Shown here: one piece after another, positions 1 through 44,863 of the stretch
Layout of the letters: each line of letters opens with the position of its first letter
Numbering within the stretch: the first letter of the stretch is position 1
DNA from: Chitinophagaceae bacterium
GTDB lineage: Bacteria; Bacteroidota; Bacteroidia; Chitinophagales; Chitinophagaceae
Assembly (NCBI GenBank): GCA_004322425.1
Contig: SCVJ01000041.1
Location: 1 to 44,863 of the forward strand
DNA length: 44,863 nt
Direction: 5' to 3'
The notes under the pieces: model-generated
The model's database searches: none
The model's input: the letters and a program-made list of their open reading frames with translations, nothing else
What the model was told of the DNA's origin: nothing
Made by a program: the position numbers and the translations under genes

Positions 1-506
1 GGTGTGTTTGCACCATCAAATCCGTAGAAAGTAAGAAGGTCGCGAATTTCCATTTCTACTAATTCAATTAGTTCTGGATCTTCCACCAAATCAACCTTAT
101 TCATAAACACAACAATTTTTGGAACGCCAACTTGACGAGCCAAAAGGATATGTTCTTTCGTTTGTGGCATCGGACCATCCGTAGCAGCCACTACCAATAT
201 TGCACCATCCATTTGTGCTGCACCGGTAATCATGTTTTTCACATAGTCAGCGTGACCTGGACAGTCAACGTGAGCATAGTGTCTATTTGCTGTTTGGTAT
301 TCAACGTGTGCTGTGTTGATGGTAATACCACGCTCTTTTTCTTCAGGAGCGGCATCAATTTCATCATATTTTTTTGCTGTTGCTAATCCTTTTGAAGCAA
401 GATGCGAAGTAATAGCAGCAGTTAAGGTGGTTTTACCATGGTCAATATGTCCAATGGTTCCAACGTTTACGTGGGGTTTGTCCCTTTTAAAAGTCTCTTT
501 TGACAT
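1..506 (-). CDS. tuf: Elongation factor Tu, N-terminal part (runs off the left edge)
   Basis: EF-Tu is the GTPase that delivers aminoacyl-tRNA to the ribosomal A site. The visible 168 codons begin [19 protein letters not shown] and carry the G1 loop GHIDHGKT near residue 20, the switch I RGITI segment, the G3 motif DCPGH and the G4 motif NKVD, so this is the first 40 percent or so of the GTP-binding domain. The rest lies beyond base 1. It is the last visible member of a tRNA-tuf transcription unit: four tRNA genes precede it on the same strand. The 123-base gap after tRNA-Thr(GGT) holds no SD sequence. Identity is certain; the truncation is a window edge, not a broken gene. Confidence 0.97.
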
Positions 507-629
507 TGTTATCCGTTTTAGATTGTTTTTACAAATTTAATTTATCAAACTATTGGCATCTTTTTTTGATTCAATCCGTTGCCAAATTATTTATATACCC
601 TTCTATTTTTATCCTTTCATCCTTTTTTG

Positions 630-701
<72 letters not shown>

Positions 702-814
702 TGCTAAAGTACTGTGAGCTTTCCCACCTTCTTCTCTATAAAGAACTTTTCTTTCTTCAAAAAATCCTACTTCCTAAAATTCCAAAACTAGCTTCCGCAA
801 TCTATTTAAACAAG

Positions 815-887
815 AGCGGGAGACGAGGCTCGAACTCGCCACCTATAGCTTGGAAGGCTATCGCTCTACCAAATGAGCTACTCCCGC
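815..887 (-). tRNA. tRNA-Gly (anticodon TCC)
   Basis: Cloverleaf with perfectly paired acceptor GCGGGAG/CTCCCGC, anticodon stem ATAGC/GCTAT around loop CTTCCAA, T loop TTCGAGC and discriminator T. No encoded CCA. It is the third gene of the four-tRNA cluster that leads into tuf, between tRNA-Tyr and tRNA-Thr(GGT). Confidence 0.96.
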
Positions 888-925
888 TGCTAACTATTTT
901 TCAAAAAAAAGAACTTCTGTTTCTG

Positions 926-1008
<83 letters not shown>

Positions 1009-1020
1009 ATTTGTTTTCTG

Positions 1021-1093
1021 AGCCACTTGTCGGAATCGAACCAACGACCTACTGATTACAAATCAGTTGCTCTACCAGCTGAGCTAAAGTGGC
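1021..1093 (-). tRNA. tRNA-Thr (anticodon TGT)
   Basis: Acceptor GCCACTT/AAGTGGC fully paired, anticodon stem ACTGA/TCAGT with loop TTTGTAA, T arm TTCGATT, discriminator T, no encoded CCA. It is the first gene of the tRNA-tuf unit and lies about 80 bases downstream of a Bacteroidota-type -7 box. Confidence 0.96.
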
Positions 1094-1172
1094 ATAATAA
1101 AATTCTGCCAGACTTCCAGCATCTCCGGCCTTAAAAGCTATAAAGAACTAACCCCTAAATTCTTAAGGGAGG

Positions 1173-1180
1173 CAAAGGTA
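1173..1180 (-). promoter_or_regulatory. Candidate -7 box for the tRNA-tuf operon
   Basis: The minus strand reads TACCTTTG, a perfect match to the Bacteroidota primary sigma -7 consensus TAnnTTTG, in the gap between the hpf stop and tRNA-Thr(TGT). I see no TTG at the expected -33 distance. Start of transcription would fall near 1166, giving a leader of about 70 bases. The assignment rests on motif and position only. Confidence 0.6.
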
Positions 1181-1265
1181 AGGGAAATTGATAATTGGAA
1201 AAATTTTACGCCGCTTTTTTGTAAACAAAATTTACAAAAATAATTTCAATAAAATTTGTAAGAAT

Positions 1266-1565
1266 TTAGGCAGCCTTTTTCTCTTTGTCTTTTTTTATTT
1301 GAATTAAAAGAGATTCAAATGCATCATCGAAAGAATCTTCAAATGATTTAGTACTTGTTTTTGAAAAAAAATTATGTCGCGGTGCATATACCCTTATCTC
1401 AGCAATCTTATCTTTTATGTGGTGCACTATGTTGTCAAGTTTTAAAAAGACATCAACTTTTACAATGCGATCGTTTAGAGTATTTAATTTTTGGATTTTC
1501 TTATTTACATAGTCTACCAGTTTTACATCGGCTGTAAAATGTACTGATTGAATGTTTACATGCAT
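1266..1565 (-). CDS. hpf: Ribosome hibernation promoting factor, short form (HPF/RaiA)
   Basis: This 99-residue protein has the size and layout of the HPF/RaiA family (a beta-alpha-beta-beta-beta-alpha fold), which binds the 30S decoding region during slow growth and blocks tRNA and mRNA entry. It begins MHVNIQSVHFTADVKLVDYV, has the family's alternating strand segment (VDVFLKLDN, AEIRVYAP), and ends in a lysine-rich tail. There is no long-form C-terminal dimerisation domain. It sits between xerC and the tRNA cluster, an order I recall as typical of Bacteroidota. The start ATG has no SD. Its 5' gap contains a perfect 20-base palindrome. Confidence 0.9.
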   Translation of the reverse strand: MHVNIQSVHFTADVKLVDYVNKKIQKLNTLNDRIVKVDVFLKLDNIVHHIKDKIAEIRVYAPRHNFFSKTSTKSFEDSFDDAFESLLIQIKKDKEKKAA

Positions 1566-1647
1566 AAGATTAATATTTAAAAGTGAAACGATAAAAAAAG
1601 AATTTTATTTCAATGGAATTTTACTACCTGTTCCTTATGAAGGTACG

Positions 1648-1667
1648 TTGAATAAAATTTTATTCAA
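1648..1667. repeat. Perfect 20-base AT palindrome between xerC and hpf
   Basis: The sequence TTGAATAAAATTTTATTCAA is its own reverse complement. It lies 30 bases past the xerC stop and about 80 bases before the hpf start. On the xerC/hpf strand it is not followed by a T run, so it is not a standard intrinsic terminator in that direction. It may be an operator for hpf or chance in AT-rich DNA. Confidence 0.4.
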
Positions 1668-1697
1668 AATATTTTTTTCTTGGATAGTCTTCCAATT

Positions 1698-2594
1698 TTA
1701 AGCTTTGGGATGAGCTTTTTTATACACTTCTTTTAATTTTTCAATTGTATTATGCGTGTACACTTGTGTGCTGGCTAGGCTTGAATGGCCAAGCAGATCT
1801 TTTACCGCACTCAAATTTGCACCGTTGTTCAGTAAATGAGTAGCAAAAGTATGACGCAAAACATGGGGACTTTTCTTATCTAAAGTCCTAATATTTTGTG
1901 AAAGTATTTTGTTAACTAAAATATACGCATACTTGGGATACAGTTTTTTTCCATTTTCTCTAACCAATAATTCACTATTAGAATTTTTAAACTGTTTTCT
2001 TTTCAATTGCTCATACTCTTTCATCATTGTTAATATTTCCAGCGAAACTGGTAATATTCTTTCCTTGTTTCCTTTCCCTAATATTTTGATTTGTTTTTTG
2101 GAATAATCAATTTGATTTTCTTTTAGATTGATTAATTCAGTGAGTCGCATTCCAGTAGCATAAAAAAGTTTAATCAGCAATTTTGTGTTTAAAGTTTCCC
2201 AGCTTTCAGTACTAAATTCAAGGGCTTCCATAAGATTCTTGATATCCAATTCTTTAATAAAAACAGGAAGTCTTTTTTCCATTTTAGGAACAATAATTTT
2301 TCCCATTGGAGAAGATTTTACAACACCTGTTTTCAATTGATATTTGTACCAAGATTTGAGTGTAGATATTTTACGATTCATAGTCCTGCTCGAAACTTTT
2401 AATTCCTTAAGACTTACTAGCCAACTCCGAATAAAGCTGTGTGTGATTTCTTTAAAATTAATTTCGCCATATTTTTTTTCAAGAAAGTCAAAAAACTGAA
2501 TCAAATCGTCTTGATATGCCCTAACGGTATGGCTTGAATATCTTTTTTCAAACTTCAAATAATCAACAAATAATTGAATTTCAGGGCGAAGCAT
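1698..2594 (-). CDS. xerC: Tyrosine recombinase, XerC/XerD type
   Basis: The 298-residue protein has the usual Xer length. Residues 1-90 form the SAM-like core-binding domain (FVDYLKFEKRYSSHTVRAY). The catalytic domain carries all active-site residues: R150 in ATGMR, K174 in the beta-hairpin ILGKGNKER, H244 and R247 in HVLRHTF, H270 in LLGH, and nucleophile Y279. Xer recombinases resolve chromosome dimers at dif during division. No excisionase, att repeat or integrated element is nearby and the setting (rpsU before, hpf after) is the conserved housekeeping one, so this is the chromosomal enzyme and not a phage integrase. XerC versus XerD cannot be settled from sequence alone. A terminator lies between rpsU and this gene, so expression depends on read-through or an unseen promoter. 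Confidence 0.9.
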   Translation of the reverse strand: MLRPEIQLFVDYLKFEKRYSSHTVRAYQDDLIQFFDFLEKKYGEINFKEITHSFIRSWLVSLKELKVSSRTMNRKISTLKSWYKYQLKTGVVKSSPMGKIIVPKMEKRLPVFIKELDIKNLMEALEFSTESWETLNTKLLIKLFYATGMRLTELINLKENQIDYSKKQIKILGKGNKERILPVSLEILTMMKEYEQLKRKQFKNSNSELLVRENGKKLYPKYAYILVNKILSQNIRTLDKKSPHVLRHTFATHLLNNGANLSAVKDLLGHSSLASTQVYTHNTIEKLKEVYKKAHPKA

Positions 2595-2599
2595 ATTAT

Positions 2600-2641
2600 A
2601 AAAAAAAGATGACTACAAAGCTATAAAACTCTGTAGTCATC
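2600..2641 (-). terminator. Intrinsic terminator after rpsU
   Basis: On the minus strand a perfect 10-bp stem (GATGACTACA paired with TGTAGTCATC) with a 14-base loop is followed by eight T residues. It stands 26 bases past the rpsU stop and directly before the xerC start, so it should end or attenuate rpsU transcription. Confidence 0.85.
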
Positions 2642-2667
2642 TCAATAAGTTAAAGTAAATTATTTAC

Positions 2668-2865
2668 TTAAATCTCAATCTTTCCGATGGCAATATTTTG
2701 CTTGTAAACTGCCTTTAAAACTTCACCCCTTCTTTTGATAGAGGGCTTGATAAATGCTTGACGAGCACGCAACTGCAGTAACGTTTTAGATTTCTCAAAT
2801 TTCTTTTTATACTTTCTGAGTGCCTTGTCTATATTTTCGCAGTCTTTTGAATCAATAATTAGCAT
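2668..2865 (-). CDS. rpsU: 30S ribosomal protein bS21
   Basis: The 65-residue protein matches bS21: start MLIIDSKDCENIDKALRKY, then the basic helix segment (KKFEKSK, LRARQAFIKPSIKRRGE). bS21 sits on the 30S platform next to the 3' tail of 16S rRNA. The start is fixed by a strong SD (AAAGGAGGT) ten bases upstream, the only one I found in this window. A promoter with both -7 and -33 elements lies 39-67 bases upstream, and a strong terminator follows, so rpsU may be largely its own transcription unit. In Bacteroidia bS21 takes part in hiding the anti-SD, so an SD on its own mRNA points to autoregulation (see findings). Confidence 0.95.
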   Translation of the reverse strand: MLIIDSKDCENIDKALRKYKKKFEKSKTLLQLRARQAFIKPSIKRRGEVLKAVYKQNIAIGKIEI

Positions 2866-2875
2866 AGTAGATGAT

Positions 2876-2884
2876 ACCTCCTTT
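2876..2884 (-). promoter_or_regulatory. Strong Shine-Dalgarno sequence of rpsU
   Basis: Minus-strand AAAGGAGGT ends ten bases before the rpsU ATG (2863-2865). Other genes here start without SD, as is usual in Bacteroidota, so this site is exceptional and confirms the rpsU start. Confidence 0.9.
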
Positions 2885-2903
2885 GGTATTTTTTTTAAGG
2901 CTG

Positions 2904-2932
2904 CAAAGATAGGGAGAAGAAATTTAAATCAA
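2904..2932 (-). promoter_or_regulatory. Promoter of rpsU (TATCTTTG with upstream TTG)
   Basis: Minus-strand TATCTTTG (2904-2911) matches the -7 consensus TAnnTTTG. A TTG at 2930-2932 lies 18 bases upstream of it, in the place of the -33 element. The predicted start of transcription is roughly 30 bases before the rpsU ATG. Confidence 0.75.
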
Positions 2933-2969
2933 AAAGAAAATCAAAATTCGTTTGCTTATATCAACCCGA

Positions 2970-4424
2970 TTACTTTGATTCCCCAAAAAGCTTGTAATTA
3001 TAAACAAATTCCAATTCCGTACACTTTACTTCGGGTAATGGATCTTTAGTAGGAACAAACCGAAACTTTTGACTTAGTTCAAAAAAAGAAATAGATTTAT
3101 TTATTGGAAAAATTTCAATAAAATTACTCAGAACTAACTTAGATGTATCGGTTTGATAGATCCAATGTAATCCTTCTTTAAAACCCATTTCAAATATTTT
3201 TACACCATTAAATTGTTTGGAAATATTTTTTACACAAACAGCGCTATTGACTTTTGAATAATTATTTACATCCACTAAACTTGACTTTGAAATTTCACTC
3301 GCCATTCTATAGTCGTAACTATTACTATATGTATAGTAACAGTGAAATAGCATTAGTAAAATAAAACAACTCAATTTGAGCGTGTTGTTTACATTCCCTT
3401 TTAAGAATAAATAGCCAACTGTCAAACACCAAAAAACGGATGGTAAATAGAGAAATCGTTCTGATTCGGTATCATGCGTATCTATGCCTAAAGAAATATA
3501 GGGCATTAGAGAAATTAAAAAACAAAAAGACAAGAATATAAAAAGTAAATTTTGTTTAAAGCGCCGCATCAGAACAATTGCCATTATAGCAACAACTATA
3601 ATTATAATACTATAATATAGTACAAATAGTTGGGTAGAATCCATGGGCGGAAGAAAGCTTCTTGCAATTAGCCGATTATAATTAAGAAAAAGTTCCCTAA
3701 AATTAAACTCAGATAAATAATGAGTCTCATAACTATCCATCATTCTTCCCACAATAAAATAGCGAATACCTAAAAACAAAACAAATGAACTCCAGTAAAA
3801 CAATAGTGCAATGATTTCTTTTCGTTTATTGTCTTTATTTATCCTAATCTCCATTAATGTAATAAGTAAAATGATTAATGGACTTATCCAAATACTTTCA
3901 TAAGTAAAAAGTCCTACTTGAAAACATAAAATCGAAATAACTAAATTGTATTTATGTTCATTTTTTTTAATGAAATAAATAATTGAAGTAAGAAAAAATG
4001 CAACACATAATGACGCCGCTTTTCCAAGAATCCACAAAATAGCTTCTGAATGAAAAGCATAGATAAGAAATAGGCTGGCTACAAGAACAGCTCCCGTTTT
4101 TGCTTGAACCTTTTCAAAACCGCCATATCGAAAAAGCAACAACTTGCTTAATTTGTAAAAAAGAAAAGTACAACTCAAATGAATCAACAATGCTGTAAAG
4201 TGGTAGCCAGTTGGATTTTTTCCAAAAAGCAAAAATTCAAGATGTAGTAAAAATTCGTGGACAGGTCTCACCAAATGGGTTTGAAAATAAATCCCCTTTT
4301 CACTTAATGGAATATGGATAAAATCATCATTTAAAAAATAAAGTCCAAAAGGTTGATATAAATAAAGAGTAAAAAAACAACTCAAAACAAGTAAAGTATA
4401 AACTGTAGTTTTTGATGCAAACAT
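2970..4424 (-). CDS. Multi-pass membrane protein, probable GT-C fold glycosyltransferase
   Basis: A 484-residue hydrophobic protein with around ten predicted membrane segments. The first loop after TM1 carries the acidic pair LNDDF (D33, D34) and then RPVHE near residue 55; a later loop reads ERFLYLPSVFW. An acidic pair in the first periplasmic loop plus such an RP/LYLP pattern is typical of GT-C enzymes (PMT/ArnT/TMTC-like) that use polyprenyl-phosphate sugars. It follows hscA by 19 bases on the same strand and may be co-transcribed with it, though the functions do not obviously relate. The C-terminal 90 residues are soluble-looking. Donor, acceptor and family number cannot be told from here; a non-catalytic membrane protein is the alternative. 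Confidence 0.6.
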   Translation of the reverse strand: MFASKTTVYTLLVLSCFFTLYLYQPFGLYFLNDDFIHIPLSEKGIYFQTHLVRPVHEFLLHLEFLLFGKNPTGYHFTALLIHLSCTFLFYKLSKLLLFRYGGFEKVQAKTGAVLVASLFLIYAFHSEAILWILGKAASLCVAFFLTSIIYFIKKNEHKYNLVISILCFQVGLFTYESIWISPLIILLITLMEIRINKDNKRKEIIALLFYWSSFVLFLGIRYFIVGRMMDSYETHYLSEFNFRELFLNYNRLIARSFLPPMDSTQLFVLYYSIIIIVVAIMAIVLMRRFKQNLLFIFLSFCFLISLMPYISLGIDTHDTESERFLYLPSVFWCLTVGYLFLKGNVNNTLKLSCFILLMLFHCYYTYSNSYDYRMASEISKSSLVDVNNYSKVNSAVCVKNISKQFNGVKIFEMGFKEGLHWIYQTDTSKLVLSNFIEIFPINKSISFFELSQKFRFVPTKDPLPEVKCTELEFVYNYKLFGESK

Positions 4425-4443
4425 TTTATTTATATTAACATCA

Positions 4444-6300
4444 TTACACTTTTTTCCCCTTCATTGCTTTTCCAATGGCTTCATCCATCACTCGTTCCGC
4501 AAAAGGTGTGGAAATTGAATTTAATTTTTCTATTGCTGAATGAATCTCATCTTTATTTCCTGTTTCAATTAATTTTTCTAATTCAGTAATAGCTTGTTGA
4601 GTTACTTGTATTTCTTCTTCTGAAAGAATCTTATTATTTTTTGAAATAAAATTCACGGTAACATCAACGATTTGCCTTGCCTCAGTTTTAGCCTCCACCA
4701 ATGCTCTAGTTTGTATATCTTCTTTAGCATTTTCAATAGCATCTTTAAGCATTTTTTCTACTGCTTCATCCGTCAATCCGTATTGAGGTTTTACTTCAAT
4801 AGTTTGCTCTACCCCACTTCTTAGCTCCTTTGCATTAACATTTAAAATCCCATCGGAATTTATTAAAAATAAAATTTCAATTTTGGGTAACCCTGCTGGC
4901 ATTGCCGGAATATTTGTTAAACTAAATTCAGCCAACTTGCGATTGTCTTTTACTAAATCTCTTTCCCCTTGAAAAACAGAAATAATGATGCCCGATTGCC
5001 CGTCTTTTTGTGTTGTGTATTGTCTGCTTGCTTTTGTTGGAATTTTTGAATTTCTTGGAATTAAAACATCCATTAACCCTCCCATCGTTTCAATTCCAAG
5101 TGAAAGTGGTGTGATATCCAATAATAAAAAATCTTTATTATTTCCGGCTAAAATATCGGCTTGAATTGCTGCGCCTAAAGCAACTACCTCATCGGGATTT
5201 AGATTATCGTGAATGGGTTTTCCAAAAAATTTCTCTACTTGATTTTTTACGAATGGAATTCTGGTTGATCCACCCACCATAATAATTTCATCCATCTCGT
5301 TTTTCTCCATTCCTGCGTCCAATAAAGCATTTTTACAACTCGCAATTGTTTTTTCAATGAAAGGATGAATTAATTTTTCAAACTCAGATTTTGATAAACT
5401 TATATTTAATTCTTTCAATTTTCCATCAAAGACTTCCTGTGTACTTAAATATTTTTTTGCTTCTTCCGCTTTTAAACGAAATTCTTGCGACAACGACTTA
5501 TTGTTTTTTAATTCATCTGCAGAGACATTTAATTGCTGCATCCAATAATTAACAATGGCATGATCAAAATCATCACCACCAAGATATGTATCTCCGTTTG
5601 TTGAAAGCACTTCAAAAATTCCACCGCTAATGCTAAGAATTGAAACATCAAAAGTGCCACCACCAAGATCGTAAACAGCAATAGTTTTATTTACATCGGA
5701 TTTTAGTCCAAAACCATAAGCCAGACTTGCAGCGGTAGGTTCGTTGACAATTCGAAGAACATCCAATCCTGCCAATTTTCCAGCATCCCTGGTTGCTTGA
5801 CGTTGCGAATCGTTAAAATAAGCAGGAACAGTAATAACCGCTTTTGTTACACTTGTTTTTAAAATATGCTCGGCTCGCTGCTTTAACTCTTTTAAAATAA
5901 ATGAAGACAATTCTATTGGTGAATAAAATTTTTCTCCAACTTGAATTTTAACAAGTGAATCACTATTATCATCAATTATTTTGTAGGTATAAAATGAAGC
6001 TTTCTCTTGAATATCTCGGTAGGATTTACCCATCAATCTTTTTACTGAAAAAATAGTATTCTGTGGCTCAGTTAAGAGAAAAGGAATTGCTTCATCGCCA
6101 ACGGATATTTGATGGGCATTCCCAAAATGAATTACAGAAGGGACTAAAGCATTGCCAGAAAATTCTTTAAGGACTACTGGATTTCTATCTTGAGGATGTA
6201 TGATAGCAATTAAACTATTGGTTGTTCCTAAATCAATACCAACAATCATTTCCTTTTGTTGCAAACTTCCCGTAGAAATATTAATTCCAATTTTAGCCAT
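4444..6300 (-). CDS. hscA: Hsp70-family chaperone, HscA type (Fe-S cluster assembly)
   Basis: At 618 residues it is shorter than DnaK and matches HscA length. An N-terminal extension ([18 protein letters not shown]) precedes the first phosphate loop [11 protein letters not shown], as in HscA, whereas DnaK begins almost at this motif. The ATPase domain has the second phosphate loop [23 protein letters not shown] and GGSTRIP; the linker [17 protein letters not shown] leads into the substrate-binding domain. HscA helps release Fe-S clusters from the scaffold IscU together with HscB. No isc genes are in view, so the assignment rests on length and N-terminus. The start ATG lacks an SD. A DnaK paralogue of unknown role is the alternative. 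Confidence 0.78.
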
Positions 6301-6384
6301 TAGTTTCTCTTAAAAACTGTAAAGTTAATAATTATAAAGACGGAGCAATTTAAGATTTTTGAAAACTAATTAATCGCGAAGAAC

Positions 6385-9300
6385 TTAACGCATCAAGTAC
6401 ATTTTCCCATATCCTTTATTAAAATATTTGTCTGTTACATCGCCATCTGCTTTGTATTGATCCAATGATTTTCCATTGAGGTTGGTTACAACTCTATATA
6501 AATAAACTCCATTGGCTAATTTTTGTCCATACTGATCCGTTCCGTCCCATTTGAATTCTGTGATGTTTCTACCAATATGTAAAAAACCAAGTTCTTCTTT
6601 TGTAATTTCTCTAACTATTTTACCAGTAATTGTAAGAATTTGAATCTTTATGTTTTGTGGCACTTCATTTCCTGTTAATGTAAAAACGAATGCTGTGGCC
6701 GTTGTAAATGGATTGGGATAATTTAGCATGTTTGAAATCATCGCTTTGTTGATGATTTGAAATCCTACTTTATAATCAAGTGTGCCAGCCTCATTACCAC
6801 TTCTATCTTTTCCGGAAACAATTAATTCATAGTCTCCATCAATCAAAAAATTAGGACGAAATTCAATTCGTGCTGTATTGTCACTATTGGGTGCATTTCC
6901 TGCAGCAATAAATTTTAATGTGTCATTATTTCTAAAATAAAATGGACGAATAACGCCATTTGGATATTGAACACGAAGTCGAATACCAGCTGTATCATTT
7001 AACACTAACCATTTAGCTTCATCTTTCAGTTGAATAATAATACTAGGTTTTGCAGAAACAATATCGCGATGTAGAATATGTACGCCGTCAAAAGTAACAT
7101 CCATTAAAGGATGAGTTTTATCGGGCTTAACATAGAAATTTTTGAAAATAAAATTATTAAACAATGCTTGCTCGGGTTGATCATTGTCTGGATTTACATT
7201 TACAAACAATGTATTTAAACCCGTAAATGATACTGTTGGTACAGCATACTTTATATGTACCGTATCGTTTGTAATCAAGGGCTTGAATCTTTTTAGCGGA
7301 ATAATATTTGTAACATTATTTTTATCAACAACAGTCATCTTTACTTTCAAACTATCAAAACTAGTCTCGCTTATATTTTTAAATGCTAATTTAAAATCCA
7401 AGGGTTCGCCAACTTCCAACGTGTCTTTAAATTGAAAAAGCAGATTTGGTGCAACGGCTCCTTCTGGAACTGGCACATAATTTACTCTCCAATATTTTAA
7501 CTGATAAGGTGTAAGATGAATGGAATCAATATTGCGCATTCTTAATCTCAAAAATGGATATTGAGCAGCATTAATAAATGAAATATCCTGATCCTGTTGA
7601 GTAAGATTCAGATTACTCAATAAAGTTGTTTCAATACCTCCAATAGTTATTCCAATTACATCCACAGTTGGGGCATCACCAGGAATAATATCAGCCACAC
7701 CTCTCCATTTCAATTGTCTCCATTGTTTTGCTTTGCCAAAAATTGGGGAGGTCATAAATCCTAAAGAGTCGGGAGTAGTACAATTGGCTGATAAAATAAT
7801 TCTGTCATAAATTCCATCTGTATATTGATATTGCGGCACAAACCCATTACTTCCTTTTTTATACACCATCGCCCAAGCTCTCGGTTTGTAAATTGAATCT
7901 AATTGCGAAAATCCGGCTGTTTTTAGTTTATGATACAAGGAATTATTTGCACCATAAATAGCCGTATCAGATTTCCAAGTAGCAGCAAATGAATTATTAT
8001 AATCATAATCAAAACTTCTTACTACAACATAACTTCCAATTGGAATTGTGTCCATAAAATCCATCATCAATTTTCTACTCGCTGGATTCATATAAGAAAA
8101 TTCAAAATTATAATTTCTACTGGGCGCACAACTTGCACTAGCACTTCCATAAAGAAAAAGACTACTGCCATTTGCATCAACATTTTTCCAGGGTTTAAAG
8201 TTGGTTGAATCAAACACATTAAAAATTAACGATTTCCCCAAACAAGCACTTTTAATATTCATTACTCCATTTACCGTAATAGAAAAATCTGAATCAAAAG
8301 TTCCACCTGTTGGCCACATAGTATTTCTAATAAACAAATTATTTATAACTGGATTAAATTTCCACAATCGCGAGATTGAATCTAGATACATTCGTTGGGG
8401 AACTATTTTTGTTTGTTGAAAAAAATGAGATTGATTAAATCCTACATCACTATTGGCTAAGTACACAAATGAAACCGTATTCCATTTTACTGCTGAACCT
8501 TGACTGTCCAACGCTGCTACGCGCCAATAATAAACTGTACTATCTACAAATAGTATTCCAGGAGTAAATTCAATTAGCCCACCAATCGAATTAACGGTTT
8601 GCGTTCGCTTAAATGGAGAATTAAAAAATTCAGTGGTGTCAAACTCCATCCTATACTGCTTTTGTGCACTAAATGGATTCGCCGTTGAAACAATGAGTTT
8701 TTCATTTTGCTTGTTTACAATAGCAAAATTTACAGGCCAAATAGGTCTCGCTTCATCTTCAAAAATGTAGACTTCTTTTGTTATACTATTATTGGTTTCG
8801 TATAATTCGTCCACGGCATTATTAGCATCAATGGTGATAATAATTTTATTCAATCCTTTGTCGGTTGTGGGATTGATTGGTAAGAAAAGTGTTAAGGAAT
8901 CTATGTATCGAATTCCTGCAATGGAATCTTTAAAAACAGTAGTTACTACTCCATTCGGAAGTTGACGTTTTACTTCCACTGCTATTTCTTTGTTAATAGC
9001 CTTACCCATATTGAGGAACTTTGCATTCACAGTAAAGCCTGTTTCAGCTATCGAAACAAAACTGGGTGAAACTTTTACCAATTGATCTTCTATTACATAA
9101 TCTGGTTTTATATGAGAATTGAGTTTGATTGCCGGATCGCCTTGTAACGTATTTTGCTCAGTTAAAAATCGAGCAAAAAAATCATTCGGTGCTGTTTGAT
9201 TCAAAACTTGAATAACAGATTCTTTAATTACTTCACCAAAGCTTTTGTTATAGTGTGTAACCGATTCCGCAGTATAAGTTCTTGTATTATAAAGATCGAG

Positions 9301-11439
9301 ATAGTTTACAATACCTAAATGCGAACTTGCTAAAAATGCAATACTTCCTCGTTCATTGGCAAGGACAAATTTTTCAGAAAGGGTTTCTTGAGTAAAAAAC
9401 CGAGCCGGATTGAAATTAAAAAAATCACCCGCATTACATCCCATCACAATAAATATGGGATACTTACCTTGATTGTTATATTGATTGGGGTTATCCAAAT
9501 TAAAGTCGAGTGTGGTTGCCGATGAATGTCCAAAATAAGTAAGCTGGCTAATGCCTTCTTCAAATAACATATTCAATTGCTGGTTTGCAATTTGCTGTAC
9601 AGCTTCAGTAGATGTTTTGCTAAATGTGTGCACGTTGGCCCCAAATAAAGTATCTATGATGATACGCCTATGCCTTGCCAAAAAAGTATCTAATTGAACT
9701 TGCAGAAAAGGATCATTGGCTCCAACAACATGTACAATATTTTTCATCCATGCTTTATCCTGAATAAATGGTGAAGAAGTTTGTTGTGCGGTTTCATATT
9801 GCTGCACTTTTGTAATGTAGATAGAAAGTTCACTAGCATTTATAACTGACAATCGTCCAATGGGTGTAATTGGAATTTGTGTTGATGGGTTTGAACTTAA
9901 AAGAATATCTGAAGCTGGCCAACCAAAAGTTGGAATAAGATTTAATTTTTCAACATCGGGATTGGTTTCATGCAAACGATATTGATCATAAACAATTCCG
10001 TGGCCAATCAAAAAAACAAATTTGGGAGTAACAGAAAAATTAGATCTCGCCCATCGTAAAAAATTTCGAACAGACAATGGATGTTTTTTTATTCCAAATG
10101 CAAACTGATCTACTAGCTCATCAATTTCATAAATTTTTGAATTATAGCCACCACCCGCAATGGTTGCACGATAAGCGCGATACTGTTCAACAGGATTCAC
10201 TCCACCCACTCCATTAAATAATGTTGGATGTGAAATAATGAGATAGTCTCCCTGATTATTTGTTAAAGAAAAATTTTTAAAATTTCGAGTACTGAAATTA
10301 TTGATGGAAGAAACATTGGTAACATCCAAACTAAAAAGTATGAGTTGACGAGGAGTGACAGAAGGCTCAAGTGCAAATTTCAACAATGAAGGATTAGAAA
10401 TATTTCCTGTATATCTTTTTTTATTTGTAACGTCGTACAAAATGGGAGCTATTGTACCGTAATTGAAATTGCTGATTTCTAAATAATTTCCCGCTGTATT
10501 TGCAGGTAATGAAAATTCAAAATTTTTAGCTGCACCAAAGTTGAAAATTCGAGGATAACTAAGTTCGTATTGTGCTACCACCATTCGATCCGTCATCACC
10601 AAACTTTGATTGGCAATTTCAATGGTGGCTGTTCCTGAGCTTAAAAGTGATAATGGAATATTAGGAACTGTAATTTTTACAAAATCCAAATAATCCAATT
10701 GTTGCCCCCATATACTATCTGTATTTAGTTTGACACGAAACCTTCTTGGATTTAGCGCATTACCGCTAATATTCATTGAAAAAGTAGCGGCGGGTCCACT
10801 AGCAAATAAATAAACTGAATGCGAGCTGGTTAAATTTTGTCCTGCATTAATATCAGCAGCAACCCAGCCTTCTGCTTTATCATAGGAAGATGAATAAACT
10901 CTTTGCCCAGCATCTGCAAAAAACCCGGGATTAATATGATGCTTGAAATAATTTCCTTCTTTGTGTATAAAATAGGGTTCGGGCGATAACACATTTCCTG
11001 AAACATTATTGCTAGTATTTAGTATTCGTAAGTTGGGTGCCGTAGTATTTATTGTTAAAAAAAAAGCTGCAGTGTCTGTTTGCAAACTATGCTTGTTACT
11101 TAATTGAAAACTTGCATCTCGATATAATTGATTATCTGGTTTGCCATCATTATTCTCTCCCCAAAATTCAAGAAACCCACTACTGCCCAATGGGCCAGAA
11201 GAAACAGAAGTATAAAGTGCTACTTGCTGTCCATTTCTCCACAACTGAAAATGTTCGGCTGCAGTATTTCCCAATCCAATTGAAGCTAGTGCTGGTTGCA
11301 CAATTTGATAAACTCCGGTAACCCCAATTTTAAATTTGAAATATGTTTTATTATAATCAATCCACTCGTTATTGAATGATTGTGCCTCTCCATTTATGGT
11401 GAAATTAAGTACACATAAAAAAACTGCAATTCGTTTCAT
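6385..11439 (-). CDS. porU2: Large secreted C25 (gingipain-type) cysteine peptidase, PorU/PorU2-like T9SS sortase candidate
   Basis: About 1684 residues starting at ATG 11437-11439, which gives a clean signal peptide (MKRIAVFLCVLNFTINGEAQ); an in-frame TTG four codons earlier is less likely. The C25 fold lies around residues 400-760 with the catalytic pair H638 (YFGHSS) and C668 (VMGCNAG). Middle regions contain CARDB-like and fibronectin-like beta segments; the C-terminus (from about residue 1575) has YPNPF and WDGTDQYGQKLANGVYLYR, a T9SS sorting-domain-like end. PorU cleaves sorting signals of T9SS cargo and links them to A-LPS. Canonical PorU is nearer 1150-1300 residues, so this longer form fits the PorU2-type family or a secreted protease. 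It follows porV by 21 bases. Symbol tentative. Confidence 0.75.
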   Translation of the reverse strand: MKRIAVFLCVLNFTINGEAQSFNNEWIDYNKTYFKFKIGVTGVYQIVQPALASIGLGNTAAEHFQLWRNGQQVALYTSVSSGPLGSSGFLEFWGENNDGKPDNQLYRDASFQLSNKHSLQTDTAAFFLTINTTAPNLRILNTSNNVSGNVLSPEPYFIHKEGNYFKHHINPGFFADAGQRVYSSSYDKAEGWVAADINAGQNLTSSHSVYLFASGPAATFSMNISGNALNPRRFRVKLNTDSIWGQQLDYLDFVKITVPNIPLSLLSSGTATIEIANQSLVMTDRMVVAQYELSYPRIFNFGAAKNFEFSLPANTAGNYLEISNFNYGTIAPILYDVTNKKRYTGNISNPSLLKFALEPSVTPRQLILFSLDVTNVSSINNFSTRNFKNFSLTNNQGDYLIISHPTLFNGVGGVNPVEQYRAYRATIAGGGYNSKIYEIDELVDQFAFGIKKHPLSVRNFLRWARSNFSVTPKFVFLIGHGIVYDQYRLHETNPDVEKLNLIPTFGWPASDILLSSNPSTQIPITPIGRLSVINASELSIYITKVQQYETAQQTSSPFIQDKAWMKNIVHVVGANDPFLQVQLDTFLARHRRIIIDTLFGANVHTFSKTSTEAVQQIANQQLNMLFEEGISQLTYFGHSSATTLDFNLDNPNQYNNQGKYPIFIVMGCNAGDFFNFNPARFFTQETLSEKFVLANERGSIAFLASSHLGIVNYLDLYNTRTYTAESVTHYNKSFGEVIKESVIQVLNQTAPNDFFARFLTEQNTLQGDPAIKLNSHIKPDYVIEDQLVKVSPSFVSIAETGFTVNAKFLNMGKAINKEIAVEVKRQLPNGVVTTVFKDSIAGIRYIDSLTLFLPINPTTDKGLNKIIITIDANNAVDELYETNNSITKEVYIFEDEARPIWPVNFAIVNKQNEKLIVSTANPFSAQKQYRMEFDTTEFFNSPFKRTQTVNSIGGLIEFTPGILFVDSTVYYWRVAALDSQGSAVKWNTVSFVYLANSDVGFNQSHFFQQTKIVPQRMYLDSISRLWKFNPVINNLFIRNTMWPTGGTFDSDFSITVNGVMNIKSACLGKSLIFNVFDSTNFKPWKNVDANGSSLFLYGSASASCAPSRNYNFEFSYMNPASRKLMMDFMDTIPIGSYVVVRSFDYDYNNSFAATWKSDTAIYGANNSLYHKLKTAGFSQLDSIYKPRAWAMVYKKGSNGFVPQYQYTDGIYDRIILSANCTTPDSLGFMTSPIFGKAKQWRQLKWRGVADIIPGDAPTVDVIGITIGGIETTLLSNLNLTQQDQDISFINAAQYPFLRLRMRNIDSIHLTPYQLKYWRVNYVPVPEGAVAPNLLFQFKDTLEVGEPLDFKLAFKNISETSFDSLKVKMTVVDKNNVTNIIPLKRFKPLITNDTVHIKYAVPTVSFTGLNTLFVNVNPDNDQPEQALFNNFIFKNFYVKPDKTHPLMDVTFDGVHILHRDIVSAKPSIIIQLKDEAKWLVLNDTAGIRLRVQYPNGVIRPFYFRNNDTLKFIAAGNAPNSDNTARIEFRPNFLIDGDYELIVSGKDRSGNEAGTLDYKVGFQIINKAMISNMLNYPNPFTTATAFVFTLTGNEVPQNIKIQILTITGKIVREITKEELGFLHIGRNITEFKWDGTDQYGQKLANGVYLYRVVTNLNGKSLDQYKADGDVTDKYFNKGYGKMYLMR

Positions 11440-11460
11440 AAACTTTGTCAAGCCAAATTA

Positions 11461-12570
11461 TTATTTCTTTTTTCCTCCTTCATCAAAATCAAATTTCAAA
11501 GAAAAAACATGTGTAAAAAGTGGATTGGACTGATTAGCCAAATTTGCAAAAGCATAATCTATAACTACATTAGCTATTTTAAATCCTACTCCAGCACTGG
11601 GCTGAAAAATCCAAACTACTTTTTGATTCAATGTGTCCTCGTCAGCTAATGCTCGTTGAAAATTGTTGATTCCTGCCCGAATAAAAAATATATTATTCAC
11701 ATTACACTCCAATCCCAATTTGGGATCTGCACTTAACGGATTGGATCGAAATAAAGTATTACGTTTCCCGTCGAAAGTGAGGTCTACATTTGTTTCTGCC
11801 AATAAACTTATTTTACTATTAATGTCAAAATTTCGAGCAACGCCTAAAATTAATCGGGGTGCTGTAAGTTCAGTTGACTTTACGGGTATTTCATTATTGG
11901 TTAAATATAAAATTTGCTTCTCTCGTTCTGTAAATGAAAACGACCAAGTATTAAATGTGGTGGTGATATCTCGTCCCGCAATTCCGAACTGCCAATTATC
12001 TTTTATTATTTGCACACCTGCATCCAAACCAAAACCCCATGCATTTGCAAATTTTCCCACATTCCGATGAATGATTTTTGCGTTGATGCCAAAACGAATA
12101 TTTTTCTGATCGTCTTGTTTTAATTGTTGAGCTATCGAAAAAATAAACGCATAATCCGCTGATGAAAATGATTGGATATTATTATAGTTGATAGATCCAT
12201 CGGGTTCAACTAAAAATAATGTGTTCATAATATCATCAACAGCAAATCGAAGGGCTGATAATCCGATAGTTCGTTTCCCGTCAATATCGGGCAAAACATA
12301 ACTTGCATAATCGTACTTGCCAATGCCTGCAAAATATTCTGCATGCATAATATTTAAACTTTGTTGACCCTTAACTGCTGCTAACCCCGCAGGATTCCAA
12401 TAACCTGCAGCTCCATCATTAACCGATGCTACCTGAGCACTTCCCATGGAAATGCCTCTTGCCCCTGCACCGATATTGAGAAATTCATTTGAATATTTTC
12501 TGAATTGAGTAAGCCCTGCACTACATAAGAATGTTAATAGAAAGATGAGAAAGCTAACTTGCTTTTTCAT
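11461..12570 (-). CDS. porV: PorV/PorQ-family outer-membrane protein of the type IX secretion system
   Basis: A 369-residue protein with signal peptide MKKQVSFLIFLLTFLCSAGLT and then the family hallmark FLNIGAGARGISMGSAQVA and the DGAAGYWNPAGLA segment, followed by alternating strands of a FadL-like 14-strand barrel ending in an aromatic-poor beta strand (FSLKFDFDEGG). PorV shuttles cargo from the SprA translocon to the PorU sortase at the outer membrane. Placement 21 bases ahead of a C25 peptidase of the PorU group supports this role. PorV and PorQ are hard to separate by eye. A minus-strand TAATTTTG at 12610-12617 may be its -7 box, with no well-placed -33. Confidence 0.82.
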   Translation of the reverse strand: MKKQVSFLIFLLTFLCSAGLTQFRKYSNEFLNIGAGARGISMGSAQVASVNDGAAGYWNPAGLAAVKGQQSLNIMHAEYFAGIGKYDYASYVLPDIDGKRTIGLSALRFAVDDIMNTLFLVEPDGSINYNNIQSFSSADYAFIFSIAQQLKQDDQKNIRFGINAKIIHRNVGKFANAWGFGLDAGVQIIKDNWQFGIAGRDITTTFNTWSFSFTEREKQILYLTNNEIPVKSTELTAPRLILGVARNFDINSKISLLAETNVDLTFDGKRNTLFRSNPLSADPKLGLECNVNNIFFIRAGINNFQRALADEDTLNQKVVWIFQPSAGVGFKIANVVIDYAFANLANQSNPLFTHVFSLKFDFDEGGKKK

Positions 12571-12728
12571 AGATAGTTTTTAATAAAGTGGTACAGGTTC
12601 AATGGCTAACAAAATTAATCAATTCAGCTGCAAAAAACTATCGAATTTGAAAATGATTCTTATTCGAAAAGAAGTACTGTTCCGCGTTGCGAACATTTGC
12701 CTTATTTTTATACCAAATTATAATTTCA

Positions 12729-14006
12729 ATGGATCTTGTTAAAGAATTAATGTGGCGAGGGATGATTCAAGACATCATGCCCGGAACGGAAGAAAAATTG
12801 AATAAAGAAATAACAACTGGTTATATTGGATTTGATCCAACTGCCGACTCTTTACATATTGGAAGCCTTGTACCTATTTTATTATTAGTTCATTTACAAA
12901 AAGCCGGACATAAACCGATAGCGCTTGTTGGCGGTGCCACAGGAATGGTAGGTGATCCCAGTGGAAAATCAGAAGAAAGAAATTTACTAAGCGAAGAAGT
13001 ATTAGAAAAAAATCTTCAAGGAATAAAAAAACAGCTTGAAAAATTTCTTGACTTTAATACCAGCAAAACCAATGCCGCAGAAATAGTTAACAATTATGAT
13101 TGGTTTAAAAATTTCAACTTTCTACATTTCATTCGTGATGTAGGGAAACATATTACGGTAAATTATATGATGGCAAAAGATAGCGTGAAGAATAGGATTG
13201 AAGGAGAGACTGGAATGAGTTTTGCAGAATTTTCTTACCAATTAATTCAAGGTTATGATTTTTACTGGTTGTTTCAAAACAAAAACTGTACTCTTCAAAT
13301 GGGTGGAAGTGATCAGTGGGGAAACATAGTTACTGGTACGGAATTGATTCGCAAAAAAGCGAATGGTACTGCTTATGCATTTACGTGTCCGCTCATCACT
13401 AAAACAGATGGAGGTAAATTTGGTAAAACTGAAAAAGGAAATATTTGGTTGGATGCAACCAGAACTTCTCCCTATCAATTTTATCAATTTTGGTTAAATG
13501 CTAGTGATGATGACGCAAGCAAATGGATAAAAATTTTTACATTTCTTCCTCAAGTAGAAATTGATCAGCTACTACTTGAACATCAATCAGATTTATCGAA
13601 AAGAATTTTGCAGAAAAGATTGGCGGCAGAAATCACTGCTTTTGTTCATAGTAAAAAAGAACTTGACGATGCATTAGAAACAACTTTAAAACTTTTCTCT
13701 AGTCAAGAAAAAAATATTGAAAATTTTTCTGTTGAAGAATTGGAATCCCTGGAAGGTATTGTTCAATCTCATTTTTCAAAAGCAATTATTACAAACGGAA
13801 TTGACGTTGTTTCCTTTTTAGCAGATACAAATATTTTCACAAGCAAAGGAGAAGCAAGAAAAATGATTCAAGCAGGAGGCGTAAGTATCAATAGAAAAAA
13901 AATTGAGGAACTCGCTACAAAAATTGATGCTACTTATTTATTGCATCATAAATATCTGCTGGTGCAAAAGGGTAAGAAAAATTATTATCTGGTTACCGCT
14001 AATTAA
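12729..14006 (+). CDS. tyrS: Tyrosyl-tRNA synthetase
   Basis: Class I synthetase charging tRNA-Tyr (a tRNA-Tyr gene is at 926-1008). From the ATG at 12729 (MDLVKELMWRGMIQDIMPG) it has 425 residues, the normal TyrRS size; an upstream in-frame ATG at 12687 would add 14 residues not seen in the family. The HIGH motif is HIGS (SLHIGSLVP), the KMSKS loop is KFGKT (GGKFGKTEKGN), and tyrosine recognition segments YDFYWLF and QMGGSDQWGN are present. A C-terminal S4 RNA-binding domain includes GEARKMIQAGGVSIN. It converges with the next gene, with only three bases between the stops. Confidence 0.96.
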   Translation: MDLVKELMWRGMIQDIMPGTEEKLNKEITTGYIGFDPTADSLHIGSLVPILLLVHLQKAGHKPIALVGGATGMVGDPSGKSEERNLLSEEVLEKNLQGIKKQLEKFLDFNTSKTNAAEIVNNYDWFKNFNFLHFIRDVGKHITVNYMMAKDSVKNRIEGETGMSFAEFSYQLIQGYDFYWLFQNKNCTLQMGGSDQWGNIVTGTELIRKKANGTAYAFTCPLITKTDGGKFGKTEKGNIWLDATRTSPYQFYQFWLNASDDDASKWIKIFTFLPQVEIDQLLLEHQSDLSKRILQKRLAAEITAFVHSKKELDDALETTLKLFSSQEKNIENFSVEELESLEGIVQSHFSKAIITNGIDVVSFLADTNIFTSKGEARKMIQAGGVSINRKKIEELATKIDATYLLHHKYLLVQKGKKNYYLVTAN

Positions 14007-14009
14007 AAA

Positions 14010-15305
14010 TTAACTTTTAGCAAAACTCTCAATTCCCTCAACTAATACATCTAAATTTTTTGTAGTTGTGTACACATTTGGTGTAACACGAATTCCATGA
14101 AGCCCCTCCCAGTTAATAGCTACAGTATGTACTTTATATTTATCTAACAAGTAGCTATCTAACTCTTCTGGCTTCCTTCCTTCAATTCCTACAAAGCCAA
14201 TCGCACAACCCCATTGTGGAAGTAACGAGGTTTGTAATTTTACCTTCGGAATATTTTTTACTTTTTCCATCCAGTAGTTTTTCAAATAATGAAGTCTTTT
14301 CTCTTTTCTTTCACTCCCAATCATTTCATGAAATTCAACTGCTTTGCTAATGGCTTGCTCAATAAAAAATGGTCTTGTTCCCAACGCTTCAAACTTTCGA
14401 ATGTCGTCTTTCAACGGATTATCCGTAGCAAACATGGGGTAAATATTTTTTATTTTTTCTTTTCTAACATACAGCAAACCGCTGCCAATTGGGGCATACA
14501 ACCATTTATGCAAACTGGCTGCAAAATAATCAGCATCTAAATCTGGAATTTTAAAATCAAAATGGGCAAAGCTATGAGCTCCATCCACAATGACTTCTAA
14601 ACCTCTTTTATGCGCTTCGTTGGCTATTTTTTTTACTGGTAAAATTTGTCCGTTCCAATTAATAATATGTGTAATGTGAACTACTTTTGTTTTGGAAGTC
14701 ATTGCATTTACATACTTACTTACAAAATAATTTTCTTCTTCGTTAGGTATTTCTAAATCAACCCAAATAAGTTTTATGCCATCCCTCATTTCTCTTTGTT
14801 TCCAAGCATTTATCATATTAGGATAGTCGTATTTGCAAACAACTATTTCATCGCCTCTATTCAACTGTAATCCAAAAATTACCGTTTCCAATCCTTCCGA
14901 AGAATTTCGATTAATGGCAATTTCATCAGGCAAACACCCTGCCACTTTTGCAAGATTTTTTCTCAATGGCTCTCTTCCCTGATCAAGAATCCGCCACATA
15001 TAATAGCTGGGAGCTTCGTTGCTGTAATCATAATAACGCTTCATTGCCTCTTGCACCGATTTGGGTGCTGGTGAAACTCCACCATTATTTAAATTGATGA
15101 TGCCCGCAGATACCGTAAATGATTGTTGAACATAATACCAAAATTCTTCTTCCGTTGCCAACTGCGATGGAGACAAAGTTTCAGCATCCATCAAGGCTCC
15201 GTGTAAATTTTTTGCCCACAAAGGTTGTGTTAGAGAAGATAGAAATGCAATTGCGGATAAAGCGCCAGCTTTATTAAAAAATGAGCGTCGATTAAAGTAT
15301 GCCAT
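14010..15305 (-). CDS. Class V aminotransferase-like PLP enzyme with a Tat signal (isopenicillin-N epimerase-like)
   Basis: A 431-residue fold-type I PLP enzyme. The core has INLNNGGVSPAP near the start of the catalytic domain, NSSEGLETV, the PLP-phosphate region, VDGAHSFAH (the Asp that contacts the pyridine N), and the Schiff-base lysine K267 in SLHKWLY. It resembles isopenicillin-N epimerase/CsdA-like families; the true substrate is unknown. The N-terminus NRRSFFNKAGALSAIAFLSS followed by LWA is a twin-arginine signal, so the folded cofactor-bound enzyme is probably exported to the periplasm. Its stop faces the tyrS stop. The MFS gene is divergent, 88 bases away. Confidence 0.8.
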   Translation of the reverse strand: MAYFNRRSFFNKAGALSAIAFLSSLTQPLWAKNLHGALMDAETLSPSQLATEEEFWYYVQQSFTVSAGIINLNNGGVSPAPKSVQEAMKRYYDYSNEAPSYYMWRILDQGREPLRKNLAKVAGCLPDEIAINRNSSEGLETVIFGLQLNRGDEIVVCKYDYPNMINAWKQREMRDGIKLIWVDLEIPNEEENYFVSKYVNAMTSKTKVVHITHIINWNGQILPVKKIANEAHKRGLEVIVDGAHSFAHFDFKIPDLDADYFAASLHKWLYAPIGSGLLYVRKEKIKNIYPMFATDNPLKDDIRKFEALGTRPFFIEQAISKAVEFHEMIGSERKEKRLHYLKNYWMEKVKNIPKVKLQTSLLPQWGCAIGFVGIEGRKPEELDSYLLDKYKVHTVAINWEGLHGIRVTPNVYTTTKNLDVLVEGIESFAKS

Positions 15306-15393
15306 ATTGTAAATTATTGATTTTTAAATGTACAAAAAAAAAGCTTCCTTTCTCGAAAACAACTGTTTCGATTTTATTTCCCAAATTTGATTA

Positions 15394-16566
15394 ATGAAAA
15401 AGCAAAAATTCGTTCTTCTGTTTACGGTTTTCATCGATATGGTTTGTTTCACTATGCTATTCCCTGTACTTCCTTATTATGTAAAAGAATTACAGCTACC
15501 CGATGTTTTTGTAGGTATTTGCGTGGCCATTTTTGCATTGATGAATTTTTTTTGTAACCCTTTATGGGGCGGCATGAGTGATAGAAAAGGACGAAAACCC
15601 GTTTTACTAATCAGTATTTTCATTACATTTTGTGCTAATATTTTATTGGGATTTGTATCAGGATTCATCAGTTTATTTTTTGCCCGACTAATTGCCGGTA
15701 TTGGAAGTTCAAACATTAGCGTTGCACAAGCTTATATGGCCGATATTTCAAAACCCGAAGAACGAACTAAAAATATGGGGTCCATTGGAGCTATGTTTGG
15801 AATTGGCTTTGTGGTTGGTCCTTTTATTGGCGGTGTGCTAAAAGATTGGAGTGGTGAAGGATCCGCCAGTTGGGTGGGCTTAGGAGCCGCTGCACTCAAT
15901 ATATTAAATTTAGCTTGCGCATACTTTTTTTTGAAAGAAAGCAATCAACAAATTGATAAAACAAAAAAAAGAAATTTCAACCCCTTCAGTCAAATTATTT
16001 TTTGGTTGCGTCAACCTGTATTTAAACAATTGATATGGCTATTTTTTTTATATGTAGTAGCGTTCAGTATTATGCAAATTACCTGTGGATTATTATGGAA
16101 AGAAAAATATGGACTAACAATAAAAGAAACAACCTACGTATTCGCCTTTTTCGGAATTAGCTCTGCCATATTTCAGGGATTCTTGGTGGGGCCTCTGTCT
16201 AAATTATTTTCATCTCGACAATTAATAATTGGCGGTTCTTTAATTATGGGAGTGGCGTTAGCCGCTATTCCTCTTCCTCCAAAAGATTATTTTATTCCTT
16301 GGGAATTAATTGCTTGTACTGTTCTTTCTTTTGGCAATGCGTGCATTACTCCATCTATTTCGAGTTGGCTGAGTAAAATAGCTCCTCCTGTTTCTATTGG
16401 ACAGGTTTTGGGTGCGAACCAAAGTTTTTCATCACTTGCAAGAGTAATTGGACCACCATTAGGAACTTCAATTTTTTCTGCTCATCACAATCTTCCCTTT
16501 TATCTAAGCGGACTAATAATGATTTTGCCATTGGGAATAATCTTAAAACTTAAAAACAAAGTTTAA
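15394..16566 (+). CDS. MFS exporter, TetA-like (DHA1 family)
   Basis: A 390-residue protein with 12 predicted membrane segments. TM1 contains D14 in VFIDMVCFTMLFPVLPYY, and the loop 2-3 motif A reads GGMSDRKGRKP, both hallmarks of the TetA/DHA1 drug:proton antiporters; motif C-like glycines appear in FGIGFVVGPFIGG. The substrate cannot be predicted, and housekeeping members of this clade are common, so it is not evidence of tetracycline resistance. The stop codon is followed within 30 bases by the promoter of tRNA-Gln. The start has no SD. Confidence 0.85.
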   Translation: MKKQKFVLLFTVFIDMVCFTMLFPVLPYYVKELQLPDVFVGICVAIFALMNFFCNPLWGGMSDRKGRKPVLLISIFITFCANILLGFVSGFISLFFARLIAGIGSSNISVAQAYMADISKPEERTKNMGSIGAMFGIGFVVGPFIGGVLKDWSGEGSASWVGLGAAALNILNLACAYFFLKESNQQIDKTKKRNFNPFSQIIFWLRQPVFKQLIWLFFLYVVAFSIMQITCGLLWKEKYGLTIKETTYVFAFFGISSAIFQGFLVGPLSKLFSSRQLIIGGSLIMGVALAAIPLPPKDYFIPWELIACTVLSFGNACITPSISSWLSKIAPPVSIGQVLGANQSFSSLARVIGPPLGTSIFSAHHNLPFYLSGLIMILPLGIILKLKNKV

Positions 16567-16572
16567 ATCCAT

Positions 16573-16603
16573 TTGGGAGGGAAAACTGCAACCCTTATTT
16601 TTG
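16573..16603 (+). promoter_or_regulatory. Promoter of tRNA-Gln
   Basis: TATTTTTG at 16596-16603 matches TAnnTTTG, and TTG at 16573-16575 lies 20 bases upstream. The tRNA starts 12 bases after the box, so the primary transcript would have only a few extra 5' bases. Confidence 0.7.
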
Positions 16604-16615
16604 CAACCCAAAGTT

Positions 16616-16686
16616 TGACCCATGGTGTAATGGTAGCACTACAGATTTTGATTCTGTCTGTTAAGGTTCGAATCCTTATGGGTCAA
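16616..16686 (+). tRNA. tRNA-Gln (anticodon TTG)
   Basis: Acceptor TGACCCA/TGGGTCA perfectly paired with the U1-A72 pair typical of tRNA-Gln, anticodon stem ACAGA/TCTGT with loop TTTTGAT, T arm AAGGTTCGAATCCTT, discriminator A. CCA is not encoded. It stands alone between the MFS gene and the sugar operon. Confidence 0.95.
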
Positions 16687-16687
16687 C

Positions 16688-16716
16688 AAAAAACTCTGAT
16701 GTAAATCAGAGTTTTT
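16688..16716. terminator. Bidirectional terminator shared by tRNA-Gln (+) and the sugar operon (-)
   Basis: The inverted repeat ACTCTGA/TCAGAGT (loop TGTAAA) is flanked by an A run on the left and a T run on the right, so it acts as hairpin plus U tract in both directions. The TGA stop of rfbD (16706-16708 on the minus strand) lies inside the right arm. Confidence 0.8.
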
Positions 16717-17590
16717 CTATTTTAGAAAGACATCTTTTTAAGCTATCTCGCCAATCTTTTAGTTGAATTCCAAAAACAGAAATAATTTTTTCTTTATCCA
16801 GTACAGAATAAGCTGGCCTGATAGCGATTGTAGGAAATTCGGCTGTGGAAACAGGATTGAGAATACAAGTAGCTTTACTTATTTCTTTTATAGCAGTTGC
16901 AAAATCGCACCAACTTATTATCCCATTATTACTAAAATTATAAATACCAGGTTGCCAAGAAACTATTTTTGAATGAGACTTGCTAATTATCTGAATAATT
17001 ACTTCGGCTAAATCGAAAGCATAAGTTGGAGATCCCAATTGGTCATTCACCACAGCAACTTCATTTTTTTCACCCATCAATTTCAACATAGTTTTTACAA
17101 AATTTTTTCCGAAGGAAGAATACACCCACGAAGTACGAATAAAAATAGTATTTATATTATTTTGAAATGCCAGTTTTTCACCTTCTAGTTTTGAAGATCC
17201 ATAAATTGATACAGGATTAGTTGAAGTATTTTCTTTGTACGGAATATTAGCAGTACCATCAAAAACATAGTCAGTAGAAATATGAATAAAATTTGTATTG
17301 AATGCTTGACAAACTGAGGAAAGAAAACCTACTGCTGTTGCATTAATTTGAAAAGCAAGTTCGATTTCTTGTTCTGCTTTATCAACTTGTGTATAAGCTG
17401 CACAATTGATACAATATTGTGGCTTAAATTTTTCAAAACAAATTTTAACCTCATCAATTTTTTGAATCGAAAGTTGTTCTTTGGATAAAAAAATAAAATC
17501 AAACTCGGTATTGCTTATTGCTAAATCTCGAAACTCCTGTCCCAACTGGCCATTTGCGCCCGTAACCAATATTTTTGGCTTGGATTGCAT
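16706..17590 (-). CDS. rfbD: dTDP-4-dehydrorhamnose reductase
   Basis: A 294-residue extended SDR enzyme that performs the last step of dTDP-L-rhamnose synthesis, reducing dTDP-4-keto-L-rhamnose with NAD(P)H. It shows the nucleotide-binding motif TGANGQLGQ near residue 10, NCAAYTQVDKAE, STDYVFDG, and the catalytic YGSSK (Y-x-x-x-K). It is the last gene of a five-gene minus-strand operon, two bases after rfbC, and its stop codon is embedded in the terminator hairpin. Alternative names are rmlD and strL. RfbA and RfbB are not in the window. Confidence 0.93.
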   Translation of the reverse strand: MQSKPKILVTGANGQLGQEFRDLAISNTEFDFIFLSKEQLSIQKIDEVKICFEKFKPQYCINCAAYTQVDKAEQEIELAFQINATAVGFLSSVCQAFNTNFIHISTDYVFDGTANIPYKENTSTNPVSIYGSSKLEGEKLAFQNNINTIFIRTSWVYSSFGKNFVKTMLKLMGEKNEVAVVNDQLGSPTYAFDLAEVIIQIISKSHSKIVSWQPGIYNFSNNGIISWCDFATAIKEISKATCILNPVSTAEFPTIAIRPAYSVLDKEKIISVFGIQLKDWRDSLKRCLSKIEKL

Positions 17591-17592
17591 CG

Positions 17593-18147
17593 TTAAAAAA
17601 TAAAATTAGATTGACAATTCTCTAACGATGGAAGACTTTTATCTTTTTCTGAAACAATCATTTTATCGTCAGGAATTTTCCAGTCAATATTTAACTGAAC
17701 ATCATTTAAACAAATTCCTTGCTCAGCATCTTTATTATAAAATTGATCGCATTTGTAAATAACTTCTGCCCGTTGACTTAGCACTGAAAATCCATGTGCA
17801 AATCCTTTGGGTATTAATAATTGTTTTTTATTTTCTGCAGAAAGTTCAAGTACAAAGCTTTTTCCGAATGTGGGAGATTTTTTTCTAATATCCACTGCAA
17901 CATCTAAAATTGTTCCTGATAATACTCTTATCAACTTTGTTTGTGCAAAAGGATTCAATTGATAATGCAAGCCTCTTACAACTCCATATTGTGAAGACGA
18001 TTGATTATCCTGAATAAAATCAATACTTACGCCGGCTTGTTCAAAATCTTTTTTATTATAGGCTTCGAAAAAATAACCGCGACTGTCTTCGTGAACAAGC
18101 GGTTCATAAATTAGTAATCCCGAAAAACCTGTTTCAATAAATGGCAT
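17593..18147 (-). CDS. rfbC: dTDP-4-dehydrorhamnose 3,5-epimerase
   Basis: A 184-residue cupin-fold RmlC protein that epimerises dTDP-4-keto-6-deoxyglucose at C3 and C5. Family motifs seen are DSRGYFFEAYN, FIQDNQSSSQYGVVRGLHYQ (with the catalytic His in GLHYQ), VAVDIRKKSPTFGK, and IPKGFAHGFSVLS. It lies eight bases after the UDP-xylose synthase gene and two bases before rfbD. Confidence 0.93.
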   Translation of the reverse strand: MPFIETGFSGLLIYEPLVHEDSRGYFFEAYNKKDFEQAGVSIDFIQDNQSSSQYGVVRGLHYQLNPFAQTKLIRVLSGTILDVAVDIRKKSPTFGKSFVLELSAENKKQLLIPKGFAHGFSVLSQRAEVIYKCDQFYNKDAEQGICLNDVQLNIDWKIPDDKMIVSEKDKSLPSLENCQSNFIF

Positions 18148-18155
18148 TCTACTTA

Positions 18156-19139
18156 TTATTTTTGGCTAACAAATTCTTTAGGTTGCTTAATTAATTCATC
18201 AGCAGATAAAGATTTAAAATAATCAAATGTAATTTTCAATCCTTCTTTACGATTTACTTTTGGAGCCCAATCCAATAATTGTTTTGCTTTCGTAATATCG
18301 GGTTGACGTTGTTTTGGATCATCTTCAGGTAATGGCTTGTAACTTATTTTTACTTTATTGCCGGTAAGTTCCAAAATTTCATTTGCAAATTCCAAAAGAG
18401 AAATTTCATTGGGATTACCCAAGTTAACGGGCAAATGATAATCGCTTAGCAATAAACGATAAAGACCATCTATCAAATCATCCACATAACAAAAACTTCT
18501 AGTTTGAGAACCATCGCCAAAAACAGTCAAATCTTCTCCACGCAAAGCCTGACCAATAAAAGCAGGCAATGCTCTTCCATCATTCAATCGCATTCTTGGT
18601 CCATACGTATTAAAAATTCTGGCGATACGGGTCTCCACTTTATGAAAACTATTATACGCCATTGTAATGGATTCCATAAATCGCTTGGCTTCGTCGTAAA
18701 CGCCTCGCGGACCAACAGGATTTACATTCCCCCAATATTCTTCCGTTTGTGGATGAACTAATGGATCGCCATAAACTTCACTAGTGGAAGCCACTAAAAT
18801 TCTTGCCTTCTTTGTTTTTGCAAGTCCCAAACAATTATGCGTACCCATTGATCCAACTTTTAAAGTTTGGATTGGAATTTTTAAATAATCAATCGGACTA
18901 GCTGGTGAAGCGAAATGTAAAATATAATCAAGTGGCCCAGTCAAGTGAATGAATTTAGTTATATCGTGATGATAAAATTCGAATTGCTCTAATTTAAAAA
19001 GATGATTAATGTTTTTTAAATCGCCAGTAATAAGATTATCCATTGCTACAACATGGTAGTCTTCTTTAATAAACTTTTCGCAAAGATGCGATCCCAAAAA
19101 ACCTGCGGCTCCGGTAATAAGAATTTTTTTTCTTTTCAT
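18156..19139 (-). CDS. UDP-glucuronate decarboxylase (UDP-xylose synthase, UXS family)
   Basis: A 327-residue extended SDR. The cofactor loop is [14 protein letters not shown], followed by [37 protein letters not shown] and the catalytic YDEAKR, which is the UXS signature. It oxidises and decarboxylates UDP-glucuronate to UDP-xylose (or stops at the 4-keto-pentose in related enzymes). The gene directly upstream makes UDP-glucuronate, so the two form a Glc to GlcA to Xyl route. Gap to ugd is six bases. The main alternative is a related NDP-sugar epimerase, but the motif set fits UXS well. Confidence 0.88.
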
Positions 19140-19145
19140 ACTATT

Positions 19146-20459
19146 TTAAGGACGGCTGGTTTTTCTTCCAATACTCTCATAATAATATCCCAACTGTTTC
19201 ATTTGTTCCGGATCAAATACATTTCTGCCGTCAAAAATGACTTTATTTTTCATGAGTCCGTTCATTTTTTCAAAATCTGGAGTTCGAAATTCACTCCACT
19301 CCGTAGCAATCAACAACGCATCGCAATTTGCAAGTGCTTTGTATTGATTTTCTGCAAATTCAATTTTTTCTCCCAAAATTGCTTTTACATTTTTCATCGC
19401 TTCAGGATCAAATGCTGATACTGTAGCTCCTTCTTTCAATAACTCATCAATTAAATAAAGTGCAGAGGATTCTCTAATATCATCTGTGTTTGGCTTGAAA
19501 GCAAGACCCCAAACAGCAATTTTTTTACCTTTTAAATTATTGTTGAAATATTTATTAATGCGTGGAATGAGACATATTTTTTGTTTATTATTTACTTCGA
19601 TTACGGCTTCAATAATTTTAAATCTGTAATCCAATTCCTCTGCCGATTTTGCAAGTGCTTTTACATCTTTCGGGAAACAACTTCCGCCATAACCAATGCC
19701 TGCAAATAAAAATCGTTTACCAATTCGATCATCACTTCCTAATCCTCTACGTACCATGTCAACATCTGCTCCTAAAATTTCGCACATTCGTGCAATTTCA
19801 TTCATAAATGTAATTTTAGTTGCAAGAAATGCGTTGGCCGCATACTTTGTTAACTCTGCCGATTTTGCATCCATGTATAAGACTGGATTACCTTGTCGCA
19901 CAAAAGGAGCAAAAAGTTCATTCATGACTTTTCGTGCTTTTTCAGATTCTGTTCCAATAACCACTCTATCGGGTTTCATAAAATCTTCAACGGCTACTCC
20001 TTCTCGTAAAAACTCGGGATTGGAAACAACATCAAATTCTCCTTTGTAATTTTTTGCAATAGCTTGATAAACTTTTTCTGCTGTACCAACTGGCACTGTA
20101 CTTTTATCAATTATCACTTTATAGGAAGTCAATAATTTACTTAAATCATCAGCTACTTGTAAAATGTATTTTAAGTCGGCACCACCATTGCCATTTGGAG
20201 GTGTTGGAAGTGCTAAAAAAATAACACTAGCATCTTCTATTCCTTCGGCAAGGCTAGTTGTAAATTTTAACCTGCCTTCTTTTAAATTTCTTAAAAATAT
20301 TTTTTCAAGACCGGGCTCATAAATAGTTATCTCTCCATTTGTTAATCTCTCTACTTTTGATACATCGACATCCACGCAAGTGACCACATTTCCGGTTTCC
20401 GCAAAACAAGTTCCTGTTACTAATCCTACATAACCGGTTCCTACTACTGAAATTTTCAT
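19146..20459 (-). CDS. ugd: UDP-glucose 6-dehydrogenase
   Basis: A 437-residue enzyme of the UDP-glucose/GDP-mannose dehydrogenase family that oxidises UDP-glucose to UDP-glucuronate with two NAD+. Features: N-terminal Rossmann loop VGTGYVGLVTGTCFAE, TPPNGNGGADL, STVPVGT, the NPEFLREG segment, the catalytic cysteine in GYGGSCFPKDV, and the C-terminal domain with GLAFKPNTDDIRESSAL. Gap to the upstream DegT gene is six bases, and to the UXS gene also six, so the operon is tight. Confidence 0.95.
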   Translation of the reverse strand: MKISVVGTGYVGLVTGTCFAETGNVVTCVDVDVSKVERLTNGEITIYEPGLEKIFLRNLKEGRLKFTTSLAEGIEDASVIFLALPTPPNGNGGADLKYILQVADDLSKLLTSYKVIIDKSTVPVGTAEKVYQAIAKNYKGEFDVVSNPEFLREGVAVEDFMKPDRVVIGTESEKARKVMNELFAPFVRQGNPVLYMDAKSAELTKYAANAFLATKITFMNEIARMCEILGADVDMVRRGLGSDDRIGKRFLFAGIGYGGSCFPKDVKALAKSAEELDYRFKIIEAVIEVNNKQKICLIPRINKYFNNNLKGKKIAVWGLAFKPNTDDIRESSALYLIDELLKEGATVSAFDPEAMKNVKAILGEKIEFAENQYKALANCDALLIATEWSEFRTPDFEKMNGLMKNKVIFDGRNVFDPEQMKQLGYYYESIGRKTSRP

Positions 20460-20465
20460 AATTGG

Positions 20466-21611
20466 TTATTGATTTATAAATTCTAAAACTTTCGATGTAA
20501 TATAATTTAATTGCTCTTCATCCATCTCTGTATGAATGGGTAACGAAATTACTCGTTCTGTCAACCAATCGGTTACAGGCATTTTATTTTCAGATACATT
20601 AAATTGTTGAAACATAATTTGTTTATGCCCAGGAACTGGATAATAAATCATTGCCGGAATTCCTTGTTGGCCAAGATATTCAATTAATTTGGATCGATAG
20701 CCAGACGGATCCACACTTTCATTTATCACCAAAGTGTATTGATGAAAAACATGCGAACAATAGGATGCTCGAAAAGGAATCGTAATTTTTTTATGGTTTG
20801 CAAAAGCTTGATCATAAAAGTCAGCTACTTTTTTTCTCGCTAAAATATATTCATCAAGATGTTTAAGTTTTGTATTTAAAATAGCAGCTTGAATAGTATC
20901 CAATCGACTATTACAACCCACTACATCGTGATAATATCTTTTGCTTTGCCCATGATTGGTAATCATTTTTATGCTAGTTGCCAAGTCATCATCATTCGTA
21001 AAAATTGCACCGCCATCGCCATATGCCCCTAAATTTTTGGATGGGAAAAAGGAAGTTGTTCCGATCGTACCCAAGGTTCCAGCTTTTTTAAATGCACCAT
21101 CATTAAAATAATAATCTGCACCAATTGCTTGTGCATTATCTTCTATTACTAATAAATTGTGCTCTTTTGCAATGGCTAATATTTCTTCCATTGGCGCCGT
21201 TAGTCCAAACATATGAACTGGAACGATAGCTTTAGTTTTATTAGTGATTACTTTCCTTAATGATTCTGGATCGATACAAAAAGTTTGTGGATCCACTTCC
21301 ACAAAAACGGGAGTTAATTGCAATAATGCAATTACTTCGGTGGTTGCAATAAATGTAAAAGAAGGAGTAATGACTTCATCGCCGGGCTTTAAGCCTAGAG
21401 CCATTAAAGCAATCTGTAAAGCGTCCGTTCCATTAGCACAAGGAATTACATGTTTAACTCCAAGATATGCTGCTAAATTATCCGCAAATTGTTGAACATC
21501 ATTTCCGTTTATGAATTGTGTGCGATCCAATACACTCAATATTCCATTATCTATTTCTGTTTTGATTTTTAAATATTGCTGTTTCAAATCAACCATTTGG
21601 ATGGGCTGCAT
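20466..21611 (-). CDS. DegT/DnrJ/EryC1/StrS-family sugar aminotransferase
   Basis: A PLP enzyme of about 381 residues that aminates keto-sugar nucleotides. Motifs: VIPCANGTDALQIAL, GDEVITPSFTFIAT, VIEDNAQAIGA and the Schiff-base lysine K192 in FFPSKNLGAYGDGGA. I place the start at ATG 21609-21611 (MQPIQMVDLKQQY), because the further in-frame TTG at 21636-21638 overlaps the predicted -7 box. It heads the nucleotide-sugar operon. Its keto-sugar substrate is unknown; the UXS product route or an intermediate of the rhamnose route are both possible. No acetyltransferase or glycosyltransferase is adjacent. Confidence 0.87.
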   Translation of the reverse strand: MQPIQMVDLKQQYLKIKTEIDNGILSVLDRTQFINGNDVQQFADNLAAYLGVKHVIPCANGTDALQIALMALGLKPGDEVITPSFTFIATTEVIALLQLTPVFVEVDPQTFCIDPESLRKVITNKTKAIVPVHMFGLTAPMEEILAIAKEHNLLVIEDNAQAIGADYYFNDGAFKKAGTLGTIGTTSFFPSKNLGAYGDGGAIFTNDDDLATSIKMITNHGQSKRYYHDVVGCNSRLDTIQAAILNTKLKHLDEYILARKKVADFYDQAFANHKKITIPFRASYCSHVFHQYTLVINESVDPSGYRSKLIEYLGQQGIPAMIYYPVPGHKQIMFQQFNVSENKMPVTDWLTERVISLPIHTEMDEEQLNYITSKVLEFINQ

Positions 21612-21635
21612 AGGATTTCTTTTAGGATAATTTTT

Positions 21636-21643
21636 CAAAAATA
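21636..21643 (-). promoter_or_regulatory. Candidate -7 box of the nucleotide-sugar operon
   Basis: Minus-strand TATTTTTG, 25 bases upstream of the DegT aminotransferase ATG. A divergent box for waaA is 30 bases away, so the two units share one short intergenic region. No clear TTG is seen at -33. Confidence 0.55.
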
Positions 21644-21672
21644 AGAAAATGTACTAGTTAACCGATAGACTA

Positions 21673-21680
21673 TACTTTTG
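21673..21680 (+). promoter_or_regulatory. Candidate -7 box of waaA
   Basis: Plus-strand TACTTTTG fits TAnnTTTG and lies 22 bases before the TTG start of waaA. No good -33 TTG is visible. Confidence 0.55.
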
Positions 21681-21702
21681 TAATACCAAAAACATTTTTA
21701 GC

Positions 21703-22962
21703 TTGACGCTTCTTTTATATAAAATTTTCCTCTTGCTTTATCGCCTCACTATTCAAATTGTTTCCCTTTGGAACAAAAAGGCACAGTTATGGATTGCGGG
21801 GAGGAATAATATTTTTAGCAACTTAAAAGACTCACTTCAACAAAACAATTTTCCTGTCGTTTGGATGCATTGTTCTTCTTTGGGCGAATTTGAGCAGGGA
21901 AGGCCAATACTTGAATCACTTAAGCAACAAGATGGAAATATTAAAATTCTACTCACTTTTTTTTCTCCTTCTGGTTTTGAAATTAGAAAAAATTATACTG
22001 GCGCTGACTGGATCTATTATTTGCCAATGGACTCACCTTCAAATGCAAAAACATTTTTAGATATCGTTAATCCTTCGTTAGTAATTTTTGTAAAATATGA
22101 ATACTGGTTTTATTATTTAACCGAATGTAAAAAAAGAAAAATACCACTCTTGCTTGTCTCTGGCATTTTCAGAAGCACCCACCCTTTCTTTAAATGGTAT
22201 GGCAGCTTTCACAGAAAAATGCTGGATTGCTTTACTCATTTTTTTGTGCAGGATGAAAATTCAACAAATCTACTTCACTCTATCCAGTTAAATAATTGCA
22301 CAGTTTCTGGTGATACGCGATTTGATAGAGTAATTACTATTAAAGAAAATTTCACTCCATTTCCCGCAATAGAAAAATTTATTTCAAATTCAAAAGTATT
22401 AATAGCCGGCAGTACTTGGCAGAAGGATGAAAATATTATTTCGGAAGCTTTTGAGTCATCACCTCACCGATTGAAACTAATTATTGCTCCACATGAAATT
22501 CATCAAAATCGATTACAGGAAATAAAAAATAATTTTCCCAACAGTGTTTTACTTTCAGAATTTTCAACAATCAATTCAACAGAAAAAGTCTACGATTGTC
22601 TTATCATTGACTCCATAGGAATTCTCGCAAACCTTTATCATTATGCTACTATCGCCTATATTGGTGGCGGCTTCAATAATGGAATCCATAACACACTTGA
22701 AGCTGCGGTTCATGGTAAACCAATACTATTTGGTCCAAAATTTGAAAAGTTTAATGAAGCAAAGTTTTTGATAAAAGAGAAAGCAGCATTTTGTATTACA
22801 AATACTACTTCACTAAAAAACAAAATTGATACCCTATTAAATGATGTTGTCGTTTATGGAAACTGTTGTTTGAAATCAAAAGAATATGTGCAAATGCAAA
22901 AAGGAGCTACGCAAGTAATTACTGATTACATTCAGGAAAATCGTCTTTTAACTAATCCGTAA
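21703..22962 (+). CDS. waaA: 3-deoxy-D-manno-octulosonic acid (Kdo) transferase
   Basis: A 419-residue GT-B enzyme that adds Kdo to lipid A precursors at the inner membrane. It has an N-terminal membrane anchor (LLLYKIFLLLYRLTIQIVSLW), then WMHCSSLGEFEQGRPILE with the conserved catalytic Glu, the FVKYEYWFYYL segment, AGSTWQKDE, and the nucleotide-binding end GGGFNNGIHNTLEAAVHGKPILFGP. The start appears to be TTG at 21703, because no ATG occurs in frame before residue 55 and the anchor is needed. Its 3' end overlaps the next, convergent gene by 31 bases. It stands beside a surface-sugar operon, which fits lipopolysaccharide synthesis. Confidence 0.92.
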   Translation: MTLLLYKIFLLLYRLTIQIVSLWNKKAQLWIAGRNNIFSNLKDSLQQNNFPVVWMHCSSLGEFEQGRPILESLKQQDGNIKILLTFFSPSGFEIRKNYTGADWIYYLPMDSPSNAKTFLDIVNPSLVIFVKYEYWFYYLTECKKRKIPLLLVSGIFRSTHPFFKWYGSFHRKMLDCFTHFFVQDENSTNLLHSIQLNNCTVSGDTRFDRVITIKENFTPFPAIEKFISNSKVLIAGSTWQKDENIISEAFESSPHRLKLIIAPHEIHQNRLQEIKNNFPNSVLLSEFSTINSTEKVYDCLIIDSIGILANLYHYATIAYIGGGFNNGIHNTLEAAVHGKPILFGPKFEKFNEAKFLIKEKAAFCITNTTSLKNKIDTLLNDVVVYGNCCLKSKEYVQMQKGATQVITDYIQENRLLTNP

Positions 22963-23387
22963 AATTGTTGCACTTGAGAGTTAGCTTTTTCCCATTTTAA
23001 TTTTGAAAGCAGTTCTTCTTCCATCCAAAATTCAGCCTCGGCATAATTTGTAAATTTGTTGATTTCTCTAACCGTTTTATCATATAATCCTTCATCGCCT
23101 TTAAATAATTCTTGAATAAAAATAAACTTTTGATTTACATCAATAGCTTTATGAAGATTGTGAATAGTGGCTTTTTTTAACGATTGTAAAACTTCAACCT
23201 TTTCTACTTTAAGTTTATCATTCAGCGACTCTTTCTGCGAAAAATGAGCATTTATTTCATTACCATTATTTCCTTGTGCTTCTAGTTCAATTTGAAGTTT
23301 CTGCACTGTTTCCTTTAACTGACCTATTGTTGCGCTCAATTTTAGCTGCTCTTGAAGTGTTTCGACTAATGCTTTTACTCGTTCCAT
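22932..23387 (-). CDS. Conserved hypothetical coiled-coil protein
   Basis: A 151-residue protein of unknown function. Residues 1-75 are charged and heptad-like (LKETVQKLQIELEAQ), predicting a coiled coil; the second half has a folded segment FIFIQELFKGDEGLYDKTVREIN and a final KRRFS. I recall similar C-terminal segments (a KF-FI-ELF-GD motif and an RRF-like end) in Bacteroidota hypotheticals of this size, but no function. No signal peptide or membrane segment. It overlaps the waaA 3' end tail-to-tail by 31 bases and is divergent from tdk. Confidence 0.75.
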   Translation of the reverse strand: MERVKALVETLQEQLKLSATIGQLKETVQKLQIELEAQGNNGNEINAHFSQKESLNDKLKVEKVEVLQSLKKATIHNLHKAIDVNQKFIFIQELFKGDEGLYDKTVREINKFTNYAEAEFWMEEELLSKLKWEKANSQVQQFYGLVKRRFS

Positions 23388-23488
23388 TTGTTTGTATTAT
23401 TTTTGAAGCCAACGGAAAAATAACATCCGTTGAAAATTAAAATTACTAACTGTTTTTCAACAATACCTTACTATAAATTTATTTAACA

Positions 23489-24055
23489 ATGTTTATTGAA
23501 CCCAATATTAGAGGCAACCGAAAAGGATGGATTGAAGTAATTTGTGGATCGATGTTTAGTGGCAAAACGGAAGAATTGATACGAAGATTGAAGCGTGCAA
23601 AAATTGCCAATTTAAAAGTAGAAATTTTTAAACCCACTATTGACGTTCGTTTTGATAAAATTAAAATTGTGTCGCACGACGAAAACGAAATTCATTCCAC
23701 TCCAGTTGAAAACTCAAAGAAAATATTTTCATTAATTCAAGGAGTTGAAGTAGTTGGTGTGGATGAAGCACAATTTTTCGATGACGATATAGCATCTGTT
23801 TGTGATGAATTGGCATTTCGTGGTGTACGTGTTATTGTGGCAGGATTAGATATGGACTTCTTGGGAAATCCATTTGGACAAATGCCACAACTTTTAGCGA
23901 AAGCAGATTATATTACGAAACTCCACGCCATTTGTGTGAAGTGCGGCAATATTGCAAACTATAGTTATCGAAAAACACAAGAAGGACCACAGGTAGTTTT
24001 AGGCGCTATGGATGTTTATGAACCTCGTTGCAGAAGTTGTTATCAGGAAAAATAA
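23489..24055 (+). CDS. tdk: Thymidine kinase (type II, zinc-binding)
   Basis: A 188-residue enzyme that phosphorylates thymidine to dTMP in the salvage pathway. The P-loop is GSMFSGKT (residues 20-27), the Mg/catalytic segment is DEAQFF (92-97), followed by AGLDMDFLGNPF. The zinc site is formed by CVKC and by CRSC at the C-terminus, and the lasso segment is between them. ccmB follows immediately on the same strand. Confidence 0.96.
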   Translation: MFIEPNIRGNRKGWIEVICGSMFSGKTEELIRRLKRAKIANLKVEIFKPTIDVRFDKIKIVSHDENEIHSTPVENSKKIFSLIQGVEVVGVDEAQFFDDDIASVCDELAFRGVRVIVAGLDMDFLGNPFGQMPQLLAKADYITKLHAICVKCGNIANYSYRKTQEGPQVVLGAMDVYEPRCRSCYQEK

Positions 24056-24056
24056 T

Positions 24057-24713
24057 TTGAAATCATTGAGTCACATATTGACACTGGTAAAAAAAGATTT
24101 GTTGCTTGAAATTAGGCAACAGTACAGCTTTTATGGAATCCTACTTTATATTGGCGCTACTATTTTTGTACTTTTTGTAACTATGAATGAACCCGAAACA
24201 AAAGTTTGGAATGGACTTTTTTGGGTTGTGCAATTATTTATTTGCATCAATGCGGTAGCAAAAAGTTTTTTGCAAGAAAGCAAGGGAAGAATTCTGTATT
24301 TCTACTCCATTGTAAATCCCAGAGATTTCGTTTTAGCCAAACTTTTATTCAACTCTCTATTTATGTTGCTCATGAGTTTGCTAAGTCTTTTTCTTTTCAC
24401 TCTTTTTATGGGTAACCCAATTCAAAAAGCTGGACAATTTATTGGCTTGGTTCTTTTAGGAGGTTGGGGTCTTAGTCTTATTTTTACCTTCTTGGCAGCC
24501 ATTGCTGCAAAAGCACAGCAGAATGCAGCTATCATGGCAATACTTGGATTTCCTATCATCATACCGCAACTATTGTTGCTCTCAAAACTTTCCAACTCGG
24601 TTTTTAGTTTCTCAACTTCTATTGCATTACCAACAGTTTTGCTAATCTTAGCATTGAATATTTTAGTTATTTTCTTGGCCACTATTCTTTTCCCTTTTCT
24701 TTGGAAAGATTAA
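24057..24713 (+). CDS. ccmB: Cytochrome c maturation protein CcmB (heme exporter membrane subunit)
   Basis: A membrane protein of about 218 residues with six predicted segments, matching CcmB of the CcmABC heme-handling ABC complex. After a short cytoplasmic start (SHILTLVKKDLLLEIRQQYSFYG), characteristic of CcmB, come hydrophobic segments and the conserved QESKGRILYFYSIVNP and GNPIQKAG. I chose the TTG at 24057, two bases after the tdk stop, because the family begins just before the KKDLLLE motif; an in-frame ATG at 24012 inside tdk would add 15 unrelated residues. The ATPase CcmA is not adjacent. Confidence 0.82.
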   Translation: MKSLSHILTLVKKDLLLEIRQQYSFYGILLYIGATIFVLFVTMNEPETKVWNGLFWVVQLFICINAVAKSFLQESKGRILYFYSIVNPRDFVLAKLLFNSLFMLLMSLLSLFLFTLFMGNPIQKAGQFIGLVLLGGWGLSLIFTFLAAIAAKAQQNAAIMAILGFPIIIPQLLLLSKLSNSVFSFSTSIALPTVLLILALNILVIFLATILFPFLWKD

Positions 24714-24784
24714 AACATTTTTTGATTAAAGTTCTTCAAATTGGAAAAACACTTTAAGTCTTTTTCGATATACTCATTTCCCCT

Positions 24785-24792
24785 TAATTTTG
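24785..24792 (+). promoter_or_regulatory. Candidate -7 box of ccmC
   Basis: TAATTTTG, 43 bases before the ccmC ATG in the 122-base gap after ccmB. It would allow ccmC-ccmD to be transcribed apart from tdk-ccmB. The -33 element is not clear. Confidence 0.45.
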
Positions 24793-24835
24793 TGCACCTT
24801 TTTAAAATGTCAATTCATTTTTTGGCAATCCTTCC

Positions 24836-25546
24836 ATGAGTGAACCTAAAAATTATATGTACAAATCGTGGTGGAAAATTTTAAGTGGAGTTCTTCTGCT
24901 TTATACTTTTGCTGCTGGAATTTTATTATCGGTTCCTAGATTACCGCAATTACAGGAAACTATTCGTAATCTTTATTTTCATGTTTGCATGTGGTTTGCC
25001 ATGATGGTACTTTTCACAATTTCTTTTATCAACGCCATCAAATATCTTCGGAGCAACAAATTGATCTATGACATTAAATCAAGGCAATATGCGGTGGTAG
25101 GCATTATTCTAGGATTACTCGGTTATTTAACCGGTATAATTTGGATGAGCTATACATGGGCTGACCCCAATAATCCAGCTTATGCATCTTTCAATAGCAT
25201 TGCTCGTGAGCCAAAATTGATTGGAGCAGCAATTGCGCTTTTAGTTTATTTTGCTTATTTAGTTTTACGAGATTCCATTCAAGACATTGACAAAAAAGCC
25301 AGAATTAGCGCAGTGTATAATATTTTTGCATTTGCTATGCTATTCCCTTCTATTTGGATTTTACCCCGACTTTTACCTAGCCTCCATCCTGGAGCAGAAG
25401 GAAATCCTGCTTTGAATTTTAATGATATTTCACCTACTATGCGACTCGTTTTTTACCCTGCAGTTATTGGTTGGTCATTATTAGGTGTGTGGATTGCGAC
25501 ACTTAAAATTCGAATCAAAATGATAAAAGAAAAAATTATTTTATAA
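24836..25546 (+). CDS. ccmC: Cytochrome c biogenesis protein CcmC (heme-handling membrane protein)
   Basis: A 236-residue protein with six membrane segments of the CcmC/CcsA heme-handling superfamily. The external heme-ligand histidines appear as NLYFHVCMWF (first) and LLPSLHPG (second). Between them, where the tryptophan-rich WWD loop is expected, the sequence is WMSYTWADPNNPAY followed by EPKLIGAAIALLVYFAYLVLR; the second Trp and the Asp of the canonical WGxxWxWD pattern are not evident. The downstream RISAVYNIFAFAMLFPSIW segment is as expected for Bacteroidota CcmC. The stop overlaps the start of the ccmD-like gene (TAATG). Confidence 0.85.
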   Translation: MSEPKNYMYKSWWKILSGVLLLYTFAAGILLSVPRLPQLQETIRNLYFHVCMWFAMMVLFTISFINAIKYLRSNKLIYDIKSRQYAVVGIILGLLGYLTGIIWMSYTWADPNNPAYASFNSIAREPKLIGAAIALLVYFAYLVLRDSIQDIDKKARISAVYNIFAFAMLFPSIWILPRLLPSLHPGAEGNPALNFNDISPTMRLVFYPAVIGWSLLGVWIATLKIRIKMIKEKIIL

Positions 25547-25743
25547 TGAAAAAGAGTTTTACTTTTTTATGTTTACAGTTTTTATCTATTTTGTTAATTG
25601 CACAACAAAATGTGGAAATGGCTGATGTGATGCGCAGCAATGGAAAAATTTATGTTGTGCTGGCAGTTAGCATAACTATCTTAGTTGGATTATTCTTTTA
25701 CTTAATTCGTATTGACCGAAAAATTTCAAAATTGGAAAAATAA
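25546..25743 (+). CDS. ccmD: CcmD-like small membrane protein
   Basis: A 65-residue protein with an N-terminal hydrophobic or signal segment (MKKSFTFLCLQFLSILLIAQQ), a second membrane segment (IYVVLAVSITILVGLFFYLI) and a short basic C-terminus IRIDRKISKLEK, as in CcmD family members. CcmD helps release holo-CcmE from CcmC-heme. Its start codon overlaps the ccmC stop by one base, implying translational coupling. Assignment is by size, topology and position. Confidence 0.75.
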   Translation: MKKSFTFLCLQFLSILLIAQQNVEMADVMRSNGKIYVVLAVSITILVGLFFYLIRIDRKISKLEK

Positions 25744-25776
25744 TTATTCAAAAAACTTAAACCTTAAATATTTTAT

Positions 25777-27195
25777 ATGTCTACAAATCATGCTTATAGT
25801 TTTTTTGGTGCCGTTGAAAAAAGTTTCGATAAAGCCGCTGTCTTTACAAATTGGGATCCCGGAATTTTGCAACAAATTAAAAAGTGTAACGCAGTTTATA
25901 ATGTGCATTTTCCTGTAAAAATTGGCGATCAAGTGGAAGTAATTGAAGCTTTTCGTGTGCAACATAGCCATCACAAAACTCCTTGCAAAGGTGGTATTCG
26001 TTTTTCTACAGCTGTTAATTTGGATGAAGTAATGGCATTGGCAGCATTAATGACTTATAAATGTGCCATTGTAAATGTTCCTTTTGGTGGTGCAAAAGGG
26101 GGAATTACAATAGACCCAAAAAAATACACTGTCTACGAACTTGAGAAAATAACTCGTCGCTATACATCGGAATTGATCAAGAAAAATTTTATTGGACCAG
26201 GTACAGATGTTCCTGCTCCAGATTACGGAACAGGTGAAAGAGAAATGGCTTGGATTCTGGACACTTATACAACCATGCGCCCCGGTGAAATTGATGCAGC
26301 TGGTTGTGTTACTGGTAAACCAATTTCTCAAGGTGGAGTAAGAGGAAGAAAAGAAGCTACCGGTCTTGGTGTTTTTTATGGCATTCGTGAAATATGCAAG
26401 ATGCCCGACATCATGAAGAAATTAGGACTTAAAGAAGGTATTGCTGGAAAAACTGTTATTGTTCAAGGTTTGGGTAATGTTGGTTACCACGCTGCAAAGT
26501 TTTTCAGAGAAGCTGGTGCAAAAGTGGTTTGCCTTGCAGAACACGATGGTGCTGTCTATAATGATGCAGGTTTGAATGAAGAAGAAGTATTTCAACATAA
26601 AAAACGAACAGGTTCTATTTTAAATTTTCCTGGTTCTAAAAACATTGCAAGTAGTGCTGAAGCACTTGAATTGGAATGTGATATTCTCATCCCAGCTGCA
26701 CTTGAAAATGTTATTGATGGAACGAATGCGCCAAACATTAAAGCAAAAATTATTGCCGAAGCTGCCAATGGTCCATTAACGCCTGAAGCAGATGAAGTAT
26801 TTATTGAAAGAGGTATTTTAGTTGTACCCGATATGTATTTGAATGCAGGTGGAGTTACTGTAAGTTATTTTGAGTGGTTGAAAAATTTAAGCCACGTACG
26901 ATACGGAAGAATGGAAAAAAGATTTACAGAAAATTTAAACGCACATATTATTGGACAACTTGAAGAACTAACTTCAAAAAAAGTAAGCATCAAAGAAAAA
27001 GAATTCATTATGCACGGAGCGGATGAAATTGATTTAGTTTATAGTGGATTGGAAGAGACTATGATAACCGCCACCAATGAAATTATGGATTGTTGGAAAG
27101 CTAACCCGAATATACCGGATATGAGAACCGCGGCTTATGTGGTGGCTATTAATAAAGTAGCTACTAGCTATGCCGAATTAGGAATATTTCCATAA
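25777..27195 (+). CDS. gdhA: Glu/Leu/Phe/Val-family dehydrogenase, probably glutamate dehydrogenase
   Basis: A 472-residue enzyme that interconverts glutamate and 2-oxoglutarate with ammonia. Motifs: [11 protein letters not shown] and the catalytic region [40 protein letters not shown], and the nucleotide-binding loop [14 protein letters not shown]. The C-terminal half has AAANGPLTP and [12 protein letters not shown]. Coenzyme type (NAD or NADP) cannot be fixed by eye. A strong bidirectional terminator follows. A 33-base gap separates it from the CcmD gene, without a recognisable promoter. Confidence 0.9.
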
Positions 27196-27215
27196 AAAAA
27201 TAAACTCAAGCTAAC

Positions 27216-27252
27216 AAAAAATCCATCCCAAAACATTCGGGATGGATTTTTT
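27216..27252. terminator. Strong bidirectional terminator between gdhA and the HsdR-N gene
   Basis: Perfect 14-bp inverted repeat (AAAAAATCCATCCC with GGGATGGATTTTTT) around a nine-base loop. The A and T runs at the ends give a U tract in either direction, serving gdhA on plus and the 27264 gene on minus. Confidence 0.9.
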
Positions 27253-27263
27253 GTTTTAGAGAA

Positions 27264-27701
27264 TTATTTCCATTCAGGTAAGTTTGAAATTTCTTGTAGA
27301 GAGTTTTCCAATTTTTCCCACCCATAACAACTATCACCGTTAGTAATTATTAAAAATATAGCTGGCACAGAAATATTATATCTTAATATTTGTTGCAGTA
27401 CATTTTCATCCAAATTTATAGTGGGAGCTTTGCATTCTATCAGCATCCAAGGCTTATGATTTTTATCATAAACAAGAATGTCAAATCTTTTTTTTAGCTC
27501 CCCAAGCTTAATTTCTTTTTCTACTGCAATTTTTAATATCGGATAATTCATTACTTGCACCAAGTACTGAATAAAATTCTGCCGCACCCATTCCTCATCT
27601 GTAAGTTCAATCCAAGATTTGCGAACTGAATCAAAAATTAATTCCTTGTTTTCAACTTTTTTAATTCGAAACTTCGGATGTGGATATTTTACATTTATCA
27701 T
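27264..27701 (-). CDS. Stand-alone type I restriction HsdR-N-like domain protein
   Basis: A 145-residue protein matching the HsdR N-terminal (HSDR_N_2-like) nuclease domain on its own. The PD-(D/E)xK core is visible: RFDILVYDKNHKPWMLIECKAP, with the Asp in FDIL and the E-x-K in ECK, then a later Q-x-L-RY segment (LQQILRYNISV). The helicase/translocase part of HsdR is absent and no hsdM or hsdS is near, so it is not a complete restriction system. Similar orphans are frequent in Bacteroidota and their role is unknown to me. It is divergent from the AMP nucleosidase gene, 30 bases away, with a possible TATTTTTG box at 27706-27713 very near its ATG. Confidence 0.75.
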   Translation of the reverse strand: MINVKYPHPKFRIKKVENKELIFDSVRKSWIELTDEEWVRQNFIQYLVQVMNYPILKIAVEKEIKLGELKKRFDILVYDKNHKPWMLIECKAPTINLDENVLQQILRYNISVPAIFLIITNGDSCYGWEKLENSLQEISNLPEWK

Positions 27702-27731
27702 CTCTCAAAAATAATTGTTTAAATTCGAGCC

Positions 27732-28502
27732 ATGAATACAAAACAAGAGATTGTAAAAAATTGGCTTCCTCGTTATACTGGAGAAAAAATCAAAAATTTT
27801 GGCAAGTATATCTTACTTACCAATTTCAGTAATTATGTTTCCCTTTTTGCTAAATGGAATAATGTTCCCTTTATGGGACAGGATAAACCCATGCAATGTG
27901 CAACGGCAGGAGATATTAGCATTATTAATTTTGGAATGGGAAGCCCAACAGCAGCAACAATAATGGATTTACTAACTGCAATTGAACCAAAGGCGGTTTT
28001 ATTTCTTGGAAAATGTGGTGGCCTGAAAAAAAGAAATAAGCTAGGTGATTTGATTTTACCCATTGCAGCCATTCGGGGCGAAGGAACAAGTAATGATTAT
28101 TTTCCCAAAGAAGTACCGGCTTTACCGGCATTTGCTTTACAAAAAGCAGTTTCTACAACCATTCGTGATAGTAAGATTGATTATTGGACAGGTACAGTTT
28201 ATACAACGAATAGAAGAGTGTGGGAGCACGATAAAGCATTTAAAGAATATCTTCTAAAAATTAGGGCCTACGCAATCGACATGGAAACAGCTACTATTTT
28301 TACAGTTGGATTTTATAATAAAATTCCTACGGGTGCTTTGTTATTGGTAAGCGACCAGCCCATGGTTCCCGATGGTGTAAAAACAGAAGCCAGCGATAAA
28401 AAAGTAACTTCGAAATATGTTGACACACATCTGAGAATAGGAATCGAATCACTAAAACAACTGGTCGATGATGGGTTGACGGTACGCCACTTACGCTTTT
28501 AA
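27732..28502 (+). CDS. amn: AMP nucleosidase (short Bacteroidota form)
   Basis: A 256-residue phosphorylase-fold protein that would cleave AMP to adenine and ribose-5-phosphate. Seen: INFGMGSPTAATIMDLL, FLGKCGGLKK, AIRGEGTSNDYFP and the nucleoside-binding segment AIDMETATIFTVGF, then LVSDQPM with the catalytic Asp. It lacks the extra N-terminal domain of E. coli Amn, which fits the shorter family annotated as AMP nucleosidase in Bacteroidota. A different purine-nucleosidase specificity is possible. Divergent from the HsdR-N gene; queA follows 229 bases later. Confidence 0.8.
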   Translation: MNTKQEIVKNWLPRYTGEKIKNFGKYILLTNFSNYVSLFAKWNNVPFMGQDKPMQCATAGDISIINFGMGSPTAATIMDLLTAIEPKAVLFLGKCGGLKKRNKLGDLILPIAAIRGEGTSNDYFPKEVPALPAFALQKAVSTTIRDSKIDYWTGTVYTTNRRVWEHDKAFKEYLLKIRAYAIDMETATIFTVGFYNKIPTGALLLVSDQPMVPDGVKTEASDKKVTSKYVDTHLRIGIESLKQLVDDGLTVRHLRF

Positions 28503-28574
28503 CAATTAGCCCACTAAAGATTCCTCGTATCAAGAACGCAAATTTTTGATTTTCGTTTCTTAGTTTAAATATCT

Positions 28575-28582
28575 TACTTTTG
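28575..28582 (+). promoter_or_regulatory. Candidate -7 box of queA
   Basis: TACTTTTG matches TAnnTTTG. Transcription would begin near 28590, leaving a leader of about 140 bases before the queA ATG. No TTG at a normal -33 distance. Confidence 0.55.
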
Positions 28583-28597
28583 CCCACTTTTAAAACT

Positions 28598-28712
28598 AGC
28601 CAAAAAATGACTCAGCCCGGTGCCGTAAGACCGGACTCATTCGTTTCGTTTTAATTTCGAACAGCGATTTTTTTTCAGCTACTTCATCCGCATAGGGTTT
28701 GTGTCATTGGCT
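28598..28712 (+). ncRNA. Candidate structured 5' leader of queA (no known class recognised)
   Basis: A closing stem can be drawn between AGCC/AATGAC (28598-28601, 28606-28611) and GTCATT/GGCT (28703-28712), ten base pairs with a four-A bulge. Inside it a hairpin CCGGT/ACCGG (28617-28621 with 28630-28634) has an eight-base loop. A 15-codon frame ATG...TAA (28607-28654, MTQPGAVRPDSFVSF) lies in the same segment. queA starts 20 bases after the closing stem. This is inference from pairing by eye; I do not recognise a preQ1, SAM or other described class. Confidence 0.35.
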
Positions 28713-28731
28713 TTAACGAATTTTTCAACTT

Positions 28732-29781
28732 ATGAAACTTACCCAATTTCGCTTCGATTTACCGCTAAATCTTATTGCTCAAACACCTGCTAAAAGACGC
28801 GAAGATGCCCGAATGATGGTAGTTCATCGCCATACAGGTCAAATTGAAAACAAACACTTTCGCGATGTGCTAGATTACTTCGACGACAAAGATGTATTTG
28901 TTGTGAATAATACAAAAGTTTTTCCTGCTCGCATGTATGGAAGAAAAGAAAAAACGGGTGCAAAAATTGAAGTTTTCCTTTTAAGAGAACTCAATAAACC
29001 CAATCGTCTTTGGGATGTTATTGTGGATCCTGCAAGAAAAATTCGTGTTGGCAATAAATTATATTTTGGCGACAATGAAGAGTTGGTAGCAGAAGTTATT
29101 GATAATACAACTAGCCGAGGAAGAACAATTCGCTTTTTATGGGAAAATTCTGAAGAAGAGTTTCGTGGTATGTTGGAAAAATTGGGTGAAACACCATTGC
29201 CTAAATATATTAAGCGTAAACCCGATGAAGAAGATAAAGAACGTTATCAAACCGTTTATGCAAAATTGGAAGGCGCTGTTGCTGCTCCAAGTGCTGGCTT
29301 ACACTTTAGTCGCGAATTGATTAAGCGTTTAGAAATAAAAGGTATCCGTTTTTCAGAAATAACTCTACATACCGGACTTGGAACATTTCGTCCCATTGAA
29401 GTAGAAGATTTAAGCAAACATAAAATGGACGGTGAGTATTATAAAATTGATGACATTGCTTGCAATATTGTAAATAAAGCAAAAGAAAAAGGGAATCGTA
29501 TTTGTTCAGTTGGCACAACAACTATGCGCGGTCTTGAAACTTCTTTTACTGCAAATAAATTATTGAAACCTTCTGAAGGATGGACGAATACTTTCATTCA
29601 TCCCCCGTATAATTTCAATATTGCTGATTCATTAATTACGAATTTCCATTTACCTACAACAAGTTTGTTAATTATGACCGCTGCTTTTGCCGGCTATGAG
29701 TTGACGATGGAAGCTTATAAAAAAGCGATAAAAGATAAATATCGTTTCTTTAGTTATGGCGATGCGATGCTCGTAATTTAA
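28732..29781 (+). CDS. queA: S-adenosylmethionine:tRNA ribosyltransferase-isomerase
   Basis: A 349-residue enzyme that transfers the ribosyl part of SAM to preQ1 at position 34 of tRNA to give epoxyqueuosine. Motifs: [22 protein letters not shown] at the N-terminus, [26 protein letters not shown], the [13 protein letters not shown] loop, [11 protein letters not shown], and the end [18 protein letters not shown]. It covers the full family length. Its tRNA targets include tRNA-Tyr(GTA), present in the window. It converges with lysC, 15 bases between stops. The 5' leader may be regulatory. Confidence 0.95.
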
Positions 29782-29796
29782 TTAGAAAAAAAATCA

Positions 29797-31119
29797 CTAT
29801 TCCAAACCAAACAGTCCAAGATTTAATTGTTGAAGCACGAGTTTTTTATCTGCTGCTGCAACTAGCAGTGTAATATTATGTGGACTGCCTCCATAAGAAA
29901 CCATTCGAACGGGGATATTGGCAATAGCGTTAAATAATTTTTTTATTATTTCATCGGTTTTAGAAATTTCATTCCCAACAACTGAAATGATTGTTTGATT
30001 TTCTTCAAAATCAATGTTCCCGAATGTTGTTAGTTCCTTTAGAATTTCTTTTAAATACGTTTGATTATCAATAGTAAGAGAAACAGCAACCTCAGAAGTT
30101 GTAATCATATCAATTGATGTTTTGTATTTTTCAAAAACTTCAAATATTTTACGAAGAAATCCATACGCCAGTAACATACGACTACTTTTAATTCTTATTA
30201 CAGTAATGTTATCTTTAGCTGCAATAGCCTTCACTCCTACCGATCCCGCAATTTGAGTAATGGTTGTTCCTTTTGCTTCGGGAAACATAGTATTCAACAA
30301 TTTTACAGGAATATTATGCAACTGCGCCGGCCATATTGATGCCGGATGTAAAATTTTTGCACCGAAATAAGCCAACTCCGCTGCTTCATCAAAACTCATG
30401 TTTTCAATGGGAACTGTTTTTTTTACAACTCGAGGATCATTATTATGAATTCCATCTATATCTGTCCAGATCTCGCAAACACTTGCATGAATGGCTGCAG
30501 CAATTAATGAAGCAGTATAATCACTTCCTCCCCGTTTCAAATTATCGACTTCCCCTTTTGCATTTTTGCAAATAAACCCTTGTGTTATAAATATTTTCTT
30601 ATCGCTATGTTGCTGTATCAATTTTTTCAACTTGATTTCTATCGCTGCAAGTTCAGGTTCTTCATTCTCATCAATACTCATAAAATCAAGCGCAGAAATT
30701 AATTGGTGATTGATCCCTTTTTCTTCTAAGTAAACACTAAATAGTTTTGTAGATAATAACTCGCCTTGTGCCAGTAGGTCTTTACTCAACGATTCACTAA
30801 ATGAAATGCGGAGAATGATAGTAAGAAATTCAAAATGCGCTGTAACAATCTCTTTTGCTTTAGTAATAAAACCAGGCTGTTGTAAAAGTTTTATAATGAA
30901 CTGATGATAGTGAGCTTCAAGCTTTTCTATTTGCAATTTCGCTTTATCTCGTTCTCCTGCTGCAATCAATTCGCCGATAGAAACAAGAGAGTTAGTTGTT
31001 CCGCTCAAGGCACTTAGCACAACAATTTTTGATTCTTGATCTTTAGAAATTAATTCCGCAACTTGTTGCATCCTTTCTGGTTTTCCCACAGACGTACCTC
31101 CAAACTTCATTACCTTCAT
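29797..31119 (-). CDS. lysC: Aspartate kinase (monofunctional)
   Basis: A 440-residue enzyme that phosphorylates aspartate, the entry step for lysine, threonine, methionine and diaminopimelate. It starts MKVMKFGGTSVGKPERM (KFGGTS motif), has the substrate segment GFICKNAKGEVDNLKRGGSDYTAS, and two C-terminal ACT regulatory domains (from about residue 300) that suggest feedback inhibition. I use ATG 31117-31119; a GTG directly before it is in frame but adds only one residue. No homoserine dehydrogenase fusion. Convergent with queA. Confidence 0.93.
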   Translation of the reverse strand: MKVMKFGGTSVGKPERMQQVAELISKDQESKIVVLSALSGTTNSLVSIGELIAAGERDKAKLQIEKLEAHYHQFIIKLLQQPGFITKAKEIVTAHFEFLTIILRISFSESLSKDLLAQGELLSTKLFSVYLEEKGINHQLISALDFMSIDENEEPELAAIEIKLKKLIQQHSDKKIFITQGFICKNAKGEVDNLKRGGSDYTASLIAAAIHASVCEIWTDIDGIHNNDPRVVKKTVPIENMSFDEAAELAYFGAKILHPASIWPAQLHNIPVKLLNTMFPEAKGTTITQIAGSVGVKAIAAKDNITVIRIKSSRMLLAYGFLRKIFEVFEKYKTSIDMITTSEVAVSLTIDNQTYLKEILKELTTFGNIDFEENQTIISVVGNEISKTDEIIKKLFNAIANIPVRMVSYGGSPHNITLLVAAADKKLVLQQLNLGLFGLE

Positions 31120-31210
31120 CACATCAAAATTTTTAACCTCTAATTACAGAATAAATTATAAAAGAGTGCAAAGATAATGGCAGAGCAGAATTTCTTTAAA
31201 GATATCAAGC

Positions 31211-31238
31211 AAAAAAATGCCTCGAAAAATTCGAGGCA
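31211..31238 (-). terminator. Intrinsic terminator after ssb
   Basis: Minus-strand hairpin TGCCTCGAA/TTCGAGGCA (three-base loop) followed by seven T residues, 16 bases past the ssb stop. It insulates lysC from ssb. Confidence 0.88.
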
Positions 31239-31253
31239 CTAACTTGTTAAAAA

Positions 31254-31664
31254 TTAAAAGGGTAAATCATCTGTGGCATCCGACACATCTGGTGAATTTG
31301 AAGTATCACTTTTTGCAACTGGAGAAGTTTGATTATTTCCATCAATTCCTCTTCCTCCCAATAATTGTACTTCTCTCACACGAAGTGATAAAGAAGCTCC
31401 AGCCGTTCCATCTTGCCTTGTAAATGATCTTACTTCTGGTTGACCTTCTACAAATACTTGCTTCCCTTTTGTTAGATATTGTGCCAAAGCAGTTTTATCT
31501 GTCCAATAGGCACAATCAACCCAAGTAGTTTTTTCTTGGTTATTGCCTTGCCCATCGCGATATTTTTCGGTGTGGGCAATTGTAAAGTTGATAACGTTTT
31601 TACCATTCACGGTGTTTACCACGCAGTCTTTGCCGAGGTTTCCAATTACTTGCATTTTAATCAT
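31254..31664 (-). CDS. ssb: Single-stranded DNA-binding protein
   Basis: A 136-residue OB-fold protein beginning MIKMQVIGNLGKDCVV at ATG 31662-31664; an upstream in-frame TTG is not needed. The OB core includes NFTIAHTEKYRDG, KTTWVDCAYW and VFVEGQPEVRSF, and the low-complexity Ser/Asp-rich linker ends in the acidic tip DDLPF, which binds partner proteins of replication and repair. It has its own terminator. Confidence 0.95.
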   Translation of the reverse strand: MIKMQVIGNLGKDCVVNTVNGKNVINFTIAHTEKYRDGQGNNQEKTTWVDCAYWTDKTALAQYLTKGKQVFVEGQPEVRSFTRQDGTAGASLSLRVREVQLLGGRGIDGNNQTSPVAKSDTSNSPDVSDATDDLPF

Positions 31665-31781
31665 AGTGCTCAATTTTTTACGTACATAAATTTATTTACA
31701 ATGGCAAAGTAATACTTTTTACAATGAATGAACAATACTACTTATCGGTATATTTTAGAAAAATTGGATGACTCATTTTTT

Positions 31782-34358
31782 CTATTCCTCAGTTCTCGCC
31801 GAAGCCGATTCTATTATATTTCCAAAAAAGATAGCATTCATAAACAATTTTGTACCTCCCAACCAAAATGCTCTAAAATTTGGATTATCAGCAATATTAA
31901 TAATCCGTCCAATTCCAATCGTATTGACTATAACGGAAGCTGAATTTTTAATGGCATCTTTATTTTCTTTGCTAATCCAACCACTTTGCAATGGAGTTGT
32001 TCCGTAAAAAAATGGAGTAGCGTATGAATTTTTACTTTTTTCCATAAAAACTTTATTTGCCTTAAATAGACTTACCATTTTTTGGTTATAACCATAAGCT
32101 AATGGATGTGTCAAATCAATTTGCGCTCCGAAAATAGCCCCACTCATTTGTTGTGCTCCATCAATTTGTTCTCTTCCAATATAATTTACCCTTACAGTAC
32201 TATCAACAGCAATTTTTGGCTTTTTGAATTTTACATCTGAAATCCCATTTTGCGCAGCCCAACTAACAGCTTCTTCTGTTAAAATCAAAACACCACCTTC
32301 TTGAACCCAAGATTTTAATTTTTCTTTATTGAGATTAGCATAATTACCTCCCACCAATATCATACTATTAAATTTACTTAAGTCGGTTTGGTTAAACGTT
32401 GCAATTTCTAAATGAGTAGAAGGTATATTCATTCGTTGATCGAGTAAATGCCAAATTTCGCCAGCATCTGTAGCGTTAACACCTGTTCCAACTAGCATAG
32501 CCAAAGAAGGTTTAGTGAGAGAGACAAACTTACTACTTCCCAAATCTACTCCAACAACTGAAGTACCAGAATTCACTTCTGTAATACTTAATTCATATTT
32601 TTTGGAAACATTTTCCAGAATTTCGAATGTTTTTTCGCTCGATAAGTTTTGCATCTTAACTGGAATTAAAATGCTTCCATAATCAAAAGAATACTTTTCG
32701 CCATTGATTTCAAGTTTTATGGGAGAAGTTGCCACTTTTGTAATTAATCCACTTGATTGCAATTCAAATAAAGCCGCCGGTGCATATAGATTATCCCAAC
32801 GCATAATGTAAGCATAGTCAGATTGTTTAATTTTACTTTCAACTTTGCTTTCAACAATTTCTACCAAACTACCCTGTTGTGTCGCACTGTATGAATCAGC
32901 AGTGAGCTCTTTATAATCAAGTCCGAAAGCCAACGGCATTGTCCAAGCGGTAATATCATAAAACAAGCTATCCCTATACGTTAATGTCTTATCGAAAATT
33001 GTTCTAATAATTTTATACTTAGATTGATTACTTGGAACAAGATAATGATGTCCTTTTTGAAATTTCTGTCCATCTACTACAAAGTCTTTTTGTAATTCAA
33101 ACACTTTTATTTGATGGCGCTGGAGCATTTGAATAAATAATTTTGTTTTAGAAATATCTGTTGCATCTCCAAAAACATACCCTTTTATTGAGCTAGTAGC
33201 AGACTCTTCCATTGAACTCTTATAAAATTCTCGCTGCCATTCTAAAAACTCTTTTCTTAATTCCTTTGCACCTTCTAAAGTTGAAAGTGTAGCTGTAAAT
33301 TGATTTTTAATAGTGAATTGAAACTTCAATATTCCATTACTAGTTTGTTGAGCATGCCCTCTTGATGATGCCTGTTCGAACAAAATTCCAATTGCTCCAT
33401 TAATGTCAGGATAAGTAGAACCTTTGCCATAATAAAAATCATCGTAATTTTCTTTAGTAAAATAAAGAGACCCTATTTTATCTAAAAATTTTGCGTGATA
33501 CTTTCCAAGTTTGCCAGTTAACTCTTGATTTTTTTCAGGAGTTAATGGATTAACTCGAGAAGGAACTCCTGGTTGAAAAAAGAACGAAGCATTACTTCCC
33601 TGTTCGTGATGATCTGTTAAAATATTAGGATTCCAGCGGTGAAACCATTGAAGTCTGTTTTGACTTTCTACGTGTACACTTGGTAACCAATCTCGATTTA
33701 AGTCGAACCAATAATGGTTAAATCTTCCTCCTGGCCATACTTCGTTAAACTCTCGGCTGCTTGAATTAGTAACTAAATTCTTGCTCTTATGTTGATTTAC
33801 CCAAGTAGAAAATCGTTGTAATCCATCTGGATTAAATGAAGGATCAAAAAGAATAACTGTATTTTCAAGTAATTCGTCAATTGCTTTTCCTTGAGCTGCC
33901 GCTAAATAATATGCACTTAATAATGAAGCATTGGAACCGCTTGCTTCATTGCCATGAATGGAATGCCCAATCCAAACAACAATAGGCATATTATCAATGT
34001 TAACTGAAGCAGATACTTTTGGATCACTTAGTAATAAATGTTGTTTTCTAATTTCTTCAAGTCGCTGGTGATTTTTGGGAGATGTGATGATAAGTAAAAC
34101 TTGAGGTCGCCTTTCATACGTAAAACCCATAGTTTCAATTTTCACTCTATCGGGTGCGGCTAAGGCAATTGCTGACATATAATTTACCAAACGATCATGG
34201 GTAATGTGCCATTCTCCAACTTCGTGATGTATAATCTCTTTCGGTTTTGGAATAGCTGGATTATAGCTTACAGATTCTGGTAAATAATAACTCAATTCTT
34301 GTGCAAATAAATTGTTGAGAACTGATGTAAAGCAAAAAATAAATAAAATTTTCTTCAT
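31782..34358 (-). CDS. Secreted M14-family zinc metallocarboxypeptidase
   Basis: About 858 residues from ATG 34356-34358, which gives the signal peptide MKKILFIFCFTSVLNNLFAQ; a longer in-frame start 19 codons upstream would bury it. The M14 domain (residues 40-380) has zinc ligands H135 and E138 in GHSIHGNEASG and H250 in LTDHHEQG, and a catalytic-type Glu, E328 in LFEQAS. From about residue 660 it has a GATase-1-like region (LVGGNYANLNKEKLKSWVQ, GGVLILTEEAVSWA), a combination I recall in large Bacteroidota M14 proteins. No T9SS sorting domain is evident, so it is probably periplasmic. Substrate unknown. Confidence 0.85.
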   Translation of the reverse strand: MKKILFIFCFTSVLNNLFAQELSYYLPESVSYNPAIPKPKEIIHHEVGEWHITHDRLVNYMSAIALAAPDRVKIETMGFTYERRPQVLLIITSPKNHQRLEEIRKQHLLLSDPKVSASVNIDNMPIVVWIGHSIHGNEASGSNASLLSAYYLAAAQGKAIDELLENTVILFDPSFNPDGLQRFSTWVNQHKSKNLVTNSSSREFNEVWPGGRFNHYWFDLNRDWLPSVHVESQNRLQWFHRWNPNILTDHHEQGSNASFFFQPGVPSRVNPLTPEKNQELTGKLGKYHAKFLDKIGSLYFTKENYDDFYYGKGSTYPDINGAIGILFEQASSRGHAQQTSNGILKFQFTIKNQFTATLSTLEGAKELRKEFLEWQREFYKSSMEESATSSIKGYVFGDATDISKTKLFIQMLQRHQIKVFELQKDFVVDGQKFQKGHHYLVPSNQSKYKIIRTIFDKTLTYRDSLFYDITAWTMPLAFGLDYKELTADSYSATQQGSLVEIVESKVESKIKQSDYAYIMRWDNLYAPAALFELQSSGLITKVATSPIKLEINGEKYSFDYGSILIPVKMQNLSSEKTFEILENVSKKYELSITEVNSGTSVVGVDLGSSKFVSLTKPSLAMLVGTGVNATDAGEIWHLLDQRMNIPSTHLEIATFNQTDLSKFNSMILVGGNYANLNKEKLKSWVQEGGVLILTEEAVSWAAQNGISDVKFKKPKIAVDSTVRVNYIGREQIDGAQQMSGAIFGAQIDLTHPLAYGYNQKMVSLFKANKVFMEKSKNSYATPFFYGTTPLQSGWISKENKDAIKNSASVIVNTIGIGRIINIADNPNFRAFWLGGTKLFMNAIFFGNIIESASARTEE

Positions 34359-34493
34359 AAAAATTAGATTAATATAATGTGAAAGATAAGCATTTGCAAC
34401 TCTAAATTCACTCATAAAGCATACTTCAATTTGAATGGCAAATACCTCATTTTAGTGGTAATCAGCTCCATATTTCATCCCGCCCCATCGTCG

Positions 34494-34501
34494 TATATTT
34501 G
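34494..34501 (+). promoter_or_regulatory. Candidate -7 box of mnmA
   Basis: TATATTTG, 21 bases before the ATG at 34523. It overlaps an in-frame TTG at 34499, which argues against that codon as a start. Confidence 0.55.
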
Positions 34502-34522
34502 CAGTTAGCAATTTTCAAAAAA

Positions 34523-35629
34523 ATGAGTCGTAAAGGAAAAGTATTAGTAGCCATGAGCGGAGGTATTGACAGTACTGTAACAGCATTGATGTTGCACGAT
34601 GAAGGATATGAAGTGATTGGGATAACGATGAAAACATGGGATTATACATCAAGCGGTGGTAGTAAAAAGGAAACGGGGTGTTGCAATGTTGATAGTTTTA
34701 ATGATGCCCGAAAAGCAGCAGTAGATCATGGATTTCCACATTATATTTTAGATATCCGAGAAGAATTTGGAGGATTTGTTATTGACAATTTTGTTGACGA
34801 GTATTTAGCAGGAAGAACACCCAATCCTTGTGTATTATGTAATACCCATATCAAATGGCGCGCATTATTAAAAAGAGCCGATGCATTGGATTGCGCTTTT
34901 ATTGCAACGGGGCATTATGCTAAAGTTCGCCAACACAGTAACGATAGATTTGTGATAAGTAAAGCGCTAGACGATACGAAAGATCAGAGTTATGCTTTAT
35001 GGGGATTACAACAAGATTTATTAAGCAGAACACTTTTACCGTTAGGGGATTACAAAAAAACTGAAATACGCCAAATGGCATTTGACTATGGCTATCCCGA
35101 ACTTGCTAAAAAAAGCGAGAGCTATGAGATTTGTTTCGTTCCAGACAATGATTATCGTGGATTTTTGAAAAGAAGAGTGGAGGGATTGGAAACCAAACTT
35201 TCCGGAGGAGCATTTATTGACAAATCAGGAACAATAATTGGTAAACATAAGGGATATCCTTTTTATACTATTGGACAACGCAAAGGCTTGGATATTACTT
35301 TTGGAAAACCCATTTATGTTACCAAGATTAATCCCGAAACTAATACGGTAACTCTTGGCGACGAAGAAGATTTAGAACAAAATAATATGGTTGTGAACAA
35401 GTTGAATTTAATAAAATATGATTCCCTTGCGAACGGAATGGAAGCTGTTACAAAAATTCGGTATAAAGACAAGGGATGTTTATCAAACCTATATTTTGAA
35501 AATGGCACACTCAATATTCGCTTTTATGAAAATGTAAAAGGAATTGCACCAGGACAAAGTGCTGTTTTTTATGAAGGGGATGATGTTTTAGGTGGAGGCA
35601 TTATTCAATCAGGAATTCTTAGTAATTAA
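34523..35629 (+). CDS. mnmA: tRNA-specific 2-thiouridylase MnmA
   Basis: A 368-residue enzyme that makes s2U34 in tRNA-Lys, -Glu and -Gln (a tRNA-Gln(TTG) gene is at 16616). The PP-loop is SGGIDS (12-17); the first catalytic Cys lies in NPCVLCN (C106), the second in SYEICFVP. Also visible: TGHYAKVR, GDYKKTEIR and YPFYTIGQRKGL, all family landmarks, followed by the C-terminal beta-barrel. An insert TSSGGSKKETGCCN after residue 41 is typical of the Bacteroidota clade as I recall it. Confidence 0.95.
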   Translation: MSRKGKVLVAMSGGIDSTVTALMLHDEGYEVIGITMKTWDYTSSGGSKKETGCCNVDSFNDARKAAVDHGFPHYILDIREEFGGFVIDNFVDEYLAGRTPNPCVLCNTHIKWRALLKRADALDCAFIATGHYAKVRQHSNDRFVISKALDDTKDQSYALWGLQQDLLSRTLLPLGDYKKTEIRQMAFDYGYPELAKKSESYEICFVPDNDYRGFLKRRVEGLETKLSGGAFIDKSGTIIGKHKGYPFYTIGQRKGLDITFGKPIYVTKINPETNTVTLGDEEDLEQNNMVVNKLNLIKYDSLANGMEAVTKIRYKDKGCLSNLYFENGTLNIRFYENVKGIAPGQSAVFYEGDDVLGGGIIQSGILSN

Positions 35630-35656
35630 GTTAATAGTCGTTCCATCTTTTGTTTC

Positions 35657-35664
35657 TAGATTTG
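35657..35664 (+). promoter_or_regulatory. Candidate -7 box of the lipoprotein/subtilase unit
   Basis: TAGATTTG, matching TAnnTTTG, just after mnmA. It implies transcription from about 35671, close upstream of the proposed lipoprotein start and not near an in-frame TTG at 35910. Confidence 0.5.
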
Positions 35665-35714
35665 ATTGGTTTTTTTGAAAACTCAATTTTTTTTTTCTGA
35701 CACTCACTACATCC

Positions 35715-36464
35715 ATAAAAAACATTTTATTTATCTTTCTTTTAAATGCGCTTATCGGCTGTGAAAGAAAAACGGAAGATTTCAAAACAGAAGCAATTAC
35801 AGATTATTTACCCACGCAAGTAGGAAAATTTATTACATATCGTGTCGATTCAACTGTTTTTACAAACCTTGGAAGAAACGAAGAGACGCACAAATATCAA
35901 ATTAAACATTTGGTTGATGCTCAAATTTTAGACAATACTGGTCGCCCTAGTTTCAGAATAATTCGTACGAGAAGCGATTCATCCGGAACACAAACCTGGG
36001 TTCAAGACGGTACCTATTTTATTACACCGCTTGCTGATCAAGTGGAAGTGATTGAAGATAATTTACGATTTATAAAACTACATCTTCCATTCACTATTAA
36101 TTTTAATTGGAAAGGCAACCGGTATCTTTCTTTAAATCCATTTTCATCAAAGTATTCATTCGACAATGATGATTTTATGAACGACTGGAATTACCGCTAT
36201 CTTCAATTTGATGATTCATTAACAATAGGCAACAAAGTTGTAAAAAATATTTTTACTCTTTCCCACATTGATGAATCGGTAAATGCACCTGTTAGTAACC
36301 TAGCAGCCTATGGAAGTAAAAGTTGGTCAGTAGAAAAGTATAGCAAAAATATTGGATTGGTTTATAAAGAGTTTATTCTTTGGGAATACCAACCAAATAC
36401 GGGTGGAAGTACGGGTTACAAAACAGGATTTGGAGTGAAGCAATGGATCATTAACAATAATTAA
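35715..36464 (+). CDS. Lipoprotein of unknown function; start codon is non-canonical
   Basis: The open frame runs from after a TGA near 35680 to the TAA at 36464 and codes for a complete lipoprotein signal: (M)KNILFIFLLNALIGC, with lipobox LIGC and Cys at 35760-35762. No ATG, GTG or TTG precedes it; candidates are ATA at 35715 or CTG at 35697 (start LTLTTSIKNILF...). A later TTG at 35910 would remove the signal. The mature part starts ERKTEDFKTEAITDYLPTQ then VGKFITYRVDST, similar to Bacteroidota lipoproteins of unknown role that I recall, and ends in WIINNN. The subtilase gene follows 43 bases later on the same strand. A sequence error at the start codon is possible. Confidence 0.6.
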   Translation: MKNILFIFLLNALIGCERKTEDFKTEAITDYLPTQVGKFITYRVDSTVFTNLGRNEETHKYQIKHLVDAQILDNTGRPSFRIIRTRSDSSGTQTWVQDGTYFITPLADQVEVIEDNLRFIKLHLPFTINFNWKGNRYLSLNPFSSKYSFDNDDFMNDWNYRYLQFDDSLTIGNKVVKNIFTLSHIDESVNAPVSNLAAYGSKSWSVEKYSKNIGLVYKEFILWEYQPNTGGSTGYKTGFGVKQWIINNN

Positions 36465-36507
36465 TTGACAACTAAAACTTACTTTCATTTTTTCAAACCA
36501 TACTCTA

Positions 36508-38463
36508 ATGAAAAAAATTGTACTACTTATTTTTACGCTTTTCCTTTTTCTACATTCCGAAGCACAACTGAATCGTTATGTGATAAAGTTTTCGCATAAA
36601 GGAAGTAATCCATTTTCCATTTCAAACCCTTCTTCTTTTCTTACTTCGAGAGCCATCAATCGTAGAACAAAGTACAATCTAACTATCGACAGTACGGATC
36701 TCCCTATTACTCCACGATTTCTGGATAGTATTAGAAATACACCCAATGTTACCGTACTCAATAAATCAAAATGGTTAAACCTTGTAGTAATTTTTACCAC
36801 AGATCCGGCTGCTCTCACAAAAATAAATTCCTTTCCTTTTGTACAATCTGTTAACACAATTGCGGCTAGAGTAGTAAGTGAAAATGCAACACTTCATCCA
36901 AAATTTCAAGAAGAAACAATTCAAGCCACCGGCAATTTACTTTCATCGAGAACTGAAAACACAACTATAAATTATGGACAAACATTTGGACAAATAAATT
37001 TTCATAACGGTCAATTCCTTCACGACCGAGGATTTCAAGGAGAAGGAATGATTTTGGCGATGTTAGATGCTGGTTATCTTTCGTATAAAACAAATCCAGC
37101 ATTTGACAGTATTCGTATCAACAACCAAATAATTGGAGAATGGAATTTTGTTGGCAATGCTCAAAACACAGATGCTTATCATGGACATGGAATGAACTGC
37201 CTTTCTACAATTGCAGCAAATCGCCCGGGATTAATGGTAGGAACCGCACCGCATGCAAAATTTTGGTTATTTATTTCCGAAGATGTTTTTAGCGAATATC
37301 CAATTGAAGAAGTAAACTGGGCTGCAGCTGCTGAATATTCCGATAGTGTGGGAGCAGATATAATTTCTTCATCGCTCGGTTATCAAGATTTTGACAACCC
37401 AATTTTTGATCATCTTTATCCCGACAGAAATGGCAATACTTCCATAGTTACAAAGGCGGCCGATCTTGCTGCTAAAAAGGGTATGATTGTTATGAATAGT
37501 GCCGGCAATTATGGTGGATTTGCTGATCAACGAAAATATATCTCTTGTCCAGCCGATGGAGATAGTGTAGTGGCTGTTGGTGCAACTAATGTTGGAGGTG
37601 GAATTGCAAATTTTTCTAGTTGGGGACCGAACTCTGCCGGAAAGATAAAGCCCAATGTGGTTTCTGTGGGACAGGGAACCATTATTGCAAACAGCATAGG
37701 AAATCCAGTTTCAGGAAATGGAACTTCGTTTTCAAATCCTAATATGGCAGGATTAGTTACTTGTCTTTGGGGTGCATTTCCAGAATATAGTAATATGAAA
37801 ATTATTGATGCTTTACAACGAAGTGCTCACAAATTTTCTTCACCCGACGATCGTTTTGGCTATGGGATTCCCAATATGCGAACAGCCTATTATTTATTAA
37901 AACAAGATAAAAGTCGTCAACAGTTTGGTGCAAGCGGATGGTTTAGGGCCACACCGAATCCATTTACAACACAAATAGATGCTGCTTTTATTGCAGACAA
38001 TTCCGGAACAATTAAACTTTATTTAAAAAATATTTCAGGTATTGCATTGGATAGTGTAAGTTTTATTAGCGATTCACTCGATTATAAAACTCATAGCTTT
38101 TTAAATCTCGGCGGATTGCCAGCAGGTTATTATTCAGTTCAATATAAAAGTATTTCGAAAGATAGTAGTATTACTTTAACAAAAGGCGCCGACCTATTTG
38201 CAAAAGATTGGATTAAGGTTTTTCCAAATCCTTTTAGCAATCAGATTTATATTTATTTGAAAGCGCCTCAAAAAGGAACTGCTATGATAAGCCTTTTCGA
38301 CAGTAAAGGAAGTTTGATAGAAAATAAAACAATGATAATGGCACAGCAAGGAAACATTTATTATTTGGAATTTTCAAAGACAAATAAATTAAGTCGTGCT
38401 ATTTATACAGTACATTATAATGATGGAACAAATAAAAGAAGTATCAAACTTTTGAAGAAGTAA
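36508..38463 (+). CDS. Secreted S8 (subtilisin-like) protease with T9SS sorting modules
   Basis: A 651-residue protein with signal peptide MKKIVLLIFTLFLFLHSEAQ, a prodomain-like region, and a subtilisin domain with D187 (LAMLDAGY), H227 (YHGHGMN) and S407 (GNGTSFSNP) as triad; MNSAGNYGG holds the oxyanion Asn. The canonical HGTH is HGMN and GTSMA is GTSFS, common changes in this clade. After the domain there are two successive PNPF modules, near residues 482 (ATPNPF) and 572 (VFPNPF), the latter ending in a basic tail SIKLLKK, as in type A sorting domains. It is a likely cargo of the PorV/C25 machinery. Its 3' end overlaps the convergent rsmB-like gene by 20 bases. Confidence 0.88.
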   Translation: MKKIVLLIFTLFLFLHSEAQLNRYVIKFSHKGSNPFSISNPSSFLTSRAINRRTKYNLTIDSTDLPITPRFLDSIRNTPNVTVLNKSKWLNLVVIFTTDPAALTKINSFPFVQSVNTIAARVVSENATLHPKFQEETIQATGNLLSSRTENTTINYGQTFGQINFHNGQFLHDRGFQGEGMILAMLDAGYLSYKTNPAFDSIRINNQIIGEWNFVGNAQNTDAYHGHGMNCLSTIAANRPGLMVGTAPHAKFWLFISEDVFSEYPIEEVNWAAAAEYSDSVGADIISSSLGYQDFDNPIFDHLYPDRNGNTSIVTKAADLAAKKGMIVMNSAGNYGGFADQRKYISCPADGDSVVAVGATNVGGGIANFSSWGPNSAGKIKPNVVSVGQGTIIANSIGNPVSGNGTSFSNPNMAGLVTCLWGAFPEYSNMKIIDALQRSAHKFSSPDDRFGYGIPNMRTAYYLLKQDKSRQQFGASGWFRATPNPFTTQIDAAFIADNSGTIKLYLKNISGIALDSVSFISDSLDYKTHSFLNLGGLPAGYYSVQYKSISKDSSITLTKGADLFAKDWIKVFPNPFSNQIYIYLKAPQKGTAMISLFDSKGSLIENKTMIMAQQGNIYYLEFSKTNKLSRAIYTVHYNDGTNKRSIKLLKK

Positions 38464-39619
38464 ACAATGCAGCAAAAAGAGTATCTGCTTTTATTTCATA
38501 CCCTTTTAGAAATTCGGTTTTTACTAACTGTAGGTTAAATTTTTCTTGAATGAATTTTACGATCTGCTCATTTTCTTCTTTAAAAATTGAACAAGTACTA
38601 TACAAAAAATATCCCTCAGTTGCTAATTGAGCAGCCGCATTGGAAACAATTTTTCGTTGCAAACTTGCAAAATATTCAATTTTATCTTTTTCAAAATAGT
38701 ACAATTGTTCAGGAGTTCTACTCCATGTTCCGCTACCAGTACAAGGGACATCAGCAAGTATAAAATTATATTTTTTGTCAGTTGATTTTGGTGGTTTTGT
38801 AAGATCAGAAACGAAAGAATGATAATCAACAATTTCTGCAACTCGAAAACGCTGCTTTAGATTTTCCAGAATTGACTTTCTCACATCGGAGACAGTACTA
38901 TTTATTTTTGGATTGATATCAAACGCCATAATCGATTTACCACCACTACCCGCACAGCAATCCCAAAATGTTGTTTCGGAATTGAGCTTAGAAATTCCAT
39001 CCTGAATAAGCCGACTTGTTTGTTGCGAATTATAATCTTGAATTACAACATCTTTATCCAAATCAAAGTAAAGATCTACCCTAAAACTATTGGGCAGCCG
39101 AATGGAAAAAGGCGGAATAAGTTCATACTTTACTTTTAATTCATCCAATTTTTCAATAATTTTTTCATTGCATCCTGGCCTTATTCGAATAAAAAGATCG
39201 GGTTGAACTAAAAATGATTCCGCATATTTTTCAAAGTCAATGTCCTCACTCAATTCTTCTTTCCATGGAAAAATATCATTAAAAGAAATGGAAAGATTCA
39301 AAAAAGAAATTTTCTGATCAAAACTCAGTCCTACTTTTTCATTCCAATTAGGTTTTAATGCTGCAAGCAATTCATTCGATTCAGTGGAACATAAAAAAAG
39401 ACCTACTAACACTTTTTCTTCAGTAGAAGAATTTAAAATTAATTTTCCAAGTCTAAAAAAACAATAACACAAATGACTGATTTGCTTTCTGTCTTTCGAT
39501 CCAAATTTTTTATTCTCAGAAAAATATTTTTTGAGGTATACTGCAATCGGTACTAATCCATCGTAAGTACTACAAAGTCGAACAGCAGAATTTAAGTGCG
39601 AATAAAAACGAGATTGCAT
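38444..39619 (-). CDS. rsmB: RsmB/NOP-family rRNA m5C methyltransferase
   Basis: A 391-residue SAM-dependent enzyme, probably making m5C in 16S rRNA. The C-terminal methyltransferase core has FWDCCAGSGGKSIMAFDI for SAM, the ADVPCTGSGTWSRTPE motif and YSTCSIFKEENE; both the PC and TC cysteines needed for catalysis and release are present. The N-terminal 130 residues are a divergent NusB-like region. Bacteroidota members are often annotated only as RsmB/NOP family, so the exact nucleotide is unsure. It converges with the subtilase and lies downstream of sucA-sucB, 51 bases after sucB. Confidence 0.82.
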   Translation of the reverse strand: MQSRFYSHLNSAVRLCSTYDGLVPIAVYLKKYFSENKKFGSKDRKQISHLCYCFFRLGKLILNSSTEEKVLVGLFLCSTESNELLAALKPNWNEKVGLSFDQKISFLNLSISFNDIFPWKEELSEDIDFEKYAESFLVQPDLFIRIRPGCNEKIIEKLDELKVKYELIPPFSIRLPNSFRVDLYFDLDKDVVIQDYNSQQTSRLIQDGISKLNSETTFWDCCAGSGGKSIMAFDINPKINSTVSDVRKSILENLKQRFRVAEIVDYHSFVSDLTKPPKSTDKKYNFILADVPCTGSGTWSRTPEQLYYFEKDKIEYFASLQRKIVSNAAAQLATEGYFLYSTCSIFKEENEQIVKFIQEKFNLQLVKTEFLKGYEIKADTLFAALFTSSKV

Positions 39620-39670
39620 TGGTTTCTTTTCTTCAAAAATTGAAAATATCGTAAATACATTAAAACAAAA

Positions 39671-40882
39671 CTACAACTCCAATAAAGCTTTTACGGGATC
39701 AACTCCGATAAATAATTGTTCGGGATTTTCCAACAGTTCTTTTACTCGTACTAAAAAACTTACTGATTCTCTTCCATCAATTATTCGATGATCGTAGCTC
39801 AAAGCCAAGTACATCATTGGTTTCACCACTACTTGTCCATTTTTTGCAATTGGTCTTTCTTCAATTTTATGCATTCCTAATATTGCCGATTGAGGTGCAT
39901 TAATTATGGGTGTGCTTAATAATGAACCGAAAACTCCACCATTGGTTATTGTAAAAGTTCCTCCTTGTAATTCGTTCATCGTTAACTTATTTTCCCTTGC
40001 TTTATTTGCAAGTGCTGCAACATTTTTTTCAATTTCAGCCATACTTAAACTTTCAGCATTTCGAATAACTGGAACTGTTAATCCACGAGGCGTGGAAACT
40101 GCAATGGAAATATCGCAATAATCATGATAAATAATATTATCACCATTGATATATGCATTTACTGTTGGCCATTCTTTCAACGCATAACAACTTGCTTTTA
40201 CAAAAAAACTCATAAATCCGAGTCCAACACCATGAGTTTCTTTAAACTTATCCTTGTATTGATTTCGAATTTCCATAACATGCTTCATGTTCACTTCATT
40301 AAAAGTGGTGAGCATGGCTGTTGTGTTCTTCGCTTCTACCAATCTTCGGGAAATTGTTTTACGAAGACTACTCATCTTTTCCTGCTTCTCAGTTCTCGCA
40401 TTCAACTCAGTTTTATCAGAATGTTTCGATTTATTTAATGCTGCCAAAACATCTTCCTTCAATATTTTTCCCTGAGGGCCGGAAGGAATAAATTTAGTAG
40501 AATCTAATTTTTTATCGGCTATAATAGCTGCTGCAACTGGTGATGTTTTTACATCAACAATTGGTTGCAACTCTTTAATATTTATTTTATTTTCTTGTAA
40601 ATGAATTTTTTCATTTTTCGAATCACTTGATGTGTCGATAGGTTTTACCGCTTTTTCGTCAATCTGGGCCATTATATCTCCAACTTTTAATGAATCACCT
40701 TCGAGAACTAAAGTTGACAAGATTCCGGCTTTTTCTGCAGTTACTTCAAACGTTGCTTTTTCGCTTTCCAACTCAGCGATTATCTCGTCTTGATTAACAT
40801 ATTCATTATTAACTTTTATCCATTTCAACAACGTGACTTCTGTAATAGATTCACCAACCGTAGGAATTTTTATTTCAATCAT
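39671..40882 (-). CDS. sucB: Dihydrolipoamide succinyltransferase (E2 of 2-oxoglutarate dehydrogenase)
   Basis: A 403-residue E2. The lipoyl domain (1-75) has the lipoylated lysine K42 in ESEKATFE; a peripheral subunit-binding domain follows the linker ([33 protein letters not shown]), and the catalytic domain ends in [19 protein letters not shown] with the active His and Asp. It transfers the succinyl group from E1 to CoA in the TCA cycle. The sucA gene precedes it by 13 bases; the E3 gene is not in the window. Confidence 0.94.
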
Positions 40883-40895
40883 AAATTATTTTTTT

Positions 40896-43640
40896 TTACA
40901 AACTGAATGCTAATTCTATAATTTCTTTTTGTTCTTGTGCGTGAACTTTGGCGTAGCCAGTTGCAACGGCTGCGGAGTTTTGTCTGCTGATGATTTTAAA
41001 ATTGAAACTATTGAGATTCATTTTCAAATATGAGGCAGCGCCCATATTTAAAGGTTCTTCCTGAACCCAGAACCAATTTGCATTATTGTATTTTTTATGC
41101 AAATCTTCAATTTGCACTGTGGGTAAAGGATACAATTGTTCTATTCGAATAATAACAATATCTGTCCTATTTTCTTTTTGTTGTTTTTCAGCTAATTCAA
41201 AATAAATTTTCCCTGAACAGAATAATACTTTAATCACTTTGGCAACATCTGCGTTTACATCATCAATCACCTCTTCAAATTTATTGGTGATAAATTTATC
41301 AATTTTAGAATAGGTGGCAGGATTTCGAAGATTAACTTTTGGTGAAAAATTTATCATTGGTTTTCGGAAAGGCCAAGCAAGTTGTCTCCTTAAAGCATGA
41401 AATAAATTTGCAGCAGTAGTAATATTTGTAACAACCATATTTAACTCGGCACATAATTGCAAAAAGCGCTCCAACCTTGCACTACTGTGCTCGGGCCCTT
41501 GTCCCTCAAATCCATGTGGAAGGAGTAATGTAATAGCATTCATCCTATTCCACTTTTGTTCTCCCGCAGCAATAAATTGATCAATGATTGTTTGCGCTCC
41601 ATTGCTAAAATCACCAAACTGCGCTTCCCATAAAACAAGAGCATTCGGATTGGCCAACGAATAGCCATATTCAAATCCCAACACGCCATATTCACTTAAT
41701 AAAGAATTATAAATTCTAAAATTACCATTTGTGTTAGGAATATTGTTTAGTCTATTGAAAGCCGTGTCGTTATTTTCATCGCGCAACACAGCGTGTCGGT
41801 GACTGAATGTTCCTCTTTTTACATCCTGTCCACTCAAGCGAACATCCTTACCTTCTAAAAGTAAACTTCCATAAGCCAATAACTCAGCAGTTGCCCAATC
41901 AATTTTTTGTTCTACTTCAAAAAGTTTGATTTTATCTTTTATTATTTTTTCAACTTTTTTTAATGGCTTTAAATTTTCTGGCCATTTCATAATTGAAGAA
42001 AATATTGTTTTAAAATTTTCTTGCGTAATTGATGTGTCGGGTGAAATTTCAAAATCTTGGATAGTGGCTTTACGCAAGCTTTTCCACCATAGTTCCGGTT
42101 GCTGATAATGATATGGCAATGGATTTTGTTTTATTTCCTCCAACCGTTCTTGCAAATCAGACCAGAATTTTTTCTCCATTTCCTGAACCAATTCCTTCGC
42201 ATCTGCATCACCACTTTCCAATAAATATTTTACATACACTTCTCTTGGATTAGGATGTTTGTCAATCATAGAATACAATCGAGGTTGTGTAAATTTCGGA
42301 TCGTCACCCTCGTTATGCCCATGCCTACGATAACAAACCATGTCAACAAAAATATCTGAATGAAATTTTTGTCGATACTGAGTAGCAATTTCTACACATC
42401 TCACAACTGCTTCCGGGTCATCTCCATTTACGTGCAAGACAGGCGCTTGAACAGTTGCCGCAATTGAAGTGCTGTAGTCAGAACTTCTTGCATCGTCGAA
42501 ATCTGTAGTAAATCCTATTTGATTGTTAATAATAAAATGGATAGTTCCTCCGGAATGATATCCTTCTAAATGACTCATCTGCAAAATTTCATATACAATT
42601 CCTTGCCCAGCAATTGACGCATCGCCATGTATTAAAATAGGAAGTATTTTATCGAAATTATTTTCATAAAGAACATCCACTTTTGCTCTTGCAAATCCAA
42701 CTACAACTGGGTTAACAGCTTCGAGATGAGAAGGATTTGGCATTAATTTTAGATAAACAATTTTATCATCACTCATTTTTAATTCACTTCCAAAACCCAT
42801 GTGATATTTAACATCACCGCTTCCCATTGTTTGGTCTATTTTGGCTGTGCCTTCAAATTCGCTAAAAATTTGTTCATAGGTTTTTCCCATGATATTCGCA
42901 AGAACATTCAATCTGCCGCGATGTGCCATACCAATTACAACTTCTTGAACATCGAGATGCGAAGCATTAGTAATGATTGCATCAAGAGCAGCGATGGTGG
43001 TTTCGCCACCTTCCAACGAAAATCTTTTTTGCCCTACATATTTTGTATGGAGAAACTTTTCAAATATTACACCTTGATTTAGCTTTTCTAAAATGCGTCT
43101 GCGTTTTTCAATGGGAAAAACAGTTTGCGATTTATTTTCAATTGCTTCAATCAACCAATCTGATTTTTCTTTTTCTCTTATGTAACTAAACTCAATACCA
43201 ATATTTGATGAATACGTTTTATTTAATTTTGAAAGGATAGTCTTAAGTGTAGCTACTCCTAGCCCAATAAAATTACCAGCATAAAAAAATTGATCCAAGT
43301 CTGTTTCATCTAACCCAAAATTTCGAAATTCTAAGTTTGCATTTCTTTCCTTTCTTTTTCGAATGGGATTAGTAGAAGCAAGAAGATGACCTTTTTGTCG
43401 ATACTCCAAAATCATTCGATACACTTCCAACTCTTTAACCAAATTATATTCTTGAAAATTGTTTTTACTGGTTATTTCGTTTTGAGAAAACTCGGTATTG
43501 CAGTTTGTCAAAGCAAAATCAAACCCTTCAAAAAATTTTTTGTACTCTTCGTCGATAGAACTTGGATTGTTTAAAAAATCGGAATATAGTTTTTCAATAA
43601 ATTGTGGATCCTGTGCAGTGATGTATTGAAAATCTTTCAT
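40896..43640 (-). CDS. sucA: 2-oxoglutarate dehydrogenase E1 component
   Basis: A 914-residue thiamine diphosphate-dependent decarboxylase. Start taken at ATG 43638-43640 (MKDFQYITAQDPQFIEKLYS), since the further upstream frame shows no homology-like content. Landmarks: the N-terminal E2-binding region, GMAHRGRLNVLANIMGK, HLEAVNPVVVG, the ThDP site GDASIAGQGIVYE with NNQIGFTT, and HGFEGQGPEHSSARLERFL in the transketolase part. Together with sucB it forms the OGDH core. A near-match -7 box (GATATTTG, one mismatch) lies 29 bases upstream. Confidence 0.95.
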   Translation of the reverse strand: MKDFQYITAQDPQFIEKLYSDFLNNPSSIDEEYKKFFEGFDFALTNCNTEFSQNEITSKNNFQEYNLVKELEVYRMILEYRQKGHLLASTNPIRKRKERNANLEFRNFGLDETDLDQFFYAGNFIGLGVATLKTILSKLNKTYSSNIGIEFSYIREKEKSDWLIEAIENKSQTVFPIEKRRRILEKLNQGVIFEKFLHTKYVGQKRFSLEGGETTIAALDAIITNASHLDVQEVVIGMAHRGRLNVLANIMGKTYEQIFSEFEGTAKIDQTMGSGDVKYHMGFGSELKMSDDKIVYLKLMPNPSHLEAVNPVVVGFARAKVDVLYENNFDKILPILIHGDASIAGQGIVYEILQMSHLEGYHSGGTIHFIINNQIGFTTDFDDARSSDYSTSIAATVQAPVLHVNGDDPEAVVRCVEIATQYRQKFHSDIFVDMVCYRRHGHNEGDDPKFTQPRLYSMIDKHPNPREVYVKYLLESGDADAKELVQEMEKKFWSDLQERLEEIKQNPLPYHYQQPELWWKSLRKATIQDFEISPDTSITQENFKTIFSSIMKWPENLKPLKKVEKIIKDKIKLFEVEQKIDWATAELLAYGSLLLEGKDVRLSGQDVKRGTFSHRHAVLRDENNDTAFNRLNNIPNTNGNFRIYNSLLSEYGVLGFEYGYSLANPNALVLWEAQFGDFSNGAQTIIDQFIAAGEQKWNRMNAITLLLPHGFEGQGPEHSSARLERFLQLCAELNMVVTNITTAANLFHALRRQLAWPFRKPMINFSPKVNLRNPATYSKIDKFITNKFEEVIDDVNADVAKVIKVLFCSGKIYFELAEKQQKENRTDIVIIRIEQLYPLPTVQIEDLHKKYNNANWFWVQEEPLNMGAASYLKMNLNSFNFKIISRQNSAAVATGYAKVHAQEQKEIIELAFSL

Positions 43641-43794
43641 TGTAATAAAAGGAAGAATTTGGGGACGCAAATATCCTACAATTATTTGATAAAAGCTTGT
43701 TACATAAGGGAAAATCAATTGTTTTTACTGATGATTATAAACTCACTTTAACCCTTTAACTTCAATAAAAATCTAAAAATAGATAGATTCCGTT

Positions 43795-43825
43795 TTGGAA
43801 TTTATAACACAGACACGTACCTTTG
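43795..43825 (+). promoter_or_regulatory. Promoter of rpsT
   Basis: TACCTTTG (43818-43825) with TTG at 43795-43797, 20 bases apart, a full Bacteroidota-type promoter 34 bases before the rpsT ATG. No SD is present between them. Confidence 0.75.
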
Positions 43826-43859
43826 CCACCCAATTTTTAAAGCATTAAAATTTCTTATA

Positions 43860-44114
43860 ATGGCCAATCATAAAGCAACAAAAAAAGATGTTCGCCAATC
43901 AGCTAAACGTCGCGAAAGAAATAGATATAATGGTAAAACCACCCGAAATGCAATTCGTGATTTAAATGCTGTAACTGATAAAAAAATAGCATTAGAAAAA
44001 ACTCCTGCCGTAATTGCCTTAATTGATAAGTTGGCTAAAAAAGGGGTTATACATAAAAACAAAGCCGCTAATTTAAAAAGCGGATTAGTATTAAGAACAG
44101 CTAAGCTTAGCTAA
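43860..44114 (+). CDS. rpsT: 30S ribosomal protein bS20
   Basis: An 84-residue, very basic three-helix protein: MANHKATKKDVRQSAKRRER, then RNAIRDLNAVTDKK and a C-terminal KKGVIHKNKAANLKSGL helix, the normal bS20 pattern. It binds 16S rRNA early in 30S assembly. It has its own promoter and terminator, so it is a single-gene unit, and it stands next to the end of an rRNA operon on the other strand. Confidence 0.96.
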   Translation: MANHKATKKDVRQSAKRRERNRYNGKTTRNAIRDLNAVTDKKIALEKTPAVIALIDKLAKKGVIHKNKAANLKSGLVLRTAKLS

Positions 44115-44139
44115 TAATATTTATACGATTTTACTTTTT

Positions 44140-44165
44140 AAGGCATTCCTTTTGGGATGCCTTTT
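44140..44165 (+). terminator. Intrinsic terminator after rpsT
   Basis: Stem AAGGCATTCC/GGGATGCCTT (one T-G pair) with a four-T loop, running into T residues, 25 bases past the rpsT stop. Confidence 0.85.
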
Positions 44166-44256
44166 TAGTTTTTATTACTTCAACCTTTTTTTTGAATTAG
44201 ATCGAAACAGTACGATGCTTTTAATCTGAATTCATTGTATCAAATTTCTACAAAAT

Positions 44257-44290
44257 AAAAAAGCCTTCCAGAATTAACTGAAAGGCTTTT
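44257..44290 (-). terminator. Terminator of the rRNA operon
   Basis: Minus-strand hairpin AAAAGCCTTTCAG/CTGGAAGGCTTTT (13 bp, one wobble pair, six-base loop) followed by T residues, seven bases past the 3' end of 5S rRNA. Confidence 0.9.
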
Positions 44291-44296
44291 AATAAA

Positions 44297-44407
44297 TATG
44301 GCAGCTACCTACTCTTCCGCATTGTGGTGCAGTACCATCGGCCATGAGGGGCTTAACTACTCTGTTCGGTATGGGAAAAGGTGAACCCCCTCGGCAAAAC
44401 CACCATA
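44297..44407 (-). rRNA. rrf: 5S ribosomal RNA
   Basis: About 111 bases on the minus strand. Helix I pairs TATGGTGGT with GCTGCCATA. The conserved core CCCATACCGAACAGAG and AAGCCCCTCATGGCCGATGG are present. The ends are set from the helix I pairing and may be off by a base or two. It follows 23S rRNA by about 80 bases. Confidence 0.94.
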
Positions 44408-44489
44408 AGAAAATGGCTGTTTACAATAAGTAAACGGCATAATAATGTCATATTGGGTATGTTAGAAAGTATCTAAGAAAAAAAAAAAT

Positions 44490-44863
<374 letters not shown>

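Follow-up and report, generated by a model that had tools for sequence, protein, structure and literature searches.

The queA leader in the window

The DNA analysed here, called the window, is a stretch of 44,863 nucleotides from a Chitinophagaceae bacterium. On its plus strand lies queA (28732..29781, ATG at 28732), which codes for an S-adenosylmethionine:tRNA ribosyltransferase-isomerase of 349 aa; the product matches the solved QueA structures 1yy3 (E 2.9e-97) and 1vky (E 3.1e-96). An earlier sequence-only reading had described a long structured leader ahead of this gene, with a -7 box, a closing stem and an inner hairpin, all of which were read exactly in the sequence.

The -7 promoter box of the Bacteroidota type TAnnTTTG (TACTTTTG) is located at 28575..28582 on the plus strand. 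The bases right after it (28580-28596 in the window) are alike in relatives, about TTTGCxCACTTTTAAAA, and perhaps represent a conserved initially transcribed region. The closing stem, P1, consists of ten pairs and a four-A bulge, formed by AGCC(AAAA)AAUGAC (28598..28611, plus strand; AGCC, AAAA bulge and AATGAC in the DNA) and GUCAUUGGCU (28703-28712), and its pairs are doubly changed in relatives. The 3′ strand of P1 (GTCATTGGCT, 28703..28712, plus strand) ends 19 bases ahead of queA, so that the spacing of 20 bases reported before was close but not exact. Inside P1, hairpin H2 (28617..28634, plus strand) was recognised from the sequence and from comparison of leaders. It is built from the arms CCGGU (28617-28621) and ACCGG (28630-28634) and the loop GCCGUAAG (28622-28629), the core of which, CCGUAA, occupies 28623-28628. 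The 15-codon ATG-TAA frame noticed earlier is also present on the plus strand (28607..28654).

The folding energy of the window leader is unremarkable (-30.1 kcal/mol, z -1.33; reached by 22 of 200 shuffles), and the minimum-energy fold contains the closing stem and lacks the inner hairpin. What raises the leader above chance is conservation, because the hairpin and the promoter box recur before queA in relatives, in agreement with the earlier expectation of a conserved segment, and not folding energy. A search of 28500-28760 against Rfam at E up to 10 returned four chance-level matches to unrelated families.

The CCGUAA hairpin loop as the conserved unit

For comparison, a family set of 195 Chitinophagaceae genomes was used, with a QueA or QueA-like match in 194 of them. 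Leaders were read for 110 of these 194 genomes, comprising 30 best-match loci, 60 genomes without exact H2 at queA and 20 with exact H2 (in two of the latter, G060 and G127, the exact site is elsewhere); this sample is neither random nor complete. The first 30 leaders all have CCGTAAG 50-211 bases before queA. Many further leaders, most of them picked from genomes in which queA lacks an exact H2, carry another 5′ hairpin, H1 (UCAUG-CCGUAA-CAUGA), alone or beside H2. What H1 and H2 have in common is the loop CCGUAA. The window's copy of the element consists of H2 and P1 only: its leader has a single CCGTAA, within H2, and H1 is absent.

Two tests free of selection for pairing were applied. In a blind scan that treated every hexamer as a possible hairpin loop, CCGTAA ranked top in the family with 83 of 110 leaders (runner-up 4), and outside the family it was found in 16 of 87 leaders (runner-up 3), while mononucleotide shuffles give an expectation of 0.0033 per set; six class leaders added to the 87 afterwards had no CCGTAA loop. 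The reverse complement TTACGG formed a hairpin loop in none of the family leaders and once outside the family (1/1). The second test counted CCGTAA near queA that lies in a hairpin, one mismatch being tolerated. This held for 107 of 115 occurrences within the last 160 bases before queA in the family and for 17 of 17 within the last 60 outside it, against 0/24 and 0/11, respectively, for six scrambled hexamers of the same composition. With a stem of at least three pairs the CCGUAA loop occurs in 102 of 110 family leaders, with at least four in 94, and the promoter box starts 24-68 bases before the first such loop in 97 of 110 (48 in the window). CCGTAA is absent in seven of the 110 leaders (L081, L091, which reads CCGAAA, and L099-L103), and in L083 it is present with a broken stem. 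As loop variants, L105 (G127) retains H1 and has an H2 loop reading GCCTCTAAG, and the H1 of L091 carries CCGAAA instead of CCGTAA.

Beyond the family the hairpin is found in a minority of leaders. Among other families of the order it is present in 8 of 27, with AT-rich stems unlike those of the family, and missing in 19 (27 of 30 genomes were covered; L150, L161 and one genome without match were omitted, and L162 is a paralogue). At class and phylum level it occurs in 9 of 66 leaders and is missing in 57. These nine are all eight first-seen leaders of one family, f24, and a four-pair hairpin in another (L182), so the 16 outside-family loops are not independent, eight coming from f24. Further f24 leaders, from 46 of 59 genomes with a match (genomes already seen excluded; start unclear in L383 and L384), show it in 26 of 46 and lack it in 20. 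Outside the class it was found in none of 8 leaders. This spread may reflect common descent, the stem being turned over, or the element may have arisen repeatedly, which in itself would speak for a fixed partner. In a leader of another class family (L318, G609, family f28), the queA start context CACATG follows CATGTGGCC, an arrangement like that of the start-codon helix in the Chitinophagaceae, yet CCGTAA is absent.

The stems, by comparison, are rebuilt. Family inner stems include UUCAUG/CAUGAA, GCCGCC/GGCGGC and CCGGU/ACCGG, and eight distinct ones were counted outside the family, for example AAAAG/CUUUU, GAAUU/AAUUC, UUAAA/UUUAA and AAAAU/AUUUU. Covariation of P1 and the hairpin, proposed earlier as a check, was evaluated on an alignment of 20 leaders with a structure derived from those same sequences. 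Paired cells amounted to 83.8%, compared with 22.5-45.3% in six slid versions and a shuffle mean of 79.1%; none of 500 shuffles reached 83.8%, and none reached the 16 cells changed on both sides. These two measures were exceptional. Neither the count of pairs changed on both sides (6 of 16, matched by 30 of 500 shuffles) nor that of further pair types (15, matched by 407 of 500) was. The same held for larger sets: doubly changed cells numbered 106 in 47 hexaloop rows and 30 in 38 octaloop rows, with none of 500 shuffles as high, and the number of doubly changed pairs was not exceptional (421 and 477 of 500 shuffles). Since rows of alignment A2 were picked for CCGTAA with a stem of at least four pairs and those of A3 for a stem of at least three, the paired percentages of A2 and A3 are inflated; far-upstream sites in L116 and L181 were dropped from both. 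Judged by these sequence comparisons, the stem changes with its pairing kept, and the putative recognition unit in the queA leader is shown to be the CCGUAA hairpin loop on changing stems.

Placement at queA and at its start codon

Genome-wide specificity was searched with the exact H1 and H2 stems. The H1 pattern gave 59 sites, one each in 59 of the 195 family genomes, and 57 of them are at queA: 55 by coordinates of the QueA match, plus L303 and L304, which have a queA-like start 68 and 82 bases past the loop. The two remaining sites fall within open reading frames of 165 and 448 codons. For the reversed control pattern, 13 sites were counted. For H2, 57 sites were found in 55 of 195 genomes, 51 at queA (50 by coordinates, plus L313) and 6 elsewhere, with 22 sites for the reversed control. 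No exact hairpin was detected in 30 upstream regions of tgt (300 bases before the TGT-domain match). The near-exclusive occurrence of both exact forms at queA favours feedback by the product of the gene over a sensor of a shared metabolite. In a phylum sample, exact H1 occurred in 9 of 395 genomes, five times at queA in the family; the other four (L129-L132) were rejected as chance sites, with no queA-like start within 330 bases and nine occurrences of the reversed control. A whole-genome search with a covariance model, R1, hit 12 of 298 genomes. It was judged too insensitive because 15 candidates were scored per genome; no use was made of its misses, and the hits (L032-L043) were kept out of the counts. 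A further QueA-like match, of about 32-42% identity in the listed cases, is present in many order and class genomes, including G000. It often falls into two pieces of one longer frame, as might be expected of a QueA-like protein carrying an insertion.

In part of the leaders the hairpin overlaps the start codon. Nine of 110 family leaders, and ten of 79 named loci, have the queA AUG in the 3′ arm of the hairpin, following the loop after one base (79 of 80 named loci were covered, L215 having no upstream sequence; at least 7 of the 79 are also members of the family set). Examples are UUCAUA-CCGUAA-UAUGAA in Chitinophaga filiformis, C. qingshengii and C. solisilvae, and UCAUG-CCGUAA-CAUGA in two Sediminibacterium. 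In both f24 sets together, 23 of 34 loops are at -11 or -14, and there the 3′ arm extends into the AUG or stops at it. Among 94 long leaders, 28 have a start-codon helix of at least six Watson-Crick pairs with an upstream segment, compared with about 1.3 when the upstream sequence is shuffled. The start contexts CACAUG (14), CUCAUG (10), UACAUG (3) and CAGAUG (1) each have their own complement, the pairings including CACAUG/CAUGUG, CUCAUG/CAUGAG and UACAUG/CAUGUA. At this six-pair cut no such helix was found in the other 66 long leaders, among them that of the window, in which nothing beyond 4 pairs was detected. Inspection by eye suggests that the 3′ arm of P1 often supplies this upstream segment, while its 5′ arm shares bases with the 3′ arm of H1, so that H1 would preclude P1, and P1 the start helix. 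Calculated in isolation, three hexaloop hairpins are weak (-1.0, -2.2 and -3.9 kcal/mol) and would therefore need a binder to block ribosomes; this argument does not apply to the octaloop H2 of the window (-8.7 kcal/mol).

A candidate translational operator and its possible binder

Rfam contains an entry, RF03093 ('queA RNA'), that resembles the leaders described here. Its source is presumably the paper by Weinberg and others from 2017; no paper about RF03093 was found among the open-licence papers searched. Like the element studied here it is located upstream of queA in the same bacterial family (25 of 25 matches at queA). Its first hairpin is UUCAUG-CCGUAA-CAUGAA (model positions 1-18), the 3′ end of the consensus reads CUGAAUGUGGCUAU, and the consensus loop of its second hairpin is uuAaaU, not CCGUAA. 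The model exceeded its cut-off (52.6 bits) in 13 of 195 family genomes and gave matches at E <= 0.001 in 25 of 195, with weak matches being lost to the search filters. Rfam types the entry 'Gene; sRNA', although the 25 matches in 195 genomes all sit in the queA leader. Among 20 relatives' leaders searched with it, it scored 72.6 bits in L067, 44 in L044, 36 in L093 and 26.3 in L053, and found no match at E up to 0.5 in the other 16, among them L047, the only leader run from those with a start-codon hairpin or from other families. The window gave no match at the gathering threshold, none at E up to 10 (28500-28760) and none elsewhere in its genome: its leader shares the CCGUAA loop and the place before queA with RF03093, but lacks the first hairpin and fails the score. 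On this comparison RF03093 is best described as a partial description that covers a sub-lineage of the same leader, with H2-only leaders such as that of the window outside it.

The hairpin is almost certainly a genuine cis-acting RNA element, and there is good reason to think that it acts on translation start. We lean slightly towards reading it as a CCGUAA-loop translational operator, perhaps bound by QueA. Under this proposal, a factor that recognises the CCGUAA loop would stabilise the hairpin and thereby control initiation of queA translation. In leaders whose start codon sits inside the hairpin (Chitinophaga, Sediminibacterium and others), the AUG would be blocked directly. In long leaders the bound loop would shift the RNA towards a fold that pairs the start-codon context (CACAUG or CUCAUG) with a segment such as CAUGUG or CAUGAG, in many cases supplied by the 3′ arm of P1. 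The best candidate for the factor would be QueA, which in excess would repress its own mRNA. The many relatives without the hairpin count against the operator reading, as do the 66 of 94 long leaders without a start-codon helix and the one TTACGG hairpin outside the family.

QueA must bind the anticodon arm of GUN tRNAs. The CCGUAA loop is identical to positions 32-37 of tRNA-Tyr (CUGUAA) at five of six bases, with C in place of U33, and the anticodon loop of the tRNA-Tyr in the window reads CUGUAAA. According to PMC10639084, QueA acts on preQ1 at the wobble position of tRNA. Its substrate is preQ1-tRNA, whereas the hairpin loop has an unmodified G, and the likeness to an anticodon arm is short and imperfect, with C for U33 and a loop of six or eight bases compared with seven. 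On balance, the case for QueA itself as the binder is about evenly poised. The same RNA operator could be served by another partner, Tgt or some RNA-binding protein, which we regard as rather unlikely, even though the data reveal the loop and not the partner. Counted for Tgt is its recognition of hairpins derived from the tRNA-Tyr anticodon loop, as given in PMC13416341. A title cited there concerns the part played by U33 when Tgt recognises U-G-U, so that Tgt is less likely as the partner of a C-G-U loop; the hairpin is also missing from the upstream regions of tgt. For a general RNA-binding protein one would expect further targets, yet exact sites are mainly at queA. Pairing of the loop with a second RNA, such as a tRNA or a small RNA that carries UUACGG or UACG, appears very unlikely: a fixed single-stranded loop suits a kissing partner, but the distribution, mainly at queA only, gives no hint of one.

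The earlier suggestion of a riboswitch or a leader peptide was plausible from gene function and from the presence of the frame. Control of queA by a metabolite (preQ1, S-adenosylmethionine or a queuosine precursor) would fit an enzyme that uses SAM and preQ1-modified tRNA, as well as the several helices and possible alternative pairings in long leaders. As the same reading had also stated, the leader is unlike known preQ1 and SAM classes: no Rfam match was found at the gathering threshold, and the preQ1-I, II, III and SAM covariance models, like other Rfam riboswitches, had no match in the window or, at E up to 0.5, in the leaders of 20 relatives. Several lineages have one six-base-loop hairpin near the start codon with no conserved pseudoknot tail visible by eye, and exact hairpin sites are rare away from queA. 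A six-base loop on arbitrary stems, which in its start-codon form measures about 18 bases, looks more like a protein-binding operator than a riboswitch, and the riboswitch is accordingly doubtful, in our view improbable. For DNA bound by a transcription factor one may cite that H1 (TCATG-N6-CATGA) is an inverted repeat near the promoter box; however, the asymmetric loop is kept while the half-sites change, in the family every such loop lies on the coding strand (TTACGG 0), and the hairpin moves to the start codon, which leaves this reading highly improbable. Attenuation by a leader peptide has the ATG-TAA frame of the window in its favour, and P-G-A-V-R-P is readable in close relatives. The frame is not conserved, an in-frame ATG before the loop being present in just 14 of 46 H2 leaders, and the loop flanks are entirely different in other lineages. 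The peptide was rejected as hardly credible, and the frame is considered accidental.

If the proposed translational operator is placed among known systems, two comparisons are of interest. The E. coli thrS mRNA contains a translational operator that imitates a tRNA anticodon arm. Such operators are mRNA hairpins of tRNA-binding enzymes with an anticodon-like loop and feedback on the own mRNA, and the window hairpin likewise lies in the leader of the gene of a tRNA-binding enzyme; the queA case differs in that the enzyme modifies tRNA, its binding is putative, and loop size and position 33 are unlike a real anticodon loop. A yeast aminoacyl-tRNA synthetase mRNA with an anticodon mimic is described in PMC6542539, and the queA leader can be likened to it as well. 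According to PMC11625349, the preQ1 riboswitches are leader RNAs that control queuosine genes, as is proposed for the queA leader. They differ from it as pseudoknots binding preQ1 (classes I-III).

To our knowledge, no enzyme that modifies the tRNA wobble position has been described with an autoregulatory RNA operator, and none was found among the open-licence papers searched. It is a tentative idea, a little short of even, that a tRNA-modifying enzyme regulates itself through mRNA hairpins copying the anticodon loop of its substrate tRNA, with six loop bases kept class-wide across families while the stem is rebuilt and, in some lineages, the start codon swallowed. A bolder form, in which the loop G itself would be exchanged and modified in the mRNA, the leader thus reporting queuosine flux, is very unlikely. 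With the hairpin loop as its unit, a little-explained Rfam entry would become a testable operator. The loop was seen in Chitinophagaceae as well as in further families of their order, and the class adds at least one more family; its start-codon form, about 18 bases long, could easily be tested in a reporter.
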